DNA from: Clostridia bacterium
GTDB taxonomy: Bacteria > Bacillota > Clostridia > Christensenellales > Aristaeellaceae
Direction of reading: 5' to 3'
Assembly: GCA_017404985.1 (NCBI GenBank)
Contig: JAFRBK010000019.1
Location: 1 to 64,000, forward strand
DNA: 64,000 nucleotides
A program made the translations under genes and the position numbers. Below are positions 1-64,000 of this stretch, one piece after another. Positions within the stretch are counted from its first letter, which is position 1, and every line of letters begins with the position of its first letter. The notes below the pieces were generated by a model. The model saw only the letters and a program-made list of their open reading frames with translations. It was not told the origin of the DNA and did not search any database.

Positions 1-14
1 CGCGGCTTGTACAT
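1..14 (-). CDS. Start of a gene that runs off the left edge
   Basis: Only the first codons of a minus-strand gene are inside the window: an ATG at 14-12 followed by TAC AAG CCG. The start is convincing because a CGGAGGG ribosome binding site (20-26 on the plus strand as its complement) lies six bases upstream and a promoter with an extended -10 sits at 41-49. Nothing can be said about the product. Confidence 0.6.
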
Positions 15-40
15 GAAATCCCTCCGTTTCTTGTGCTTCT

Positions 41-49
41 ATTATACCA
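41..49 (-). promoter_or_regulatory. Extended -10 promoter for the gene leaving the left edge
   Basis: Read on the minus strand this is TGGTATAAT, a consensus -10 with a TG extension; the -35 region is poor. CCCTCCG and CGGAGGG (50-56 and 20-26) form an inverted repeat around it. The downstream arm doubles as the ribosome binding site, while the other arm lies upstream of the -10 and would not be in the transcript. Confidence 0.6.
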
Positions 50-153
50 CGGAGGGCTTGAAATCACTACGTTTTCAGCACCTGTTGGGTGTATTTCCAC
101 AGTACTTGATTGGTCGCTTTGAGAGCAGTGTTTTCAAGGCGTCTGGCAAGTTG

Positions 154-396
154 TCAAGGTTCGAGTTTCACGGATTGAGGAAAATAGTCATCATAGCTTT
201 TTGTAGTGAAAAGGTTTTTCAGTGGTTTGCTGAAGCCGAGCTTTTCAGCCCATACATACAACATATCCTCGTTAATTCCCATAAGGATAGGGGTGTCTGC
301 TTCTGCGGCTTGTTCCCCTAACGCATATGAACATTGTGCAAAAAGCATCATTGCAGTCAGCAGGATGCAGAAAACGTTTTTCATCTGCTTATTCAT
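154..396 (-). CDS. Short secreted protein, truncated paralogue of the solute-binding-like protein upstream
   Basis: An 80-residue protein starting at the ATG at 396 (a TTG one codon earlier is possible). It has a signal peptide (about residues 1-28, with an ALG/E cleavage site). The mature part contains a WAEKLGFSKPLKNL stretch that matches WAEMLGFQEPLKSL in the 449-residue protein encoded just upstream, and then stops. It is therefore probably the N-terminal piece of a duplicated gene, cut at about residue 80, rather than an independent family. Its ATG overlaps the stop of the upstream gene (TGATG), so it is still in a position to be translated by coupling. Function unknown. Confidence 0.6.
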   Translation of the reverse strand: MNKQMKNVFCILLTAMMLFAQCSYALGEQAAEADTPILMGINEDMLYVWAEKLGFSKPLKNLFTTKSYDDYFPQSVKLEP

Positions 397-1745
397 CAAT
401 CAGTATCCTCCGGAAACTCCTCAATCCACATTTCCACATCATTAGCTCCGCTAATAGCTGCAGCCCATTCCCGATCCATCTCAGCAGCGTATTCTTCCGC
501 TGTCAGTTTGCCGTCCACCCAAAATTGATGCTGCGCCCGCATGCAGGCTCCGTACTGGCTTTCGATAATCCAGTTTGTTTTTTCCATGCAGGGCACGATT
601 GATTGATCCAGCATACTGATGGAAGTCAGCCACTCCTTTGTCAGATACCTGTATTTCGTCCCGTTGTGCTTTTTCAGGTCCTGGTTCCATTCCTCAGGAT
701 TGAATTTGTCAGGGAAAACCCACCAGTCATACATGGTCATGCTTCGTTTTTTTTCTACATGGGGAATAGCTGTTTCAAAAAGTGCAGGAGCATAAGAGGC
801 ATAGTTGCTCCCCTTGCGTACGCATTGAAGCGAAACCATCCTCACATTGAACAGCGACGGCTGGTCGGCAGTGATCCGAAGGGGGATGATGTTTGCACAG
901 GTAAAAGTGTCCTTTTGATTGAAAGAGAAACCGTACTGCTGACGTCCTGCCAGCAAATACCGTACTTTGGTGCTCACCTTCTGTTTGAAATCCACCTTCA
1001 GCAGCCGCTTATACAGCTTTTGAGCCCTGCCTGCCAGCTCGATGAATTTCGGATCGCTGAACACTACGGGTATTCCGGCAACCCTGCACCGAAGTATCCA
1101 ACCCTCCAGCAGATTATCCCTGAACAGCTCAGACAGATATTCTCTCTTGTCACCTGCAGTGCCATAGAAGAGCCGGAAGCCTTCGTGAGGCATATCCAGA
1201 AAAATCTCGATGAAATCCAGCAGCTCCTCAAAAGAGGAAGGAGGCGTAATATCCCGGAAGGGGGAGGCGGCCCATGCGTCGGGCACCCAATAGCCGATAA
1301 AGCCAGGTACAAAACAAATAAAATATCCAGCGCCGGGATAAGCCAGCAGTTTCCCATCCTCAGTCATCAGCTCGTTGCGAATCACCTGCTGGATCAAAGG
1401 TGACATTGACTCAATTTCCTCCAGCATGGCGCTGGTAGGAGCAAAGGGCTCAATGAGACCGGCTTTGTAGAGTGCTTTGGGTGTTTCCTGCATATCGGTA
1501 TCAACTCCAAAAAAATCCGGCTGATAATCGTTGATCAGGTCGATAAAGCTGTCATAGTGCTGTTTGGCTACCAGGCTTTTCAAGGGTTCCTGAAAACCCA
1601 GCATCTCAGCCCATTGCTTTTCGGTCTCCTCACCGGCGATCCACAATAATGTCGGTGATTCCTGAGTTCCTTCCGCTCCGGCGTTCGCTGCTGTCATTAC
1701 ACACAGCATGATTGCCATCACTGCCAAAGTGATTCTCTTTCTCAT
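396..1745 (-). CDS. Secreted extracellular solute-binding-like protein
   Basis: 449 residues with a clear signal peptide (MRKRITLAVMAIMLC..., cleavage near ANAGA/E at about residue 25). The mature part has the general look of a family 1 extracellular solute-binding protein (aromatic-rich, YWVPDAW, FEELLDF and a late tryptophan-rich region), but I see no lipobox, so it may be released or held in another way. No ABC permease or ATPase is nearby, so an orphan sensor or scavenger role is as likely as transport. A GAGGAG site precedes the ATG, and the start overlaps the stop of a 38-codon ORF (ATGA). The downstream 80-codon gene is a truncated paralogue. Solute unknown. Confidence 0.6.
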   Translation of the reverse strand: MRKRITLAVMAIMLCVMTAANAGAEGTQESPTLLWIAGEETEKQWAEMLGFQEPLKSLVAKQHYDSFIDLINDYQPDFFGVDTDMQETPKALYKAGLIEPFAPTSAMLEEIESMSPLIQQVIRNELMTEDGKLLAYPGAGYFICFVPGFIGYWVPDAWAASPFRDITPPSSFEELLDFIEIFLDMPHEGFRLFYGTAGDKREYLSELFRDNLLEGWILRCRVAGIPVVFSDPKFIELAGRAQKLYKRLLKVDFKQKVSTKVRYLLAGRQQYGFSFNQKDTFTCANIIPLRITADQPSLFNVRMVSLQCVRKGSNYASYAPALFETAIPHVEKKRSMTMYDWWVFPDKFNPEEWNQDLKKHNGTKYRYLTKEWLTSISMLDQSIVPCMEKTNWIIESQYGACMRAQHQFWVDGKLTAEEYAAEMDREWAAAISGANDVEMWIEEFPEDTD

Positions 1746-1858
1746 GGCTTAAACTCCTCATCCGTTCTTTCTGCCTTTTCCTCATCAGCGCAGGCATATT
1801 GGGCAATGACCAATAAGAGCATCACTGCCAGCAGCAGGATACAAAACAGGTTCTTCAT
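1742..1858 (-). CDS. 38-residue secreted peptide, coupled to the solute-binding-like gene
   Basis: A small ORF with a very strong ribosome binding site (GGGAGG, five bases before the ATG at 1858) and a stop that overlaps the next start (ATGA). The product begins MKNLFCILLLAVMLLLVIAQ and has a signal-peptide cleavage site at ACA/D near residue 24, leaving an acidic tail of about 14 residues. Its first residues resemble those of the 80-residue gene at 154-396 (MKNVFCILL), so it may be a third, still shorter copy of the same family, or a leader that couples translation. Peptide role unknown. Confidence 0.55.
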   Translation of the reverse strand: MKNLFCILLLAVMLLLVIAQYACADEEKAERTDEEFKP

Positions 1859-1918
1859 TTTTCCTCCCGAAGGGAGCGCCGCCATCCGTTTGAAGATGAC
1901 GGCGCTCCGAGTGGATCT

Positions 1919-3049
1919 TTACTTTTTCAGCTGCAGCACCAGCATGGTGTCATTTCCGCTTCCATCTGGGAATACCAGATGAATCGTCTCCGGAATCTGA
2001 TCCACAGAAATCATCTGCGTATACGGAATCTGAGGCCAGGTATCCAGGTTGGAGAAACCACTGGAAAGGGTAATACCGGTGGGGTAATCATCTCCATTTT
2101 CTTTCACGATTTTCACCATCAGCTTGTCAAGGGCCATATCCTGTGTCGCACCTTCCAGAGCGGTCAGATTGGTTGTGAAGTGCAGGCCGCTGGGCAGCAG
2201 TTCCGCGTGGATGCTGTCAATCTGGAAGGCATCAAGTACCTTAGTGCCTTCAGGAACGATGTATTCCGCCGTAGCAATGGCCTTCTCGGTATGGATGGGC
2301 AGATCCACATATTCCTTGGTGACGTTGGTATCGTCCTCTACATCTTCCAGGTTCACTAGTTTTGTACGCAGATACACCCTGGCTTTGATTTCCTCACCGC
2401 TGATCTGCCCGTTCAGGGGCTGCAGGGAGAAATAGGTCAGGCTGCCATCATCATTGAACATAGGATCCTCATACGCTTCGCTGCCCCAGAGTTCAGACGG
2501 GATCTCCAACGTGGCGCGGACGCTGTACAGAGGCAGGTTCAGCTCTTTCGCAGCTTCCACCCAGGTCATGGACGGATCTACACCGAGCTGTTTCGCAACG
2601 GCGGCGCTGTTTTCCCCGTAGGCACCGATGGCTTCGGTGAAATCATCCGCAGCAAGAATCCCTTTCACACCATCCGCCAGCCGGGCTTCAACTGAAATCA
2701 TAGCCAACCGCGAATCACTGTAACGTTCCCGCACGGTGAAGGCCACATCACCTTCCTGCCAAGATACAGGTTCACACGTTGCCATAATTTCCTGAGCTGT
2801 CTTCGGGATATCAGCGCCATAGTCTTTTTTGAAGAAATCATTCCATCCGAAGATCTGTCCAGCAGCCATCGCTACTGCCATAGTTGCCACGATAACACAA
2901 GCCGCAATCAATACGGTTCTAAAAGCTGCCTTTTTCACGGGTTCGTCCTCCTTCACGGAGCGAGCGGCACTCATCAGCGCATCACGGGTTTCTTCCGGCA
3001 TTGGCCTGAAAGCATCCCGCAGATTCAGATTGTCCATGTCACGCTTCAT
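1919..3049 (-). CDS. Membrane anti-sigma-factor-like protein
   Basis: 376 residues. The first about 40 residues are cytoplasmic (LNLRDAFRPMPEETRDALMSA), followed by one membrane segment (about 42-65, VLIAACVIVATMAVAMAAGQ) and a large extracytoplasmic domain of about 300 residues. This is the usual build of a DUF4179-type or similar anti-sigma factor with an outside sensor domain. The gene starts by ATGA overlap with the ECF sigma gene upstream, which is the main evidence for its role: it would hold that sigma factor at the membrane until a signal outside releases it. No zinc-finger HxxxCxxC is present, unlike the second anti-sigma gene at 3704. The signal sensed is unknown. Confidence 0.7.
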   Translation of the reverse strand: MKRDMDNLNLRDAFRPMPEETRDALMSAARSVKEDEPVKKAAFRTVLIAACVIVATMAVAMAAGQIFGWNDFFKKDYGADIPKTAQEIMATCEPVSWQEGDVAFTVRERYSDSRLAMISVEARLADGVKGILAADDFTEAIGAYGENSAAVAKQLGVDPSMTWVEAAKELNLPLYSVRATLEIPSELWGSEAYEDPMFNDDGSLTYFSLQPLNGQISGEEIKARVYLRTKLVNLEDVEDDTNVTKEYVDLPIHTEKAIATAEYIVPEGTKVLDAFQIDSIHAELLPSGLHFTTNLTALEGATQDMALDKLMVKIVKENGDDYPTGITLSSGFSNLDTWPQIPYTQMISVDQIPETIHLVFPDGSGNDTMLVLQLKK

Positions 3050-3504
3050 TCCGCATCCAGCTCCTTTCTCAGTTCTTTTTTCCCCCGGCGAAGTCGTCCT
3101 CGAAGAGTTGTCATCGGGATTCGCAGCACGTCTGCTGCTTCCTCATAGGTCATTCCCTCTGAATAGCAGAGGACAAGAGGCAATCGAAGCTTCTCCGGAA
3201 GAGCCTCTAGTGCCATTGCCAGGTCAGGATCCGGGGCAGACGTGTTTTGTACAGGGATCTTGTCCAATGGAACGATTTTCCGATGCATTCGTTGTGTGTC
3301 GTAACACACATTGATCAGTATGCGGGTCATCCAGGTGCGGAAATACTTCTCTTCCCGCAGTTTATCCCGCTTTTCCCATGCCTTGAGGACTGCATCCTGT
3401 AATGCGTCCTGCACATCGGCTTCGTTCCGCAGGATCGACCAAGCTACCCGGTACATCATGTCCGAGCAGGTTTCGATCTCTGCGATGAAGAATCCTCTGT
3501 CCAC
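3046..3504 (-). CDS. ECF RNA polymerase sigma factor
   Basis: 152 residues from a GTG start at 3504, chosen because AGGAGG lies nine bases upstream and because this gives the usual N-terminus (DRGFFIAEIETCSDMMYRVA). ATG codons further upstream have no ribosome binding site. Region 2 is clear (AWSILRNEADVQDALQDAVLKAW), followed by a linker and region 4 with its helix-turn-helix (YSEGMTYEEAADVLRIPMTT). It directs RNA polymerase to a small regulon, probably including its own operon. The following anti-sigma gene overlaps its stop. A GTAACGTTAC palindrome at 3525-3534 lies just upstream of the ribosome binding site and could be part of an autoregulatory site. Confidence 0.88.
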   Translation of the reverse strand: MDRGFFIAEIETCSDMMYRVAWSILRNEADVQDALQDAVLKAWEKRDKLREEKYFRTWMTRILINVCYDTQRMHRKIVPLDKIPVQNTSAPDPDLAMALEALPEKLRLPLVLCYSEGMTYEEAADVLRIPMTTLRGRLRRGKKELRKELDAE

Positions 3505-3703
3505 GGTGTTCTGCCTCCTGTTTCGTAACGTTACATCCATTAGACGGGTGAGAAGGAAGAATCGGCACACGACCCCAATTTTTTTCATTTTATCATTATT
3601 CTGAGTGGCAATCAAAAACGGACACCATTGTGCAATGATGTCCGCCAGATTTCTGATTCCGGTTAACGTTCACGGAGTAATAAGCCTTGTGGACGTTTTT
3701 ATA

Positions 3704-4669
3704 TTATGTCTCTTTTCTTCGGTTAAGGAATACCTGCCAGGCAATGGAAAGGAATGCATATACAGCAAGCACTACCAAGAGGATGCTGAAAAGATCATGT
3801 TCCATAAAGTTGCTTGTTGTCTTAGTGCCTTTCAAAAGAATATGTGACAGGATATAGGAAATGGGCGCAAAGAACAATTGGCGCAGAATCCAGCTGTAGT
3901 CCCATTTTCTGAAAATTACCCAAATCAGTCCAAGCAATCCCGACAACCCTGCCGCAATCAGTAAATAATATCCCAGCGCAAGGCGAGGAAGAACTACTGT
4001 TCCTCCATTCAGAGGAGTTCCCCATAGCAGCACCTGCCGCTGTTCAAACCCATAAATCAGACGGTCAGGTACAGGATAGTAGGTTGATTCATAATACGAC
4101 TGGGTTTGATGACTGGAACCTTGATTTGTGCTGAATGCCTGCAGGATGACAGTTGTTGTGCCGTCATCCTCAACGACCACATGCTCCTCAAACCCGTTGA
4201 TGAAGCTGCTAACCTTCAGAATCAAAGCTTCACAGGATTGCTCCGCGGAAGCAGGAGCAACAGTTGGCACAGGAGCCGCTTTGTCATCTGTCGGCAAATA
4301 CACCTCACCGCTGTAATACTCAGCAGGATTGACGGTTTCGACACCTACAACCTCGATCAAGCCATCCTGCCAGAGAATATAATTCATGCTCGTGGCATAG
4401 AAGAAATAAGTAAAGACTGCGATAAATACACACAGCGCAGCAAGGATAGCTGTGTACCAGCGGCGCTTCCGGATTTCCTTTCTGAGCGATTGCAGCGGTT
4501 TTACCGTTTCAACAGGCGGTTCCGGGGATGTCTCAATCTCAGAAAACCGTTTCTGACAGTCAGGGCATTCGGTCAAATGCTGATCAACCAGGTCTTTTGT
4601 ATCCGGTTCAACCATGTTTTCAGCATACAGCGGCAGCAAATCATGTATAACAGAACATGGCAGTTTCAT
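3704..4669 (-). CDS. Zinc-finger anti-sigma factor, membrane protein
   Basis: 321 residues from the ATG at 4669, which lies seven bases after GGAGG; the upstream ATG overlapping the sigma stop is too close to that site. The N-terminus is a zf-HC2-type domain (MKLPCSVIHDLLPLYAENM, then HLTECPDCQKRF, giving His-Cys-Cys). A first membrane helix follows at about residues 70-92, then an extracellular part with a proline/alanine stretch, then three or more further helices near the C-terminus (ALGYYLLIAAGLSGLLGLIWVI and the last 40 residues). It should bind and restrain the ECF sigma factor encoded immediately upstream. The extra C-terminal helices are unusual for a simple anti-sigma factor. Confidence 0.75.
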   Translation of the reverse strand: MKLPCSVIHDLLPLYAENMVEPDTKDLVDQHLTECPDCQKRFSEIETSPEPPVETVKPLQSLRKEIRKRRWYTAILAALCVFIAVFTYFFYATSMNYILWQDGLIEVVGVETVNPAEYYSGEVYLPTDDKAAPVPTVAPASAEQSCEALILKVSSFINGFEEHVVVEDDGTTTVILQAFSTNQGSSHQTQSYYESTYYPVPDRLIYGFEQRQVLLWGTPLNGGTVVLPRLALGYYLLIAAGLSGLLGLIWVIFRKWDYSWILRQLFFAPISYILSHILLKGTKTTSNFMEHDLFSILLVVLAVYAFLSIAWQVFLNRRKET

Positions 4670-4671
4670 AT

Positions 4672-5157
4672 TCATTCCTCCATCTTCTCCTTGATCTTTG
4701 CACGGGCTCTGTGATAAACAACGCAAGCCCAATTTCCCGACTTGCCAAAGAGTTCTCCGATGTCCCGGAAGCTTAACTGTCCTAAGGTTCTGAGTGTGAA
4801 AACTTCCCGATAGGGCTCGTCCAGGTGATGGAGCAGCCGATGGATGCGCATGCTTTCATCCTGGCGTACAATCGCTTCTTCCGGTCCGGCAGACAAATCC
4901 GGAAGCTGCAATGCATCGTCAATTGGCTGGGCCTTTTTCTTTCGCTGATCTGACAGCCATAGGTTTTTGGCTATCGTACATAGCCAGCTTTTCAGGCTGC
5001 TTTTCCCCTGAAACTGATCCAGGGAACGCATCGCCTTGAAAAAGGTTTCCTGGGTTATCTCCTCGGCAGTCTGCGTATTTCCGGAGAGGGAGAGCGCATA
5101 ACGGTATACCGATTCGAAGTAGCTCTGATAGATCTGATCAAAAGAATCAAGCTGCAT
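4672..5157 (-). CDS. ECF RNA polymerase sigma factor (SigV/SigW-like)
   Basis: 161 residues. Region 2 is typical (DQIYQSYFESVYRYALSLSGNTQTAEEITQ... then WLCTIAKNLWLSDQRKK), and region 4 carries the helix-turn-helix LGQLSFRDIGELFGKSGNWACVVYHRARAKIK. The NWACVVYHRARAK form of the recognition helix is common in sigma factors paired with zf-HC2 anti-sigma proteins, which fits the gene encoded next. A GGGAG site lies before the ATG at 5157. This is the second ECF/anti-sigma pair within 2 kb; the two pairs are not close paralogues of each other. Confidence 0.87.
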   Translation of the reverse strand: MQLDSFDQIYQSYFESVYRYALSLSGNTQTAEEITQETFFKAMRSLDQFQGKSSLKSWLCTIAKNLWLSDQRKKKAQPIDDALQLPDLSAGPEEAIVRQDESMRIHRLLHHLDEPYREVFTLRTLGQLSFRDIGELFGKSGNWACVVYHRARAKIKEKMEE

Positions 5158-5275
5158 TCAGCTCCCACCCTTTCACTTTATTAGACGCAGATCATGAAGA
5201 AATCTTACAAAAGTTTTCCCTTTATCAAACTTTTCCGCTTGTTATGTTTCATAAGTAGAAAATGACTTTCGCAGA

Positions 5276-5533
5276 TTAGTCAGCTGGCACGAGTTCTCCT
5301 GTCAATGCATTGATATAAATACTATATACATTCTCTGGATCATATTTTATCCGATCCTCCGTGCAAGAGGTTTGTATGAGAAAATGGGGTTCCATATCAC
5401 AGGCGTAAAGCCGGATGCCATACGGATGAGAGACGGTACTTTTTTGAATGAATATATGATGATCAAATGGCTGTGATCTTTTCACCAAGATAAACAGACA
5501 GGAGCTGAAATATAATAAATCTGGTACAGGCAC
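5276..5533 (-). pseudogene. Probable tail of a PepSY-type protein
   Basis: An 85-codon open frame whose last residues (NVYSIYINALTGELVPAD) look like the C-terminal strand of a PepSY-like domain (tyrosine-rich strand, then DA.TGE). The upstream part has no recognisable start or ribosome binding site and overlaps the acetyltransferase remnant on the other strand. I read it as the surviving 3' end of a gene, not a functional one. Confidence 0.3.
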
Positions 5534-5952
5534 ATGATCCGGATTCAGTCAAGGGGCACTACATCAACGTCATTGAAAACACGCCGGAGATCGAAAAAAA
5601 CGCCCGCTGGGTGTATGGCAAGCATCCGACAGATGAAGGACTCAGATCGTATATTGAGAATGGAGAAATGTACCTGCTTACGGATCTGGATACTGTTGCC
5701 GGAATGGTTGCGATCGTTATGCATCAGGAGCAGGATTATGAAGCTGTTCCCTGGGCCGAAAAACTGGAAAGCGACCAGGTGACCACGCTCCACCTTCTGG
5801 CCGTCTGCCCTGAATACCGGGGGAGAGCTCTCGGCAATACGATCCTTGAACTGGCCGGTGAACTGGCAAAACAAAAGGGGAAGAAAGCCATGCGTCTTGA
5901 TGTGCCGGAATCCAACCTGCCTGCACAGCGTATGTACGAAAAAGCCGGGTAG
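5521..5952 (+). pseudogene. Broken GNAT acetyltransferase
   Basis: The open frame from about 5521 encodes the core of a GNAT N-acetyltransferase: a beta strand pair around YLLTDLDTVAGMVAIVMHQ, then HLLAVCPEYRGRALGNTILE, which is the acetyl-CoA pyrophosphate loop (normally Q/RxxGxG/A), and MRLDVPESNLPAQRMYEKAG. The normal N-terminal strand and start codon are missing (stops precede 5515), and the frame ends at TAG 5950 just where GF.Y... should follow; a plausible continuation (RIKYIYRL) sits in another frame. It is therefore truncated at both ends and very probably dead. Confidence 0.65.
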
Positions 5953-6039
5953 GAAGGATTAAATATATATACCGTTTATAAAACTCCCTAACTTTTGGGC
6001 GTGAGTAGTCAAACGATCAAACGATTGGAGGACTGCTCG

Positions 6040-6434
6040 ATGACGACCCAAGAGAAACAGATGATTGCCAGTCTCAGTGAAAATGGACTGGGGTACAGGA
6101 AAATCGCCGCACAGATCGGAATTTCCGAAAACACGGTTAAATCCTATCTGAAGCGAATGACCGCCGCAGATGATCAGAAAGAACCTGATCAGCCAGCGGC
6201 GGTTTTTTCATGCCCGCAGTGCAGTGAAGAAATCAGGCAGACCCCGGGACGGAAAACAAAGAGATTCTGCTCAGATTCCTGCCGGTATAAATGGTGGAAT
6301 TCTCATCCGAATCAGCTCCAGCGCGAATCGCTCCGGGAATCCACGTGCCCTGTCTGTGGGAAGACCTTCTCCGCAACCGGAAATACTGCTCACATGATTG
6401 CTACATCCGCGACTGGTTCGGGGGTGAGCAATGA
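6040..6434 (+). pseudogene. HTH/zinc-ribbon protein of a recombinase cassette, frameshifted
   Basis: The start at 6040 has GGAGG upstream and encodes a sigma-region-4-like helix-turn-helix (EKQMIASLSENGLGYRKIAAQIGISENTVKSYLKR), followed by two zinc-ribbon-like parts (FSCPQCSEEI, then FCSDSCRYKWWNSHP, then TCPVCGKTFS). Near 6362-6371 the frame breaks. The natural ending RNRKYCSHDCYIRDWFGGEQ is encoded in the neighbouring frame and stops at 6432-6434, overlapping the next start. In the original frame translation would run on to 6465 with unrelated residues. From memory, proteins of this build precede SHOCT-domain and serine-recombinase genes in Clostridia; here the recombinase is gone. Confidence 0.7.
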
Positions 6435-6560
6435 TGGAATTGACGAAGCAGGAGTTTCAGAATGAATGCCTTTTTTCGGTCACGATGAGTCATGTATGAA
6501 GCATGCTGAAGAAGGGCATGATGAGACAGAACGGATTGTTTGGAAACAACTTCCAAATTT
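6434..6560 (+). pseudogene. Remnant of a SHOCT-domain gene from the same cassette
   Basis: The ATG at 6434 overlaps the stop of the previous gene and starts MELTKQEFQNECLFSVTMSH, which resembles the N-terminus of the small SHOCT-type proteins that accompany recombinases. A TGA at 6497 interrupts it. The next in-frame residues, SMLKKGMM, look like the normal continuation (helix followed by KKGM.S), after which similarity fades. It is a dead fragment, showing that a mobile cassette once sat here. Confidence 0.5.
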
Positions 6561-6666
6561 CAAGTTGTCTGGTGAATACATATGTCTGGAAGCGTTGAAA
6601 AAAGCCTTACAGCATGATAAAATGTTACATCACAAATGGCACATACATCCACAGGAGGTGCTGAGA

Positions 6667-7002
6667 ATGCTGACGAAGGAAGAATTGCCTGACTGCCCGG
6701 TTGCAACCACATTGCAGCTCATCGGAAACAAATGGAAGATGCTGATCCTGCGCAACCTGTTCACCCGGCCCTGGCGTTTTAATGAGATGCAGCGTTCTAT
6801 TCCCGGAATCAGTCAGAAGGTGTTGACAGATAACCTTCGCACGCTGGAAGCGGACGGCATTATTACCAGGACCGTATACCCAGAAGTTCCTCCCCGGGTC
6901 GAGTATGCGTTGAGTGAATTGGGTGAATCCATGCGTCCGATTATCAAGGCCCTGGAAGCCTGGGGAACCGGGTATCAGAAAATGGTGCGTGATCAGGCAT
7001 GA
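6667..7002 (+). CDS. HxlR-family transcriptional regulator
   Basis: 111 residues from the ATG at 6667, which has AGGAGGTG eight bases upstream; longer frames upstream run through the decayed cassette. It has the compact winged-helix of the HxlR family (CPVATTLQLIGNKWKMLILRNL, then PGISQKVLTDNLRTLEADGIITR, then the wing YPEVPPRVEYALSELG). It probably senses a small reactive or redox signal and controls the operon that follows: its stop overlaps the start of the macrodomain gene (ATGA). No cysteine is found outside the N-terminal CPV, so a redox switch, if any, would use that residue. Confidence 0.88.
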   Translation: MLTKEELPDCPVATTLQLIGNKWKMLILRNLFTRPWRFNEMQRSIPGISQKVLTDNLRTLEADGIITRTVYPEVPPRVEYALSELGESMRPIIKALEAWGTGYQKMVRDQA

Positions 7003-7799
7003 AACAGCAGGACCAATACCGACAGATGATTCACACGCTGCTCGAAGAAATGCCTCAGTATCAGTATCCTGTTTTCCCGTATACACAGGAACGCCAGTGG
7101 CGTTTTCTTCGCAGCCTGATGAATGTTCGCCCTCCAAGGCCGGTTACAGAAGAATTCCTGCAGATTCAGAATGCCTGCCTGCAGGAAATGACCCGGGAGA
7201 AAGGCATCACAGATGTTGACAGCCTAGCCTCATGCAGCATTGATAACAGGCTGGTCCTCTGGCAGGGTGATATTACAACCCTGCGCTGCGATGCTATTGT
7301 AAACGCTGCAAACAGCCAGCTGCTGGGTTGCTTCCAGCCCTGCCATTCCTGTATTGATAACATTATTCATACCATGAGCGGTGTGCAGCTTCGCCTGGCC
7401 TGCCATGAGATCATGCAGAAGCAGGGCCATGAAGAACCTGCGGGCCAGGCAAAGATCACCCCGGGTTTCAATCTTCCCTGTAAATATGTTCTTCATACCG
7501 TTGGGCCTGTTGTTGAAGGTCAGTTGACTCCAAAGCATGAGGAACTGCTTGCCTCCTGCTATCGCAGCTGTCTTAATTTGGCAAGTGAAAACGGAGTAAC
7601 AAGTATTGCCTTCTGCTGCATATCCACAGGTGTGTTTATGTTCCCGCCTCAACGGGCGGCGGAGATTGCTGTGGCAACGGTACAGGAATGGCTGGAAGAA
7701 ACCGGAAGCAGCATGAAGGTTGTTTTCAATGTATTCAAGGATACAGATCGAGAAATCTATGAACGCCTGTTGAATCCGGCCACAGTTACCAAAAGGTAA
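6999..7799 (+). CDS. Zinc-dependent macrodomain protein-ADP-ribose hydrolase
   Basis: 266 residues. The macrodomain starts near residue 85 (LVLWQGDITTLRCDAIVNAANSQLLG) and carries the zinc signature CFQPCHSCIDNIIH, where C111, H116 and C118 are the likely zinc ligands, followed by GVQLR and the phosphate loop STGVFMFPPQRAAEIA. An N-terminal extension of about 80 residues is normal for this Zn-Macro class. In Streptococcus and Staphylococcus such enzymes remove ADP-ribose placed by a SirTM sirtuin, and a SirTM gene follows 320 bp downstream. The gene is coupled to the HxlR regulator. The usual lipoylated target protein (GcvH-L) and its ligase are not encoded here. Confidence 0.9.
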   Translation: MKQQDQYRQMIHTLLEEMPQYQYPVFPYTQERQWRFLRSLMNVRPPRPVTEEFLQIQNACLQEMTREKGITDVDSLASCSIDNRLVLWQGDITTLRCDAIVNAANSQLLGCFQPCHSCIDNIIHTMSGVQLRLACHEIMQKQGHEEPAGQAKITPGFNLPCKYVLHTVGPVVEGQLTPKHEELLASCYRSCLNLASENGVTSIAFCCISTGVFMFPPQRAAEIAVATVQEWLEETGSSMKVVFNVFKDTDREIYERLLNPATVTKR

Positions 7800-7827
7800 C
7801 TACATAATAAAAAAGTGCGTTCTTGTG

Positions 7828-7855
7828 TTCGCATTTCCGCATCTGCTAATATAAT
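7828..7855 (+). promoter_or_regulatory. Possible promoter between macrodomain and sirtuin genes
   Basis: A TATAAT at 7850-7855 with TTCGCA at 7828-7833 and a 16-base spacer. The -35 is weak. If active it would transcribe the remnant at 7861 and the sirtuin gene. Confidence 0.3.
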
Positions 7856-7860
7856 CCCGC

Positions 7861-8052
7861 CAGAAGGAAATCCGGCAAAAGATCCAGGAAAAAGGAGCAG
7901 ATGAAAATGCTTTGCTGGGCATGGGCTGTTTCCGGTATGATGAAGATGCCGCAGTTGCTATCACCAGCCACGCTGATCCGTTGACCATGCATGAAAAAGG
8001 CGTATTCTTCACAGATGAAGGAACGGCGGTTGCTTCACCGATTGCAGCGTAA
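7861..8052 (+). pseudogene. Unrecognised gene remnant between macrodomain and sirtuin
   Basis: An open frame with no start codon and no ribosome binding site (a stop lies at 7852-7854), ending at TAA 8050. Its residues look like real protein (LLGMGCFRYDEDAAVAITSH, then KGVFFTDEGTAVASPIAA) and codon usage matches the neighbours. I do not recognise the family; it does not resemble GcvH-L or LplA. Its position suggests that a third operon member was once encoded here and only its C-terminal 60 or so codons survive. Confidence 0.4.
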
Positions 8053-8116
8053 GAAGAACGGAATGGATCCCGGCAGAGCAACCTGCCGGGACTTGATTTG
8101 CGGAAGAAGGATTCCC

Positions 8117-9001
8117 ATGAAAGAAAGAATAACAGAACTGAAACAAAAGATTGCTCAGGCGGACGCCATAATCATCGGAGCGGGAGCCGGGCTCAGCACT
8201 GCTGCCGGGTTTGTCTATACCGGAGCCCGTTTTGAAAAGTATTTTGCGGACTTTGGACAGAAATACGGCTTCCGGGACATGTATTCCGGCGGCTTTTATC
8301 CCTATGGCGCGAAAGAGGAATTCTGGGCTTACTGGAGCCGGTATATCTGGATTAACCGATATATGGATGCGCCGAAAAAGACTTATAATAATCTGCTTCA
8401 ACTGGTGAAAGGCAAGGATTACTTCGTACTGACCACCAATGTGGATCATTGTTTCCAAAAAGCCGGTTTTGACAAAAAACGGATCTTCTATACGCAGGGG
8501 GATTATGGCCTGTTCCAATGCACAAAGCCCTGCTGCCAACAGACCTGGGATAATGAAGAGAGCATTCGCAGAATGATCCTGGCCCAGGGCTTTGAGATCG
8601 GTGAACATCATGAGCTGATTTTGCCGGAAGGAAAAGCAGCCACCATGACAGTTCCGTCCGGGCTGCTGCCGGTATGCCCGAACTGTGGGCAGCCATTGAC
8701 AATGAACCTTCGGTCTGATGATCGGTTTGTGGAAGACGCAGGTTGGCAGAAAGCTGCTGTCGAATATGAAAAATGGGTGACTTCCCATCAGAACACGAAG
8801 ACCCTCTGGCTTGAGATCGGGGTTGGGTACAATACGCCCGGAATCATCAAGTACAACTTCTGGCAGCAGGTTTATCAGAATGAGCAGGCGGCTTATGTTT
8901 GCCTGAACTATGAGGAACAGCCTGTGCCAGAAGAGATCCGGAATCGTTCTGTGATGATCAGCGGAGATTCGGATCAGGTTATTTGGGAGCTGGTATCATG
9001 A
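8117..9001 (+). CDS. SirTM (class M) sirtuin, protein ADP-ribosyltransferase
   Basis: 294 residues from the ATG at 8117, preceded by GAAGAAGG. It has a Rossmann NAD-binding loop GAGAGLSTAAG (21-31) and TTNVD (106-110, Asn108). Where classical sirtuins have the catalytic HG, this protein has TQGDYG with Gln127. Four zinc cysteines are visible (C135 and C139 or C140, then C187 and C190), then MNLRSDDRF with Arg199. The Gln-for-His change and the macrodomain neighbour are hallmarks of SirTM enzymes, which ADP-ribosylate a lipoylated carrier protein instead of deacetylating. The target is not encoded in the window. The stop overlaps the DUF1848 start. Confidence 0.9.
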   Translation: MKERITELKQKIAQADAIIIGAGAGLSTAAGFVYTGARFEKYFADFGQKYGFRDMYSGGFYPYGAKEEFWAYWSRYIWINRYMDAPKKTYNNLLQLVKGKDYFVLTTNVDHCFQKAGFDKKRIFYTQGDYGLFQCTKPCCQQTWDNEESIRRMILAQGFEIGEHHELILPEGKAATMTVPSGLLPVCPNCGQPLTMNLRSDDRFVEDAGWQKAAVEYEKWVTSHQNTKTLWLEIGVGYNTPGIIKYNFWQQVYQNEQAAYVCLNYEEQPVPEEIRNRSVMISGDSDQVIWELVS

Positions 9002-9939
9002 TTATCAATACAGGTCAGCGTACAGATATCCCCGCCTTTTATTCAGAATGGTTTTCAAATCGGCTGAAGGCAGGCTTCGTTTTGGTGAGAAATCCTTACA
9101 ATCCTCATTCAGTTACCCGATACCGGTTGTCTCCTGATATTGTTGATCTGATCGGGTTCTGTACAAAGAATCCCGCACCGATGTTCAGATACATGGATCT
9201 CCTTCAGCCATACGGACAATACTGGTTTGTCACAATCACCCCTTATGGCAAGGAGATTGAACCCCATGTTCCGAACAAACTGGAAGTGCTGGATCATTTC
9301 AGGCATCTTTCTGAAATTGTCGGCACAGACAGTATCGGCTGGCGTTATGATCCGATCCTGATCAGTGATACCTGGCCAGTGGAGAGACATATCAAAGCTT
9401 TTGAATACATGGCAAAAGCTTTGTCCGGATATACGCGCACGGCAGTGATCAGCTTTATCGACCTGTATGAGAAAACCAGACGTAATTTCCCGGAAGCAAA
9501 AGCCGTCCAAACAGAAGAACGTCTTTTGCTCGGAAAAACCTTTGTGGAAATCGGGAGACAATACGGTTTAACAATTCGGCCCTGCGGGGAAGGAAACGAA
9601 CTGGCCCGGTTCGGTGCGGACTGCAGCGGCTGCATGACTATTGCCACTTATGAACAGGCGCTTCACCAGCGGCTGAAGATACCGGCGAAAGCGCCTGCCA
9701 GAAAGGAATGTGCCTGCTATCTGGGAGGCGATATCGGCGCGTATAATACCTGCGGACATTTGTGCCGGTATTGCTACGCAAATTATGATACCGGCACCGT
9801 TCGCCAAAACATGGCGGCGCATGATCCGGAATCGCCTTTGCTGCTTGGACAGTTATTGCCGGATGACCAGGTGCATGAAGCAAAACAAACAAGCTGGATC
9901 GATCCGCAGATCAAAATGAATATAGACGTGCCGCAATGA
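8998..9939 (+). CDS. DUF1848 family protein
   Basis: 313 residues from the ATG at 8998, which overlaps the sirtuin stop (ATGA) and has GGGAG upstream. It belongs to DUF1848 by its N-terminus (INTGQRTDIPAFYSEWF, then VRNPYNPHSVTRY), its central DPILISDTW stretch and its C-terminal cysteine cluster (ADCSGCM, then CACYLGGDIGAYNTCGHLCRYC). The closely spaced cysteines could bind an iron-sulfur cluster, and a radical-SAM-like fold has been suggested for such proteins, but no biochemical role is established to my knowledge. Translational coupling to SirTM implies that it acts in the same pathway, perhaps on the modified or carrier protein. That last step is inference. Confidence 0.85.
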   Translation: MIINTGQRTDIPAFYSEWFSNRLKAGFVLVRNPYNPHSVTRYRLSPDIVDLIGFCTKNPAPMFRYMDLLQPYGQYWFVTITPYGKEIEPHVPNKLEVLDHFRHLSEIVGTDSIGWRYDPILISDTWPVERHIKAFEYMAKALSGYTRTAVISFIDLYEKTRRNFPEAKAVQTEERLLLGKTFVEIGRQYGLTIRPCGEGNELARFGADCSGCMTIATYEQALHQRLKIPAKAPARKECACYLGGDIGAYNTCGHLCRYCYANYDTGTVRQNMAAHDPESPLLLGQLLPDDQVHEAKQTSWIDPQIKMNIDVPQ

Positions 9940-10142
9940 TTCGCATGCAGCCTGATCAGGTCAACCTTACGCCCCCTACCGATCGTTTCCTCCTCAAGCT
10001 CTGATTTCTACACCTACTATTATACAAAATAAGCCGGTTCCTGAAAAGCGACACCCCTGAGAGGGCAATCGTTATCATGGAACATACTCCATTTCAGCTT
10101 TGTGCCGTCTACCATCTGGGTTCCGAGGAAGAATGATTTCTG

Positions 10143-10171
10143 TTGACTTGCCAGCCGGAAACGAATAAGAT
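10143..10171 (+). promoter_or_regulatory. Sigma-A-type promoter of the C69 peptidase gene
   Basis: TTGACT at 10143-10148 and TAAGAT at 10166-10171, separated by 17 bases. Transcription would start near 10178, giving a leader of about 33 bases that contains the GGGAGGG ribosome binding site. Confidence 0.7.
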
Positions 10172-10211
10172 GGTTCCAGCGGGAAATTGAATATCGGGAG
10201 GGTGGTCCATC

Positions 10212-10940
10212 ATGAAGAAAGTTCTGTGTATAGCGGTCTGTTTTATGATCTGTCTTTTGTCAGTTGCCGCGTCGGCATGTACGGGTGTGTATGTCGGGAA
10301 GGAAGCCTCCACGGACGGAACAATCATCATCGCGCGTTCCAACGACTCCCAGGGAAATTATCCGACCAGGGTCATGGTCTCCCCCCGCGTGGAGCAGGAT
10401 CCGAACCGGAAGATGCCGGTGGACAGCGAAAACTCCCAATTCTTCGATCTGCCGGTTACAACCTATAAATACATCGGAACGCCGATGATGGATTCCGCTA
10501 TCCTGGAAACCGGAAGCGGAATGGATGACGCGGTCTGCGTCAACGAATACGGTGTTGCCATGACGATGTCCGTCACGGCGTTCATTTGCCTGACGGACTA
10601 CATGACCTACGGCATCCCGGTGCGCAAATACTGGCATACCGCGGAAAAGCACATGATCGACGCCATGGCGTCCGAACTGGAATCGGTCAACGAGCTGTTG
10701 AAAAGCGACCCCGCGAAGGCTCAGAGGCAAATGACGGTTTTCTGTTCGGACCTGCAGGAAAAAGCTTTTGAGGATGGAAAAGCGCTTCTGAACGAGGTTC
10801 GCTGGGCAATGAGCGCAAATTCAAACACCATGAAAATGGGCATGAACCCAGAGACCGATGAAATGTATTCGACCGAACGGGTGCTGGAACCGATCAAAGT
10901 GGAGCTGGATGTGGCGCCGTACAAAGGTGAGACCGATTAA
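10212..10940 (+). CDS. C69-family dipeptidase with a large internal deletion
   Basis: 242 residues; family members are usually about 500-600. A signal peptide ends at ASA, leaving Cys23 at the mature N-terminus (CTGVYVGK), which is the family's nucleophile. IIARSND and TTYKY follow as normal to about residue 124 (MTMSVTAF). The sequence then jumps to what matches the family's C-terminus (YGIPVRKYWHTAEKHMI, then ANSNTMKMGMNPETDEM). About 300 central residues are missing in frame, with the junction near 10584-10602. Promoter and ribosome binding site are intact, so the short protein may be made, but the peptidase fold should be incomplete. It could instead be counted as a pseudogene. Confidence 0.7.
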   Translation: MKKVLCIAVCFMICLLSVAASACTGVYVGKEASTDGTIIIARSNDSQGNYPTRVMVSPRVEQDPNRKMPVDSENSQFFDLPVTTYKYIGTPMMDSAILETGSGMDDAVCVNEYGVAMTMSVTAFICLTDYMTYGIPVRKYWHTAEKHMIDAMASELESVNELLKSDPAKAQRQMTVFCSDLQEKAFEDGKALLNEVRWAMSANSNTMKMGMNPETDEMYSTERVLEPIKVELDVAPYKGETD

Positions 10941-10946
10941 TCGGTC
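10931..10946. repeat. 16-bp perfect palindrome between convergent genes
   Basis: GACCGATTAATCGGTC covers the stop codon of the C69 gene and the end of the SGNH hydrolase gene on the other strand. There is no T-tract on either side, so a terminator role is weak. Confidence 0.5.
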
Positions 10947-11604
10947 ATCGGGCCGGGAACCAGGCGGTCAGCTCCCGGGCAATCAGTTCATGTCCGGCGG
11001 GCGAAGGGTGATTCCAGTGGCTCAGCAGGTTCAGCAGGTTGCCGTGCGCGTTCACTTCCCGCTCGTATGCCGCGAAGCTGTCAGCCAACCCCACCCGGTA
11101 CTCCTCCGCAAGGCGTCGGATCTGCTGCGCGTGCTGTTCAAGAGCATGCCATTCCTCTGACTGGGCAAACCGGGTCTGGTCCCAGCTCGGTGTCAGAAGG
11201 AGGACCGGAATATGGCAGTCAAGCGCATCCCCGATCATTTGCCGCCATGCCTCTTCCGCCTGTTTCAGGCCCACGCCCCGGTCATTGAGCCCGTAATCAA
11301 TGGTAACCAGGTCCGGCTGATGGCACAGGACGTCTTTCTGAAATCGCGCGGCTCCCTGAACGGCGTTTTCTCCCCCAATGGCCGTAACGATAACATTAAT
11401 CACGGCATAGGGAAAGCGCTGCGCCAGCGTTCGGTGCATCAGATGCGGATAAGCATGGAAAGAATCCACATACGGCGTACAGGCATATCCGGATGGCACG
11501 CTGTGCCCGTGGCAAACCAGATGGACCGTCCGGTTGTCCGGCCAGCGACAAGCCAATGTGTCGCAGAGGGATGAAAGGTATTCGTGCTTGTTGGGAATCG
11601 GCAT
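10945..11604 (-). CDS. SGNH/GDSL-type hydrolase
   Basis: 219 residues from the ATG at 11604, which has AGGAGGAG upstream. It has an SGNH fold: block I is CHGHSVPSGY (Ser in a GHS rather than GDS context), then TAIGGENA (Gly block), YGLNDRG (Asn block, the GxND motif) and near the end HPSPAGHELIA (Asp replaced by P-S-P-A-G; His present). It is probably an esterase acting on acetylated carbohydrate. There is no signal peptide, so it is cytoplasmic. It is divergent from the FAD oxidoreductase gene, with which it may share a promoter region. Confidence 0.72.
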   Translation of the reverse strand: MPIPNKHEYLSSLCDTLACRWPDNRTVHLVCHGHSVPSGYACTPYVDSFHAYPHLMHRTLAQRFPYAVINVIVTAIGGENAVQGAARFQKDVLCHQPDLVTIDYGLNDRGVGLKQAEEAWRQMIGDALDCHIPVLLLTPSWDQTRFAQSEEWHALEQHAQQIRRLAEEYRVGLADSFAAYEREVNAHGNLLNLLSHWNHPSPAGHELIARELTAWFPAR

Positions 11605-11677
11605 GGTCTCCTCCTGTTTTCGTGTCAGCAATGATTGAATGGTCTGCACACGGCCGGTCCGTGGGAAAGGAAAAAAT

Positions 11678-13180
11678 ATGACGGAAAGAGTTTTTGATAT
11701 TGCCATTATCGGCGGGGGCCTGGGCGGCGTACAGGCAGCCCGGGCAGCCTGTTCCATGGGCATGAAGGTCTTCCTGTGCGAAGAAACGGACTGGATCGGC
11801 GGACAGCTGACCAGCCAGGCCGTTCCGCCGGATGAGCATCCCTGGATTGAGGAGCAGGGGGCGACCGCGTCCTATCTGAATTACCGCAAAGCCGTCCGCG
11901 AGGCGTATCTGAATGATCCCGCCGCTTCGGAACAGATGACCTCCCAGCGCGTCTTCTGCCCGGGAAACAGCTGGGTCAGCCGGCTGGCCCACGATCCCCG
12001 CCTGGCCCATCGCCTGCTTTCGGAATCCCTGCAGCCTTTCGTCGAAAACGGGCTTCTGGTGATTGCCCTTTTCACCCGCTGCCGCGAAGCCCTGGTCCGG
12101 GGGGACCGGATCGAAGGCGTCATCGTGGAGGATCCAGCCGGGCGGAGGGAGCTGGTCCGCGCATCGTATTATCTGGATGCGACGGACATGGGGGACCTGC
12201 TGCCCCTCTCCGGCGCCGAATACAGAATCGGCGCAGAGGCGAAAAGCGAAACCGGCGAACCCCACGCGCCGGATGTTGCCTGCCCAACGGATCATCAACC
12301 GATTACCTGGGTGGCCGCCCTGGCGCTGGAGGCGGAAAGGCCGCCGATGGCCAGGCCGGAGCACTATGACGAATGGCGTGCCCGCCAGGTGAAAGGCGTG
12401 CCGCTTCTCGGTTGGGAATCCCGCGGCGCCCTCGGGCTGACCCGCTTTTCCATGTTCGACGGCGAACCAGGAGCTTATCCCCAGGGATTATGGAGCTACA
12501 GAAGAATCCAGTATCCGCCCTATTATCGGGACAATCGGCCCGAAATCACGCTGCTGAACTGGCCGCAGAACGACTACACCTTCGGGAACATCGTCGATGA
12601 TCCCGCCGCGGAAGCGCACCTGGAGGAAGCCCGGGAACTGACCCGGTGCTGCGCGTACTGGCTATGGGAACAGGGGTATCCCGTCCGTCTGGCCGGCGAA
12701 GTCCTTGGCACCCGGGACGGCCTGGCCAAGGCGCCGTACATCCGGGAATCCCGGCGCATCGTGGCGCGGGCCACCGTGCTGGAGCAGGAAATCGCTTCCG
12801 CCTGCAATGGCCGTCCACTCCGGCGGAAGGACAGTGTCGGCGTCGGCCATTACCATATTGACCTGCATGGGACGACCGTCACCGGAACGGCCCTGTACGA
12901 AGATGCGCAGCCCTTTGAGATTCCGCTGAACGCGATGATCCCCGTCCGGATCCGCAACCTGATCCCCGCCGCCAAAAACATCGGCACCACCCACCTGACC
13001 GGCGGATGCTTCCGCCTGCACCCCGTAGAATGGACCGTCGGCGAGGCGGCCGGGTATCTGGCATCCTACTGCATTCTTCATCGGATGCATCCCGCCGCCG
13101 TCGCCGACGATTCAATCAGGGATTTTCAGGATCTCTTGACTTCAAAGGGCTTTCAGCTGCACTGGCAGGAAGCCGGCTGA
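11678..13180 (+). CDS. FAD-dependent oxidoreductase (FAD_oxidored family)
   Basis: 500 residues from the ATG at 11678, preceded by GGAAAGGA. The N-terminal dinucleotide fold is clear (DIAIIGGGLGGVQAARAA, then ETDWIGGQLTSQ), and the family's central YLDATDMGDLLPL and C-terminal MIPVRIRNLIPAAKNIGTTH, HPVEWTVGEAAGYLASY are present. It matches the FAD_oxidored family (PF12831), whose members often sit in carbohydrate loci with unknown substrates. It is cytoplasmic (no signal peptide). Its 3' end lies one base from the end of the solute-binding protein gene on the other strand. Confidence 0.8.
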   Translation: MTERVFDIAIIGGGLGGVQAARAACSMGMKVFLCEETDWIGGQLTSQAVPPDEHPWIEEQGATASYLNYRKAVREAYLNDPAASEQMTSQRVFCPGNSWVSRLAHDPRLAHRLLSESLQPFVENGLLVIALFTRCREALVRGDRIEGVIVEDPAGRRELVRASYYLDATDMGDLLPLSGAEYRIGAEAKSETGEPHAPDVACPTDHQPITWVAALALEAERPPMARPEHYDEWRARQVKGVPLLGWESRGALGLTRFSMFDGEPGAYPQGLWSYRRIQYPPYYRDNRPEITLLNWPQNDYTFGNIVDDPAAEAHLEEARELTRCCAYWLWEQGYPVRLAGEVLGTRDGLAKAPYIRESRRIVARATVLEQEIASACNGRPLRRKDSVGVGHYHIDLHGTTVTGTALYEDAQPFEIPLNAMIPVRIRNLIPAAKNIGTTHLTGGCFRLHPVEWTVGEAAGYLASYCILHRMHPAAVADDSIRDFQDLLTSKGFQLHWQEAG

Positions 13181-13181
13181 A

Positions 13182-14471
13182 TTACTCAAAGGTTCCGTAT
13201 TTGCTTACGGCTTCGTCAATGGTGATGGCCCCGGTTCCGACCTGATAGGCCGCAATCCGGATCTGTGTAGCCAGGGGATCTGTGATCCCGATCACTTCCG
13301 GGGAAAGAATCCGCTCGGCGGGCACCTGGCCGAAAGGCGCGTACACGGAGTCGAAGGACAGGTCGGTCGTCGGCGTCACCAGGCGCTTCACGGAAGCCAT
13401 CTCGTTCAGCTCCCGGCGGCTGATCAGAAAGCGCATGAATTCATTGGTCATGTCCAGATTGTCGCAGGTTTTGTTGACCGAGAACTGGATGGATGGGCTG
13501 TCAATGAAATATCCTCCGGCTTCCGACAGCGGAATGGGAGCAAAGGAATAGGTGAAAGGCGCTTTGGAAAACTCTTCGGACTGGCTTTCCCGTTTGCCAG
13601 TTCCGGACACGGTATCCCCCGTGCAGATCATCATGGGAACATCCCCCTCAAAGAATCGGAGAATGACCTGGGTATAGTTGTCGCTGATCTCATTGCATTT
13701 TTCGAGATTGATATAGCCCTTCCCGATCAGCTGCATCATCGCCTCCAGGCCCGGCCGCATGCATTCGCCCGCGGAGGGGTTCATTTCGTTTGCGGCCCGG
13801 AGCGCTTCGGAATCACCAGCGAGGGCCGCCACAACTTCCGGATACACCAGGATGTTCATCAGGCAGCTGGAGGAACCCGCGCTGTAGCCCATCATGGGGC
13901 TGGCGTAGCCCTTTTCAAGAAACGCTTCGCACACAGCCACCAGCTCCTCCCATGTGGTCGGAACCTGAAGGCCTTCCTTCTTGAACAGGTCGTTGTTCAC
14001 CAGCATGCCGTAGTTCCTGGCAAAAATCGGCACCATCAGCAGATGCCCGTCCGCGTCGGAGCTTGTCAGGCCCTGGCGAAGGCAGTCCAGCTCCAGGCCC
14101 AGCTGGGGATCCGAAAGGTCCTCCATGTGGTCGCAAACCTGCTGGTATTTTTCATTTCCGCACATCCATTGGTAGGAGAAAAAGATGTTCGGGGCATTGT
14201 TACCTGCCAGAATCGTTCCCAGCAGATTGTTGTAGTCGTCCGGTTTCACATAGCTCAGTTCCACGTCGGGATAAAACGCGTTGAATCTGTCGAATTCGGC
14301 TTCCATCGCTTCAAAGTTGGAATAGGTTCCGACCACGGTGATTTCGCAGCTGGTATCCGTATCCAGCCTCGGCTGAAAGGCGCCGGCGGATTCCGCCTGT
14401 CCCGGGGATGCGAAAGCCGCCGGTACGATCGCGATCAGGGCTGCCAGGATGGCGCAAAGCATTTTTTTCAT
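13182..14471 (-). CDS. Extracellular solute-binding protein, coupled to the histidine kinase
   Basis: 429 residues from the ATG at 14471. The signal peptide is [20 protein letters not shown] with cleavage near AFA/SPG. The mature part is a family 1 solute-binding protein for sugars or oligosaccharides ([29 protein letters not shown], then [36 protein letters not shown]). No lipobox cysteine is seen after the signal peptide, and no permease genes are near. The start overlaps the stop of a hybrid histidine kinase (ATGA), so it may deliver a ligand to the kinase's outside domain, as with periplasmic binding proteins that work with sensor kinases. Confidence 0.85.
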
Positions 14472-17014
14472 TTTCTCTTTTCCTCCATGATTCTGCGGAT
14501 TTCTTTGATGATCAGGTTCATGTCGATCGGTTTGGCAATATGTCCATCCATGCCCGCTTCCAGGCATTTCGCCACGTCCTCAGAGAAGGCGTTGGCGGTC
14601 ATGGCAATGATGGGGATGGAAGCCGCCCATGGGTTATCCAGTTTTCGGATCTGCTGCGTCGCTTCCAGTCCGTTCATTTCCGGCATTTGAATGTCCATGA
14701 ATATCAGCTCATAGCTTTCCTCCCTGGCGTTCGCCGTTTTTTCCACACAGATCCGCCCGTTTTCAGCCCGTTCGGACGTGATGCCGAACATGCCCAGCAT
14801 GGCGGAAATGATCTCCCAGTTGATGTCATTGTCTTCCGCGACCAGGATGTTCATCCCTTCCAGGTCGGAATAGTTGTCCTGCGGCTCCACGGCCTTTGCT
14901 TCCGTCCCGAGCAGTTCATTGATTTTCTCATACAGCCGGGACCGGAAAAGCGGCTTGCTGAGGAAGCCATTTGCTCCCGCTTCCTTCGCCTCGTCTTCGA
15001 TGTCGGAGAAGTCGTATGCAGAAGTCAGCAGGATGGGAATGCGGGCGTCGGTTTCCGCCCGGATTCGCCGCACGGTCTCAATCCCGTTCAGGTCCGGCAT
15101 CCGCCAGTCCAGGATCACCACGTCGTAATCCTTTCCTTCTTCATGCCGCCGTCGAATCATGTCCAGTGCTTCCAGGCCGCTCTTCGCCCGTTCCGCGGTA
15201 ATGCCCAGCGATTCCAGCGTATCCGCTGCGGTGTCCAGCATGACCGGGTCGTCGTCCGCGATCAGGGCTTCCACGTTCTCGAACCGCATCTCCTCCAGCT
15301 GCCTTTCGGCGATGGGAATATCCAGCGTCACGGTGAAGGTGGTCCCCTTCCCGACTTCGCTCTGGCATTCGATCGTCCCGTTCATCAGCTCGACCATCTG
15401 CCGGGTGATCGCAAGCCCGAGCCCGGTCCCCTGAATGCTGTTGACCCGGCTGTCCGTCTGCCGGGAGAAGGGCTGGTACATCTTTTCCATGAATTCGGGG
15501 CTCATGCCGATGCCGGTATCCGATACAATATAGACCAGCTGGATGCAGCCCTCCTTTTCGCTCTTTTCCTCCCGCAGGTCCACGGATACGCGGCCACCCG
15601 GCTCCGTATATTTGATGGCGTTGGAAAGGATGTTGATGTAGATCTGGTTCAGCCGCAGCTGATCCGCGTAAAGGTATTCCTTCTCCATACGGTTGATCCG
15701 GAAATTGAAGTCAATGCTTTTCTCCTTGATCATGGGCTGGGACATGTTCACCAGGTTCTCCACGGTCTCCACGATGGAGAAGGTCAGCGGGCTCAGGGTC
15801 AGTTTCCCGCTCTCGACCTTGGAAATATCCAGAATATCGTTGATCAGCGTCAGCAGGTGGTTGCTGGCCAGGCTGATCTTCCGCAGGTTTTCCTTTACGG
15901 CTTCCCGGTCATCCAGGTTCTTTTCGGCGATAGTGGTCAGCCCGATGATCGCGTTCATCGGGGTGCGGATATCGTGGGACATGGTGGAAAGGAAGTCGGT
16001 TTTTGCCTTGTTGGCGGATTCGGCTTCCTGAGCCATCACCCGAAGCTTTTTATTGAAGGAAAGCAGATACAGGAAATCCGTCACCAGCAACAGCAGCAGC
16101 CCGGCGGTTACGACCCCGATCAGCAGCCAGTCCTCCGTATCCGCGTTCAGGTCGCTGGCCGGTGCGCTGCTCAGCAGCACCCATCCCTTCGTGGACGTGA
16201 TGGGGGTATGGGCAACAATGCGCTCCCTGCCCTTTGAATCCTGCATGATGAACGAACCCGTTCCGGACAGGATGTCCTCAAACAGCTGCTGCTGCGCCAC
16301 GACGCCCGGCTGGTTATAAGATTTGTAGAATTCGAAGAAGCTGGAATTTTTGAAGGATCGCCCCCGGATAATGTAGTTGCTCTCGGCGTCGATCATGGAA
16401 AACTCTTCATTCGCGTATTCTTCCCGGGGCAAAACCCATTTCTCCGCCAGATTGGACGTGGGAACGATGCGCAGCAGGTAAGCCGGCTTCCTCTCCCCTG
16501 TTTCCGCGTCCAGCACCGTGATCCGGTTGCAGAAGGCCAGGGATTGTTCCCCGTTGATGGGATTGGTGTAGGTCCGGGTGATATTGATCGCCGTGCCCAG
16601 GTCAGCAATCCAGGCCCCATCCCCAATCAGGTTCATCCGCTGATAGGAAACATGATAGTTGTCTTCGCTGTTCAGCCTCGGCCGGGTGGAATACCCTTCC
16701 AGCGTTTCCGCGTCAATCAGGTGGGCGGATGTGGTGGCCTGCGCATGGGTGGCCCGGACGTATGCCGCGGCTTCTTCCAACGTCATGTCCCGGTTGTTGA
16801 TATACTGGGCCCAGTTGTCGCAGATTCCCTGTTCCCCTTCCAGGTAGTTTCCCGTCACCCGTTCCATGGCAACGGTCGCTTTGACAAAATGCTCCACCTG
16901 GTGCGCGTAGTTTTCTTTTCTCTCATGGTTGGAATACAGCGAAACAAAGACCAGAACAGCTGCCACCAGGGCCACATTCGCCATGATGATCCATGATCTT
17001 TTCAAACGGCTCAT
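14468..17014 (-). CDS. Hybrid sensor histidine kinase with two receiver domains
   Basis: 848 residues. Membrane segment 1 is at about 9-27, a large outside domain spans about 28-300 (Cache-like), and membrane segment 2 is at about 303-325. HisKA follows with His347 ([16 protein letters not shown]), then HATPase_c (N box [24 protein letters not shown]). The first receiver domain has Asp636 ([13 protein letters not shown]), the second Asp774 ([13 protein letters not shown]). Both have the acid pocket and Lys (LSKP, AKP). No output domain is present, so the final target is unclear. A GGAGG site precedes the start. Two TATGGTATTCT boxes at about 17046-17085 (minus strand) are probable promoters. 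Confidence 0.92.
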
Positions 17015-17044
17015 TTCAGCTGTTCCTCCATGGGTGAAAAAATG

Positions 17045-17087
17045 ACAAGAATACCATACTGTGCTCTGATTTCAGAATACCATATTG
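17045..17087 (-). promoter_or_regulatory. Two tandem extended -10 elements upstream of the histidine kinase
   Basis: On the minus strand TATGGTATTCT occurs twice, about 30 bases apart, upstream of the kinase start at 17014. Each has the TGG extension seen at other promoters in this window; no good -35 is visible. Confidence 0.45.
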
Positions 17088-17106
17088 TGTTTTTTCACGC
17101 AACACT

Positions 17107-17122
17107 TTTTAGTAACACTTTT
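17107..17122 (+). repeat. Left copy of a 16-bp inverted repeat
   Basis: TTTTAGTAACACTTTT; its exact reverse complement is at 18920-18935. The left copy is also part of a local direct repeat (AACACTTTTT twice, 17101-17123). The two copies bracket the ion-channel gene and the repeat-rich gap after it. Confidence 0.6.
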
Positions 17123-17155
17123 TTTGCCGAAGCCGGAAGAGGCGTAACCGTGAGT

Positions 17156-17183
17156 TTGTTTTGAGACCGGGATGTGGTATAAT
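17156..17183 (+). promoter_or_regulatory. Promoter of the ion-channel gene
   Basis: TTGTTT at 17156-17161 and TATAAT at 17178-17183 with a 16-base spacer, and a TGG directly before the -10. The leader to the ATG at 17252 is about 60 bases and ends in AGAGGAG. Confidence 0.75.
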
Positions 17184-17251
17184 AAAGCAAATTATCGGGG
17201 ACGAATGTCGCCCTGAAACAATACCCATAAAGGTAAAGAGGAGAATAAGCG

Positions 17252-18271
17252 ATGAAAATTCAGAAACTGAAACAAAACAGGATCCTGATGACGGTTCTGC
17301 AGGGATTGCTCCTGCTTGTAATCCTGTCTATACTGTTTTCCGTATGCATCAATCTGCTGATGACCGGAGTCAGGGCTGACATGAATGCTTTAAATGAAAA
17401 AATCGCCGAACAGCAGATTGCGGTCACGGAAGAAAATGCGCAGGAGATCAATGACAGCCTGGAAGCGCTGAACGAAGCAAGAGCGGCGCTGGAACAATAC
17501 GAAGAAGCCTCAGAGACCCGGAAGCTTCTGGCAGTCATCATGTATACCGCATTTGCCCTGCTGTTCCTGCTGAGGGCTTTGATCACCAGGGACAATTGGC
17601 ACCTGAACCTGTTCCGGTACGGGATTGGTTCCCTGCTTTTTGCCGCCTGTGCCGGAATCTTTCTTTTCACTGATTCAGAAAAAGCATACATCCCGGTGGT
17701 TGTTCTCCATGTGGCTGCCCTGACCGTGGATCATGTCTTCTCTGTCATCAGGAATCACAAAGTCCGCAATGTGATCCCAAGGGTACTTTTCATCCTGATT
17801 CTTCTGTTCATTGCGGTCCTGGCGTTTCTGCTGGGCGGCAGTACCGCGCTGCTCTATCTGCTGGTCCTGACTGTTCCCCGGATCTTCTACTACATTGCAC
17901 AGATCGTTTTCTCCCGGATCAAAATGGATGTGCTGCGCAAAATCATGAGAAAAACCTACGCGGCTGAAATCCTGTTCGGAATGTTCCTGCTGATTGTCGC
18001 CTTCTCCATTGTCCTTCCGCAGTTTGAACCCGGCATTCCTTCCTTTGAAGACGCGCTCTGGTACTGTTTCGCGATTGTTACGACCATCGGATTCGGCGAT
18101 TTCACGGCCGCCACCCTTCCGGGCAGGGCCATTTCCGTGGCCCTCGGACTCTACGGCATCATCGTAGTCGCGCTGATTACATCCATCATTGTCAACTTCT
18201 ACAATGAAACCAAAAACACCGCGGATCCGGATGCCACGGAAGAAATGAAAACCGCGGAACATGCTGAATGA
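17252..18271 (+). CDS. Potassium-channel-like membrane protein
   Basis: 339 residues. An N-terminal membrane helix (13-36) is followed by a predicted coiled coil outside or inside the membrane (about 42-85, rich in Glu, Ala and Gln), then four to five helices. The C-terminal pore module (about 240-320) has the selectivity filter TIGFGD (278-283) between two helices, as in two-TM K+ channels (Ion_trans_2). No RCK/TrkA domain is attached. The tail is short and acidic. The extra N-terminal coiled coil is not standard for a bacterial K+ channel and may drive assembly. The gene is a single transcription unit with its own promoter. Confidence 0.82.
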   Translation: MKIQKLKQNRILMTVLQGLLLLVILSILFSVCINLLMTGVRADMNALNEKIAEQQIAVTEENAQEINDSLEALNEARAALEQYEEASETRKLLAVIMYTAFALLFLLRALITRDNWHLNLFRYGIGSLLFAACAGIFLFTDSEKAYIPVVVLHVAALTVDHVFSVIRNHKVRNVIPRVLFILILLFIAVLAFLLGGSTALLYLLVLTVPRIFYYIAQIVFSRIKMDVLRKIMRKTYAAEILFGMFLLIVAFSIVLPQFEPGIPSFEDALWYCFAIVTTIGFGDFTAATLPGRAISVALGLYGIIVVALITSIIVNFYNETKNTADPDATEEMKTAEHAE

Positions 18272-18331
18272 CAATCCTAAAGCGAGAGTGAGTGGTAACT
18301 CTTTTCAAACAGGGCTCCTGACAATAAGAGG

Positions 18332-18355
18332 TTGATATAATGTATATTGTATCAA
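18332..18355. promoter_or_regulatory. 24-bp operator-like dyad
   Basis: The outer arms are TTGATA and TATCAA, and the two 12-base halves match at 10 of 12 positions when one is inverted. The site contains a TATAAT-like stretch and is followed at 18393 by a weak ribosome binding site and a 21-codon ORF. It looks like a regulator binding site left from a promoter whose gene has been lost. Confidence 0.4.
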
Positions 18356-18471
18356 GTTGCTCCATATCGGTTTGAAAGGAACTGAGGCTCTCATGGGACC
18401 GAAGCTTAACGAGAGAAAGAGGTTACGCCAGATACAGAAGCACATCTTGGCAATGTAATTTGAACCGTTTA

Positions 18472-18594
18472 CCTATTCGCTAAGGGTTGTATCGTCGGCG
18501 AATTGGCGAATAGGCGAATAGAGGTCTCCAGACCTTGATAAATAATGCTTGCCTATTCGCCAGTCATCGGTCAAATTGGCGAATAGGCGAATAG
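18472..18594. repeat. Duplicated hairpin repeat (REP-like)
   Basis: Two similar units. Each begins with CCTATTCGC (18472-18480 and 18552-18560) and ends with an identical 21-base stretch (18501-18521 and 18574-18594) containing GGCGAATAGGCGAATAG. In the second unit 18551-18562 pairs perfectly over 12 bp with 18577-18588 around a 14-base loop; in the first unit a 9-bp stem forms. The gap 18272-19276 holds no intact gene. Confidence 0.7.
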
Positions 18595-18919
18595 GATTAA
18601 CATATTTTTCCAGAAAACAGTTCTATGAATTATCTTTTCGTAACAAAGCTCATAAGAACAAGTAACCAAAGCATCCCATATCCAATGCCCGGCTCAGTTT
18701 GTGACTCGAATTTTTTGTGTCTCGTTCGTTCCAGAACGTAATGAAACTCAAAAAAAGTGAAACTCAAACTGTGATATGATTCGTGATGCCCGGCGATTCG
18801 AGTACGCACCCGTGTACACTCAAAAAACAGTACACTCAAAACTTGATACGGCAACAGCAGAATGGAAATACCGGTCAAAAAGATGACCAGCGCTGTTTCA
18901 GGAGGCGGTGATACTAAAG

Positions 18920-18935
18920 AAAAGTGTTACTAAAA
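18920..18935 (-). repeat. Right copy of the 16-bp inverted repeat
   Basis: AAAAGTGTTACTAAAA, the exact reverse complement of 17107-17122. A TACTAAA a few bases upstream (18912-18918) repeats its end. Confidence 0.6.
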
Positions 18936-18960
18936 CGAGTACAGGCGAAACCGGAAACAC

Positions 18961-19152
18961 CCTTGCTTCATCTTTGAAGGCGGTTACAGTTATTCCGTAT
19001 TTGAAGGCTGTACCGCGCTTCTGCAGGATATGGCTGTCGACAACGAGGCCCTGATCAACTATCTCAAATCCCTGCCGGACGGCGCACTGCAGGAACGCTA
19101 CGGCGATCCCTACGGAGACGGCCGCATCGTAGCTGTTGGCGGAAACACTTAA
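18961..19152 (+). pseudogene. C-terminal fragment of a 5'-nucleotidase family protein
   Basis: An open frame without start or ribosome binding site, ending at TAA 19150. The residues FEGGYSYSVFEGC, then INYLKSLPDGALQERYGDPY and GDGRIVAVGG match the end of a 5'-nucleotidase C-terminal domain (substrate-stacking aromatics, then a final GRI strand). Only about 60 residues of a protein of 500 or more remain. It marks a deletion or recombination end point. Confidence 0.6.
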
Positions 19153-19273
19153 GATGATTACCGCCCCCTTTCCACTCTCCCCATCATGACAAGCGAAAAT
19201 CATTTCCTTTAAAGGATTTCTTCATTCTGTTAAAAATAAAATGTCCGCGGGCATTGAGCCGAAAGGTATCTCA

Positions 19274-19282
19274 TGGTAAAAT
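19274..19282 (+). promoter_or_regulatory. Extended -10 of the flippase-GT-acyltransferase operon
   Basis: TGGTAAAAT about 75 bases before the GTG start at 19356; the -35 is not clear. Confidence 0.4.
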
Positions 19283-19355
19283 ATGTCATGTTGGCTTTAT
19301 CCAGCCGATTTATTCGATATGACCCGAAGAAACGAGGAGGGGCACTGTTATAAAC

Positions 19356-20402
19356 GTGAGTGAACCGAAGCAGAAACCAACAAAAAAGTGGATATGGACG
19401 CTTCTCTTTGTCCTGATCAATATTGCCGTCGTAGCCGCAACCGCGATCAACGAGTTTTCGGGAGGCGCCCAAGGTTCCGCCGCGCTTGTTTTTACCAAAA
19501 GCGCGTTGCTTTACCTGGCGTGCTGCTTTCTGTGCCTTGTTGTTGTTTTCCTTGCGGAATCCACGAAATACTGGCTGATGATGCGCTCCCTGGGAGAAAA
19601 GCCTTCCTTCCGCATCGCCTTTGAAACCGCCGCCCTCGGAAAATACTACGACTGCATTACGCCCTCCGGCGCCGGGGGCCAGCCGTTCCAGATCCTCTGG
19701 CTGCACCGGCATGGCTATTCCAGCGGCGGATCCTCCGCCATGACGATTACCGGCTTCATCACCATGCAGGCCGGCTTCATCCTCCTGGCGCTCGGCGTGT
19801 TTATCACCTGGCGTTCCGTTGAACTGGAAGCCATCCGCTACACTGCCTATTTCGGCCTGCTGCTCTTTTCCCTGATTCCGGTGCTCCTGGCCTCTTTTTC
19901 CTTTATGCCTGACACCGTGAAGAAGATCATCTCCGCGGCAATCCGCCTTGGCGCACGGCTGAAGCTGGTGAAAAAGCCGGAAGAAACCACGGAGAAGCTC
20001 ATCGGGATGCTGGACAGCTATCACCAGAGCTTTTCCGTCATCGCAAAGGACAAGCTGACCCTGGTCTGCCTTCTGCTCCTTTCGCTGATTTACCGGGTTG
20101 CCCTGTGCAGCCTGCCCTTCTTCGTGCTGAAGATGTTCGGCGCACAGGTCAGCTTCATCCGCATCTTTGCCACCACCGTCTATCTGTACGCATCCATCGC
20201 GCTGGTTCCGACGCCTGGGAACGCCGGCGCGGCGGAAGGCGCTTTCTACCTGGTGTTCTCCGCCATGAAGTCGGACGGTGTATTCTGGGCCATGCTGATC
20301 TGGCGGCTGTTCTCCTTCTATTCATTCATTCTGGTCGGCGCGGGAGTCTACGCCGTCAACGCGCTGCAGAAAAGGCGCCGCAAGGGAGGTGAATCCGCAT
20401 GA
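19356..20402 (+). CDS. Flippase-like LPG_synthase_TM / UPF0104 membrane protein
   Basis: 348 residues from a GTG at 19356, the first start after an in-frame TAA; GAGGAGGGG lies upstream at a rather long distance. It has eight or so membrane helices and the family's conserved parts (KYYDCITPSGAGGQPFQI near the middle of the first half; VPTPGNAGAAEGAF near the C-terminus). It corresponds to the membrane half of MprF-type proteins (YbhN/AglD group), which are thought to move lipids or lipid-linked sugars. It starts an operon: its stop overlaps the glycosyltransferase gene (ATGA). Confidence 0.82.
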   Translation: MSEPKQKPTKKWIWTLLFVLINIAVVAATAINEFSGGAQGSAALVFTKSALLYLACCFLCLVVVFLAESTKYWLMMRSLGEKPSFRIAFETAALGKYYDCITPSGAGGQPFQILWLHRHGYSSGGSSAMTITGFITMQAGFILLALGVFITWRSVELEAIRYTAYFGLLLFSLIPVLLASFSFMPDTVKKIISAAIRLGARLKLVKKPEETTEKLIGMLDSYHQSFSVIAKDKLTLVCLLLLSLIYRVALCSLPFFVLKMFGAQVSFIRIFATTVYLYASIALVPTPGNAGAAEGAFYLVFSAMKSDGVFWAMLIWRLFSFYSFILVGAGVYAVNALQKRRRKGGESA

Positions 20403-21577
20403 GCGCTGCCGTCCGATCCGTCCAGTTTATCGACAATTACTTTCCCGTGATCGACGGGGTTACGGAAACCGTTCACGAATATGCCACCCACATGAACGCC
20501 CCGGTCGTCTGTCCGGCAATGACGGCGCATTATCAGGAAACCTATCAGTTTCCGTATAAACTGCTGCCCAGCCGAACTTTCCGGATCCCTGCCTCCCGCT
20601 ATTCCTGTGCGTTCCCGGATCTGGACGGAAAACTGGCCAGTCTCATTGCGGCGGAAGCACCGCAGATTTTTCATGTGCACAGCCCTTCCCTGCTGGGTTC
20701 ATATGCAGTCCGCCTGGGGAAAAAGCAGAAGATTCCGGTGGTCGCCACGTTCCACTCCAAGTACTACGATGCGATCCTTGCGTTCACGAAGAGCCGCGCC
20801 ATCTCAAAGACCATGACGGACCGGATTGTGAAGCTCTACGAGCAGTGCGACGCGGTCTGGGCCTGCTCGGAGGAAACCGGGGAGACCATGCGGTCATACG
20901 GGTTCAGCAAGCCCTATTCCGTGATGCCCAACGGCACCGATGTGTCCGTACCGGAAAACACGGAGGAACTGAAGGCGCAGGCGGCCGCCCGCTTTCAGAT
21001 TCCCGGTGATAAGCATGTGCTGCTGTTTGTCGGCCAGCAGATCTGGTATAAGAATCAGCGCCTGATCCTGGACGCGTTCCGGCTGCTTTGCGATGCGGGC
21101 AATGATTATTTTCTCATCATGGTTGGCACCGGCAAAGATGAGAAGGACATTGCCCGCTATGCCGCGTCCCTGGGACTAACGGAGGCGCAGGTGCGCTTCA
21201 CAGGCCAGGTCCGGGACCGGGACCTGCTCCGGGGCATCTATCTGAACGCGGATCTGCTGTTTTTCCCTTCCGTGTTCGACAATGCGCCGCTGGTTCTGCG
21301 GGAGGCGGCCGTGCTGGGCGTGCCCACGCTGGCCACGGAAGGTTCCAACGCAGCCGGCGCCATCCGGAAGAACGTGAACGGCTTCACTGCCGCAGCCACG
21401 CCGAAAGATATGAGCAATGAAATCCACCGGATTTTCGCGGAGGAGGATGTTCGCGGAATCGGCCGGTGCGCACGGGAGACGATCCCGCTTTCCTGGGAAA
21501 AACTGATCCCCATCGTGCAGGAACAGTATCAGGCCGTGATCGCACAATACGCGCAGGACAGAAAAACAACCCCGTGA
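20399..21577 (+). CDS. GT4 glycosyltransferase (diacylglycerol glucosyltransferase type)
   Basis: 392 residues, GT-B fold. The N-terminal half has DNYFPVIDGVTETVHEYA and FHVHSPSLLG, and the C-terminal half VLLFVGQQIWYKNQRLILDAF and the nucleotide-sugar motif PSVFDNAPLVLREAAVLGVPTL (the family's E-x7-E region, with the first E replaced by D). The best general match is the 1,2-diacylglycerol 3-glucosyltransferase group that makes membrane glycolipids or lipoteichoic acid anchors. The coupled flippase-like gene upstream and the acyltransferase downstream support a membrane lipid role. GGGAGGTG precedes the ATG at 20399. Confidence 0.82.
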   Translation: MSAAVRSVQFIDNYFPVIDGVTETVHEYATHMNAPVVCPAMTAHYQETYQFPYKLLPSRTFRIPASRYSCAFPDLDGKLASLIAAEAPQIFHVHSPSLLGSYAVRLGKKQKIPVVATFHSKYYDAILAFTKSRAISKTMTDRIVKLYEQCDAVWACSEETGETMRSYGFSKPYSVMPNGTDVSVPENTEELKAQAAARFQIPGDKHVLLFVGQQIWYKNQRLILDAFRLLCDAGNDYFLIMVGTGKDEKDIARYAASLGLTEAQVRFTGQVRDRDLLRGIYLNADLLFFPSVFDNAPLVLREAAVLGVPTLATEGSNAAGAIRKNVNGFTAAATPKDMSNEIHRIFAEEDVRGIGRCARETIPLSWEKLIPIVQEQYQAVIAQYAQDRKTTP

Positions 21578-21663
21578 CATTTGCCACGGGGCGGAAAAAA
21601 ATTCGCTGGGTCAGCAGGTTTCCGAATCGCTTTCCCGAAAAAATCATTCAGCAGGAGCGAATC

Positions 21664-22452
21664 ATGCAAAATCCCGATCAACCCCGAAACGAAAAACAGC
21701 CGCGGCTTTACCGTCTGGTGGCCTGGGCTGTGTTTCGCCTGTCTCCGAAATACACCCTGTCCGGTGCGGAGCATTTTCCGGATGAATCCTGCGTGATCGT
21801 CGGCAACCATGCCCAGATATACGGTCCCCTGGCCGCGGAGTTTTATATGCCGCGTCCCCACGCCACCTGGTGCATCGGGGAAATGATGGACCGGAAGCAG
21901 GTTCCGGCCTACGCCTTCCAGGACTTCTGGTCCATGAAGCCCGAAAGGACCCATTGGTTCTATCGGCTGCTGAGCCGGCTGATTGCCCCGATCGCGGAGT
22001 ATCTTTTCACCCATGCGCACACGATTCCGGTATACCGGGACGCGCGGGTGGTGACGACCTTCCGGAAGTCCATCGACGACCTTCAGGCGGGGACGGACGT
22101 GGTCATTTTACCGGAAAGCGCCGCCCCCTTCAACGGGATCCTCTGGCAGTTTCAGGAGCACTTTGTCGAACTGGCCAAACTGTATTACCGGAGAACGGGC
22201 AGGATCCTTTCCTTCGTGCCGATGTACGTCACCCCCCGGCTGAAGATCATCTCCTTCGGCGCGCCGGTGCGCTATAACCCGGAGGCGCCGGACGTTGATG
22301 AGGACTCCCGCATCTGCGCCGCCCTGATGCATGCGATCACAGGCCTGGCCGCGGCGCTGCCGCCGCACCGTGTCATTCCATACCCCAACATTCCCAAGGA
22401 TCAGTATCCGATGAACACAGACGCCTTTCCGGATTCCACTCCCGCGGAATGA
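21664..22452 (+). CDS. Acyltransferase-like protein (PlsC fold)
   Basis: 262 residues from the ATG at 21664, preceded by AGGAGCG. It has the lysophospholipid acyltransferase build: VIVGNHAQIYGP stands where the catalytic NHxxxxD is expected, and VVILPESAAPF where FPEG is expected. The His is kept but the Asp position reads Gly or Pro, so classical glycerol-phosphate acyltransferase chemistry is not assured. The gene is 86 bp downstream of the glycosyltransferase in the same direction, so it probably modifies the same lipid. There are no clear membrane helices apart from a hydrophobic N-terminal stretch (LVAWAVFRL). Confidence 0.65.
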   Translation: MQNPDQPRNEKQPRLYRLVAWAVFRLSPKYTLSGAEHFPDESCVIVGNHAQIYGPLAAEFYMPRPHATWCIGEMMDRKQVPAYAFQDFWSMKPERTHWFYRLLSRLIAPIAEYLFTHAHTIPVYRDARVVTTFRKSIDDLQAGTDVVILPESAAPFNGILWQFQEHFVELAKLYYRRTGRILSFVPMYVTPRLKIISFGAPVRYNPEAPDVDEDSRICAALMHAITGLAAALPPHRVIPYPNIPKDQYPMNTDAFPDSTPAE

Positions 22453-22502
22453 GGCACTGAGAGGACCCAAACAGGGAGGAAGATCCGGATCTTTGGGGAG
22501 GA

Positions 22503-23486
22503 TTATGCCGCGGGAGCAAGTTCTTCTTCCGTTTCATCAGCCGGATCCACATAGGGTTCTCCCCATGCATTGGTCATTTCCGACAGCTTGTTGAATACTT
22601 CCTCCGGTCCGTCGCCGAAACCGAAAGCAACAGCACTGTTGATGATCCGGCCGTTTCTTAATTCCCGCGAGACGCAACGGCATGCGGCTTCATTTGGCTT
22701 TGCGGGACGAAACACGGCCTTCACGTTGTATCCCGCTTCCTCAAAAGGTTTGATATAGCTTTCCATCAGTTCATCAAAATCTGACGCTACGATCGGAATA
22801 ATGACGTTGACACCTTTCATGCTTCCGGTCAGGAATTCCTGCATCGCGTCATCCATGATAGCAAAGCTTTCAAAATGCACGGCATCCGCTGCACATCCGT
22901 GACTTTCCTGATATTCCGGAATCAGTTTCTTTACTTCGTCACAATCCAGAATAAAGGCACCAATTTCTTCGCTGATCGGTTCTGCAAGATTAGTGGATTT
23001 TCCGGAAGCGGGAAGCCCGAGAGCAAGGATCATTTTGTAATCTCTGTTCAGCGGGCCGTCATAAGCAATCTTATGCTTTCCGGTCTCCGGATTGATCTTC
23101 TTGGTCCGGGCGGAGCCGTAGGCCAGGAATTTATCCCTGATTTCCTTCCGCAGAGCGTCACGCTCCGGAGTATTAATTTCCAGTGTATTCCCGTAAAGCG
23201 CTTTATAGTACGCGCTGAGAGAATCAATCTGGGCGACCACATGATTGGCTTTGAGTTCTTCCATGGACAAATAGTCCCCGCTTTCGATGCGATCGTACAG
23301 TGTTTTCGCCTCGTCACCCGTGATAATCAAATGATCCTTATCCGGCTCCCAGGTCACCGGAACCACTCCGTCCATCAGACACTCGGCAGCCTTTGCTTCC
23401 CGCTCCTCAGGAGTTTCGGCACAGGCAGCCCCTGCAACAAGGCATACAATCGCAGCAACAACCAGTATTCTTTTCAGAGTTTTCAT
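22503..23486 (-). CDS. Secreted zeta-toxin-fold kinase
   Basis: 327 residues from the ATG at 23486 (AAGGAGA eight bases upstream). A signal peptide (RILVVAAIVCLVAGAACA/E, cleavage after Ala23) is followed by about 130 helical residues and then a zeta-toxin/polynucleotide-kinase-like P-loop: Walker A GLPASGKST (157-165), and ILDCDEVKKLIPEY (179-192), which holds the Asp that zeta toxins use as base. The conserved block AGYNVKAVFRPAKPNEA and late Arg residues also fit. Cytoplasmic zeta toxins phosphorylate UDP-sugar precursors and are held by an epsilon antitoxin. No antitoxin gene is adjacent, and export of a nucleotide-dependent kinase is odd. A strong promoter precedes it. Confidence 0.75.
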   Translation of the reverse strand: MKTLKRILVVAAIVCLVAGAACAETPEEREAKAAECLMDGVVPVTWEPDKDHLIITGDEAKTLYDRIESGDYLSMEELKANHVVAQIDSLSAYYKALYGNTLEINTPERDALRKEIRDKFLAYGSARTKKINPETGKHKIAYDGPLNRDYKMILALGLPASGKSTNLAEPISEEIGAFILDCDEVKKLIPEYQESHGCAADAVHFESFAIMDDAMQEFLTGSMKGVNVIIPIVASDFDELMESYIKPFEEAGYNVKAVFRPAKPNEAACRCVSRELRNGRIINSAVAFGFGDGPEEVFNKLSEMTNAWGEPYVDPADETEEELAPAA

Positions 23487-23561
23487 GGATGAAGTCTCCT
23501 TTTCTCGTGATTTATCCGCTTTCTTCGAAAAGCCGATGGCCCTCAAAATTGCCTTGATAAA

Positions 23562-23590
23562 ATTATATAATTTAAAAGGGAAAAAATCAA
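23562..23590 (-). promoter_or_regulatory. Promoter of the secreted zeta-toxin-like gene
   Basis: On the minus strand TTGATT (23590-23585), a 17-base spacer and TATAAT (23567-23562), in an AT-rich surround. The leader to the start codon is about 70 bases. Confidence 0.75.
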
Positions 23591-23752
23591 CCTGACCAAA
23601 TTTGGAATGTGAACACTGTGTAAACAACAGCTTGTTTTGCTGCCGGAGTCCCCTGCCCCTCCTTGTCGAAATACACAGAACCCCGGCAGGAAGGAACAGC
23701 TGTTTTTTTTGCCGAATATTTTATAGGATGACGTTAAATCGGAGGGGCGAAC

Positions 23753-24706
23753 ATGGATATTTCAATTCTTCTTGGGCTGCAGGATTTCAGGAACGGCGCG
23801 GGCGCATTCCTTGCGGAATTCATGAAAAAGATGACCTTTCTGGGCGAGCTGAACACAGCCCTTGTCCTTCTCGCTATTCTTTACTGGTGTGTGCAGAAGG
23901 AGCTGGGCACATATCTGATGATGGGCTGGTGCGGAAACCGCCTGCTGAACGGCGCGCTGAAGGTGACCGCCTGTGTCTACCGCCCATGGATCAGGGACGC
24001 CCGCATTGTGCCCTACGGCGATTCCATCACCACCGCCACAGGCTATTCCTTCCCAAGCGGTCACAGTATGAATGCCGCAACGCTGTACGGCGGGCTGGCA
24101 GTCAGAAAAGGAACATCCCGGGGATTACGGATCGTTACCTTGGTGATTGTCGCCCTGGTCGCCTTCAGCCGGATTTTCCTTGGCGTGCATACGCCGCAGG
24201 ATATCCTGGTCGGCATTGGGGCCGGCATTCTGGTGATGTGGCTGACCGGCAAACTGATGTCATGGGTTGAAACACATCCGGAAAAGGACTGGATCGTGGT
24301 CTGCGTCGGGATCGGCCTGACTGCAGCGCTTGCGGTATATGCCGCGGTGAAGCCTTATCCGGAAGATTATGACGCAAATGGGAAATTGATTGTGGACGGC
24401 GCCAAAATGGCCAACGATACCTTCAAGGCCGTCGGCTGGGTGGTCGCGTTTCTGACTGGCTGGGTCCTGGAGCGCCGTTTTGTCGGCTTTTCCACAGAGG
24501 TTTCCGTTCAGAAGAAGCTGATGCGCGCCGTGTCCGGTTTGCTTGGCTTCTATGCGTTCAGCCTGATCCTGATGCCCTGGATCAAGGAGTGGCTCCCCGG
24601 CCCCGCCGGAACAATCATCTCCTGCTTTGTCCAGATGCTGTATATCTCCTTTCTCTTCCCGTGGTGCATCAAGCGCTTCGAAAAAAACGGGAGCAGGGCG
24701 AAATGA
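23753..24706 (+). CDS. PAP2-family membrane phosphatase
   Basis: 317 residues with GGAGGGG before the ATG. All three PAP2 motifs are present: KVTACVYRP (motif 1), PSGHS (motif 2) and SRIFLGVHTPQD (motif 3), with catalytic His residues in motifs 2 and 3. About eight membrane helices. It is likely to remove phosphate from a lipid phosphate such as undecaprenyl pyrophosphate or phosphatidic acid at the outer face. The C-terminal 100 residues add helices beyond the minimal fold. Its last codons overlap a terminator that serves the convergent gene. Confidence 0.88.
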   Translation: MDISILLGLQDFRNGAGAFLAEFMKKMTFLGELNTALVLLAILYWCVQKELGTYLMMGWCGNRLLNGALKVTACVYRPWIRDARIVPYGDSITTATGYSFPSGHSMNAATLYGGLAVRKGTSRGLRIVTLVIVALVAFSRIFLGVHTPQDILVGIGAGILVMWLTGKLMSWVETHPEKDWIVVCVGIGLTAALAVYAAVKPYPEDYDANGKLIVDGAKMANDTFKAVGWVVAFLTGWVLERRFVGFSTEVSVQKKLMRAVSGLLGFYAFSLILMPWIKEWLPGPAGTIISCFVQMLYISFLFPWCIKRFEKNGSRAK

Positions 24707-24722
24707 TGAAGCCCTGCTCCCG
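24681..24722 (-). terminator. Terminator of the 428-aa membrane protein gene, inside the end of the PAP2 gene
   Basis: A 12-bp GC-rich stem (24688-24699 with 24711-24722) around an 11-base loop, followed on the minus strand by seven T residues (24687-24681). The PAP2 stop codon lies in the loop. No T-tract exists on the plus side. Confidence 0.8.
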
Positions 24723-24742
24723 GCCGGAATCCCCTTGCGACG

Positions 24743-26029
24743 CTATTGCGCCACCAGTTGTTTCAATGCATCACGGATGGCATCCAGGTCAATCTGGCGG
24801 CCCGCCATGAACATGCCGACGCCCTTGCGGCCGGCTTCCAGCACCACGATAACCATCAGAACAATGCCGACTACTGGAATCAGCATGCTGATCATCTTGT
24901 TTTTCGGCTCACTGTTATAGGAATACAAAAGCATCAGAGGCGCAACGAATGCCAGCGAGATGGATCCGCCGAGCCCGACGGCTACGGCAACCCGTAAACC
25001 TTCAGCCAATGCCGCGTCTGCAATTTCCTCGGTCACTTCGACCGTGCCCGGCACGACCGAGCTGGCCTGCAGTATGGTCAGCACCAGCAGCAGAATCGCA
25101 TCAATCGCGGCAAAGATAATCATCCCAATGCTAAAATGCACCGAGAGATGGAAGGAGTTCCTTTTCGTGCTCATGAACGCCTGGTACTCCTCGTGGGTTT
25201 TGCCGTGCCTGCAGTAACGGTACTCACGGATCCGGACAAGCAGGGCGATGTAAACAAAGAAAGCGAAGGTCATCGGCGGTTTCACCGTCAGCAGCGGAAA
25301 GCTCCACAGCGGCAGCATGATTTTGCCTCTCGCCGCCTGAACTTTCAGCACGAAGCAGCCAATTTCGTAAGCGATCGGCAATAACGCGAAGAGCCGAAGA
25401 ATAATGATTTTCTTCCCGGTGAAAACACGTTTGGGCCGGGCATTCAGGAAATACATGGTCAGGGTGCACAGGAACAGGTCAATAAACAGGTTGAATGCCA
25501 GGAAGCCTTCCTGCTTAAAGCCCTGGAACATTTTCGTCAGCATCGGGACAACTTCATCCTTCTGCACCACAATCTGCTGAATAGTCCCGACGAAGTAGCG
25601 GTTTCCCATCAAAATGGTGACAACGAAAATCGCCAGCGCGGCGCCGCCGTTCCGCAACAGTTGTTTCATATATCCTTCCTTATTGGACAGGATTTTGGAA
25701 AAGTTGGCGATCAGCAGGAACGGCAGGGAAAGTGCTGCCACATAGCTCAGGATATCGGCGATTTTGCCGTATTTTTGCGTCACGGCGGGATGAATCTTTC
25801 CGCCGATGGTGATTACAGCCACCACGGTTGTGATAACCATACAGAACCAGCCCAGCATCTGGAAATGCTGATAGTTAAGCGGGGCCCGGTATTTCATGTC
25901 GTTCTCGGCAGTAAACTCATGGAATTTGGTCCGCTTTTTCTTTTTTACGGTTCCTGCCGCGGCGTCCGCAGCAGGCAGTTCCGGGCTTTCTGCTGCCGGA
26001 CTCCCGATTTCATTTTTTTCTTCTTCCAC
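24743..26029 (-). CDS. Polytopic membrane protein of unknown function
   Basis: 428 residues from a GTG at 26029 (GGGAGG upstream). A charged N-terminus of about 45 residues with an alanine/proline-rich part and a KKKKR cluster is followed by nine or ten membrane helices (starting FQMLGWFCMVITTVVAVITI, ending MISMLIPVVGIVLMVIVVLEAG). The short loops contain EYRYCRHGKTHEEYQAFMS. I do not recognise the family. The gene stands alone with its own extended -10 promoter and a strong terminator. A transport or lipid-related role is possible but unsupported. Confidence 0.75.
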   Translation of the reverse strand: MEEEKNEIGSPAAESPELPAADAAAGTVKKKKRTKFHEFTAENDMKYRAPLNYQHFQMLGWFCMVITTVVAVITIGGKIHPAVTQKYGKIADILSYVAALSLPFLLIANFSKILSNKEGYMKQLLRNGGAALAIFVVTILMGNRYFVGTIQQIVVQKDEVVPMLTKMFQGFKQEGFLAFNLFIDLFLCTLTMYFLNARPKRVFTGKKIIILRLFALLPIAYEIGCFVLKVQAARGKIMLPLWSFPLLTVKPPMTFAFFVYIALLVRIREYRYCRHGKTHEEYQAFMSTKRNSFHLSVHFSIGMIIFAAIDAILLLVLTILQASSVVPGTVEVTEEIADAALAEGLRVAVAVGLGGSISLAFVAPLMLLYSYNSEPKNKMISMLIPVVGIVLMVIVVLEAGRKGVGMFMAGRQIDLDAIRDALKQLVAQ

Positions 26030-26067
26030 TTTTTGAGTACCTCCCTTTTATTTTGTCCCTTTCCGGA

Positions 26068-26076
26068 AGTATACCA
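26068..26076 (-). promoter_or_regulatory. Extended -10 of the 428-aa membrane protein gene
   Basis: TGGTATACT on the minus strand, about 40 bases before the GTG start. Confidence 0.55.
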
Positions 26077-26140
26077 TATTTTCCGTTTTTTACCACTAAT
26101 CGGCCCGGAAGCTGCCCGAATAACCGCCCCGGAGCAGCCT

Positions 26141-26515
26141 TTACTCTGCCTTCACGGCGACGATCTCAATTTCCACCAGGCCGTCCTTCGGCAGCCGTGC
26201 CACCTCCACACAGGAGCGGGCCGGCTTATGGTCGCCGAACCAGGCGGCATAGATTGCGTTCACGGCGGCAAAATCGTCCATATTCTTAATGAAAACCGTC
26301 GTCTTGACCACGTCCGTTTTGGCAAAGCCGGAAGCGTCCAGAATCGCCTGGATGTTCTTCAGGCTTTGTTCCGTCTGGGCTTGAATGCCTTCCGGAAAAG
26401 CGCCTGTTTCCGGAATCAGCCCGAGCTGGCCGGAGGTAAAGAGCATGTTGCCCATCATAATCGCCTGGGAATACGGGCCGACCGCCGCCGGTGCATTGTT
26501 GGTGTGAATAATCAT
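26141..26515 (-). CDS. ridA: RidA-family 2-iminobutanoate/2-iminopropanoate deaminase
   Basis: 124 residues from the ATG at 26515 (GGGAGGAG upstream). It is a typical full-length RidA: NAPAAVGPYSQAI, FTSGQLGLIPETG, VVKTTVFIKNMDDFAAVNAIY, and the active-site block PARSCVEVARLPKDGLVEIE with the Arg that binds the substrate carboxylate. It hydrolyses reactive enamines/imines released by PLP enzymes in the cytoplasm. It is a monocistronic unit with promoter TGGTATGCT at 26559-26567. Confidence 0.93.
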   Translation of the reverse strand: MIIHTNNAPAAVGPYSQAIMMGNMLFTSGQLGLIPETGAFPEGIQAQTEQSLKNIQAILDASGFAKTDVVKTTVFIKNMDDFAAVNAIYAAWFGDHKPARSCVEVARLPKDGLVEIEIVAVKAE

Positions 26516-26558
26516 GTTGGTCTCCTCCCTGTGTTTTTGATTTTGTTCCTCTTTACAG

Positions 26559-26567
26559 AGCATACCA
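26559..26567 (-). promoter_or_regulatory. Extended -10 of ridA
   Basis: TGGTATGCT on the minus strand, about 44 bases before the ridA start. Confidence 0.5.
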
Positions 26568-26620
26568 TATTTTCTTCCTTCCTGGCAACTGAAAAAGGAC
26601 TTTTCTGCTTTCGGGCGCTG

Positions 26621-26629
26621 TGGTATACT
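26621..26629 (+). promoter_or_regulatory. Extended -10 of the P-type ATPase gene
   Basis: TGGTATACT. The leader to the ATG at 26689 is about 55 bases, too short for an M-box or mgtA-type riboswitch. Confidence 0.55.
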
Positions 26630-26688
26630 TTGTGGTTGTATTCAGGGTTTCATCAGTTGATTTTTTTGTTTGCAGGGGGGATATCCTG

Positions 26689-29310
26689 ATGTCGGAACGT
26701 AAAAATGATAACCGGGCCCGGGAAGTGGAGCAGAATCTGATATCCGTCAGCCGTCTGAATGATGAACAGCTTTTTGAAAAGTTCAAAACGGATCCGGAGG
26801 GCCTGAACCAGGTGGAAGCCGCCGAGCGCCTGGAGGAGTACGGCCGGAATATTATTGATATCGCCAATGAGCACAGCCTGCTCAGCCGGATCAAGGATGC
26901 ACTCGTCAATCCCTTCAATATTGTCCTGATGGTCGTCGCCATCGTAACCCTTTTTACGGACGTGATCCTGTCGGACGAGCCGAGCCCGGCCACCTTTATC
27001 ATGCTGGTGCTCGTCATCCTGATCTCCGGCATCATCTCCTTCATCCAGTCGGAAAAATCCAACAATGCGGCCCAGAAGCTGCAGAAAATGATCGCCAACA
27101 AAATCGACGTCATCCGCAACGGCAGCATCATGGAGATTGACATCGATGAAGCGGTTCCCGGCGACGTCGTCAAGCTCGCCTCCGGCGACATGATCCCCGG
27201 CGATGTGCGCTTCATTGAATCCAAGGACCTGTTCATTGACCAGTCCCAGCTGACCGGCGAGAGCAACCCGGTGGAGAAGTTTGCCGGCCCGGACCCGGAA
27301 GGCGACAGCCTGACGGATATCGACAATATCGGGTTCATGGGCAGCAACATCGTTTCCGGCAGCGCGAAGGGCGTCATTCTGACCACGGGAAACAATACTT
27401 ATTTCGGCAGCATGGCCAAGAGCCTGAATACCTATAAGGACAAGAGCAGTTTTGAAGAAAACCTGAGCTCCATCAGCCGCCTGCTGATCGGCTTCATGGT
27501 GGTCATGGTTCCCATCATTTTCATCGCCAACTTCATCACCAAAGGCGACTGGCTCCAGTCGCTGATGTTCGGCATCACCATTGCCGTCGGCATCATGCCG
27601 GAAATGCTCCCGGTGATTATGACTTCTTCCCTGGCCAAGGGCGCTGTCAGCATGTCCCGCAAGCAGACCATCGTCAAGCGCCTGAGCTCGATCCAGACCT
27701 TCGGCGAAATGGACGTCTTCTGCACGGATAAGACCGGCACCCTGACCCAGGATGAAATCGTGCTCGAAAAATACATGGACGTCCTGGGCCGCGAGGACAA
27801 ACGGATTCTCCGGCACGCGTTTCTGAACAGTTATTTCCAGACCGGCCTGAAAAACCTGATGGACCTGGCCATTATCAGCCGGGCCGAAAAGGAAGACCTC
27901 TCCTACCTTAAGGAAGCCTATGTCCGCGAGGATGAAATCCCCTTCGATTTCAGCCGCCGCCGGATGAGCGTTGTTCTGCGGGATAAGGAGGGTAAGCGCC
28001 AGCTGATTACCAAGGGCGCGGTAGAAGAGATGATCTCCATCTGCTCCCTGATCGAAATTGACGGCGAGGTGAAGCCGCTCACGCCTGAACTGGCCGCGAA
28101 CGCGCAGAAAATCGCGGAGGAAAACAACGCGGAAGGCATCCGCGTCATTGCCGTGGCACAGAAAAACGATGTCCACGGGGTCGATACCTTTGGCGTTCAG
28201 GACGAAAGCAGCATGGTGCTCATCGGCTTTGTCGGCTTCCTGGATCCGCCGAAGCCCTCCGCCGGCACGGCCATCGCCGCCCTGCAGAAAAACGGCGTGC
28301 GCACCGTCGTCCTCACCGGCGATAACGAAGGCGTCGCCATTGCCATCTGCGGCCGCCTGGGAATTGATACGGATTACACGCTGACCGGTTCGGATGTGGA
28401 GGCCATGGACGATGATGCCCTGAAGGCCGCCTGTGAAAAATGTCACATCTTCTCCAAGCTTTCTCCCTATCAGAAGCAGCGTGTCGTCAAGGCCTTCCAG
28501 TCCAACGGCCACATCGTCGGCTATATGGGCGACGGCATTAACGACAGCCTGCCGCTCAAGCAGGCGGATGTCGGCATCTCTGTGGATACCGCGGTCGATA
28601 TCGCCAAGGAAGTGGCGGATATCATTCTGCTGGAAAAGGACCTGCAGGTGCTGGAAGAAGGCGTCATCGAAGGCCGCCGTACCTTTGCCAACATGTCCAA
28701 GTATCTCAAGATGACCGTCAGCGGCAACTTCGGCAATATGTTCTCCGTCCTGATTGCGAGCATCTTCCTGCCGTTCCTGCCGATGCTCCCGATCCATATC
28801 CTGGTCCAGAATATGATGAACGACTTCGCCCAGCTGGGCATGCCCTTCGACCATGTGGAGGATGAATTTATCGCCAAGCCGAAGCACTGGGATATCCCGG
28901 GCATCAAGAAGTTCATGGTCTGTTTCGGCCTGCTCAGTACCGTCCTGGACGTGCTCTGCTTCCTGGTGCTCTGGTTTGTGTATAAATACAACAATGTTGC
29001 CGTGGCCGGGTTCTTCCAGTGCGGCTGGTTCATGTTCGGCGTCATCTCCCAGACCATGGTCATTCATACCATCCGCACGCCGAAAATTCCCTTTATTCAG
29101 GACCGGGCTTCCCTGCAGCTGACCCTTTCCACCCTGGCCGTATGCGTGATTACGCTGCTGATCGGTTTCACCGGGATCGCACCCCTCTTCAGCCTGCCGG
29201 TCATGCCGATTTCCTTCCTGGCGTGGATGGCCGGCCTGATGGTCGTCTATACCATCCTGGCCCAGGCGATGAAGGTCCTGTATATCCGGATCAATAAGGA
29301 ATGGGTATAA
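26689..29310 (+). CDS. mgtA: Magnesium-translocating P-type ATPase (MgtA/P3B type)
   Basis: 873 residues from the ATG at 26689 (AGGGGGG upstream); the longer frame lacks a site. P-type ATPase landmarks: actuator LTGES, phosphorylation site Asp347 in CTDKTGTLTQ, TGDNEGVA, and hinge MGDGINDSLPLKQADVGISVD. The membrane motif MPEMLPVIMTSSLA and the NDSLPLKQADVGISVDTAVD form are typical of MgtA/MgtB Mg2+ importers, as opposed to SERCA-type Ca2+ pumps. It takes Mg2+ into the cell. No MgtC or regulatory leader is visible. The glycerate kinase gene follows four bases after the stop. Confidence 0.88.
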   Translation: MSERKNDNRAREVEQNLISVSRLNDEQLFEKFKTDPEGLNQVEAAERLEEYGRNIIDIANEHSLLSRIKDALVNPFNIVLMVVAIVTLFTDVILSDEPSPATFIMLVLVILISGIISFIQSEKSNNAAQKLQKMIANKIDVIRNGSIMEIDIDEAVPGDVVKLASGDMIPGDVRFIESKDLFIDQSQLTGESNPVEKFAGPDPEGDSLTDIDNIGFMGSNIVSGSAKGVILTTGNNTYFGSMAKSLNTYKDKSSFEENLSSISRLLIGFMVVMVPIIFIANFITKGDWLQSLMFGITIAVGIMPEMLPVIMTSSLAKGAVSMSRKQTIVKRLSSIQTFGEMDVFCTDKTGTLTQDEIVLEKYMDVLGREDKRILRHAFLNSYFQTGLKNLMDLAIISRAEKEDLSYLKEAYVREDEIPFDFSRRRMSVVLRDKEGKRQLITKGAVEEMISICSLIEIDGEVKPLTPELAANAQKIAEENNAEGIRVIAVAQKNDVHGVDTFGVQDESSMVLIGFVGFLDPPKPSAGTAIAALQKNGVRTVVLTGDNEGVAIAICGRLGIDTDYTLTGSDVEAMDDDALKAACEKCHIFSKLSPYQKQRVVKAFQSNGHIVGYMGDGINDSLPLKQADVGISVDTAVDIAKEVADIILLEKDLQVLEEGVIEGRRTFANMSKYLKMTVSGNFGNMFSVLIASIFLPFLPMLPIHILVQNMMNDFAQLGMPFDHVEDEFIAKPKHWDIPGIKKFMVCFGLLSTVLDVLCFLVLWFVYKYNNVAVAGFFQCGWFMFGVISQTMVIHTIRTPKIPFIQDRASLQLTLSTLAVCVITLLIGFTGIAPLFSLPVMPISFLAWMAGLMVVYTILAQAMKVLYIRINKEWV

Positions 29311-29314
29311 GCGC

Positions 29315-30553
29315 ATGAATCAGGTTTTACGGTCCCATGCGGACCGGATTGTCCGGGAGGCGGTTTCCGCGGTTCTGCCGGATGAGGCAGTCCGCCGGGC
29401 CCTCGGAAACATCCGCTTTTCGGGCCGTGTGCTGCTGGTGGCCGCCGGAAAGGCGGCCTGGCAGATGGCGCATGCGGCCTCCGCCTGCCTCGGCAGCCGC
29501 ATTGAAAACGGGGTTGTGGTCACCAAGTACGGCCATGTCCGGGGTCCCATCGCCAACTTCACCTGTTTCGAAGCCGGCCATCCCGTGCCGGATGAAAATT
29601 CCTTCCGGGGCACCCAGGCCGCCCTGGATCTGGTGGCGGATCTGTCGGAAAGGGACACCGTCCTGTTCCTGCTTTCCGGGGGCGGCAGCGCGCTGTTTGA
29701 AAAGCCGCTGGTCTCCGCCGAAGAGCTGCAGGGCATCACCGCCCAACTGCTCTCCTGCGGCGCGGATATTGTGGAAATCAATACCGTCCGCAAGCGCCTC
29801 AGCGCGGTGAAAGGCGGGCGGTTTGCCCGGTTCTGCAGCCCGGCCCGGGTGGAAGCCGTCGTGCTCTCGGATATTCTCGGAGATCCGCTGGATATGATTG
29901 CATCCGGCCCTGCCGCCCCGGATACCTCCACGTCAGAAGATGCCCGCCGGGTCGCGGAAAAGTACAGCCTGGAACTGTCGGATGACGCCCGGAAGCTGCT
30001 GGATGCGGAAACACCCAAGGTGCTGGAAAACGTGCACACCCAGGTAACCGGAAGCGTCCGGGAGCTGTGCGCTGCCGCCGCTGATGCCTGCCGCCGGCTG
30101 GGCTATGAGCCGTTTCTCCTGACCGATCGCCTGTGCTGCCAGGCAAAGGAAGCCGGCAGTTTCCTCGCTTCGATCCTGAAAACCCATGCCGGAGACGGCA
30201 GGCCTCTTGCCTTCATCGCGGGCGGTGAAACGGTGGTTCAGGTCACGGGCCATGGCCTGGGCGGCCGCAACCAGGAACTCGCGCTGGCGGCTGCGCCCAG
30301 CATCAGCGGAATGGAGAACGCGGCGGTTTTCTCCTTTGGCAGTGACGGAACGGACGGGCCGACGGATGCCGCCGGCGGTTATTCGGACGGCGATACCTGC
30401 CGGGCCCTGGCGGAAGCCGGGCTGGCTGTCGATGCGGTATTGCGGGAAAATGGCGCCTATCCCGCGCTGAAGCGGGTCGGCGGCCTGATCATCACCGGCC
30501 CCACCGGAACCAATGTCAATGATGCGGCGATCGCGCTGCTATGGAACGACTGA
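29315..30553 (+). CDS. Glycerate 2-kinase (DUF4147/MOFRL type)
   Basis: 412 residues. The N-terminal DUF4147 domain (VLLVAAGKAAWQMAHAA, FLLSGGGSALFEKP, INTVRKRLSAVKGGR) and the C-terminal MOFRL domain (FIAGGETVVQVTGHGLGGRNQELALA, FSFGSDGTDGPTDAAGG) are complete. It phosphorylates D-glycerate, normally at the 2-position in this family, feeding glycolysis. It is cytoplasmic. The start lies four bases after the P-type ATPase stop, so the two are probably co-transcribed, although no metabolic link is evident. A terminator follows directly. Confidence 0.88.
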   Translation: MNQVLRSHADRIVREAVSAVLPDEAVRRALGNIRFSGRVLLVAAGKAAWQMAHAASACLGSRIENGVVVTKYGHVRGPIANFTCFEAGHPVPDENSFRGTQAALDLVADLSERDTVLFLLSGGGSALFEKPLVSAEELQGITAQLLSCGADIVEINTVRKRLSAVKGGRFARFCSPARVEAVVLSDILGDPLDMIASGPAAPDTSTSEDARRVAEKYSLELSDDARKLLDAETPKVLENVHTQVTGSVRELCAAAADACRRLGYEPFLLTDRLCCQAKEAGSFLASILKTHAGDGRPLAFIAGGETVVQVTGHGLGGRNQELALAAAPSISGMENAAVFSFGSDGTDGPTDAAGGYSDGDTCRALAEAGLAVDAVLRENGAYPALKRVGGLIITGPTGTNVNDAAIALLWND

Positions 30554-30588
30554 AAAAGCGGGAATCCCGGCCTGGGATCCCCGCTTTT
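30554..30588. terminator. Bidirectional terminator after glycerate kinase
   Basis: A stem of 15 bp with one mismatch (30554-30568 with 30574-30588) around a 5-base loop. It has a TTTTGTTTT tract on the plus side and an A-tract making T residues on the minus side, so it can also serve the convergent beta-helix gene. Confidence 0.85.
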
Positions 30589-30612
30589 GTTTTCTTTCGT
30601 CCCGGAAAAGGC

Positions 30613-32541
30613 TTATTTCGACTGGATCTCCCAGACCGGGTAGGGGCCCGGCAGAACCTTGTCCCGCGTTTCTCCCGGCAGGTCCGGGTCCGCGGCCACC
30701 TGCTTCACCGCCGCCGGATCCAGAAGCATATGCAGCCGCTGGATTTCGCCCCGGAAGCCGAAGGGCCGGTCCTCCGGGCAGCGGAAAACCGCTTCCCCGG
30801 TCGCCTTGTCCAGGTCGATGTCAAACCAGCCGTTCTGCCCTTCCCGGTCAAAGCCCAGGAATTCCTGCCAGGCAGACAAGTGCAGGCACACTTCCGGTTC
30901 CGGATACATGACCCGCAGATAGCCGCCCTGCATGCGCACATACAGGTTGCCCTCGGCAGTATTGTCCCGCGTGGGAAAATCGATGGCCGCCTCGCCGCAG
31001 TCATAGAAGATGTTGTTGATGATTTTCGCGTCCCGGGAGGTTCCGCCCCGTTCCATTCCGTGCATGCGGAAGGAAACAGGCTTCAGATAGTATCCGCTGT
31101 GGCGGCATTTTCCGATCAGGTTGTGGCACACGTGCAGCCGGTCCGTGCCTTCTCCGTACACGCCGTATCCGTTGACCGCGTCGTCCTCCCGCAGCTTGTA
31201 CCAGCCGGAGGAACCCGGCTCCGCCGGAATTTTCGCCGGGTCGAAACGCCCCTCAACATTCCAGATAATGTTGTGGTCAATCAGGTTGATACCGTCCCGG
31301 GTGCATTCGATAAAAATCGCTTCCCGCTGTTCGATGCCGTCCAGGAAGAGATTCCCGGTGATTCGGTTGTTCTCATTGCCGCAGTCCAGCCACAGGTGGT
31401 CCGCCCGGAACGTATTCCGGAAAACATTGTTGCGGATCAGCCCGTCAATGCTGTTGTGCAGCTTGATGGCGCCGGCTTCCCAGCTCAGTTCCATCTTCTG
31501 CCAGCCGGTGCCCTCGATCACGTTCCCTTCGATCAGCATCCGCTCGGCATAAAGCCCGGCGATCCCGCAGACGCCCGCGTCCCGGATCCTGCAGTTCCGG
31601 ATCACGCTGTATCCGATGATTTCTCCCGGGGTATGGGTATGGTGCCAGCACTCGTTGCCGACGTCGATGGCCAGGGTGTTGGACCAGTTCACTTCGCAGT
31701 CCTCGATCACCCAGTGGTGGCCCCGGTATGCGGATACCGCACCCCGCTGCGGCACCGGCGCACCAGTGGCCGCGTGCTCAAAACGCAGGCCCTTCACACG
31801 GATATAGCTCAGGAATGGCTTGTCCGGCGCAAAGCACTGTTCCCGCACGGTCACTTCGATTTTGTGGTCCTTCGGATCGGCATCCCCGGCCAGGCGGAAA
31901 TGCACCTTCATGCCGTTGGCTTCAACCCAGTAGGCATTTTCCTGCATGCCCAGCTGATAATACAGAGCCACCTGGTCCAGCGGTTTCCCATCGCAGAAAA
32001 CGCACCCTCTCCGGTTCAGATAGGTGGTCATATCCGTTTTGTCATATTCGATAAACAGCCGGTCATGGATCAGGTTAATCGCGCAGAAAGGATTGTATCC
32101 GCGGAACAGGTCCGGATCCAGGTCATATTCCCAGATGCGGGCGTCATCCGCGGGATTCAGGCGGTCAAACCGATGCAGGCTCCATCCTTCGCTGGGAAGG
32201 AATTCAGTCACCTGCTCCGAAGCACTGACTGTAACCTCCCCGTCTCCGAAGGCTTCGTAGGAAATCATGTGTTCCGGATCCGTTCCGCCCATGGCGGGTT
32301 TCACACATTCCCTGTAAAGGCCCCCGTGGATCAGCACCCGGGTCCCCGGAGCCGCTTCTGCGGCGGCCCGGTTAATCGTCCTGAAAGGTTTCGCGGCGCT
32401 GCCATCGTTTTCATCCGATGCGGCAGGATCGTTGGCAGCAACGTGCAGTTCCCGGATCCAGGCAGTCTCCCGCTCCCAGAAATCGAATGCCCGCCCGTCC
32501 GGCAGAATGGCTGAAGATGCTTCTTTTTCACGAAACAGCAT
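30613..32541 (-). CDS. Right-handed parallel beta-helix protein
   Basis: 642 residues, no signal peptide. The DUF1565-like N-terminus (ELHVAANDPAASDENDGSAAKPFRTINRAA, then GTRVLIHGGLYRE) and repeating rungs (GYSVIRNCRIRDAG, MLIEGNVIEGTG, GLIRNNVFRNTF, NRITGNLFLDG) indicate a pectate-lyase-like beta-helix of about 10 coils. Such intracellular proteins in carbohydrate loci usually act on oligosaccharides or are polysaccharide lyases/epimerases. It precedes no transporter here but is 180 bp downstream of a GH43-like gene on the same strand. GGAG lies eight bases before the start. Substrate not predictable. Confidence 0.78.
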   Translation of the reverse strand: MLFREKEASSAILPDGRAFDFWERETAWIRELHVAANDPAASDENDGSAAKPFRTINRAAAEAAPGTRVLIHGGLYRECVKPAMGGTDPEHMISYEAFGDGEVTVSASEQVTEFLPSEGWSLHRFDRLNPADDARIWEYDLDPDLFRGYNPFCAINLIHDRLFIEYDKTDMTTYLNRRGCVFCDGKPLDQVALYYQLGMQENAYWVEANGMKVHFRLAGDADPKDHKIEVTVREQCFAPDKPFLSYIRVKGLRFEHAATGAPVPQRGAVSAYRGHHWVIEDCEVNWSNTLAIDVGNECWHHTHTPGEIIGYSVIRNCRIRDAGVCGIAGLYAERMLIEGNVIEGTGWQKMELSWEAGAIKLHNSIDGLIRNNVFRNTFRADHLWLDCGNENNRITGNLFLDGIEQREAIFIECTRDGINLIDHNIIWNVEGRFDPAKIPAEPGSSGWYKLREDDAVNGYGVYGEGTDRLHVCHNLIGKCRHSGYYLKPVSFRMHGMERGGTSRDAKIINNIFYDCGEAAIDFPTRDNTAEGNLYVRMQGGYLRVMYPEPEVCLHLSAWQEFLGFDREGQNGWFDIDLDKATGEAVFRCPEDRPFGFRGEIQRLHMLLDPAAVKQVAADPDLPGETRDKVLPGPYPVWEIQSK

Positions 32542-32723
32542 AGTGGTTCTCCTTTTTTGTCCCGGCAGCTTTCCCGCCGGGCATCCCCGGTGATATGGTT
32601 TTCGTCCTTCTGCCGCTATTGTATTCCTTTGAGTGTGCTCTAATGCAATAGCCTTTGTGAAAAATCGGCCGTCCTCTGCCTTTCCGCGGCCCCGGCGGTT
32701 TTCCGTGCTTTATATTCTGTTTA

Positions 32724-33560
32724 TCAAAGGGCAACCGGCAGGAAAACCGGATGTTCCTCCAGATGCCGGTTGGGCCGGTGCAGCGCCAGCATCAGCTGCC
32801 CCTCTTTCGTTCGGAAAAGCATGCCGTGGCCGCCGTCTTCCCGGAAAAGCGGCGGAAGCTGCCGGAACCGGCCGGTAATCTCCCCGTTGTCCGATGCCGC
32901 CAGGCCCTGGGTGTATCCGTCCTCGGAGAAAGAGGACCACAGGCACAGCAGCCGCCCATCCTCCCACCACAGGAAAGGCCCATCCGTCACCCGCCCCCGG
33001 ATGCCGGAGGAATGGGCCATCTCCTTCGTCCATTCCGCCTCTGAGGCCCGGAAAAGCAGCCTCGGTTCCCCGGCCGCCGCCCGCAGATCCATGGTCAGGG
33101 GCATGGCCAGCACTTCCCCGTCCCCGGCCTGCACCCATTCATGACAGAAAACCATCCAGGGATTCCCGCCGCGGTCCACGTAGAAAGTTCCGTCCAGGCA
33201 TTCCCAGGCGTCCGGCGTCACCGGCCCCAGGGACCAGGGGATGAAAGGCCCCTTCGGCGTTTCCGCCCGCAGGATCGCGGTTCCCCGCCGCCGATCCCCG
33301 CTCTTGAAGCTGGCAAACATATACCAGGCGCCCTGCCACGAATGCACCTCCGGCGCCCAGTAGTTCCGGTCCGCCCAGAAGCTCCCGTCGTTCTCAAAAC
33401 AGGGAAAGGGCCCTTCCCAGTTTTCCAGGTCCGTGCCGGTGTATACGTCGAATCCCGTCGCCGGCCCCCAGCAGGTTTCCCCCCGGGTGCCGTAAAGGAA
33501 ATAGGTGCCGTCCTGCAGCAGCACGAAAGGATCCCGGATATTAATTTCACTCGTCTTCAT
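32724..33560 (-). CDS. GH43-like glycoside hydrolase
   Basis: 278 residues with AGGAGG before the ATG. It is a five-bladed propeller of the GH43/GH-F type: INIRDPFVLLQDGTYFLYGT near the N-terminus gives the general base Asp, NYWAPEVH is typical of blade 2, LDGTFYVDRGGNPWMVF supplies the pKa-modulating Asp region, and VTDGPFLWWEDGRLLCLWSS a later blade. The length is close to a minimal GH43 domain. There is no signal peptide, so it acts on imported oligosaccharides such as arabinoxylan fragments. It is probably in one unit with the beta-helix gene downstream. Confidence 0.8.
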   Translation of the reverse strand: MKTSEINIRDPFVLLQDGTYFLYGTRGETCWGPATGFDVYTGTDLENWEGPFPCFENDGSFWADRNYWAPEVHSWQGAWYMFASFKSGDRRRGTAILRAETPKGPFIPWSLGPVTPDAWECLDGTFYVDRGGNPWMVFCHEWVQAGDGEVLAMPLTMDLRAAAGEPRLLFRASEAEWTKEMAHSSGIRGRVTDGPFLWWEDGRLLCLWSSFSEDGYTQGLAASDNGEITGRFRQLPPLFREDGGHGMLFRTKEGQLMLALHRPNRHLEEHPVFLPVAL

Positions 33561-33734
33561 GGTGACCCTCCTGTTTCGCTCTGTTCTTTCCCGATTCCGG
33601 TTGATTCATCAGTTCCCATTATAACTGCCCGGTGCTCAAAACGGAAGAAGGATTTGGCCGCATGCCGCTGGTTTTTCCGCGCTTCCGACATCGAATAACG
33701 CCTGTTTTTATGCCTATGAAAAACAGCTGAAACA

Positions 33735-33743
33735 TGCTATGAT
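33735..33743 (+). promoter_or_regulatory. Extended -10 of the MGH1/GH63-like gene
   Basis: TGCTATGAT about 50 bases upstream of the ATG at 33792; no clear -35. Confidence 0.4.
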
Positions 33744-33791
33744 TTCACTGTCTGAAGGAACAGAAACCCATGGAAAGAAGGACGATGAAAT

Positions 33792-35273
33792 ATGCTGCCC
33801 GAAACACGTGTCCGTTTCCGCACCGCCGATGAAAAGCTGCAACGGGTTTATGATGCCGCGGAGGAAAAATGCCTGCTGAACCTGAAGGACTTCAGCGGCA
33901 GCCCCGTTCTCACCGAAGGCGGCGGGTATGAAAAAATCTGGCTGGAAACCCAGCCCATGGGCGGGGAAATGTATGCACTCAGAAACCTGGAGGCCGGCCT
34001 GAACAACTGCCTCCTCTTCATGCGCTGCCAGCGGGAGGATGGCCGCCTCCCGGGCTCCATCCAGTGCGTGAACGGGATCACGGAGCCGCAGTTCAATAAA
34101 TACCAGGGCTTCTGCTTCCCCTTCCCAGCCCTGAACCTGTATTACCTGATCGGCAAAGATACGGATTATCTGGCACAGCTGAAGGAAACGCTGGTCCGTT
34201 TTGAAGCCTGCCTGCGCAAAACCCGCAGCCTGTCGGGGAACGGCCTGCTTTCCTCCTTCTGCGTGTATGACACCGGTGAGGATAACGCCCTGCGGTACGG
34301 CGACGCCCCCTGCTGGTGGGAGGAGGACACTCCGCCGGAGGGCTATCAGGTGGTTCCCATGGCCAGCATGGACGTCACCAGCTGGAGTATCTCCGCCCTG
34401 CGTACCGTGGCGCAGATCTGCAGGATTCAGCAGGATTCCGCGGCGGAGGAGTGGGACCGGAAGGCGAACGAAACGGCCGAAGCGCTGCGCCGCGGCCTCT
34501 GGAATGAGCAGAAAGGCGCGCTCTATGACCGGGACCGGAACGGAAAACCCATCGATATCCTCTGCCACAACACCCTGCGCTGCATGTACTGGGGAAGCAT
34601 TTCCCAGCGGATGGCGGACCGCTTTGTCCGGGAACACCTGCTGAACCCTGCGGAGTTCTGGACACCGTTTCCCCTCCCCAGCGTCGCAGCCAATGATCCG
34701 GCCTTCCGGAACGCGCCGGAAAACAACTGGAGCGGCCAGCCGGAGGGGCTCACCTACCAGCGGGCCATTCTCGCGCTGGAAAACTACGGCTATGACCCGA
34801 TTGTCACCCGGCTCGGGCAAAAGCTGATCGACGCGGTCGAAAAAAGCGGGTGCCGCTTCACCCAACAATATGACCCGTTCACGGGCCGGCCGTCCCTGGT
34901 CCACGCCGAAACCCATCAGCCGGTCGTGCCGGGCAGCAGCGAACCGGTGCAGGATGCTTACGGCCCAACCATGCTGGCCTGCCTGGAATACATCGCCCAC
35001 CGGTTCGGCATCCATCCGCATCTGGGAAAGGTCTGGTTCAGCCTGGGCAGCGGTGAACCGTACGAGTATTCAGCTGTTTTTTACGGACATGAATATGCAA
35101 TCCGCAGCAGCGGAAAACGGGCGGAAATCATCGTCGACGGAAAAGCCGCCGGCGCCTGGGACTGCGGCATCCGCGTCGTCACAGGGGAAACCGGCAGCCT
35201 AGTCAGGATTCTTCCGATTGAGGATTCCCGGCAGTCCGCAGGCTCTCCGGATCAAAGGGAACCGGTTTGCTGA
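33792..35273 (+). CDS. MGH1/GH63-type (alpha/alpha)6 glycosidase
   Basis: 493 residues. The barrel pattern and motifs (KIWLETQPMGGEMYALRNLEAG, GLLSSFCVYDTGEDNALRYGD, MASMDVTSWSISALRTVA, NAPENNWSGQPEGLTYQRAILAL) match the glucosidase/mannosylglycerate-hydrolase-like MGH1 group related to GH63 and GH37. The Asp in YDTGEDNALR and a Glu near the end of the barrel would be the acid and base, though I cannot fix them exactly. It is cytoplasmic. The last about 24 codons run across the 3' end of the GGDEF-EAL gene on the other strand (71-bp convergent overlap), and its final residues look unconserved. Confidence 0.7.
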   Translation: MLPETRVRFRTADEKLQRVYDAAEEKCLLNLKDFSGSPVLTEGGGYEKIWLETQPMGGEMYALRNLEAGLNNCLLFMRCQREDGRLPGSIQCVNGITEPQFNKYQGFCFPFPALNLYYLIGKDTDYLAQLKETLVRFEACLRKTRSLSGNGLLSSFCVYDTGEDNALRYGDAPCWWEEDTPPEGYQVVPMASMDVTSWSISALRTVAQICRIQQDSAAEEWDRKANETAEALRRGLWNEQKGALYDRDRNGKPIDILCHNTLRCMYWGSISQRMADRFVREHLLNPAEFWTPFPLPSVAANDPAFRNAPENNWSGQPEGLTYQRAILALENYGYDPIVTRLGQKLIDAVEKSGCRFTQQYDPFTGRPSLVHAETHQPVVPGSSEPVQDAYGPTMLACLEYIAHRFGIHPHLGKVWFSLGSGEPYEYSAVFYGHEYAIRSSGKRAEIIVDGKAAGAWDCGIRVVTGETGSLVRILPIEDSRQSAGSPDQREPVC

Positions 35274-38025
35274 AGTAATAACCCTGCAGCTTGGAGCAGC
35301 CGATTTCCTTCAGGAACCGGACATGCTCCTCCTTCTCAATCCCTTCGCAGATGGTGTCCTTTTTCAGCTTCTGGGCCATCCGCATGAGCTCTGTCAGGAT
35401 CACCCGGCAGTTTTCGTTGTCATCCAGCTTGCGGGTAAAGCTCATATCAAACTTGATCAGGTCAAAGTCGATGCTCTGCAGCACGTCCAGAGAGGAATAC
35501 CCGCTGCCGAAGTCATCCATCCATACCTTGAAGCCGTTTTTGCGGAAGCGGTTCACCTGTTCATTCATGAATTCAAAGTCGCTTCCGATCACGCTTTCGG
35601 TGATTTCAACGGAGATCAGGCCGGGATCGACGCCTGCCGCTTCCACACGCTTCCGGATCTCCTCCACAATATCGCAAGCCAGGAAATCAGACCTGGACAG
35701 GTTGATGGACACAGGCACGACCTGCACGCCGGCTTCCTGCTGCAGCTTGATCTTTTCCAGCGACTGCTCCAGCATAAAGAGGTCCAGTTTGTAGATTTTC
35801 CCGGCATTTTCCAGATACGGGATGAATTCGCCCGGGGACAGGAAGCCCTCCACCGGGTCAATCCACCGGGCCAGGGCTTCCTCGTCGCAGACGGTTCCGT
35901 TCGCCGCGCTAACGATCGGCTGGTAGTATACCTTGACCCATTTTTCCTGGATGGCTTTGTCAATGTTCGATATAATATACTGTTCTTTCTTGAACGCGTC
36001 CCGCATCTCCAGCCGGAAATAGCTGAAGGCGGACGTTTCATGCTGCCGGATGGTGCCGCACGCGGTCTTCGCCCGGTCGAAGGCGGTACTGGTGGATACG
36101 TTTTCCAGGCCGAAGGAATAGATTCCGACCTTCACCGGCAGGCTGTTGCCGCCGTTGATCCCCGCCGCTTTTTCAAACAGTGCCTTCAGCTGCCCCTCCA
36201 GCCCGTTCTCCTTTGTGCTGGCCGCGAAGCAGTCAGCGGAAACATGGCAGGTGTTTTCCTTGCCGAAGGCCTGCAGCAGCGTCTCCGCAAACGCCTTCAG
36301 CAGCCGGTCCCCTTCCGCAAAACCGTATTTGTGGTTATAGTACCGCATGCCGGCCAGGTCGATATACAGGAGGACCGGATTCTCCCCTTCGCTGAGCACC
36401 TTGGATTTCCATGCTTCGCACAGGGTGAAGAACCAGGTCAGGCTGGGCAGCCCGGTCAGCTCGTCATAATGGGCGGCGTTCACGATGCTTTCCTCGTGCA
36501 GCGCCCGGTTCAGGGTCTGGTTCATCAGGGTTCCGGATTCCTCGTCCCCTTCCACATAGACGCCTTCATCCATATACCAGACGTGGGCAATCCGCGCGCT
36601 GGTGCCAGAATGCATGTGGGAGCCGCGGGCGTGAACCACACGGTAGCCGGATTCCATCCCGCCCCGGGCCCGGTAAACGAGGTCCAGTTCCTCGGTTCCC
36701 TCCACAAACCGCAGCATCGCGCCGGAGAACCGCTCCCGGTCGTCCGGATGGATGTCCGTGTACATATCCTGGTCCAGTACATGCAGGGCCTGCTCCCGGT
36801 CCGGATACCCGAACAGCCTGCAGAATCCTTCCGAAAGCACCAGCGTTTCCACCCGGTGGTCGCTGAACTCATAGACCGCCAGCGGTTCCGGCGCGGCTTC
36901 CAGAGCCCTCCGGATGTCGGCCGGATACCGATCCGGGTTTTCGCTTCTTGCCCTGCGCCGGTCATGCTGCTTTTCCCGGTAATACTGCGCCTTGTGTTCA
37001 AACATCTTCATGTCTGACCGGCGGATCAGGCTATCCGGGTCTTCCTTCCCTTCCCGCATGGCATAGCCGCAGGCGATACTGTATCCGGCATCTGTGATTT
37101 TCTCCCGAAGCGTTTCCAGCGTCTCCCGGACGAAGGCTTCTTCCACATGGGAAAACAGGATGACAAACTCATCCCCGCCGATCCGGTAGCTCCGGACGTT
37201 CTCACCGCTCACTTCCTGCAGACACCGGCCGATCCTTTTCAGCGCTTCGTCGCCGGCCTGGTGCCCCTGCCGGTCATTCATCGCCTTCAGCCCGTTCATG
37301 TCCAGGGAGGCCACGGCGCTGATGCTCTTCCCGATGGACTTACAGTCGTCATACAGGGACTGCCGGTTCAGGACGGACGTCAAAGCGTCCCGCCGGACGT
37401 CGTAGGAGCGGAGGAACAGATAAAAGAAGATGCTGCTGATCATGATGGCTTCATGCAGCCGGACACCGCCGCGCGTGGAGTCCAGCAGCGCGGACAGAAG
37501 GCACAGCACGGCGCAGATAATCAGGATCAGGGATTCCGTCCAGTTGCCTCCCTTTCCGTATCGCCGGAAGGTGGCGAACAGGATCACATACAGGTAGAAA
37601 ATCGGAACAATGAAGGCGACATATCCCAGGGGGCCTCGGTAGAAGTTGTAGTCCGCGTCATATCCGAAGGCGATATCCGAAAAAAACGCCGTGCAGCAGA
37701 TCAGCAGGTTGATGATGGCGGGAAGCCACCAAAGGGTCTTCCGGACGCCCGTCGGTTTGACCGCGGCAAACAAAAGGCCGATGGTCGCCGTGGACCGCAG
37801 GAAATAGCCGGCGACGGAAAGCAGAATTCGCCAGAACTTCAGCGACGGGTCCTCGCTGGCCATCATTTCCAGCTGGTCCTCCACGACCAGCAGAAAGCAG
37901 CTGATCACGGTCATCCAGAAATAGCGGAGTTCCTTATCCCGGGTGGATTTCTGGGAACTGAGCCGGATGGCAAACAGGAGTATCAGAAACAGCGAGATAA
38001 AATGTCTGCTGAGCAAATAGTCCAT
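35203..38025 (-). CDS. GGDEF-PAS-GGDEF(degenerate)-EAL cyclic-di-GMP signalling protein
   Basis: 940 residues. Seven or so N-terminal membrane helices (1-210) are followed by a GGDEF domain with an intact active site (YRIGGDEFVILF), then a PAS-like domain (FCRLFGYPDREQALHVL, YTDIHPDDR), then a second GGDEF domain in which the signature reads VSADCF and is therefore inactive, and a C-terminal EAL domain with EALARW, INLSRSDF, EITES, DDFGSGYSSL and QGYYFSKP (the usual AEGVE is CEGIE). It can plausibly both make and break cyclic-di-GMP, under membrane and PAS control. It has its own promoter at 38083-38111. Confidence 0.9.
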   Translation of the reverse strand: MDYLLSRHFISLFLILLFAIRLSSQKSTRDKELRYFWMTVISCFLLVVEDQLEMMASEDPSLKFWRILLSVAGYFLRSTATIGLLFAAVKPTGVRKTLWWLPAIINLLICCTAFFSDIAFGYDADYNFYRGPLGYVAFIVPIFYLYVILFATFRRYGKGGNWTESLILIICAVLCLLSALLDSTRGGVRLHEAIMISSIFFYLFLRSYDVRRDALTSVLNRQSLYDDCKSIGKSISAVASLDMNGLKAMNDRQGHQAGDEALKRIGRCLQEVSGENVRSYRIGGDEFVILFSHVEEAFVRETLETLREKITDAGYSIACGYAMREGKEDPDSLIRRSDMKMFEHKAQYYREKQHDRRRARSENPDRYPADIRRALEAAPEPLAVYEFSDHRVETLVLSEGFCRLFGYPDREQALHVLDQDMYTDIHPDDRERFSGAMLRFVEGTEELDLVYRARGGMESGYRVVHARGSHMHSGTSARIAHVWYMDEGVYVEGDEESGTLMNQTLNRALHEESIVNAAHYDELTGLPSLTWFFTLCEAWKSKVLSEGENPVLLYIDLAGMRYYNHKYGFAEGDRLLKAFAETLLQAFGKENTCHVSADCFAASTKENGLEGQLKALFEKAAGINGGNSLPVKVGIYSFGLENVSTSTAFDRAKTACGTIRQHETSAFSYFRLEMRDAFKKEQYIISNIDKAIQEKWVKVYYQPIVSAANGTVCDEEALARWIDPVEGFLSPGEFIPYLENAGKIYKLDLFMLEQSLEKIKLQQEAGVQVVPVSINLSRSDFLACDIVEEIRKRVEAAGVDPGLISVEITESVIGSDFEFMNEQVNRFRKNGFKVWMDDFGSGYSSLDVLQSIDFDLIKFDMSFTRKLDDNENCRVILTELMRMAQKLKKDTICEGIEKEEHVRFLKEIGCSKLQGYYFSKPVPFDPESLRTAGNPQSEES

Positions 38026-38082
38026 CCTTATCCCCCTTTCCTGATTGAAACCGTTTGCATGTCAAATTTGGTATCTGCTTTC

Positions 38083-38111
38083 ATTATACAGATTATTTTA
38101 AAAAACGGCAA
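38083..38111 (-). promoter_or_regulatory. Promoter of the GGDEF-EAL gene
   Basis: On the minus strand TTGCCG (38111-38106), a 17-base spacer and TATAAT (38088-38083). The leader is about 50 bases. Confidence 0.65.
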
Positions 38112-38199
38112 TATGCTCTTTTCCGGTTTCAGGCCTCCGGAACCCGGTTTCTGTATACCGGATTCTTCCTGAATTTGCCTTCTGCTTTCCATTGAATTG

Positions 38200-38208
38200 T
38201 GGTATACT
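38200..38208 (+). promoter_or_regulatory. Extended -10 of the YitT-family gene
   Basis: TGGTATACT, about 47 bases before the ATG at 38255; no good -35. Confidence 0.55.
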
Positions 38209-38254
38209 CTCCTCCGGTAAACGCTGAGGAACTCCGGGAGGTGCGCCGAAAACC

Positions 38255-39115
38255 ATGGCTATCGTGCGGAATCGAAACGTGAAGGAATGGCTGATTATCA
38301 CTGCTGGAATCCTGGTCATGACGGCAGGCATTTATTTTTTCAAATTCCCGAATCATTTTTCAACGGGCGGCGTTACGGGCATCGCCATCGTGCTCGCGCA
38401 CTATATTCCGTCCATCACCCCGGCCACCCTGGTCACCATTATCAATATCCTTCTGCTGATCCTCGGCTTCCTGGTGCTGGGAAGATCCTTCGGCATCCGG
38501 ACGGCCTATGCCTCGCTGCTGATGTCCGGCACGCTGCAGCTGCTGGAAGTTGTCTGCCCCATGGACGCGCCGATGACCAGCCAGCCGCTGGTGGAGCTGC
38601 TTTTCGCCGTCGGGCTGCCCGCCGTCGGTTCCGCCATTCTGTTTAACCTGAATGCTTCCTCCGGCGGCACGGATATCCTGGCGATGATCCTGCGGAAATA
38701 TACCTCCCTGAACATCGGCCTCGCCCTGTTGTGCAGCGATATCATCATCACGGTTTCCGCCTGCTTTGCCTTCGGCATGGAAACCGGCCTTTTCTCCGTG
38801 CTCGGGCTGATTATCAAGTCCCTGTTCATGGATGTGGTGACGGACAACCTGAAAACCAAGAAATGTTTCCAGATCATCACGTCTTTTCCCCGCCCCATTG
38901 AAACCTTTATTACCGACAACCTGCACCGCGGCGCCACGGAGCTTCACGGGGAAGGCGCTTATACCCATGAGGGAAAAACGATCCTGATGACCGTGGTCTC
39001 CAGGTATGAAGCGGTGCTCCTGCGCAACTTCGTCCGCCAGATGGACCCGCAAGCCTTCATGATCATCACCTCCAGCACCGAAATCATCGGAAAAGGCTTC
39101 CGCGGGGTCAACTGA
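38255..39115 (+). CDS. YitT-family membrane protein
   Basis: 286 residues with five or six membrane helices and the YitT signature (FKFPNHFSTGGVTGIAIVLAHY, NLNASSGGTDILAMILRKYTS), then the C-terminal cytoplasmic DUF2179 domain from about residue 215 (CFQIITSFPRPIETFITDNLHRG, ILMTVVSRYEAVLLRNFVRQMDPQAFMIITSSTEIIGKGF). The family (DUF161 plus DUF2179) is widespread in Bacillota and its transported solute is not settled. GGGAGGTG precedes the start. It is a single gene; the ABC exporter genes begin 160 bp downstream. Confidence 0.9.
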   Translation: MAIVRNRNVKEWLIITAGILVMTAGIYFFKFPNHFSTGGVTGIAIVLAHYIPSITPATLVTIINILLLILGFLVLGRSFGIRTAYASLLMSGTLQLLEVVCPMDAPMTSQPLVELLFAVGLPAVGSAILFNLNASSGGTDILAMILRKYTSLNIGLALLCSDIIITVSACFAFGMETGLFSVLGLIIKSLFMDVVTDNLKTKKCFQIITSFPRPIETFITDNLHRGATELHGEGAYTHEGKTILMTVVSRYEAVLLRNFVRQMDPQAFMIITSSTEIIGKGFRGVN

Positions 39116-39276
39116 CAGCCAAATTCTGGGAACCTGTACAGCAAAAAATGAATAGCATCGCACGGCAGAAAGCACTATGATGTATCCTGCTGATTTTCAC
39201 GGTCCTGTCCCCTGCTCCGGAACAGTCCATGTTCGGGATGCGCCGCGGACCGTTGCGGAAGGATGGATCGCCAACC

Positions 39277-41019
39277 ATGTTGAAACAATTGAAATGGCTG
39301 TGGCTGAATATGGATGCGCCTTACCGGCGCAGGCATGTCATCGCCCTGTGCATCTCCGTCTTCACCTGCCTGCTGCTCCTCGTCAATCCGGCCTTTTCCC
39401 AGCGCCTGATTGATGATGTGATTATGGCCGGCAACCCGGATCCGCTCCTGCCCATTCTGGCAGTCATGCTCGTCGTCAAGCTGGGCCGGGAGGGCCTTCG
39501 TTATCTGATGATCATCTTTCTGGAGAAGGATTCCCAGAATGTCATCTTCAACCTGCGCCGTCGGCTCTTTACCAGGATGCAGTATAACGATATGCTCTTC
39601 TTTGACAGCCACCGCACCGGTGACCTGATGACCCGGATGAGCGCCGACCTGGACTGGTGCCGCCATTTCCTGAGCTATATTGATTACCGCATCATTGACG
39701 CGGTATGCACCTTTCTTTTCGCCACCGTCTATCTGGCGCTGGTCAGCTGGAAGCTGACGCTGCTCCTGATCGTCATCACGCCGGTGCTGCTGCTGATCAC
39801 CAAGTTCTTTTCCAGGCATGTTCGCCCCCGCTTTGTTTTCATGCGGGAAAAGCTGGCCGAGATGAATACCGCCGCCCAGGAAAACATTGCCGGAAACCGG
39901 GTGGTGAAGGCCTTCGCCCGGGAGGATTATGAAAAGGACCGGTTTGAGGAAAAAAACCGTGCTTTCATGAACAGCCACCTCCGCATCAACAAGCTCTGGC
40001 TCACGTTCTTTCCCATGATCGAGCTGCTGGTGAACGCCATCCAGCTGGTCACGGTCTTCGTCGGCGGCCTGTTCATCATCAGCGGCGAACTAACGCCCGG
40101 AGAGCTGGCCATCTTCACCGGGCTGAGCTGGGCGGTCTCCAATCCCATGCGGGATCTCGGCAACCTGATCAATGACCTCCAGCGTTTCTCCACCTCTGCC
40201 GCCAAGGTCATGGAGCTGTATTACGCGGTCCCGTCCGTCACGGACGCCCCGGATGCCGTTCCCCATGACAGGGTGCACGGAAAGATCGAGTTTGACCATG
40301 TCTCCTTCCGTTACAATAATAAGGAAGTCCTCTCGGACGTGACCTTCTCCGTGGAGCCCGGCCAGACAGTCGCGGTCATGGGGCCCACCGGCAGCGGCAA
40401 AACCACGCTGGTCAGCCTCCTGGCCCGGTTCTATGATGTCCAGGAAGGGGAAGTCCGCGTGGACGGCGATAATGTCCGGCAGTGGCGCCTCAGCGACCTG
40501 CGGGGCGGCATCGGCACGGCGACCCAGGATGTATTCCTGTTTTCGGATACGGTCGAGGGGAATATCGCTTTCGGCAACCAGGCTCTCTCCCTGGATGAAG
40601 TGAAGGATTTCGCCCGGCGGGCGGACGCGGCGGAATTTATCGATAAGCTTCCGGAGGGGTATGACACGATTATCGGCGAGCGCGGCGTGGGCCTGTCCGG
40701 CGGGCAGCGGCAGCGGATTGCCCTGGCCCGTGCACTGGCGGTCCGCCCCGGCATTCTCGTCATGGATGACACCACCTCCGCCGTAGACAGCGAAACGGAG
40801 CATTATATTCAGGAGCAACTGCGCAGCCTTCCCTTTGACTGCACCAAATTCATCATCGCCCAGCGCATCTCTTCCATGCGGGATGCAGACCTGATCCTGG
40901 TCCTGCAGGAGGGAAAAATCACCGAGCAGGGCACTCATCGGGAACTGCTGGAAAAGCGCGGTTATTACTGGCAGACCTACTGCCTGCAGTATGGAATCGA
41001 TATGCGGGAGGCGGGTTAA
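39277..41019 (+). CDS. ABC exporter half-transporter with a degenerate ATP site
   Basis: 580 residues from the ATG at 39277; an ATG at 39229 would add 16 residues but has no ribosome binding site. Six membrane helices (ABC_membrane), then the ATPase domain: Walker A GPTGSGKTT, Q-loop TQDVF, signature LSGGQRQR, Walker B ILVMDDTTSAVD. Two catalytic residues are altered: the Glu after Walker B is Asp, and the switch His is Gln (IIAQRISSM). This is the pattern of the non-catalytic partner in heterodimeric exporters such as TM287/288. The partner starts two bases after its stop. Substrate unknown (drug or lipid type). Confidence 0.9.
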   Translation: MLKQLKWLWLNMDAPYRRRHVIALCISVFTCLLLLVNPAFSQRLIDDVIMAGNPDPLLPILAVMLVVKLGREGLRYLMIIFLEKDSQNVIFNLRRRLFTRMQYNDMLFFDSHRTGDLMTRMSADLDWCRHFLSYIDYRIIDAVCTFLFATVYLALVSWKLTLLLIVITPVLLLITKFFSRHVRPRFVFMREKLAEMNTAAQENIAGNRVVKAFAREDYEKDRFEEKNRAFMNSHLRINKLWLTFFPMIELLVNAIQLVTVFVGGLFIISGELTPGELAIFTGLSWAVSNPMRDLGNLINDLQRFSTSAAKVMELYYAVPSVTDAPDAVPHDRVHGKIEFDHVSFRYNNKEVLSDVTFSVEPGQTVAVMGPTGSGKTTLVSLLARFYDVQEGEVRVDGDNVRQWRLSDLRGGIGTATQDVFLFSDTVEGNIAFGNQALSLDEVKDFARRADAAEFIDKLPEGYDTIIGERGVGLSGGQRQRIALARALAVRPGILVMDDTTSAVDSETEHYIQEQLRSLPFDCTKFIIAQRISSMRDADLILVLQEGKITEQGTHRELLEKRGYYWQTYCLQYGIDMREAG

Positions 41020-41020
41020 A

Positions 41021-42820
41021 ATGGCACGGAACAAATTTGACGTGGATGAACGCCTGGAATCCCCATTCCAATGGAAACACATGAAGCGTGCCGGCAAATA
41101 TATCGCCCGGCATAAAGGAAAGATGCTGGCTGCCCTCGTTCTCAGCGCCCTGGCCAGCGTCGCCTCCCTGTTTATTCCCAAAATCACCCAGTGGGTGCTG
41201 GACGATGCGGTTCCGAACAAGGACGCCGCCATGATCGGGAAAATGGCGCTCCTGTTTGTCGGCATCATCCTGCTCAGCATCGTTTTCACCACGATCCGTT
41301 CCCGTATGATGGCCCATGTGAGCCAGCGGATCATCTATGATATCCGCAGCGACCTGTTCGCCCACCTCCAGAAGCTGCCTTTCAGCTATTACGACAGCCG
41401 CCCCGCGGGAAAAATCCTGGTGCGGGTAATCAATTATGTCAACTCCGTCTCGGATATTCTCTCCAACGGCATCATCAACATGATTCTGGAAATCATCAAC
41501 CTGGTTTTCATCGTCGTGTTCATGTATTCCACCGATGCCACGCTGGCCACCGTCATCATCGCGGGCCTGCCCTTCTTCGTCGGCATCATCATCCTGATCA
41601 AGCCCCGCCAGCGCCGCGCCTGGCAGAACCAGAGCAATAAAAACAGCAATTACAATGCGTATCTGGCTGAGTCCATCGACGGCGTGCGCGTCAGCCAGCT
41701 GTTTGACCGGCAGGAAGTGAATATTTCCATCATGGAGCGGCTGGCCGGCGCCTGCCGCCAGGCCTGGATGAAAGCAGTCAAAATCAGCAATACGGTCTGG
41801 CTGTCCAGTGAAACCATGACCCAGCTGGTCCTGACCTTCCTGTATATTGCCGGGGTTTACTGGATGGGCGGCGGAAAGATGGTTTCCTTTGGCGTGATCC
41901 TGGCCATGGGGCAGTATGTCAGCCGTTTCTGGCAGCCGATCACCAACCTGGCGAATATCTATAATTCCTTTGTCAATAACATTGCCTATCTGGAGCGGAT
42001 CTTTGAAACCATGGACGAGCCCGTGGTCGTCGATGACGCGCCGGATGCGGAAGCTCTCCCGCCGATTACCGGTGAGGTGGATTTCCGGGATGTCACCTTT
42101 GCCTATGAGGAAAACCTGAATGTCCTCGAGCACATGGACCTTCATGTCCGGGCCGGGGAAAGCATTGCCTTGGTCGGGCCCACCGGCGCCGGCAAGAGTA
42201 CGGTCATCAATCTTCTGTGCCGTTTCTATAACCTGACCGGGGGCCGGATCACCCTGCAGGGCAAGGACGGGAAAGAGCACGATATCAGCCGGGTAACCCT
42301 GAATTCCCTGCGCAGCCAGCTGGGCATCATGCTGCAGGACAGCTTCATCTTCTCGGGTACGCTGATGGACAATATCCGCTACGGCCGCCTGGACGCCTCG
42401 GATGCGGAGGTCATCGCGGCCGCCCGGCGGGTTCACGCCGATGAGCTGATCCGGAAAATGCCCCAGGGCTACCAGACGGAAATCAAGGAGCGGGGCGGTA
42501 ACCTCAGCCAGGGGGAAAAGCAGCTGATCGCCTTTGCGCGCACCCTGCTTTCCGATCCCGCCATCCTGATTCTGGATGAAGCCACCAGCTCCATCGACAC
42601 CCAAACAGAAAAGCTGTTGCAGGAAGGCATTCAGGAAATGCTCCGGGGCCGCACCAGCTTCATCGTTGCCCACCGGCTGAGCACCATCAAGAACTGCGAC
42701 CGGATTCTGTACATCAGCAATAAAGGCATCGCCGAAATGGGTACCCATGAGGAGCTGATGGCAAAGAAAGGGCTGTATTACCAGCTGTATACCGCCCAGG
42801 TTCGTGAAGAAGCCGCGTGA
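41021..42820 (+). CDS. ABC exporter half-transporter, catalytic partner
   Basis: 599 residues from the ATG at 41021, directly after the stop of the first subunit. It has an extended N-terminus (DERLESPFQWKHMKRAGKYIARHKGKM), six membrane helices, and an ATPase domain with Walker A GPTGAGKST, signature NLSQGEKQ (a Q-for-G variant common in these pairs), complete Walker B ILILDEATSSID and switch His (VAHRLST). Together with the gene before it, it forms a heterodimeric type IV exporter with one active and one degenerate site. A GC-rich terminator follows. Confidence 0.92.
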   Translation: MARNKFDVDERLESPFQWKHMKRAGKYIARHKGKMLAALVLSALASVASLFIPKITQWVLDDAVPNKDAAMIGKMALLFVGIILLSIVFTTIRSRMMAHVSQRIIYDIRSDLFAHLQKLPFSYYDSRPAGKILVRVINYVNSVSDILSNGIINMILEIINLVFIVVFMYSTDATLATVIIAGLPFFVGIIILIKPRQRRAWQNQSNKNSNYNAYLAESIDGVRVSQLFDRQEVNISIMERLAGACRQAWMKAVKISNTVWLSSETMTQLVLTFLYIAGVYWMGGGKMVSFGVILAMGQYVSRFWQPITNLANIYNSFVNNIAYLERIFETMDEPVVVDDAPDAEALPPITGEVDFRDVTFAYEENLNVLEHMDLHVRAGESIALVGPTGAGKSTVINLLCRFYNLTGGRITLQGKDGKEHDISRVTLNSLRSQLGIMLQDSFIFSGTLMDNIRYGRLDASDAEVIAAARRVHADELIRKMPQGYQTEIKERGGNLSQGEKQLIAFARTLLSDPAILILDEATSSIDTQTEKLLQEGIQEMLRGRTSFIVAHRLSTIKNCDRILYISNKGIAEMGTHEELMAKKGLYYQLYTAQVREEAA

Positions 42821-42839
42821 TTGTGCTCCTGAAAAAGTT

Positions 42840-42865
42840 GCAGCAGGCCGTTCAGGGCCTGCTGC
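42840..42865. terminator. Terminator between the ABC exporter and ribF
   Basis: A perfect 10-bp stem (42840-42849 with 42856-42865) around a 6-base loop, with GCTGTTTT on the plus side and CTTTTTC on the minus side. It can serve both converging units. Confidence 0.75.
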
Positions 42866-42871
42866 GCTGTT

Positions 42872-43666
42872 TTATGCCTTCAGTTCAATCCGGATACGCC
42901 GGCCCTCCGGGCCTGCCTTCCCTTCCGGCAGTTCCGGAAGGATTTCTCCCTTTGCGATCCGGACCGTGCAGTCCGGAAATACAGCCCCGCCGGAGCAGGC
43001 GATGTCCGCTTTGTAGGTTCCATCCGGCGGAATCACAGGGCGGTGCCGGCTTCCGGTGTCGACCCGGAAACTTCCCCTGTCCGATGCCGGAACGAGGATG
43101 CCGCCCAGCGTGTACCGGGAGCCCAGCATTCCGTTTGCTTCCCGGACGGCTCCCTGCCGCAGGCATTCCCGGATGGCGCTGGAGGAAATGACCTTCCCTT
43201 CCTTCGTGGTGACCGGCGGCACGATCGACACCGGATACCCGTGCTGAAGGCCGTCCTCCAGCAGCGTGTCCGCGTTCCCCTGCCCGTTCTTCCCGAAGGT
43301 GTAGTTCCATCCGGCGACGATTCCCCGGATGTCGGCAAAGTCCCGCAGGGCTGCCAGAAACTCTTCCGGCGCCATGCCAGCCGTCTTTCTGCTGAAGGGG
43401 ACCAGCACCATTTCGTCCGCCCCGGCCTGCGCCATCAGCCGGGCCTTCTGCGGAATGTCCGTCAGCAGTTCCGGCGCGCGGTCCGGGCACAGCACCTGCA
43501 TGGGATGGCGGTCAAACGTAAAAGCCATGAGCACGGCGCCCGTCCGGCCGCACATGCGCCGCCCCTCCTTCAGCAATTCCCGGTGCCCCAGATGCACCCC
43601 ATCAAAGGTTCCCAAGGCAATCACCCCCGGAAGCCTTTGTTTTTTCCGGCTCCATATCACCCGCAT
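42872..43666 (-). CDS. ribF: RibF-like FMN adenylyltransferase with a divergent riboflavin-kinase part
   Basis: 264 residues from the ATG at 43666, overlapping truB by 10 bp. The N-terminal FAD synthetase domain is complete (IALGTFDGVHLGHRELL, FTFDRHP, VAGWNYTFGKNGQGNADTL, VISSSAIRECL). The C-terminal riboflavin-kinase domain starts normally (YTLGGILVPASDRG) but the metal/phosphate motif GFPTAN is missing, and the domain is only about 85 residues long and ends in unusual sequence. Bifunctional RibF is normally about 310 residues. It probably still makes FAD from FMN; whether it phosphorylates riboflavin is doubtful. It is the last gene of the rimP operon. Confidence 0.85.
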   Translation of the reverse strand: MRVIWSRKKQRLPGVIALGTFDGVHLGHRELLKEGRRMCGRTGAVLMAFTFDRHPMQVLCPDRAPELLTDIPQKARLMAQAGADEMVLVPFSRKTAGMAPEEFLAALRDFADIRGIVAGWNYTFGKNGQGNADTLLEDGLQHGYPVSIVPPVTTKEGKVISSSAIRECLRQGAVREANGMLGSRYTLGGILVPASDRGSFRVDTGSRHRPVIPPDGTYKADIACSGGAVFPDCTVRIAKGEILPELPEGKAGPEGRRIRIELKA

Positions 43667-44574
43667 GCTGTCGGTTCCCCTCTTTCTTCCGGGGCGATCT
43701 GGCATTTCCAGGCCAGCATGTCCCCGTTCCGCTGCATGATTCCCCAAAAAGCGTCCTCCAGGTAAACCCGGACAACCGATCCGTCTTCGGGCAGGGCACC
43801 CTCGGCGCCCCGGACCGGCAGCGCGGCGCCGGCGCTGATCTTCCTCCGGAATCCGGCGCCGAACCGCACGGCCGGCAGATGGCCCAGCGGGGCATCCGGC
43901 GGAATCAGCCGCTCCGCCAGCGTCCCGTTTTCAGCCAGTTCCCGGGTCTCATCCAGGGAAATCGCATCCTCCAGGGTAAACATGCCGCTCCGTGTCCGGA
44001 CCAGGCTGCGCATGTGCGCCGGGCACCCGCACCGTTTTCCCAGTTCGTCGCACAGGGTGCGGATATAGGTCCCCTTTCCGCACCACACATGGATTTCCGC
44101 GCCGTGGTCCGGCATTTCCCGAAGTACCTCGATGCGCTCAATATGCACCGTTCTTTCCGGCACGTCCACCGTTTCGCCCCTGCGTGCGCGGGCATACAGC
44201 GGCTGGCCCTGCACCTTGATAGCGCTGTACATGCTCGGCTTCTGCCGGATTTCCCCGGTCAGCCCGGCCGCCTCCTTCCGGATCCGTTCCAGGTCCGGGT
44301 AGTTCGTGCCGCGCCCGGTCACGGTTCCCGTGGCATCCTGGGTATCCGTGGCGGTGCCGAAGGCCGCCACGGCCCGGTATTCCTTTTCCTTGTCCGTCAG
44401 GTAGTCAAAAAGCCGCGTCGCTTTTCCCGCCATAATCGGCAGGACGCCCGCGGCTTCCGGATCCAGCGTGCCGGCATGGCCGACCCGCTTTTCTCCCGTC
44501 AGGCGCCGCAGTACGGCCACAACCGCCGCACTGCTCATGCCCGCGGGCTTGTTGATATTGAAATATCCGTTCAT
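43657..44574 (-). CDS. truB: tRNA pseudouridine(55) synthase TruB
   Basis: 305 residues from the ATG at 44574, which overlaps the nrnA stop (ATGA). Conserved blocks are INKPAGMSSAAVVAVLRR, VGHAGTLDPEAAGVL with the catalytic Asp, KPSMYSAIKVQGQPLYARAR, and CGKGTYIRTLCDELG. It converts U55 of tRNA to pseudouridine. A C-terminal PUA-like part follows. It sits in the conserved nusA-infB operon. Confidence 0.96.
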   Translation of the reverse strand: MNGYFNINKPAGMSSAAVVAVLRRLTGEKRVGHAGTLDPEAAGVLPIMAGKATRLFDYLTDKEKEYRAVAAFGTATDTQDATGTVTGRGTNYPDLERIRKEAAGLTGEIRQKPSMYSAIKVQGQPLYARARRGETVDVPERTVHIERIEVLREMPDHGAEIHVWCGKGTYIRTLCDELGKRCGCPAHMRSLVRTRSGMFTLEDAISLDETRELAENGTLAERLIPPDAPLGHLPAVRFGAGFRRKISAGAALPVRGAEGALPEDGSVVRVYLEDAFWGIMQRNGDMLAWKCQIAPEERGEPTACG

Positions 44575-45560
44575 TGTTTGCCGTTTCCGTTCAGTTTCTT
44601 GATCATGGCTTCCAGAACGCGCTCCGTAGCCTCGTCCAGCGTTCCGGCTAGCGTGACGCCGGAGGCTTGCGGGTGCCCTCCGCCGCCCAGGCTCTGGGCA
44701 ACATCGCTGATGCATGTCGGATGCTTGGCCCGGAGGCTGAATTTGATCATGCCGTCTCCGGTTTCCCGGCCCAGGATCGCCATTTTCGTTCCGATGGTCT
44801 CCAGGCCCACGTTCACCAGGGTGTCGGCATGCTCGCTCAGCGCTCCGCAGTCTTTGAAATCCTGTTCCGTCAGCTTCATCACGGCGATGATGCCGTCGCA
44901 GTAGTACATCAGGCTGTCAATGGCTTTTCCCATCAGCAGCACCTGGGGCCGGCTTCTTTCCCGGAACAGAATCCGGTTGAGGTTGCTCAGCGGCAGGCCG
45001 TGCCGCATCAGTTCGGCCATGACCTCAAAGGTTTCAGCATTGGTGGAGGAAAAGGCGAAGTTTCCGGTGTCGGTGCTGATGCCGGTATACAGGCAGATGG
45101 CAATCTCCCGGGTCATCGCCACGCCGAGTTCGCGCAGCTGTTCCCGGATCAGCAGGCAGTTGGCCGGCGCTTTTCCGTCAATGCTGTTGGTTTCCATGTA
45201 CATGGGATTGGTGGGATGATGGTCAATCTGCGCAGTGTGGGCGCTGCGGGAAATCAGCAGCTCACAGGCACCCATCCGGGCTTTGTCGCTGATATCCACC
45301 GCCAACACCAGGTCGAAGGGGCCGTCGCTTTCCTGCGGTCTCCGGAAGTGTTCCACCCCCGGCAGAAAGCTCAGCTGGTCCGGAATTTTATCATCGCAGA
45401 AAAGATACACTTCTTTCCCGAGGCTCTCCAGGCCCAGCCGCATCGCGGTTGCGCTGCCGACCGTATCCCCGTCCGGGTTGATATGGCTGCAAACTGCGAT
45501 GGTCCTGGCGTTTCGGATGGCTTCTCCGATCGCTTCAGGATTCCCCGTCATCCCGCTCAT
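44571..45560 (-). CDS. nrnA: NrnA-type nanoRNase / pAp phosphatase (DHH-DHHA1)
   Basis: 329 residues. The DHH domain has HINPDGDTVGS, VLAVDISD and IDHHPTN (metal ligands), and the DHHA1 domain ends with GGGGHPQASGVTLAG, a small variant of the usual GGGHxxAAG. It degrades 2-5-mer RNA and pAp in the cytoplasm. The start at 45560 is supported by AAGGAG eight bases upstream and gives a 26-bp overlap with rbfA. Its place between rbfA and truB is standard in Bacillota. Confidence 0.94.
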   Translation of the reverse strand: MSGMTGNPEAIGEAIRNARTIAVCSHINPDGDTVGSATAMRLGLESLGKEVYLFCDDKIPDQLSFLPGVEHFRRPQESDGPFDLVLAVDISDKARMGACELLISRSAHTAQIDHHPTNPMYMETNSIDGKAPANCLLIREQLRELGVAMTREIAICLYTGISTDTGNFAFSSTNAETFEVMAELMRHGLPLSNLNRILFRERSRPQVLLMGKAIDSLMYYCDGIIAVMKLTEQDFKDCGALSEHADTLVNVGLETIGTKMAILGRETGDGMIKFSLRAKHPTCISDVAQSLGGGGHPQASGVTLAGTLDEATERVLEAMIKKLNGNGKQ

Positions 45561-45909
45561 GCTCCGTCTCCTTCATGGCATCCGCCAGCACCTTGGCAAT
45601 ATGGACTCCGTATTCGATGTTTTTGTCGCTGACAAAGATCAGCTCAGGGGTATACCGGATAATCATCCGTTTCCCCAGGGCGCGGCGGATAAAGCCTTTT
45701 GCGCTTTTCAGCGCGGCCAGCAGCTCATCCCGTTTGTCGTCCTCCAGGACGCTTACATAGATCTTCGCATACCGGAGGTCGCCGGTCACTTCCGCCCGGG
45801 TGACAGAGAAGGTGCCCCCGATTCTGGGGTCACCCAACTCTTCCCGGATGATGGCGTCCACTTCGCGGCGCACTTCCTCCGATATCCGGTCAATTCTGGT
45901 ATAGCTCAT
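45535..45909 (-). CDS. rbfA: Ribosome-binding factor A
   Basis: 124 residues, normal length. Conserved RIDRISEEVRREVDAII, GDPRIGGTFSVTRAEVTGDLRYAKIYVS and RYTPELIFVSDKNIEYG with KH-like fold. It matures the 30S subunit. It starts directly after the infB stop and overlaps nrnA. Confidence 0.96.
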   Translation of the reverse strand: MSYTRIDRISEEVRREVDAIIREELGDPRIGGTFSVTRAEVTGDLRYAKIYVSVLEDDKRDELLAALKSAKGFIRRALGKRMIIRYTPELIFVSDKNIEYGVHIAKVLADAMKETEHERDDGES

Positions 45910-48795
45910 TTAGCGCGGAATCTCCTCCATCGTGTAGCACTCGACGATATCGCCTTCCTTGATATCGTTATGGCCTTCCAGGCTCATGCCGCATTCATAT
46001 CCGGCCGCCATTTCCTTCACGTCGTCCTTCAGGTGGCGCAGGCTGCTCAGCTTGCCTTCGAACACGACCACGTTCTCACGCAGCAGGCGCACACCGGCGT
46101 TCCGCTGCATCTTACCGTCCGTCACATAGCAGCCGGCAATGATTCCGGAGCCGGTGATCTTGAACACGTTGCGAACCTCCGCATGGCCCAGCAGCACCTC
46201 GCGGTATTCCGGTTCCAGCATGCCCTTCATGGCCAGTTCCATGTCTTCGATGGCCTTGTAAATCACGGTATACAGGCGGATGTCGACCTTTGCCTTCTCC
46301 GCCGCTTCCCGGGCGGAAGCATCCGGCCGGATGTTGAAGCCGATGATAATGGCGTTGAAAGCCGAAGCCAGGTTCACGTCGTCCTTGGTGATGGCGCCGG
46401 CGGCGCTGTGCAGCACGCGGATCTTGACCTCGTCGCTGCTCAGCTTCTCCATGGCCTGCTTCACCGCTTCCACGGAGCCCTGCACGTCGGCCTTGATGAT
46501 CAGGTTCAGCGTGGTCACCTTGCCGGCTTCGATGCTGGAGAACAGGTTCTCCATGCTCATCTTCGCCATGGTCGCCTCGCGGCTGGCCTTCAGCTTCTCG
46601 CGGCGCTCGTCCGCCACCTGGCGGCTCAGGTGCTCGTCGCCCACGGCAATCATTTCGTCGCCGGCACTGGGCACATCGTCAAAGCCCATGATTTCCACAG
46701 GCATGGAGGGCCCGGCTTCCGTCACGCGTTCTCCCCGGTCGTTGATCAGAGCACGGACGCGGCCGGACGCCATGCCGGCAATAATGCTGTCGCCCACATG
46801 CAGCGTGCCGTTCTGCAACAGCACGGTCGCCAGCGGGCCCCTCGCCTTATCCAGCTTGGCTTCGATGATGACGCCGCGGCCGAGGCGGTTCGGGTTCGCC
46901 TGCAGCTGGAGCATATCCGCCTGCAGCAGGATCATTTCAAGCAGCTCATCCACACCTTCGCCGGTCAGGGCGGAGACGGGAACGCAGATGGTTTCGCCGC
47001 CCCAGTCTTCGCAGACCAGGCCGTACTGGGTCAGGTCCTGCTTGACCCGGTCCGGATTGGCATCCGGCTTGTCCATCTTGTTGATCGCCACGATCACCGG
47101 AACCTCGGCGGCCTTGGCATGGTTGATGGATTCCACGGTCTGGGGCATCACGGAGTCATCCGCCGCAACCACCAGCACCGCGATATCCGTAGCCTGGGTG
47201 CCGCGGGCGCGCATCGCCGTAAAGGCCTCGTGGCCGGGCGTATCCAGGAAGGTAATCTGGCGCCCGTCTCCTACGTCCACGGTGTATGCGCCGATATGCT
47301 GGGTGATGCCGCCGGCTTCGCCCGCAGTCACCCGACTCTTCCGGATATAGTCCAGCAGGCTGGTTTTGCCGTGGTCGACATGGCCCATGATCGTCACAAC
47401 CGGCGGCCTGGGCAGGAGGTTTTCCTCCTCGTCGGTAAAGTCTTCGGCCACCAGCGCGGCTTCCGCCGTCTGCTCCTGTTTCCGCTCCAGGGTAATCTCG
47501 AAGTCGGAGCAGACCAGCTGGGCGGTATCGAAGTCGATTTCGCTGTTGATGGTCGCCATATTGCCGAGCATGAACAGCTTCTTAATGATCTCGCCGGCAG
47601 GCTTGCCGATCTTTTCGGTCAGGTCGCGCACGGTGATGGTGTCGCCGGCCATGTAGGCGGTCTCGATCTTGATGGGCGCCATCATCTGCTGTGCGCTGGG
47701 CTTCTTGGACCGGGCCCGTTTTCCGCCGCGGATCACTTCGTCATCGTATCCGTTGAAGGTATTCTTGCTGGCCTGTTTCCGGTTGCGGCTCACATGTTCC
47801 GGATCATGCTGGCGGATATAGTTCTTCTTGTTCGGGTCATAATTGGAAACCCGTTCCTTCTCCATCGGCACCGGCAGCTCTGCCTGGCGGCTGCGGGCGC
47901 CCGCTCCGCCCTGGCGGTTGAATCCGCCGGCCTGGGCGCGTCCGGCGGCGCCGCCGGCTGCGGGACGGTTAAACCCGCCCTGTTGTCCGGCAGGTCGTCC
48001 GTAAGGGCCACCCTGGCCCTGCTGTCCGGCTGGACGGCCATAAGGCCCCTGCTGTCCGGCGGGACGCCCGTAGGGCCCCTGCTGTCCGGCGGGACGGCCG
48101 TAAGGCCCCTGCTGCCCGGCGGGGCGCCCGTAGGGCCCCTGCTGTCCGGCGGGACGGCCGTAAGGCCCCTGCTGCCCGGCAGGACGTCCGTAGGGCCCCT
48201 GCTGTCCGGCGGGACGGGGATTGTCCCCGGGGCGGCTCATAATCTGGCCGATCGCGGGGCGTTTGGGCGCCGAAGGCTTGGTGTCCGCAGGTTTGGACTC
48301 CGCGGGCCTGGCTTCTGCGGACTTCGTTTCCGCGGGTTTCGTCCCCGTCGGCTTGGCTTCCGTAGCCTGCTCTTTCTTTCCGGCTGGAGGCATAGCTTTG
48401 GCGGCAGGGGCTTCCGGCCTGGCTTCGGCCGCGGGTTCCGGAGCAGGTTCGCTCTTCGGGGCCGGCTTCTTTTCCGGTTCCGGAGTGCTTTCCCCGGCGT
48501 TCCCGGCCTGCTTCTCCGCACCCTGTCCGCCCTGCATGGCTTCTTCCATCATGCGCTTTTCGTCTTCGTCCAGCATGGTGTAAGCCTTGGTATGGGCAGA
48601 CTGCACCCGCATCTGTTCCTGCTGCTTCTTCCGGGCGGCCTCTTCTTCCTTTTTACGGTTCAGGTCCGCATCCATCCGCTTCAACACGTCATACAGGGCA
48701 TCTGCTCCCTTTCTGACTCTGGTCGCCTGCTCCAGGATTTCGGAAGCGCCGTCCATCAGGTCTTTGGTTGCATCCTTCAAGTTCTGTTTCGCCAT
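45910..48795 (-). CDS. infB: Translation initiation factor IF-2 with a long repeat-bearing N-terminus
   Basis: 961 residues. The N-terminal about 300 residues are low complexity: a helical start, an [13 protein letters not shown]-type stretch, then six copies of [10 protein letters not shown] and two variants (about residues 195-275). An IF2_N domain follows near 385 ([22 protein letters not shown]), then the GTPase domain ([34 protein letters not shown]) and the C-terminal beta-barrels and fMet-tRNA domain. It positions initiator tRNA on the 30S subunit. Codon choice in the repeats alternates between units, so the array has had time to drift. Confidence 0.96.
48001..48210 (-). repeat. 30-bp tandem repeats inside infB
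   Basis: Six in-register 30-bp units (48031-48210) encode [10 protein letters not shown], and one variant unit (48001-48030 plus flanks) has inserted residues QGG. Units differ only at silent or near-silent positions. Such an array can change copy number without shifting the frame. Confidence 0.9.
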
Positions 48796-48842
48796 TCGAC
48801 GTTTGTCCCTCCAGCCTCACCGGCATCAATGTAATCTATGAC

Positions 48843-49148
48843 TCACGGTTGTCCATTCAGACAATCGATGATTCGCTGTGAAAACGGCCCTTTCCGGACA
48901 GCCATCGCGATTCCGGGCTTCCCGGTGGCAGCCTCAATCAGCCCTTCCGGAACCTCCTCCAGCGGAACGCCCGCGTTTCTGCACCAGCTGTCGTACCGTT
49001 TCCTGGCATTGTCCGAAGCGGCGCCGTCCAGCACCAGCACGGCGCACTGGCCGGCCTTCAGCGCCTTCCGGCAGCCTTCCTCCCCGAAATCCGCCTGCCC
49101 CGCCCGGACGCACAGCCCGAGAATTCCCTTCAATCCTGCTTCATTCAT
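48843..49148 (-). CDS. ylxQ: L7Ae-family RNA-binding protein YlxQ
   Basis: 101 residues. L7Ae/L30e fold: ILGLCVRAGQADFGEEGCRKALKAGQCAVLVLDGAASDN then VPLEEVPEGLIEAATGKPGIAMAV. YlxQ-type proteins bind kink-turn RNA; the exact role is not settled. It overlaps rnpM by eight bases and lies before infB, the standard Bacillota order. Confidence 0.92.
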   Translation of the reverse strand: MNEAGLKGILGLCVRAGQADFGEEGCRKALKAGQCAVLVLDGAASDNARKRYDSWCRNAGVPLEEVPEGLIEAATGKPGIAMAVRKGPFSQRIIDCLNGQP

Positions 49149-49428
49149 GGGCTTCTCCGTCGCTGTACTGTGCCATGGCTTCGTTCAGGGCACGGCTGAC
49201 TTCCTCCGTCAGCGCAATGTCCAACTGGCGTTCCAGCTGCTTCTGCTTGATCGCCCGTTTCAGGCAGGCGGCGTCCCGGCAGACATAGGCGCCGCGGCCC
49301 GGCTTTTTGCCCACCGGATCCAGGGACACGTCCCCCTCGGGACTACGGACCACGCGGATCATTTCCCGCTTTTCCTTCATTTCCCGGCATCCGACGCACA
49401 TTCTCATGGGCGTTTTTCTGGTCTTCAT
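49141..49428 (-). CDS. rnpM: YlxR/RnpM family RNA-binding protein
   Basis: 95 residues. The DUF448 signature is complete: [21 protein letters not shown], then [21 protein letters not shown]. The family binds RNase P RNA in Bacillus subtilis and dampens its activity. It lies between nusA and ylxQ as usual. Confidence 0.94.
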
Positions 49429-49449
49429 TTCCGATTCGGCCCTCCGGGC

Positions 49450-50631
49450 TTACATGGTATCGTCTTCGCCTTCCATGCTGGCGTCAAAGTCCATCGTGAA
49501 GCTGTCGTACACCGGTGTTTCCACCTGGATGTATTCCGTCATTTCGCCGTTCTCGTCCACCATGTCGTCCATTTCCGCGGCCTGGCTCTGGCTCTTGATA
49601 TCAATCTTCCATCCGGTCAGTTTGGCGGCCAGGCGGGCGTTCTGCCCTTCCTTGCCGATGGCCAGGCTCAGCTGGTTATCCGGCACGATCACGCGGAAGG
49701 CTTTCTCGTCCCTCGCCTGGTAAACGCTCAGCACGTGGGCGGGATTCAGCGCGTTGGCCACGAATTCAGCCGGATTGCTGCTCCACTTGATGATGTCGAT
49801 CTTTTCGCCCTTCAGCTCAGCGACCACCCGGTCCACCCGTCCGCCCCGCTGGCCTACGCAGGCGCCCACGGGGTCGATCATCACGTCGGCGCTGTGAACG
49901 GCAATCTTGGTGCGGCTGCCCGCTTCCCGGGCAATGTTCTTGATGGTCACGATGCCGCCGGCGATTTCCGGCACTTCCATTTCGAACAGTCGCTTCACCA
50001 GGTTCGGATGAATCCGGCTCACGTACACCTGGGGCGTGTAGTTCGTGCTTCTGGCTTCCCGGTGCACTTCCAGGATATAGACCTTGATATGGTCCCCGTC
50101 ATGCAGCACTTCGCCGGGAATCATCTCGTCCCTTTCCAGCACGCCCTCGGTCCGCCCCAGGTCCACATACGCAGCCTTCGGCTCGATCCGCTCGACGATG
50201 CCGGTCAGGATCTCGCTCTCCTTTTCAACATATTCGTCATAGATCTTGCCGCGCTCGGCTTCGCGGATATGCTGAATGATGACCTGTTTCGCGGTCTGGG
50301 CCGCCACCCGCAGGAATCCCTTCGGGGTCACATCCACTTCCGCGATATCGCCCATCTGGTAGTCGGGGTTGATCTTCTGGGCGTCCGCCAGGGTGATCTG
50401 GTTCGTGGGATCCTCCACTTCCTCCAGAATCAGCTTCCGGGCATATACAGAAAGCACGCCGGTCTCGCGGTTCACCGTCACATCCAAATTGTTCGGGGCG
50501 GTTTCTCCTTTCGGCAGGTTCTTTTTATAGGCCGCCTTCAGGGCTTCCTCGATGGTGCTGAACAGGGTTTCCTCGCTGATTTCCTTTTCCTTTGCCAGCA
50601 TCTTGATGGCTTCCACGATTTCGGATTTCAT
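49450..50631 (-). CDS. nusA: Transcription termination/antitermination factor NusA
   Basis: 393 residues, the typical Bacillota length without the C-terminal acidic repeats of proteobacteria. The N-terminal domain ([30 protein letters not shown]), S1 domain ([20 protein letters not shown]) and two KH domains ([48 protein letters not shown]) are all present. The tail is acidic. It pauses RNA polymerase and aids hairpin folding. The start overlaps the rimP stop (ATGA). Confidence 0.96.
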
Positions 50632-51170
50632 TCTTTGCTCCTCTTTTCTTCAGTTGCGTTGTCGGTTGCTTGCGTTTCGTTTTCCGGGCCTTCCCCGCCC
50701 AGATCCACATCCTCAATGCCTTCCATGTCCACCACGGGCTTCACCAGCGATGCAGCCTTCCGGGCAATTCTCCGGATTCCCTCCGCCGTCTCCAGCAGGA
50801 TCTCCCCGTCCTCTAGGCCGGCCAGGATGCCGTTCAACACTTTGGACCCGTCCAGGGGCCGGAACAGGTGAACCTCGATTTCATTGCCCAGGTTTCGTTC
50901 AAAATCCCTGTCTTTTTTCAGGGGCCGGTCAATGCCCGGGGAGGACACTTCCATAAAGTCGTAATCGTAGTGCTCTGCCAGGGGCCTGACGGCTTTGTGG
51001 TAGGTTTCGCAGTCGTCCAGAGAGATCCCTTCCGGCCGGTCGATATAGATCCTCAGGTATTTCCCGGTGGGCTCCCGGTCCAGGCAGACGTCCACCAGTT
51101 CGAACCCGAGCTGCTCCGCCAGTTTGCGGCAGCGGGGTTCAATGCTCGCCGTGATCTCTGTCTTCGCCAT
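50628..51170 (-). CDS. rimP: Ribosome maturation factor RimP
   Basis: 180 residues from the ATG at 51170 (MAKTEITASIEPRCRKLAEQLGFELVDV); ten further residues upstream are possible but unlikely. The two RimP domains are present (YLRIYIDRPEGISLDDCETYHKAV, VSSPGIDRPLKKDRDFER, then an Sm-like C-terminus). A 25-residue acidic tail is extra. It assists 30S assembly. It is the first gene of the operon, with a 5' leader of about 185 bases. Confidence 0.93.
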   Translation of the reverse strand: MAKTEITASIEPRCRKLAEQLGFELVDVCLDREPTGKYLRIYIDRPEGISLDDCETYHKAVRPLAEHYDYDFMEVSSPGIDRPLKKDRDFERNLGNEIEVHLFRPLDGSKVLNGILAGLEDGEILLETAEGIRRIARKAASLVKPVVDMEGIEDVDLGGEGPENETQATDNATEEKRSKE

Positions 51171-51355
51171 CTGCTCTCTGCTCCTGTTTCGGGCAATCAA
51201 AAAGAGCGGAAAACAAGCCCCACCTCAGCGGATGTGCGGAACGGGCGGAAATGCCGCCGCGTGCTCCTGCTCCCCACCTTCGGGCTGTCTCCGTTCTTTA
51301 CGTTAAACCCTTCTTTCAAGGCCTTATGCCCATTCAATTCGTGCGGAAAACCACA

Positions 51356-51384
51356 CGCGGGAAAGTATAGCATACTTTCCCGCG
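51356..51384. repeat. 29-bp palindrome overlapping the rimP promoter
   Basis: Perfect 13-bp arms (CGCGGGAAAGTAT and its complement) around AGC. It covers the promoter spacer and -10. It could be an operator; as RNA it would also form a strong hairpin downstream of the GH31 gene, followed on the minus strand only by a weak T run. Confidence 0.7.
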
Positions 51385-51392
51385 CATGGCAA
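51364..51392 (-). promoter_or_regulatory. Promoter of the rimP-nusA-infB operon
   Basis: On the minus strand TTGCCA (51392-51387), a 17-base spacer and TATACT (51369-51364). It gives a leader of about 185 bases before rimP (51171-51356), in which I see a small GCGG..CCGC hairpin but no clear riboswitch or attenuator. Confidence 0.75.
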
Positions 51393-51430
51393 GGGTTTTC
51401 AGCACCCGATTCCTTATTTTTTCAGGCTTT

Positions 51431-53461
51431 TCAGCCTTTTGGGGCCCTTTTGAACACCGGGATTTCATCCAGCGGCGCCGGAACCCGGAGGGTCTGCCCA
51501 CCGGAAACGGTTTCTCCGGTATTCACGTTCTCCCAGAGCCCTTCAGGCAGGTAAACGTCCCGCTCCCTTTCCCCCAGGTGCAACACCGGCGCCACCAGGT
51601 ATTTGCTGCCGAACATGTACTGGTCCTGCAGCTCCCAGCAGGCCGGGTCCTCGGGGAATTCGTAGAACATCGTGCGGATCAGGGGCGACCCGTTCTCGTG
51701 CGCTTCCCGGTACAGGTCCCGGATATAGTTGTGTAGGGAAATCCGGATATCATAGTATTTCTTCATGATCCGGTAGTTTTCTTCCCCGTAGCTCCACAGT
51801 TCATTCGGCTGTCCGGTGTGCAGGTATCCGCCGCCCCAGTCCCGGGTGTCCAGCGGGGGAATGTTATAGGGCCCCCGGTCTCCGTGCATCCGCAGCACGG
51901 CGGAATAGACCGCAAACTGGTACCAGCGGATCAGCAGCTCCCGGAACTCCGGTTCATCCACATCGTCCGTCATGAATCCGCCGATGTCGGTGGTCCACCA
52001 CGGAATGCCCGCCAGGCCCATGTTCAGGCCAGCCTGCAACTGGTCCCACATCGCCTCAAAGGTGCTGGGAACGTCTCCGGACCAGATGACGTTTCCGTAT
52101 TTCTGGCTTCCGGCCCACCCGCACCGGAGCAGGTTCACGGGGCTCTCCTCCCGGCCTTCGCTCATGGGGTCGAAGAACGCGCGGCTGAACAGCTGCGGAT
52201 ACAGGTTGCTGCAGCTCATAGCCGGGCCCGCATAGTAACGGTAATGGTCGAAGTCATACACGCCGTAATCCGGCTCGCTGTTGTCCAGCCAGAATCCGTC
52301 AATCCCCAGGTCGGCGTAGTTCCGTTTGCATACCTCCCAGATATACTTCCGGGTTTCCGGGTTGAAGGGGTCGATTTCCACGCAGTCGCCCTGATAGTCG
52401 TAGGTCTGCGCCGCGCCGCGCTCGGTCCGGATCAGCAGCCCCTTTTCCATCATGGGGCCGAAGTTCTCGCTCCTGCGGTCCACGCTAGGCCACACGGAAA
52501 CGATCACGCGGATCCCCATCCGGTGCAGCTCGTCCACCATGGCTTTGGGGTCCGGCCAGTAGGTTTTGTCAAACTTCCAGTCGCCCTGCACCGTCCAATG
52601 GAAAAAGTCGATCACGATCTGATCGATTTTGATGCCTTCCTTCTGATACTGCCGGGCTACCTCCAGCACTTCCTCCTGGGTCCGGTAGCGCAGCTTACAC
52701 TGCCACAGGCCCATCAGGCTTTCGGGGAACATGGGCGCCCGCCCGGTCACGCCGGTGTATTTTGCCAGAATGTCCTTCGGTTTTTCCCCGGCGCAGATCC
52801 AGTAGTCCATCTGCCGGGTGCTGTTCGCGGTCCATTCCGTATAGTTCTTTCCGAACACGGCGCTGCCCACCGCGGGGTTGTTCCACAGGAACCCGTACCC
52901 AAGGCTGCTGACCATAAAGGGAACGGTAATCTGGCTGTTGCGCTGAGCCAGCTCCAGAATATTTCCCTTCAGGTCCAGATAGGGCTGCTGGTACTGGCCC
53001 ATGCCGAAGAGCTTCTCGCCCTCGTTGGCATCGAACTTGACAGCCAGGCGGTATTCGCTTCCGCCGATGACGCCCTTCCATTCCCGGTTGACCACCTTCA
53101 GGCAGCGGCTCTCCCGGGAAAGTGTTCCGCCGTAGCTGCGGTAATACTCGCGCAGGATGGTTTTTCCGTTTTTCTCAAACTGGATGACGCCGGATTCATT
53201 CACCGTCGCGCTGATCGCGCCGTTGGTGATTTTCCCGCAGGGAACCGTCACCATGCCGTCCCCGGTCTTCAGCTCCTGCGTTCCGGTCTCCACCCGGCAC
53301 GCGCTTTCCTCCGGCGTTTCGGTCAGCGCCCAGTCGTTTCCGGTCCATCCGTCGTACAGCACCGCGCGCACCCGCAGGGCATCCTTCCCCCAGCCTTCAA
53401 TCTTCAGAGTCTCCCCGCCGCGGCGGGCAATCAGGGCTTTTTTCCCGGTCTGAAACTCCAT
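51431..53461 (-). CDS. GH31 alpha-glycosidase (alpha-xylosidase-like)
   Basis: 676 residues with AAGGAGAG before the ATG. The N-terminal beta-sandwich, then the GH31 barrel: IDQIVIDFFHW, the nucleophile region DGFWLDNSEPDYG (Asp in the W-x-D-x-x-E-P pattern), and GDVPSTFEAMWDQLQAGLNMGLAGIPWWTTDIGGF with the acid/base Asp. GH31 enzymes of this subgroup (DFFHW, NSEPD) act on alpha-xylosides or alpha-glucosides. No signal peptide, so the substrate is imported or internal. It is 30 bp downstream of the branching enzyme gene, which suggests a link to alpha-glucan turnover. Confidence 0.9.
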   Translation of the reverse strand: MEFQTGKKALIARRGGETLKIEGWGKDALRVRAVLYDGWTGNDWALTETPEESACRVETGTQELKTGDGMVTVPCGKITNGAISATVNESGVIQFEKNGKTILREYYRSYGGTLSRESRCLKVVNREWKGVIGGSEYRLAVKFDANEGEKLFGMGQYQQPYLDLKGNILELAQRNSQITVPFMVSSLGYGFLWNNPAVGSAVFGKNYTEWTANSTRQMDYWICAGEKPKDILAKYTGVTGRAPMFPESLMGLWQCKLRYRTQEEVLEVARQYQKEGIKIDQIVIDFFHWTVQGDWKFDKTYWPDPKAMVDELHRMGIRVIVSVWPSVDRRSENFGPMMEKGLLIRTERGAAQTYDYQGDCVEIDPFNPETRKYIWEVCKRNYADLGIDGFWLDNSEPDYGVYDFDHYRYYAGPAMSCSNLYPQLFSRAFFDPMSEGREESPVNLLRCGWAGSQKYGNVIWSGDVPSTFEAMWDQLQAGLNMGLAGIPWWTTDIGGFMTDDVDEPEFRELLIRWYQFAVYSAVLRMHGDRGPYNIPPLDTRDWGGGYLHTGQPNELWSYGEENYRIMKKYYDIRISLHNYIRDLYREAHENGSPLIRTMFYEFPEDPACWELQDQYMFGSKYLVAPVLHLGERERDVYLPEGLWENVNTGETVSGGQTLRVPAPLDEIPVFKRAPKG

Positions 53462-53491
53462 GGGTTATCTCTCCTTATGCATCAATGAATC

Positions 53492-55525
53492 TTATTGTTG
53501 CTCTTCGATTCTCTCCAGCACCATGGCCGTCCGGCAGGGGGAATACACGTTGAATCCCAGTCCCTGCCCTTCGTGGTATTCCGTCTGGTAAACATAATTG
53601 TGGTCGATGCTTCCCGCGCCGCCGAACCGCGCCTCGTCGCTGCTCAGGATCACCCGGTACCGTCCCTCTCCCACCGTGTGGGCGTGCAGGAAGAAGTTGG
53701 TTTCGGAATAGCTGTTGTGGAAGTTCACCACAAACAGCAGCTTCCCGCGGCTGTAAGTGATAATCTTCCGGTCCTGGTCGATCCACAGGCTGACGGCATA
53801 AGGATCATCCAGCAGGTAGTGCTCCCTGGCCATGTTGATCATAGCCTTGTCAAAATCGTTCAGCCACTCGTATTTCAGCTGGGAATTGTCCACCAGGGAC
53901 CACTGCCGGCGGCAGTATTTGTAGCTCCAGCCGTTCCCTTCCCGGGGGAAGTCGATCCATTCCGGATGGCCGAACTCATTGCCCATGAAATTCAGGTAAC
54001 CGTTTCCGCCCAGGCTCATGGTGAACAGCCGGATGATCTTGTGCAGTTCGATGGCCCGGTCCATGGTCGGGGTATGGTAGTCCTTCATCATGCCGGTATA
54101 CATTTCGGCATCCGCCATGCGGAACAGGATGGTCTTGTCCCCCACCAGCGCCTGGTCGTGGCTCTCGCAATAGCCGATCACCTTTTCCTGGGGCCGGCGC
54201 GTGGTCATTTCGTGCCACAGGGCGTGCATCTGCCAGTCCTCGTCCCGGGTGTCCTTCAGCAGCTTGATCCAGTAGTCCGGCTCGCCCATGCTCAGCCGGT
54301 AGTCAAAGCCGATGCCACCCTGTTCGATGGCCAGGCACATGCCGGGCATGCCGCTCATGTCCTCCGCGATGGACAGCGCGTTGGGATTAACCTCGTGGAT
54401 CAGCTCGTTGGCCAGCTGCAGGTAGTTGATCGCCTCCAGGTCCGTGTTCATGTTGAAATACATATCGTAGTTGGTGAAGGCGGATCCGAGCCCGTGGTCG
54501 TGGTAGATCATGCTGGTAACACCGTCGAAGCGGAAACCGTCAAAATGGTACTCCGTCAGCCAGAACTTCAGGTTGCTCAGCAGGAAGTGCAGCACCTCCG
54601 GCCGGCCGTAGTTGAACAGCTTGGTGCCCCAGGCGGGGTGCCAGCCCCGGTCTCCGCTCAGGAAATACTGCTCGTCCGTGCCGTCCTGAAGGTACAGGCC
54701 TTCGCCCACGTTCGGGCAGGCATGGCTGTGAACCACGTCCAGCAGCACCCGGATGCCCATGCTGTGGGCTTTGTTGATCAGGTATTTCAGGTCTTCCGGC
54801 ACGCCGTACCAGTGGGCCGCGGCGAAGAAATTCGTCACCTGGTATCCGAAGCTCCCGTAGTACGGGTGCTCCTGAATCGCCATCAGCTGGATCGTGTTGT
54901 ACCCCAGGTCCCGCACCCTGGGCAGAATATTGTCGGCGAATTCCCGGTAGGTTCCGATGCCTTCCTTGTCCTGGGCCATGCCGACGTGCGCCTCGTAAAT
55001 CAGCGGCGCGTCCGGGCGCTTTTGCAGGAACTCAGCGTCTGTCCATTCGAAGGCGGTTTCGGGAGCCCATACCTGGGTGCAGAGCTTTTTGAAGCTTTCG
55101 TCCATGCTGACCTTGGTACTGTAGGCCGGCAGCCGTTCAAACCAGTTGTCCCCTCTCCGGACCCATAGCTTCACATACTGGCCGTGCTTCAGGGCGTCTT
55201 TCCCCTCCAGACGGATCTCCCAGTTGCCGTTGTCCAGCCGCTCCATCGCGCCTTCATTGCGGTTCCAGTCGTTGTAATCCCCGATCAGCCGCACTTCGTC
55301 CGCGCCGGGCAGCCATTCCCGGAAAACCCAGCCGTTCTCTGTCCGGTGGAATCCGTAATACAGGAAGCCGTTGGCAAAATCATTGAGCGTCTCCGCGCCT
55401 TCCGCGATCTGCCAGCGCCGCTCCTTGAACCGGTTCATGCGCAGCTCGATATCGCCCGCATGGGGTTCCAGCCAGGGGTCAATGGAAGTGATTTCATAGG
55501 GGGGAATGATTTTTCGGACGTCCAT
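53492..55525 (-). CDS. glgB: 1,4-alpha-glucan branching enzyme, eukaryote-like type
   Basis: 677 residues from the ATG at 55525 (GAAGGAGG upstream). A CBM48 domain (FREWLPGADEVRLIGDYNDWNR), then a GH13 barrel with FRFDGVTSM (nucleophile Asp), SIAEDMSGMPG (acid/base Glu) and GYCESHDQAL (third Asp), and a C-terminal beta domain. EDMSGMPG...EQGGIGFDYRLSM and the overall length match the plant/yeast type of branching enzyme better than the usual bacterial GlgB. It makes alpha-1,6 branches in glycogen. No other glycogen genes (glgC, glgA, glgP) are nearby. Confidence 0.93.
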   Translation of the reverse strand: MDVRKIIPPYEITSIDPWLEPHAGDIELRMNRFKERRWQIAEGAETLNDFANGFLYYGFHRTENGWVFREWLPGADEVRLIGDYNDWNRNEGAMERLDNGNWEIRLEGKDALKHGQYVKLWVRRGDNWFERLPAYSTKVSMDESFKKLCTQVWAPETAFEWTDAEFLQKRPDAPLIYEAHVGMAQDKEGIGTYREFADNILPRVRDLGYNTIQLMAIQEHPYYGSFGYQVTNFFAAAHWYGVPEDLKYLINKAHSMGIRVLLDVVHSHACPNVGEGLYLQDGTDEQYFLSGDRGWHPAWGTKLFNYGRPEVLHFLLSNLKFWLTEYHFDGFRFDGVTSMIYHDHGLGSAFTNYDMYFNMNTDLEAINYLQLANELIHEVNPNALSIAEDMSGMPGMCLAIEQGGIGFDYRLSMGEPDYWIKLLKDTRDEDWQMHALWHEMTTRRPQEKVIGYCESHDQALVGDKTILFRMADAEMYTGMMKDYHTPTMDRAIELHKIIRLFTMSLGGNGYLNFMGNEFGHPEWIDFPREGNGWSYKYCRRQWSLVDNSQLKYEWLNDFDKAMINMAREHYLLDDPYAVSLWIDQDRKIITYSRGKLLFVVNFHNSYSETNFFLHAHTVGEGRYRVILSSDEARFGGAGSIDHNYVYQTEYHEGQGLGFNVYSPCRTAMVLERIEEQQ

Positions 55526-55550
55526 GGTTCTGCCTCCTTCAGCTCCCGGT

Positions 55551-56579
55551 TTATTCATTTCCAAGGGGTTCTTCCGTGATTTCCGTGATGTTTCCATCCT
55601 GGTCATAGGAATACGTAAGGGCGCCGGCGCCATTCGCATTCGGGACCCGGTTTCCGTCCGCATTCAGGAAGTATTCCTTCACGATTCTGCCGTTCTTCCG
55701 GATCCGCACGAGCGTCACATAACCTTCCGCCCGCTCCACAGGCTTTCCGTCCAGGTCATACCGGGTGATTCGTTCCTCCTCGTCAGAAGGATAGACGGTT
55801 TCCTCCCAGGCATATCCGGTATTCCGGTCCGTCAGTCTTCCGTCCGCGGAGTAATATTTGACGGATGTCTCGCGACCTTTCTTGTCCAGCGTGATCTCAG
55901 ACCGGCTCCACCCGTCCGGGCAGGTGGCCGGGGACCCGTTGGCATGCTGGTATTCGATCCCGACAATCTGGTTCTTCTTGTTCACCTTCTGGATCATAAT
56001 CGCGTAGCCGTCCGCCCCGTCGGTCGGGTTGCCCGCGGCGTCCAGATAGGTGCGCTTCGTCATAGTTTTTCCGCGAAATTCGCATTCGAACGCCGCATAT
56101 CCCAGGGACGGCACCATGGTCCGCTTTTTGTCGATCCCGTAATAGGACTGGCGGCGGACGGCGCCGAAACTGGTGTAAGCAATCGTGACCCGGGCATACT
56201 GCCGGTTGTTCATCGTAATCCGGCCGTTGCTGTCCAGGAACACAATCTCGGTCACCCGGCCCTTTCCGTCGGTGGTAACCGCCTGGCCATAGTATCCGCC
56301 GTTTGCCTCGCAGGGCTGCCCTTCCGCGTCAAAATAGGTCTCTGTCGTGGTTCCCCCGCCCCGCGTGTAGGTCACGATGGCATACCCATCCGGGCCCTCC
56401 GCCGGCGCACCGGTTTCATCCATCCAGGTCACGCGGACCAGTTTCCCATTCTTCTTTTCTTCGTTTTTCGTCAGTTCGCCCCGGGCCCCGGCCATCCAGA
56501 GAATGCACAGGAGCCCTGCCAGAAGTGCAGCCGCTCGTTTTCCTGTTTTCAAAACAGCATCACCCGCTCTGTAACTCAT
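55551..56579 (-). CDS. Secreted protein with seven about 45-residue tyrosine/glycine repeats
   Basis: 342 residues as drawn from the ATG at 56579. A TTG at 56552 (starting KTGKRAAALLAGLLCILW) would give a more typical signal peptide, but neither has a strong ribosome binding site. The mature part is built of repeats around a core like YxDAxGxPxxxxxGYA: YFDAEGQPCEANGGYYGQ, YLDAAGNPTDGADGYAI, YYSADGRLTDRNTGYAWE, YDLDGKPVERAEGYVT, YFLNADGNRVPNANGAG and two weaker ones. They recall YD/WG-type repeats. It is exported and probably a beta-rich surface protein. It is 25 bp upstream of glgB on the same strand, an unexpected partner. Confidence 0.7.
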   Translation of the reverse strand: MSYRAGDAVLKTGKRAAALLAGLLCILWMAGARGELTKNEEKKNGKLVRVTWMDETGAPAEGPDGYAIVTYTRGGGTTTETYFDAEGQPCEANGGYYGQAVTTDGKGRVTEIVFLDSNGRITMNNRQYARVTIAYTSFGAVRRQSYYGIDKKRTMVPSLGYAAFECEFRGKTMTKRTYLDAAGNPTDGADGYAIMIQKVNKKNQIVGIEYQHANGSPATCPDGWSRSEITLDKKGRETSVKYYSADGRLTDRNTGYAWEETVYPSDEEERITRYDLDGKPVERAEGYVTLVRIRKNGRIVKEYFLNADGNRVPNANGAGALTYSYDQDGNITEITEEPLGNE

Positions 56580-56613
56580 TGATGATTGGTTCGGTTTGAT
56601 AGATACTAATAAC

Positions 56614-56622
56614 AGTATACCA
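56614..56622 (-). promoter_or_regulatory. Extended -10 upstream of the repeat protein-glgB-GH31 operon
   Basis: TGGTATACT on the minus strand; the leader to the ATG at 56579 would be about 28 bases. Confidence 0.5.
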
Positions 56623-56636
56623 GAGATTCCGGCTGA

Positions 56637-59006
56637 TTACAACCGACGCTCCTGTTTTCTTCTCTTCCGGATGGCCATCGTCACGGCCACCACAATCGCC
56701 GCCCCAAGGGAGCCCAGCAGGAGCAGCGCGATCCATCCGTTCGCGTCCAGCGGCACCAGGAAAAAGATATCCTTCAGGAAGAGGCAGGCGAACACAAACG
56801 CCGAAGCCATGCCTGCCAGCACCGCGATGCGCAGCTTGTTCAAGGGCATGCAGGTCAGGAAAAGCACCGTATAGCTGATAACTCCCGCCAGAATGGTGGC
56901 CATCGTGCTGCACATGGCCCGGTCCCATCCGAACCCTGTCAGGGCCATCGAAGCGGAGGCGCAGACCGTCACCGCGATCCCGCCCGGAAGCGCATTGCCG
57001 AGGATTGTTTTCAGGAAGCTGCCCCGGACTGGTTCGTCGTTCGGCTCCAGTGCCAGGAAAAAACCGGGAATACCGACCATCAGGGAGGACACCAGCGTCA
57101 TCTGGATCGGCTGGAAGGGATAGGCTCCCGGGAAGAACAGCATCAGCACGCTCAGCCCGAAGCTGAACAGGGTTTTCATCAGGAAAAGGCTGGCCGCCCG
57201 GGTGACGTTGTTGATCACCTTCCGGCCTTCCTTCACAATCTGGGGCATCACGGTGAAGTCATTGTTCAGAAGCGTCAGCTGCGCCGCATGCCGAGCCGCG
57301 TCGGAACCGCCAGCCATGGCAATGGAGCAGTTCGCTGTTTTCAGCGCCGGAATATCGTTCACGCCATCCCCGGTCATGGCCACATAATGGCCTTGGTTCT
57401 TCATTGCCGTCACCAGGGCTTTTTTCTGTTCCGGGGTCACCCGGCCGAACACCGTGTATGTTTCGCAGGCCTCTGCCAGGGCTTCCTCAGTCTGCAGCGT
57501 GGTGGCGTCCACCGTCTTGTCCCAGCCTTCCAGGCCTGCCTGCTTCGCAATCAGGGAAACCGTCAGCGGATTGTCGCCACTGATGACTTTCAGATGGACC
57601 TCCTGCTTCCGGAAATACGCCATTGTATCCTGCGCGCCGGGCCGGATCTGGTCTGTCAGGCAGATCAACCCCAGAATCCGCCGAATTTCCGGAAGGGTTT
57701 CCTCTGTCACGAGCCCAGTTCCCTCCGCCAGAACCATCACGCGCTGGCCTTCCCCCGCCAGGGCGTTCACCCGTTCCCAGAGATCCTCCGGATACCGGTC
57801 GCCCAGCACGAATTCAGGCGCGCCCATCACCAGCATCGTGCCGTCGCCGAAGGTTGCGGCGGATTTTTTCCGTTTGCTGGAGAAGTGCATCACGGCTCTC
57901 GGTTTTTCATCCCCCGGCGGCACCGCTTTCCGCAGGGCATCCAGCGTGCTTCCCCCGGCGTCAAAGGCCCCCAGGAAACGGCTCAGCGCCACCCGGGTTT
58001 CTTCCTCGCTGGCTTCCACGCCTTCGATGTGGTTCAGCTCCATGTCTCCGCTGGTGATGGTGCCGGTCTTGTCCAGGCAGAGTATGTCGGACCGGGCCAG
58101 GGTTTCGATGCCGGCCAGTTCCTGCACCAGAGTCTTCCGCGCCGCCAGGCGTATCACGCCGACAGCCATGGCGATGCTGGTCAGCAGGATCAGCCCCTCC
58201 GGAATCATGCCGATCATGGCTGCCACGGCGGAAGGAACCGCCTCCTTGATCGGGATCTTGCTGATCAGGACCTGTTTGAGGAACAAAAGCACACCCAGCG
58301 GCACCAGCACCATGCTGTCAAACCGGATCAGGCGGTTGAGCTCCGTCATCAGGGCGGAACCCGGCCGCGCCGTCTTCCGGGCTTCCCGGGTCAGCCGCCC
58401 GGCATAGCTTTCATCGCCGACATAAACCATCTGGGCGGTCAGGCGTCCCTCGGTGATGTAGCTGCCTGAATACAGCCAGTTGTTGATGCTCTTCGGGATT
58501 GCGTCGCTTTCGCCCGTCAGCAGGCTTTCCATCGCGCTGCCGTTTCCGGAAATCACCACGCAGTCCGCCGCCACCTGGTCTCCGCCCCGGAGGACCACCA
58601 GGTCCCCCGCCACGGTTTCCTCCGGCGGAACGGCCACTTCCTTGCCATTCCGGATCACGTGCACAGTCGGCGTGTTCAGCAGCTGCAGCTGCCGGATGGT
58701 CTGCTGCGCCTTGTATTCCTGCACCGTGCCGATGACGATGTTGGCGATCACAATCAGCAGAAACAGCATATTCCGGTAGCTTCCGACCAGCAGCAGGCAG
58801 ATGGCCAGGGCAAAGTTCAGGAAGTTGAACAGGGTGAACACGTTCCCGGCGAAGATCTTCTTGAAGCTCTTCCCCTGGTCATCGGTCAGCCGGTTGGCCA
58901 GTCCTTCCTCCCGGCGCTGCTGCACCTGTTCCTCCGTCAGCCCCTGATCGTCTGTGTATTGAAACCCCTTCGGCAGTTCCGAAGGCAGTTGAAGCACTTT
59001 ATCCAT
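56637..59006 (-). CDS. Cation-transporting P-type ATPase (CtpE-like)
   Basis: 789 residues. Landmarks: LLTGESDAIPK (actuator), Asp312 in LCLDKTGTITSG, VISGDNPLTVS and MTGDGVNDIPALKTANCSIAMAGGSDAARHAAQ. The membrane motif MIGMIPEGLILLTSIAMAVGVIRLA and the very short nucleotide-binding domain resemble mycobacterial CtpE, linked to Ca2+ uptake; it lacks the heavy-metal CPC and N-terminal metal domains. About ten membrane helices. The ion is not certain. It is the second P-type ATPase in the window and not close to the MgtA type. Confidence 0.86.
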   Translation of the reverse strand: MDKVLQLPSELPKGFQYTDDQGLTEEQVQQRREEGLANRLTDDQGKSFKKIFAGNVFTLFNFLNFALAICLLLVGSYRNMLFLLIVIANIVIGTVQEYKAQQTIRQLQLLNTPTVHVIRNGKEVAVPPEETVAGDLVVLRGGDQVAADCVVISGNGSAMESLLTGESDAIPKSINNWLYSGSYITEGRLTAQMVYVGDESYAGRLTREARKTARPGSALMTELNRLIRFDSMVLVPLGVLLFLKQVLISKIPIKEAVPSAVAAMIGMIPEGLILLTSIAMAVGVIRLAARKTLVQELAGIETLARSDILCLDKTGTITSGDMELNHIEGVEASEEETRVALSRFLGAFDAGGSTLDALRKAVPPGDEKPRAVMHFSSKRKKSAATFGDGTMLVMGAPEFVLGDRYPEDLWERVNALAGEGQRVMVLAEGTGLVTEETLPEIRRILGLICLTDQIRPGAQDTMAYFRKQEVHLKVISGDNPLTVSLIAKQAGLEGWDKTVDATTLQTEEALAEACETYTVFGRVTPEQKKALVTAMKNQGHYVAMTGDGVNDIPALKTANCSIAMAGGSDAARHAAQLTLLNNDFTVMPQIVKEGRKVINNVTRAASLFLMKTLFSFGLSVLMLFFPGAYPFQPIQMTLVSSLMVGIPGFFLALEPNDEPVRGSFLKTILGNALPGGIAVTVCASASMALTGFGWDRAMCSTMATILAGVISYTVLFLTCMPLNKLRIAVLAGMASAFVFACLFLKDIFFLVPLDANGWIALLLLGSLGAAIVVAVTMAIRKRRKQERRL

Positions 59007-59101
59007 ACATTCCCCATTCCTTTTCTTTCTTCCTCCGGCTTTTCCGGATTGAGTTCATACTAAGGTTTCCGCCCCAAAAAGTCAAGGAACAGAAAAATCC
59101 G

Positions 59102-59153
59102 AAAAAACAAAAAGAAAAGCTCCGAACCCATTGAAACAACGTGCTCAGAGCTT
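59102..59153 (-). terminator. Terminator after the tRNA-Thr gene
   Basis: A 9-bp stem (59145-59153 with 59117-59125) around a 19-base loop, followed on the minus strand by a T-rich run (TTCTTTTTGTTTTTTC). Confidence 0.7.
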
Positions 59154-59154
59154 G

Positions 59155-59230
<76 letters not shown>

Positions 59231-59232
59231 AT

Positions 59233-59248
59233 GTTGTCTTTCGACAAC
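59233..59248 (-). other. Hairpin in the tRNA leader
   Basis: GTTGTC GAAA GACAAC: a 6-bp stem closed by a GNRA tetraloop, two bases upstream of the mature tRNA 5' end and downstream of the promoter. It may guide RNase P processing. Confidence 0.55.
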
Positions 59249-59254
59249 GACGGT

Positions 59255-59283
59255 ATTCTATCACAGGAAAATAGAAAATGCAA
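59255..59283 (-). promoter_or_regulatory. Promoter of the tRNA-Thr gene
   Basis: On the minus strand TTGCAT (59283-59278), a 17-base spacer and TAGAAT (59260-59255). A TG precedes the -10 by one base (TGATAGAAT). Confidence 0.8.
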
Positions 59284-59363
59284 GCTAAAATTTGGAGATT
59301 TTTTTGCTTTTCATTTTCATTTTCAAAAGCGCCCCGGTTCATGCCGAACCGGAGCGTTTTGTT

Positions 59364-60026
59364 TTAAATGCTGTATTCAGCGCCGCATTCCTCCGCGAAG
59401 GCTTCCGGATCCAGGAAGCTGAAGTTCCGGTGCAAAAGCTGGTCCCGGCGGTAGGTGACGTTCATGATCTCTTTCCCGTCGGACAGTGCCTGGACCGCAA
59501 CCTCCTCCACCGGGAGGCAGGCAAACAGATCCCGGGCAATCCGGATGCTTACGGCGGCACAGTAGGCCCGGGGCTTTTTCTCCAGGTACTCCGCCTTGGC
59601 GGTAAAGCGGCTTTCCAGCCGTTCCGCGCCGACCGGTTGAATCCTGATATCATCGGCAAACTCGGTCAGTTCGCCCAATGGGTTGCTGATCTTCAATACC
59701 TCGGCATAGGCCTTCAGGTCGCCGGCCAGCACTGCGGCAGCTTTTTCATGGAAGAAACGCCAGAGTCGGGCGTCCGCCAGCCCATCCGAAGGCCTGCTGT
59801 GGCTCAGGGCATCGGTCCAGTCAATAGTTTCATCCGCGGTTTTCCAGAGGTTGCCGATGCCGATCACAGGCTGATCCACCACCACTTTTTTCGGCTTTTC
59901 CTTTTTCGGCTTGGGCTCCGCGGCCACCGGCGCGGTGTCCGTTTTTCCCCACAGGTCGCCTGCGATTTTCCTCAGCTGTTTTGCGATCTCGCTTTCCACG
60001 GGCAGGCTGTTCTTATTCTCTGCCAT
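59364..60026 (-). CDS. Unknown 220-residue protein coupled to the AAA+ ATPase
   Basis: No family recognised. Residues 1-35 are a charged helix (ESEIAKQLRKIAGDLWGK), 36-50 a lysine/proline linker (EPKPKKEKPKKV), and the rest a mixed domain with WRFFHEKAAAVLAGDLKAYAEVLKISNPLGEL and YCAAVSIRIARDLFACLP. No signal peptide or membrane helix, so cytoplasmic. The start overlaps the ATPase stop (TGATG), so the two proteins are almost surely made together; it could be an adaptor or substrate-delivery partner. The closely spaced second N-terminal acidic/basic pattern suggests a tether to another protein. Confidence 0.75.
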   Translation of the reverse strand: MAENKNSLPVESEIAKQLRKIAGDLWGKTDTAPVAAEPKPKKEKPKKVVVDQPVIGIGNLWKTADETIDWTDALSHSRPSDGLADARLWRFFHEKAAAVLAGDLKAYAEVLKISNPLGELTEFADDIRIQPVGAERLESRFTAKAEYLEKKPRAYCAAVSIRIARDLFACLPVEEVAVQALSDGKEIMNVTYRRDQLLHRNFSFLDPEAFAEECGAEYSI

Positions 60027-61918
60027 CAGGCTTCCCCTCCTTCCAGCCGGCAGCGAATGGCCGGCGGATTGGACGCGGTCTCGAAGGTTTCGATCACCAG
60101 GTCGGCATCCTCGATGATTTCATGGTCAAACAGCCAGCGGCTCAGGGGGTTGATCATCAGGCTTTCCACCTGGTTGCCGATACCGCGGCCGCCGTTGCTC
60201 AGGTCGAAGGTGGCGGCTTCCTCCAGGCCGGCGTAAGCATGGTCCTCGATCCGGATCCGGATATTCTTCTGTTCCGCCATGCGTGCGATAATCTTGTTCA
60301 CCTGGCTCTTCAGGATCAGCTTGGCAGCTTCCGGACGGATATAGTCAAACACCACGATATTCTCCCCGATCCGGTTCAGAATCTCCGGGCGGCCCAGTTC
60401 CAGCTTGAAATAGTCCTCGATCGCGCTGCGGACCCTGTCCTGAACCTCTTTGTAGGGCATGTCCATCGTCACATTGGCTTCCCGGTTTCCGAAGGCATCC
60501 TTGACATAGATGCCCAGGTTACTGGTAAAGATGATGATGCATTCGGAGAAGTACACCGTATTCCCCTGCCCGTCCGTCATCCGGCCGTCCTCCAGAATCT
60601 GCAGGAACTTGTCCAGGATGTTGGTATGCGCCTTTTCAATCTCGTCAAACAGCAGGATGCAGAAGGGGTTTTTCTTCACCGCGTTGGTCAGCTGGCCGCC
60701 GGCCTCGTATCCCACGTATCCGGGAGGGGCACCCATCAGCTTCTGGTCACTGTGGCTCTGCCCGAATTCGCTCATGTCAAAGCGGATGCAGGTGCTTTCG
60801 TCGCCGAAGAGCTTCTCCGCCAGCGCTTTGGCTGTTTCGGTTTTGCCGGTACCCGTCGGCCCGGCGTAGAACAGGACGCCTTTTGGCTTTCCGGTATTTG
60901 AGCTGTTGATGCCGTTCATGCCGGTGACGGCGCGCTTGACAACATCCAGCGTCCGCTCGAGGGCGGTGTCCTGCCCCTTGATCCGCTTTTCGAAATCCTG
61001 CTTGGCCGTCTTCAGGCTGCTCAGGCTCAGGGTGGACCAGGGGTTCTCCTTAACACCGTATTTGTACAGGTCCACGATCTTGCACAGGTCGCGGATCGGC
61101 GTCTCCTCGCTTTTGCAGAGCTTGCGCATCTCGTCCAGCTCCGTGAAGGTCATGCCCTCGGTCAGGCCGACGAACTTTTCCTTAATGCGCTCCAGCTCAT
61201 CCGGATGCTCTTCATAGAAGGGCATATCCCGGCGGTAGGCGGTTCCGGAAAAGAACGTGGCAAAGCTGTCTCCGGTCAGGATGCGTTTCCGCTCCTCCCG
61301 GTCCGGGGCTTCCAGCGTAATCGACTTGCAGACGGGATTATGCAGATAGAACCAGGTCGGCAGATCGTTCAGCTTGTTCACCAGCACAATCAGCAGGTTC
61401 TGTTTCTTTCCCTGGACCGTGCGGACCGTCGTGGCGCTCAGTGCGCTCTGCAGCAGAATATTGAAGCTGTTGACATCCTGCTGGTCCATCCGTTCCGGTG
61501 TGGTGATATAACGGCTGGCCATTTCCAGCACCGTGACCGTGGCCGCCATCTGCTGCCCCAGCGCCCGCCGGATGACGTTCGGCGCCGTATTGGCATCGTT
61601 TCCCTTGAATTCGGAAGGGATCGCGCCCTGCTTGATTTCCGTTTCGGTCAGCGCCGCGAAGCGTTCCAGCATGGACGGGTCATAAGGGGAGACAAAGCCC
61701 ACCAGATTGCTGTAGAAAATGACCTGGTCGTATCCGTTGTCCTTGAAATAGGAGTACAGATAAGCGCTCAGGGGAACGATCTCGTTCTGGCCGATGGTTC
61801 CGTCCACCGGGTAGCGATACTGGTCCGACACGTTGCCCTCCATGATCAGAAGGGGCTTGATGCCGCTGAACAGTTCCAGTTCTTTGTGCCATTTGGGAAT
61901 CAGCGGGGCTGCTTTCAT
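60026..61918 (-). CDS. Two-tier AAA+ ATPase: inactive first tier, ClpB-type second tier
   Basis: 630 residues from the ATG at 61918 (GGAAGG upstream). The C-terminal half is a canonical Clp/Hsp100 D2 module: Walker A AGPTGTGKTETAK (Lys359), Walker B ILLFDEIEKAH, IIFTSNLG sensor 1, pore loop GYVGYEAGGQL, arginine finger region RPEILNRI, and a ClpB D2-small domain (NGGRGIGNQVESLMINPLSRWL). The N-terminal about 280 residues look like an AAA+ fold (LLIVLVNKLNDLP; KSITLEAPDREERKRIL) but have no Walker A or B. There is no Clp N-domain and no ClpP-binding IGF loop, so it should remodel rather than degrade. Its partner gene overlaps the stop. Confidence 0.85.
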   Translation of the reverse strand: MKAAPLIPKWHKELELFSGIKPLLIMEGNVSDQYRYPVDGTIGQNEIVPLSAYLYSYFKDNGYDQVIFYSNLVGFVSPYDPSMLERFAALTETEIKQGAIPSEFKGNDANTAPNVIRRALGQQMAATVTVLEMASRYITTPERMDQQDVNSFNILLQSALSATTVRTVQGKKQNLLIVLVNKLNDLPTWFYLHNPVCKSITLEAPDREERKRILTGDSFATFFSGTAYRRDMPFYEEHPDELERIKEKFVGLTEGMTFTELDEMRKLCKSEETPIRDLCKIVDLYKYGVKENPWSTLSLSSLKTAKQDFEKRIKGQDTALERTLDVVKRAVTGMNGINSSNTGKPKGVLFYAGPTGTGKTETAKALAEKLFGDESTCIRFDMSEFGQSHSDQKLMGAPPGYVGYEAGGQLTNAVKKNPFCILLFDEIEKAHTNILDKFLQILEDGRMTDGQGNTVYFSECIIIFTSNLGIYVKDAFGNREANVTMDMPYKEVQDRVRSAIEDYFKLELGRPEILNRIGENIVVFDYIRPEAAKLILKSQVNKIIARMAEQKNIRIRIEDHAYAGLEEAATFDLSNGGRGIGNQVESLMINPLSRWLFDHEIIEDADLVIETFETASNPPAIRCRLEGGEA

Positions 61919-61988
61919 GGGTCTGTGCTTCCTTTCCTTTATTCGTTTCGGATGATGCTTCCGGCATGCATCCGGTTCGTGCTTTCTT

Positions 61989-62699
61989 TTATGCTTCCAG
62001 GTCCTCAAACCGCCGGCACCAGGTATACTTGCTGATGGCGCTTTGCAGGGCATTCGGGCAGTAGGTGCAGAGCAGGTCCCGGATATAGGGCGGAAGAACC
62101 CGGTTGTATTTCACTTCCAGAATGATCTCGTTGTTGTCCAGCGGAGGCACCGTCGGAACATAGGGATTGAACAGATCATGGCTCCCCAGGCCGCTCCTCA
62201 GCTGCTTGTCAAAGGTGATCCGAACTTCCTCCGCCGGATGCAGGTAGGCTTCCCGGACATAATCCACCAGTACCGCCGGCCGCAGCAGGTTGACGGTCAT
62301 CTCCCGGTACACATCGTTCAGAAGGCCGCTCCGGGTGGTTTCAAGCCCGGTGGGGTCGCCGCTCATCAGCTGCTCGCAGAGCAGCTTCGGAATGGACAGG
62401 CTCCTTTTGGAGATCAGGCTGCCGACCTTGGTCTTGCATTCCAGCTTGATGATCTTGTCGCTGAAGTTGTAAATCCGGATCCGGTACTTGTCCCGGTTCT
62501 GCACGCCGTCAATCTTGTCGTACAGGGCCGTGTTGTAAACCGTGTCAAAGTACAGGGACCGGATATGGTATTCATTGAATTCATCCCCGTTCGGATCCCG
62601 CTGCAGCACGGAATCCAGCACACCGCTGAGCACGAAATACTGCATCTCGTTGATAAAGTACTTCAGTTCGTGCCGCAGCGGCAGCGTCGTCATGTTCAT
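61989..62699 (-). CDS. VTC-domain polyphosphate polymerase-like protein
   Basis: 236 residues. Tunnel-fold VTC domain: LRHELKYFINEMQY, IRSLYFDT, RDKYRIRIYNFSD, IKLECKTK, ISKRSLSI, VDYVREAY, IILEVKYNRVLPPYI. The paired Arg/Lys and Glu residues that line the tunnel are kept. The eukaryotic VTC makes polyphosphate; bacterial stand-alone versions are found with DUF4956 and CotH proteins, as here, where they may act in polyphosphate or cell-envelope work. The gene follows DUF4956 by 54 bp and precedes the AAA+ gene by 70 bp. Confidence 0.88.
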   Translation of the reverse strand: MNMTTLPLRHELKYFINEMQYFVLSGVLDSVLQRDPNGDEFNEYHIRSLYFDTVYNTALYDKIDGVQNRDKYRIRIYNFSDKIIKLECKTKVGSLISKRSLSIPKLLCEQLMSGDPTGLETTRSGLLNDVYREMTVNLLRPAVLVDYVREAYLHPAEEVRITFDKQLRSGLGSHDLFNPYVPTVPPLDNNEIILEVKYNRVLPPYIRDLLCTYCPNALQSAISKYTWCRRFEDLEA

Positions 62700-62753
62700 G
62701 CGCCTTCACCCCCTCTCCCGCGCTTTCTGCAGGCTGAATGCGAACCGGCGGAA

Positions 62754-63464
62754 TCAGGCGCCGGCCTCCGTCTGGCAGGCGACCAGCGTCGCGTCGTGCA
62801 CGCCTTCGATGTTCAGCACCGCGCTGACCAGGTCCTGCTTGCTGTCCAGCCGCACTTCGACCGTGATTTCCGCGCCGCTGCGGGTCACGGTTTTGCTCCG
62901 GAGCTTCCGCTGCTTCACGGTGCGGCGCAGCAGCTGGGTGATCTCCTGCTCCGCGTAGTCGTCATAGTGCACTACCAGCAGATAAGCGTTCGGATTGCGG
63001 AATTTGAAGAACGTCATGATCAGCAGGATCAGGCTGATGCCCAGCACCACCGCCAGCGCGTGCACGAAAAGCTCCGCCCCCAGCAGAATGCCCATGGTCA
63101 GGGCCCAGAACATGTAGGCCGTGTCCATCGGGTCCTTAACCGCGGTCCGGAAGCGGACGATGCTCAGCGCGCCGACCATGCCCATGCTCAGGGCAATGTC
63201 GCTCTTGATGCACATGACGACCGGGGTGGTAATCAGCGTCAGCATCATCAGGGTCAGCGCAAAGTTCGGGCTGTACAGGACGCCGCGGTAGCAGCGCTTG
63301 TAGACAAAGGCGATAATCAGGCCGACCACCAGGCCCAATCCGAGGCCGATCAGGATCTTCCAGGGAGTCAGGTTCTGGAACTGGCTCGAGAAATAATCAC
63401 TCAGGCTGGATTCGTTGGTCAGGACGGACTTGAGGCCGTCAGCATAAGCGGTGGAAATAAACAT
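62754..63464 (-). CDS. DUF4956 membrane protein
   Basis: 236 residues from the ATG at 63464 (GGAGG nine bases upstream); a GTG three codons earlier touches the ribosome binding site and is rejected. Four membrane helices follow a short outside segment (ILIGLGLGLVVGLIIAFVYK; LTLMMLTLITTPVVMCI; LSMGMVGALSIVRFRTAVKD; LLGAELFVHALAVVLGISLILLIM), then a cytoplasmic ferredoxin-like C-terminus of about 75 residues. The family signature GMVGALSIVRFRTAVKDP is exact. Function unknown; it co-occurs with VTC and CotH proteins. Confidence 0.9.
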   Translation of the reverse strand: MFISTAYADGLKSVLTNESSLSDYFSSQFQNLTPWKILIGLGLGLVVGLIIAFVYKRCYRGVLYSPNFALTLMMLTLITTPVVMCIKSDIALSMGMVGALSIVRFRTAVKDPMDTAYMFWALTMGILLGAELFVHALAVVLGISLILLIMTFFKFRNPNAYLLVVHYDDYAEQEITQLLRRTVKQRKLRSKTVTRSGAEITVEVRLDSKQDLVSAVLNIEGVHDATLVACQTEAGA

Positions 63465-63516
63465 GATGGGCACCCTCCTTCTCTGTATCGCGGGGAATTC
63501 CGTCAGGCTCCCGGAT

Positions 63517-64000
63517 TTACGGGATCGCTTCCGGCGGCATTTCGGGTTTGGGGCCGAAATATGTGTTCATTTCGGCATCGGTAAGGTCAAAGGCGTTCTG
63601 GGTATATTCCCAGAGCCTGGTGGGCCGGAGCCGGACGACGTTCCGCAGGCGGTCGACGCGCTTTTCCCAGTAACGGTAGGCGCCGTCCACGGTGGTGGGC
63701 ACTTCGGCGATGACCATCGGGTCGTTCTCCTCGCCCCAGCGGGCCCAGTGCAGCTGCATCTCCGGTTTGATCAGGTCCACCATCTCATCCAGCACGGCAA
63801 GCATAAAGTCTGTGGTCAGCTGCTTGAAGAGGTTTCCGTAAATCGTCAGGAACCGGTCCTTGTATTCCGGCACTGACAGCAGCTTCAGGAAGATTGTGTT
63901 GTCAATGCCCTTCTGGCCCATGCCCTTCACTTTGGTATAGCTCTTCGGGCTGTCGAAGGAGGAGGAATACAGGCCGTAGTCCACGTCGTACAGCACCCAT
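63517..64000 (-). CDS. CotH-kinase family protein, C-terminal part (cut by the window edge)
   Basis: At least 161 residues; the frame is open to the last base (WVLYDVDYGLY...). CotH features: the metal-binding LYDVDYGLYSSS (Asp in the DxD region) and the C-terminal LSVPEYKDRFLTIYGNLFKQL, LDEMVDLIKPEMQLHWARWG, RVDRLRNVVRLRP. CotH proteins are secreted or surface protein kinases; this one heads the DUF4956-VTC-AAA+ cluster. The N-terminus is outside the window. Confidence 0.82.
   Translation of the reverse strand, partial: WVLYDVDYGLYSSSFDSPKSYTKVKGMGQKGIDNTIFLKLLSVPEYKDRFLTIYGNLFKQLTTDFMLAVLDEMVDLIKPEMQLHWARWGEENDPMVIAEVPTTVDGAYRYWEKRVDRLRNVVRLRPTRLWEYTQNAFDLTDAEMNTYFGPKPEMPPEAIP

Follow-up and report, generated by a model that had tools for sequence, protein, structure and literature searches.

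How does a Clp-like ATPase come to stand in line with genes for a polyphosphate-polymerase-like VTC protein, a DUF4956 protein and a CotH-family protein, and do these genes work together? The question is raised by the last part of the window, the stretch of 64,000 nucleotides of a Clostridia bacterium contig (JAFRBK010000019.1) that was analysed here. The genome is akin to those of rumen and gut Clostridia. An earlier note had read a head-to-tail run on the minus strand, consisting of CotH, DUF4956, VTC, an AAA+ ATPase and a 220-residue protein (here X220), and had suggested that the genes could provide a regulated system for polyphosphate or for an envelope kinase, equipped with an unfoldase. 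Direct reading confirmed the gene order, the three short gaps and the TGATG stop-start overlap of the AAA+ and X220 genes at 60028-60024 (Table 1). CotH is part of the cluster, with the correction that its gene extends past the end of the window, which covers the last 160 codons only; the entire open reading frame encodes 1067 aa (locus L004, 3518-6721, contig G000:C51). The DUF4956 protein also gives weak MgtC-family matches, which are under the cut-off. The hairpin behind X220 is a weak terminator candidate, since nine terminator-like sites were found compared with 5.9 expected in shuffles.

Table 1. Features of the gene cluster at the end of the window.
Feature	Position	Strand	Evidence and remarks
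CotH-family gene, 3' end	63517..64000	-	Pfam CotH, 3.9e-9 on the fragment; stop 63517
DUF4956 protein, 236 aa from ATG	62754..63464	-	PF16316, 7.1e-13; ATG 63464, stop 62754; gap 52 bp
VTC-domain protein, 236 aa, polyphosphate-polymerase-like	61989..62699	-	PF09359, 1.1e-33; gap 54 bp
AAA+ ATPase, 630 aa	60026..61918	-	gap 70 bp; degenerate NBD1-like first tier (~residues 5-290), intact Clp-type D2 (~298-625)
AAA+ N-terminal half, AAA-like, without Walker A or B	61025..61918	-	sequence, predicted structure, motif scan
X220, 220 aa	59364..60026	-	low-confidence N-terminus and alpha/beta domain (predicted)
Terminator-like hairpin	59334..59352		directly 3' of X220; flagged on + strand only; weak
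tRNA-Thr	59230-59155		downstream of X220

The ATPase had been described as an Hsp100-like protein with an intact Clp D2, an AAA-like first tier that has lost its ATP site, and neither a Clp N-domain nor a ClpP loop, and this description held. The C-terminal half contains the P-loop GPTGTGKT at residue 353, with Lys359 as the P-loop lysine, the Walker B strand LLFDE and the pore loop GYVG. It matches AAA_2 (PF07724, 160.8 bits, 3.9e-47) and ClpB_D2-small (PF10431, 22.7 bits, 1e-4), both over the cut-off. Walker A, Walker B and the D2-small domain place the protein in the Hsp100/Clp superfamily. The N-terminal half has no match in Pfam. Its conserved motifs are LILEGNVxD and NKxNDLPxW...NP, while the Walker A motif GxxxxGK[ST] is absent from the first 300 residues in 50/50 scanned sequences, and a DE pair is missing from the would-be Walker B strand in all 17 aligned N-halves. 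The family thus lacks the Walker A and B motifs that mark an active NBD1 in ClpA, ClpB and ClpC.

The predicted structure of the whole chain matches two-tier Clp ATPases with an rmsd of ~10 Å over both tiers and, together with the motifs, supports a two-tier Hsp100-like fold. The first tier is accordingly predicted to be of the AAA fold and NBD1-like; a profile comparison of the N-half with one ClpC NBD1 gave no match. The model alignment starts at the NBD1 position of ClpB and ClpC, and the protein therefore lacks a Clp N-domain. ATPases that partner ClpP contain an IGF/IGL-type loop in D2, which follows the tripeptide pattern [LIVM]G[FLM]. The 40 residues that follow the TSN-G motif contain no such tripeptide in any of the 47 sequences in which this motif was located, so the ATPase would remodel proteins rather than feed a protease. 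In common with ClpB, ClpC, ClpA and ClpV are the Walker motifs of a Clp-type D2, the GYVG loop, the D2-small domain and, in the model, the two-tier match. The Walker-less first tier, the missing N-domain and ClpP-type loop, and the length of 630 aa set it apart, and its scores stay far below the curated NCBIfam cut-offs for ClpB (251.7 of 1232.1 bits), ClpA (219.6 of 993.15) and ClpV (212.4 of 884.95). An Hsp100 whose first ring is conserved minus the nucleotide-binding motifs offers a natural test of first-tier roles besides hydrolysis.

The ATPase and X220 are an inseparable pair. In all 43 loci where the contig continues the two genes adjoin and form one unit. X220 itself gives no match in Pfam or PADLOC. 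A profile built from X220s alone matches DUF4236 proteins at E values of 2.5e-37 (G007) and 3.3e-38 (G223), and X220 corresponds to a domain that some DUF4236 proteins have at their C-terminus; the earlier view that it has no recognisable family was wrong. This X domain also occurs in DUF4236 proteins of Niallia, where the link is direct, and of Geobacillus, where it runs via the G223 protein. DUF4236 proteins of Caballeronia and Aristaeella lactis gave no X-domain match. In contrast to the DUF4236-X proteins, with which it shares the homologous domain, X220 lacks the N-terminal DUF4236 (PF14020). A search of openly licensed PMC papers for DUF4236 returned nothing relevant.

We consider it probable that the pair is a one-motor Hsp100 remodeller with its adaptor, likely derived from a module that was under phospho-regulation and possibly related to conflict. 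The ATPase would most likely assemble into an Hsp100-type ring, in which the D2 tier alone would burn ATP and pull polypeptide through the GYVG pore loop, and the dead NBD1-like tier would act as scaffold and docking platform. X220 is most likely an adaptor or substrate-selection subunit, because of the invariant adjacency and the stop-start overlap. The opposite view, in which the neighbourhood is due to chance, the genes have no working relation and the pair is a decaying leftover, is very improbable. Such genes do decay, as seen from a stand-alone N-half remnant beside mobilisation genes (L071 in G009), but the catalytic residues of D2, and several positions in the N-half, do not vary over 36 sequences down to 31% identity, and X220 is kept in each of the 43 loci.

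The link to the other three genes is narrower. A VTC gene lies within 3 kb of the pair in 28/28 close relatives, compared with 0/19 other AAA+/X220 loci; three of the latter (L033, L035, L037) have less than 1.4 kb upstream, so that the absence outside the lineage amounts to 0/16 informative loci. Although VTC is present in 79 of the 80 genomes of the taxonomic family, the five-gene set is lineage-specific. The proposed neighbourhood of pair and VTC thus holds within the close lineage and was not found beyond it. As a general system, a polyphosphate or envelope-kinase machinery with its own unfoldase is unsupported, both by these counts and by the kinase/PP2C/FHA/radical-SAM setting of distant AAA+ relatives described below.

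Within the close lineage, a single five-gene system could still be envisaged, in which the AAA+/X220 machine regulates either a polyphosphate polymerase (VTC) or, at the envelope, the CotH kinase. The head-to-tail order, the short gaps and the overlap speak for it, as does the retention of the block in 28/28 close loci, where the flanks vary more. The upstream SNF2 gene is found in 18/21, and the downstream P-type ATPase gene lies no more than 1.5 kb away in the same orientation in 0/22 relatives (within ~6 kb in 12/22, nine of them inverted). The VTC link is hence somewhat stricter than the flanks, and this would also fit a joint role of the five genes within the lineage. The junctions, however, argue against a single system: CotH/DUF4956, DUF4956/VTC and AAA+/X220 all stay within ~340 bp in close relatives, whereas 17/27 carry an additional 1.1-2.5 kb between VTC and AAA+, with PGA_cap or PIG-L genes in both examples scanned. 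With the absence of VTC from the remaining loci, this makes the five-gene system unlikely.

Furthermore, VTC, DUF4956 and CotH occur together elsewhere. Gram-positive Pel loci contain one run of genes for CotH, a polyphosphate-polymerase-like protein and DUF4956 (PMC7112168, PMC12345266), and the available part of PMC7112168 mentions no AAA+ protein in this set. In Streptococcus intermedius, mutants of SIR_1594 (CotH) and of SIR_1592, a four-TM MgtC/ACT protein, are reported to have altered Pel levels and reduced aggregation (PMC7112168, PMC12345266); SIR_1592 is equated here with DUF4956 by position. In Clostridium perfringens, VTC and CotH genes are reported in one locus (PMC2879425). The window has the same three genes side by side. 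It differs from the Pel loci in that PelG gave no match in the window genome (85% complete), nor in 10/11 genomes searched, and in the AAA+/X220 genes attached downstream. According to the remodeller-adaptor reading, the pair would have become linked to this separate gene set in the window lineage. That the pair stands next to polyphosphate and coat-kinase genes is peculiar to that lineage, which corrects the plausible but over-general assignment of the ATPase to polyphosphate/CotH systems.

Distant AAA+ relatives are found in another setting. At 23 loci, their neighbours encode NrdG-like radical SAM proteins (20), coiled-coil proteins (16), FHA proteins (15), Ser/Thr kinases (13) and PP2C phosphatases (12), and a DUF4236-X protein at one. 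Carriers of this module include G223, G402, an A. lactis plasmid, Succinimonas and Synergistota; they share with the window the same full-length AAA+ family and, once, X. The window pair differs in having no kinase, PP2C, FHA or radical SAM gene beside it. Such genes are absent within 3 kb of the pair in 46/47 loci, and the sole exception (L013) is one weak radical SAM match on the opposite strand. The pair resembles a reduced relation of a larger module, linked to kinases, that occurs in many bacteria. It probably descends from, or shares an ancestor with, a module of AAA+, Ser/Thr kinase, PP2C, FHA/zinc-ribbon, coiled-coil and NrdG-like radical SAM proteins, sometimes with a DUF4236 protein and once with the X domain. 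We infer reduction from the full module, which is not proven over assembly around a simple pair, since the tree is unrooted and has flagged long-branch joins, including G223 with Succinivibrionaceae and L098 with a 36-row group. In the phylum sample minus the window genome, co-occurrence of the X domain with the AAA+ family was not significant (1/12 vs 2/385, p 0.09). The tie of X220 to DUF4236, together with the module setting, gives two uncharacterised families a shared and testable partner.

No description of the module was found among openly licensed PMC papers; the nearest, PMC7159879, lacks this set in its available part. The kinase-kinase-phosphatase module KKP resembles it in signalling through a Ser/Thr kinase, PP2C and FHA, which is linked to defence (PMC11341870), whereas the terms 'AAA' and 'radical SAM' are absent from the text of that paper. 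The window pair is unlike KKP in lacking an adjoining kinase or phosphatase. A tentative extension of the remodeller-adaptor reading, possible but speculative, would make the AAA+ family part of a broadly spread, undescribed phospho-regulated module. A half-dead Hsp100 ring would be switched by the Ser/Thr kinase, PP2C and an FHA reader, accompanied by the NrdG-like radical SAM protein and adaptors of the DUF4236/X type; some species would use it to drive a DUF4011 helicase-nuclease against phages or plasmids. The window pair would then be the smallest version of the module to survive, newly connected to a polyphosphate/CotH operon of the envelope.

That the pair is a minimal system acting against phages or in conflicts, with the AAA+ protein as effector or sensor working with X220 but without the kinase module, is rather doubtful. 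The distribution is patchy, with the pair in 10/80 genomes of the taxonomic family and the N-half family in 13/398 genomes of the phylum (the window's own counted). Relatives occur in 18 of 72,556 plasmid records, at 24-46% identity in the ten listed of the 18. The module of G402 lies beside type III-A csm-like genes, and a DUF4011-type helicase is encoded at three module loci; the two scanned, from A. lactis and Rhizobium, match the PADLOC candidates PDC-S37 and Hhe. The AAA+ protein itself scores against DolB and PDC-M37B. Dodola is a two-gene defence system of DolA (DUF6414) and the ClpB-like DolB. The window pair likewise combines a small protein with a ClpB-like ATPase, which reaches 75.6 bits with the DolB model. 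However, the DolB and PDC-M37B matches are confined to the shared Clp D2 part, X220 has no PADLOC or Pfam match that would mark it as a DUF6414 protein, and none of 50,697 phage records matches the N-half. In the window genus, moreover, the pair is present in 3/3 genomes, chromosome-type and beside ribosomal and VTC genes.

The minus-strand genes at the end of the window are transcribed in the order CotH, DUF4956, VTC, AAA+ ATPase (630 aa) and X220 (220 aa), with spacings of 52, 54 and 70 bp followed by a TGATG overlap; just the end of the CotH gene (1067 aa) lies in the window. This layout, as the earlier note described it, is borne out by reading the sequence, and Pfam agrees on the named families: it recovers VTC, DUF4956 and CotH, and matches to AAA_2 and ClpB_D2-small confirm a Clp-type D2. 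The N-terminal half of the ATPase and X220 have zero Pfam matches. Upstream of CotH, genes for ribosomal L1, ribosomal L11 and an SNF2-type helicase were recognised by eye, and X220 is followed downstream by tRNA-Thr and a P-type ATPase.

The adjacency of the ATPase and the 220-aa gene recurs in relatives. Among 47 loci with a close ATPase (at least 69% identity; from 59 contig loci, own-family genomes and the window itself, with one contig entered twice as L050 and L069), X220 directly follows in 43/43 whose contig continues, while the contig ends within the ATPase gene in the other four. A close full-length ATPase occurs in 10 of 80 family genomes, with X220 adjoining in all ten, and an X-type protein occurs in one of the 70 others, genome G007 (Fisher test 5e-11, window genome excluded). 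The G007 protein, encoded on contig C45, is a DUF4236-X protein within the window's family.

The 220-aa partner was previously held to have no recognisable family, but relatives were found. Judged by sequence matches, X220 is a stand-alone version of the C-terminal domain found in some DUF4236 proteins. This assignment is based on the following matches. The X220 profile finds the 340-aa G007 protein (E 2.5e-37), which has DUF4236 at its N-terminus, and a 280-aa protein of genome G223 (3.3e-38). Over 98% of its own length, the latter matches a protein on a Niallia plasmid, annotated there as DUF4236 domain-containing, and its C-terminal half matches Geobacillus DUF4236 proteins. The direct match of X220 to the Niallia protein is weak. 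The predicted X220 model (mean pLDDT 86) has a low-confidence N-terminus followed by an alpha/beta domain, and fold searches with it gave no result above background.

Searches with the N-terminal half place the ATPase family in 13 of 398 phylum genomes, including the window's own. Beyond the AAA+/X220 clade, 23 loci were examined from Bacillota, Synergistota, Succinivibrionaceae, Rhizobium, Caballeronia, Geminocystis and an Aristaeella lactis plasmid; as a genus is in places represented more than once, the 23 do not count as independent cases. Of these loci, 20 encode an NrdG-type radical SAM protein (Pfam Fer4_12; NCBIfam NrdG under cut-off), 16 a coiled-coil protein (a weak match in three cases), 15 an FHA/zinc-ribbon protein and 12 PP2C; a Ser/Thr kinase is present at 13, or at 14 if the kinase domain within the Rhizobium helicase is counted. 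These figures are counts and not tests, as some of the training data for the partner profiles came from these very loci and a number of contigs are short. Independent support comes from record annotation and Pfam assignments, two of which are slightly below cut-off (FHA in genome G048, PP2C in Succinimonas). None of these partners was found at the Geminocystis locus. The G223 ATPase shows 58% identity across 621 aa. The Caballeronia ATPase is preceded by a DUF4236 protein of 573 aa without an X match and followed by the radical SAM protein and a 2101-aa kinase/DUF4011-type helicase protein. The DUF4011 helicases of A. lactis and Rhizobium carry an REase domain and give matches to PADLOC candidate PDC-S37 and Hhe. 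In genome G402 the module adjoins csm3-, csm4- and csm5-like genes; no such genes were noticed on reading one stretch of G231, from the same genus. Downstream of the module kinase in G048 lie a HerA-like ATPase and a HESLH-motif protein, possibly further module members. Genome G009 holds a truncated ATPase copy consisting of the N-terminal half, which ends in unrelated sequence and adjoins MobA/MobL and other plasmid-type genes.

Features of the ATPase and DUF4236-X loci and their positions
Feature	Locus	Positions	Source
X220 gene (minus strand)	window	59364-60026	Clostridia bacterium
AAA+ ATPase gene (minus strand)	window	60026-61918	Clostridia bacterium
VTC, DUF4956, CotH (end)	window	61989-64000	Clostridia bacterium
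VTC-to-ATPase insert genes: PGA_cap (CapA-like) or PIG-L deacetylase	L012; L019	6805-7962; 6521-7765	relatives
DUF4236-X protein	L077	9335-10357	G007
ATPase neighbours: kinase, FHA, radical SAM, PP2C, DUF4236-X protein			G223
Run of five: DUF4236, AAA+, radical SAM, kinase/DUF4011-type helicase, MSGPK-starting protein	L108	7079-18826	Caballeronia sp. M1242, unannotated plasmid stretch
Whole module, DUF4011 helicase-nuclease, two kinases, DUF6273 protein, clpX gene, DUF4236 protein	L104, L107		Aristaeella lactis, 44-kb rumen plasmid NZ_CP069422.1
Kinase/coiled-coil/AAA+/radical SAM/FHA/PP2C module next to type III-A CRISPR csm-like genes	L093	6173-17781	G402
HerA-like ATPase and HESLH-motif protein	L066	15291-19068	G048
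Truncated ATPase copy	L071	8912-10051	G009

In the tree, which is unrooted, all 32 AAA+/X220 rows form a single clade (100/100). Together with G223 and the Succinivibrionaceae modules they form a supported group of 36 rows (100/99), within which long-branch joins are flagged and the three-way order is unsettled. The module radical SAM protein was not found in the ten AAA+/X220 genomes (best E 1e-37), compared with values below 1e-77 in the two module carriers searched. On this tree without a root, the simplest reading is that the module was lost around the AAA+/X220 pair. In the mechanism favoured here, the ATPase probably forms a remodelling ring with a single working tier and no protease partner, X220 would act as an adaptor docking on the dead first tier, and the pair would have its ancestry in a phospho-regulated module. 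Patchiness, plasmid records and the partners suggest that the module may serve in conflict or defence; for the window pair the suggestion is weaker still. According to PMC10250203, a P. aeruginosa defence hotspot holds a DUF4011 gene and a radical SAM gene, which may be related.

The earlier note had suggested that the pair and VTC-DUF4956-CotH could form one polyphosphate or envelope-kinase system. Its observation stands, and its interpretation holds in part: VTC lies within 3 kb of the ATPase in 28/28 close-clade loci (ATPase at least 78% identical, window counted), but in 0/19 other AAA+/X220 loci (18 distinct), 16 of them informative as L033, L035 and L037 have less than 1.4 kb of upstream sequence. 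This absence is meaningful because VTC is present in 79 of the 80 family genomes. It shares the ATPase contig, about 1.4 kb away at most, in 3/3 genomes of the window's genus, and lies on other contigs in the remaining 7/7 family genomes with the pair. Within the close clade, the CotH/DUF4956, DUF4956/VTC and ATPase/X220 junctions all stay within about 340 bp, and the VTC/ATPase junction has 1.1-2.5 kb of additional DNA in 17 of 27 relatives; of two inserts scanned, one holds a PGA_cap gene and the other a PIG-L gene. As flank controls, SNF2 is upstream in 18 of 21 close-clade loci with room, and the P-type ATPase lies on the same strand within 1.5 kb downstream in none of 22 relatives, though on either strand it is within about 6 kb in 12 of them, inverted in nine. 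The five-gene block is thus preserved more strictly than its surroundings. Taken with 0/19 elsewhere, this makes a lineage-specific shared operon plausible and a general joint system not plausible.

The VTC/DUF4956/CotH set is carried by Gram-positive Pel loci, according to PMC7112168. For S. intermedius, PMC12345266 describes altered Pel levels and lower aggregation when SIR_1594 (CotH) or SIR_1592 is mutated; the SIR_1592 product is a four-TM MgtC/ACT protein, equated here with DUF4956 by position. The authors of that study did not find the trio beyond Pel loci. In the window, by contrast, the three genes adjoin in a genome without a detected PelG, in an incomplete assembly (2.98 Mb, 85% complete). 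In the PelG carrier G033, a VTC gene lies about 2 kb from PelG.
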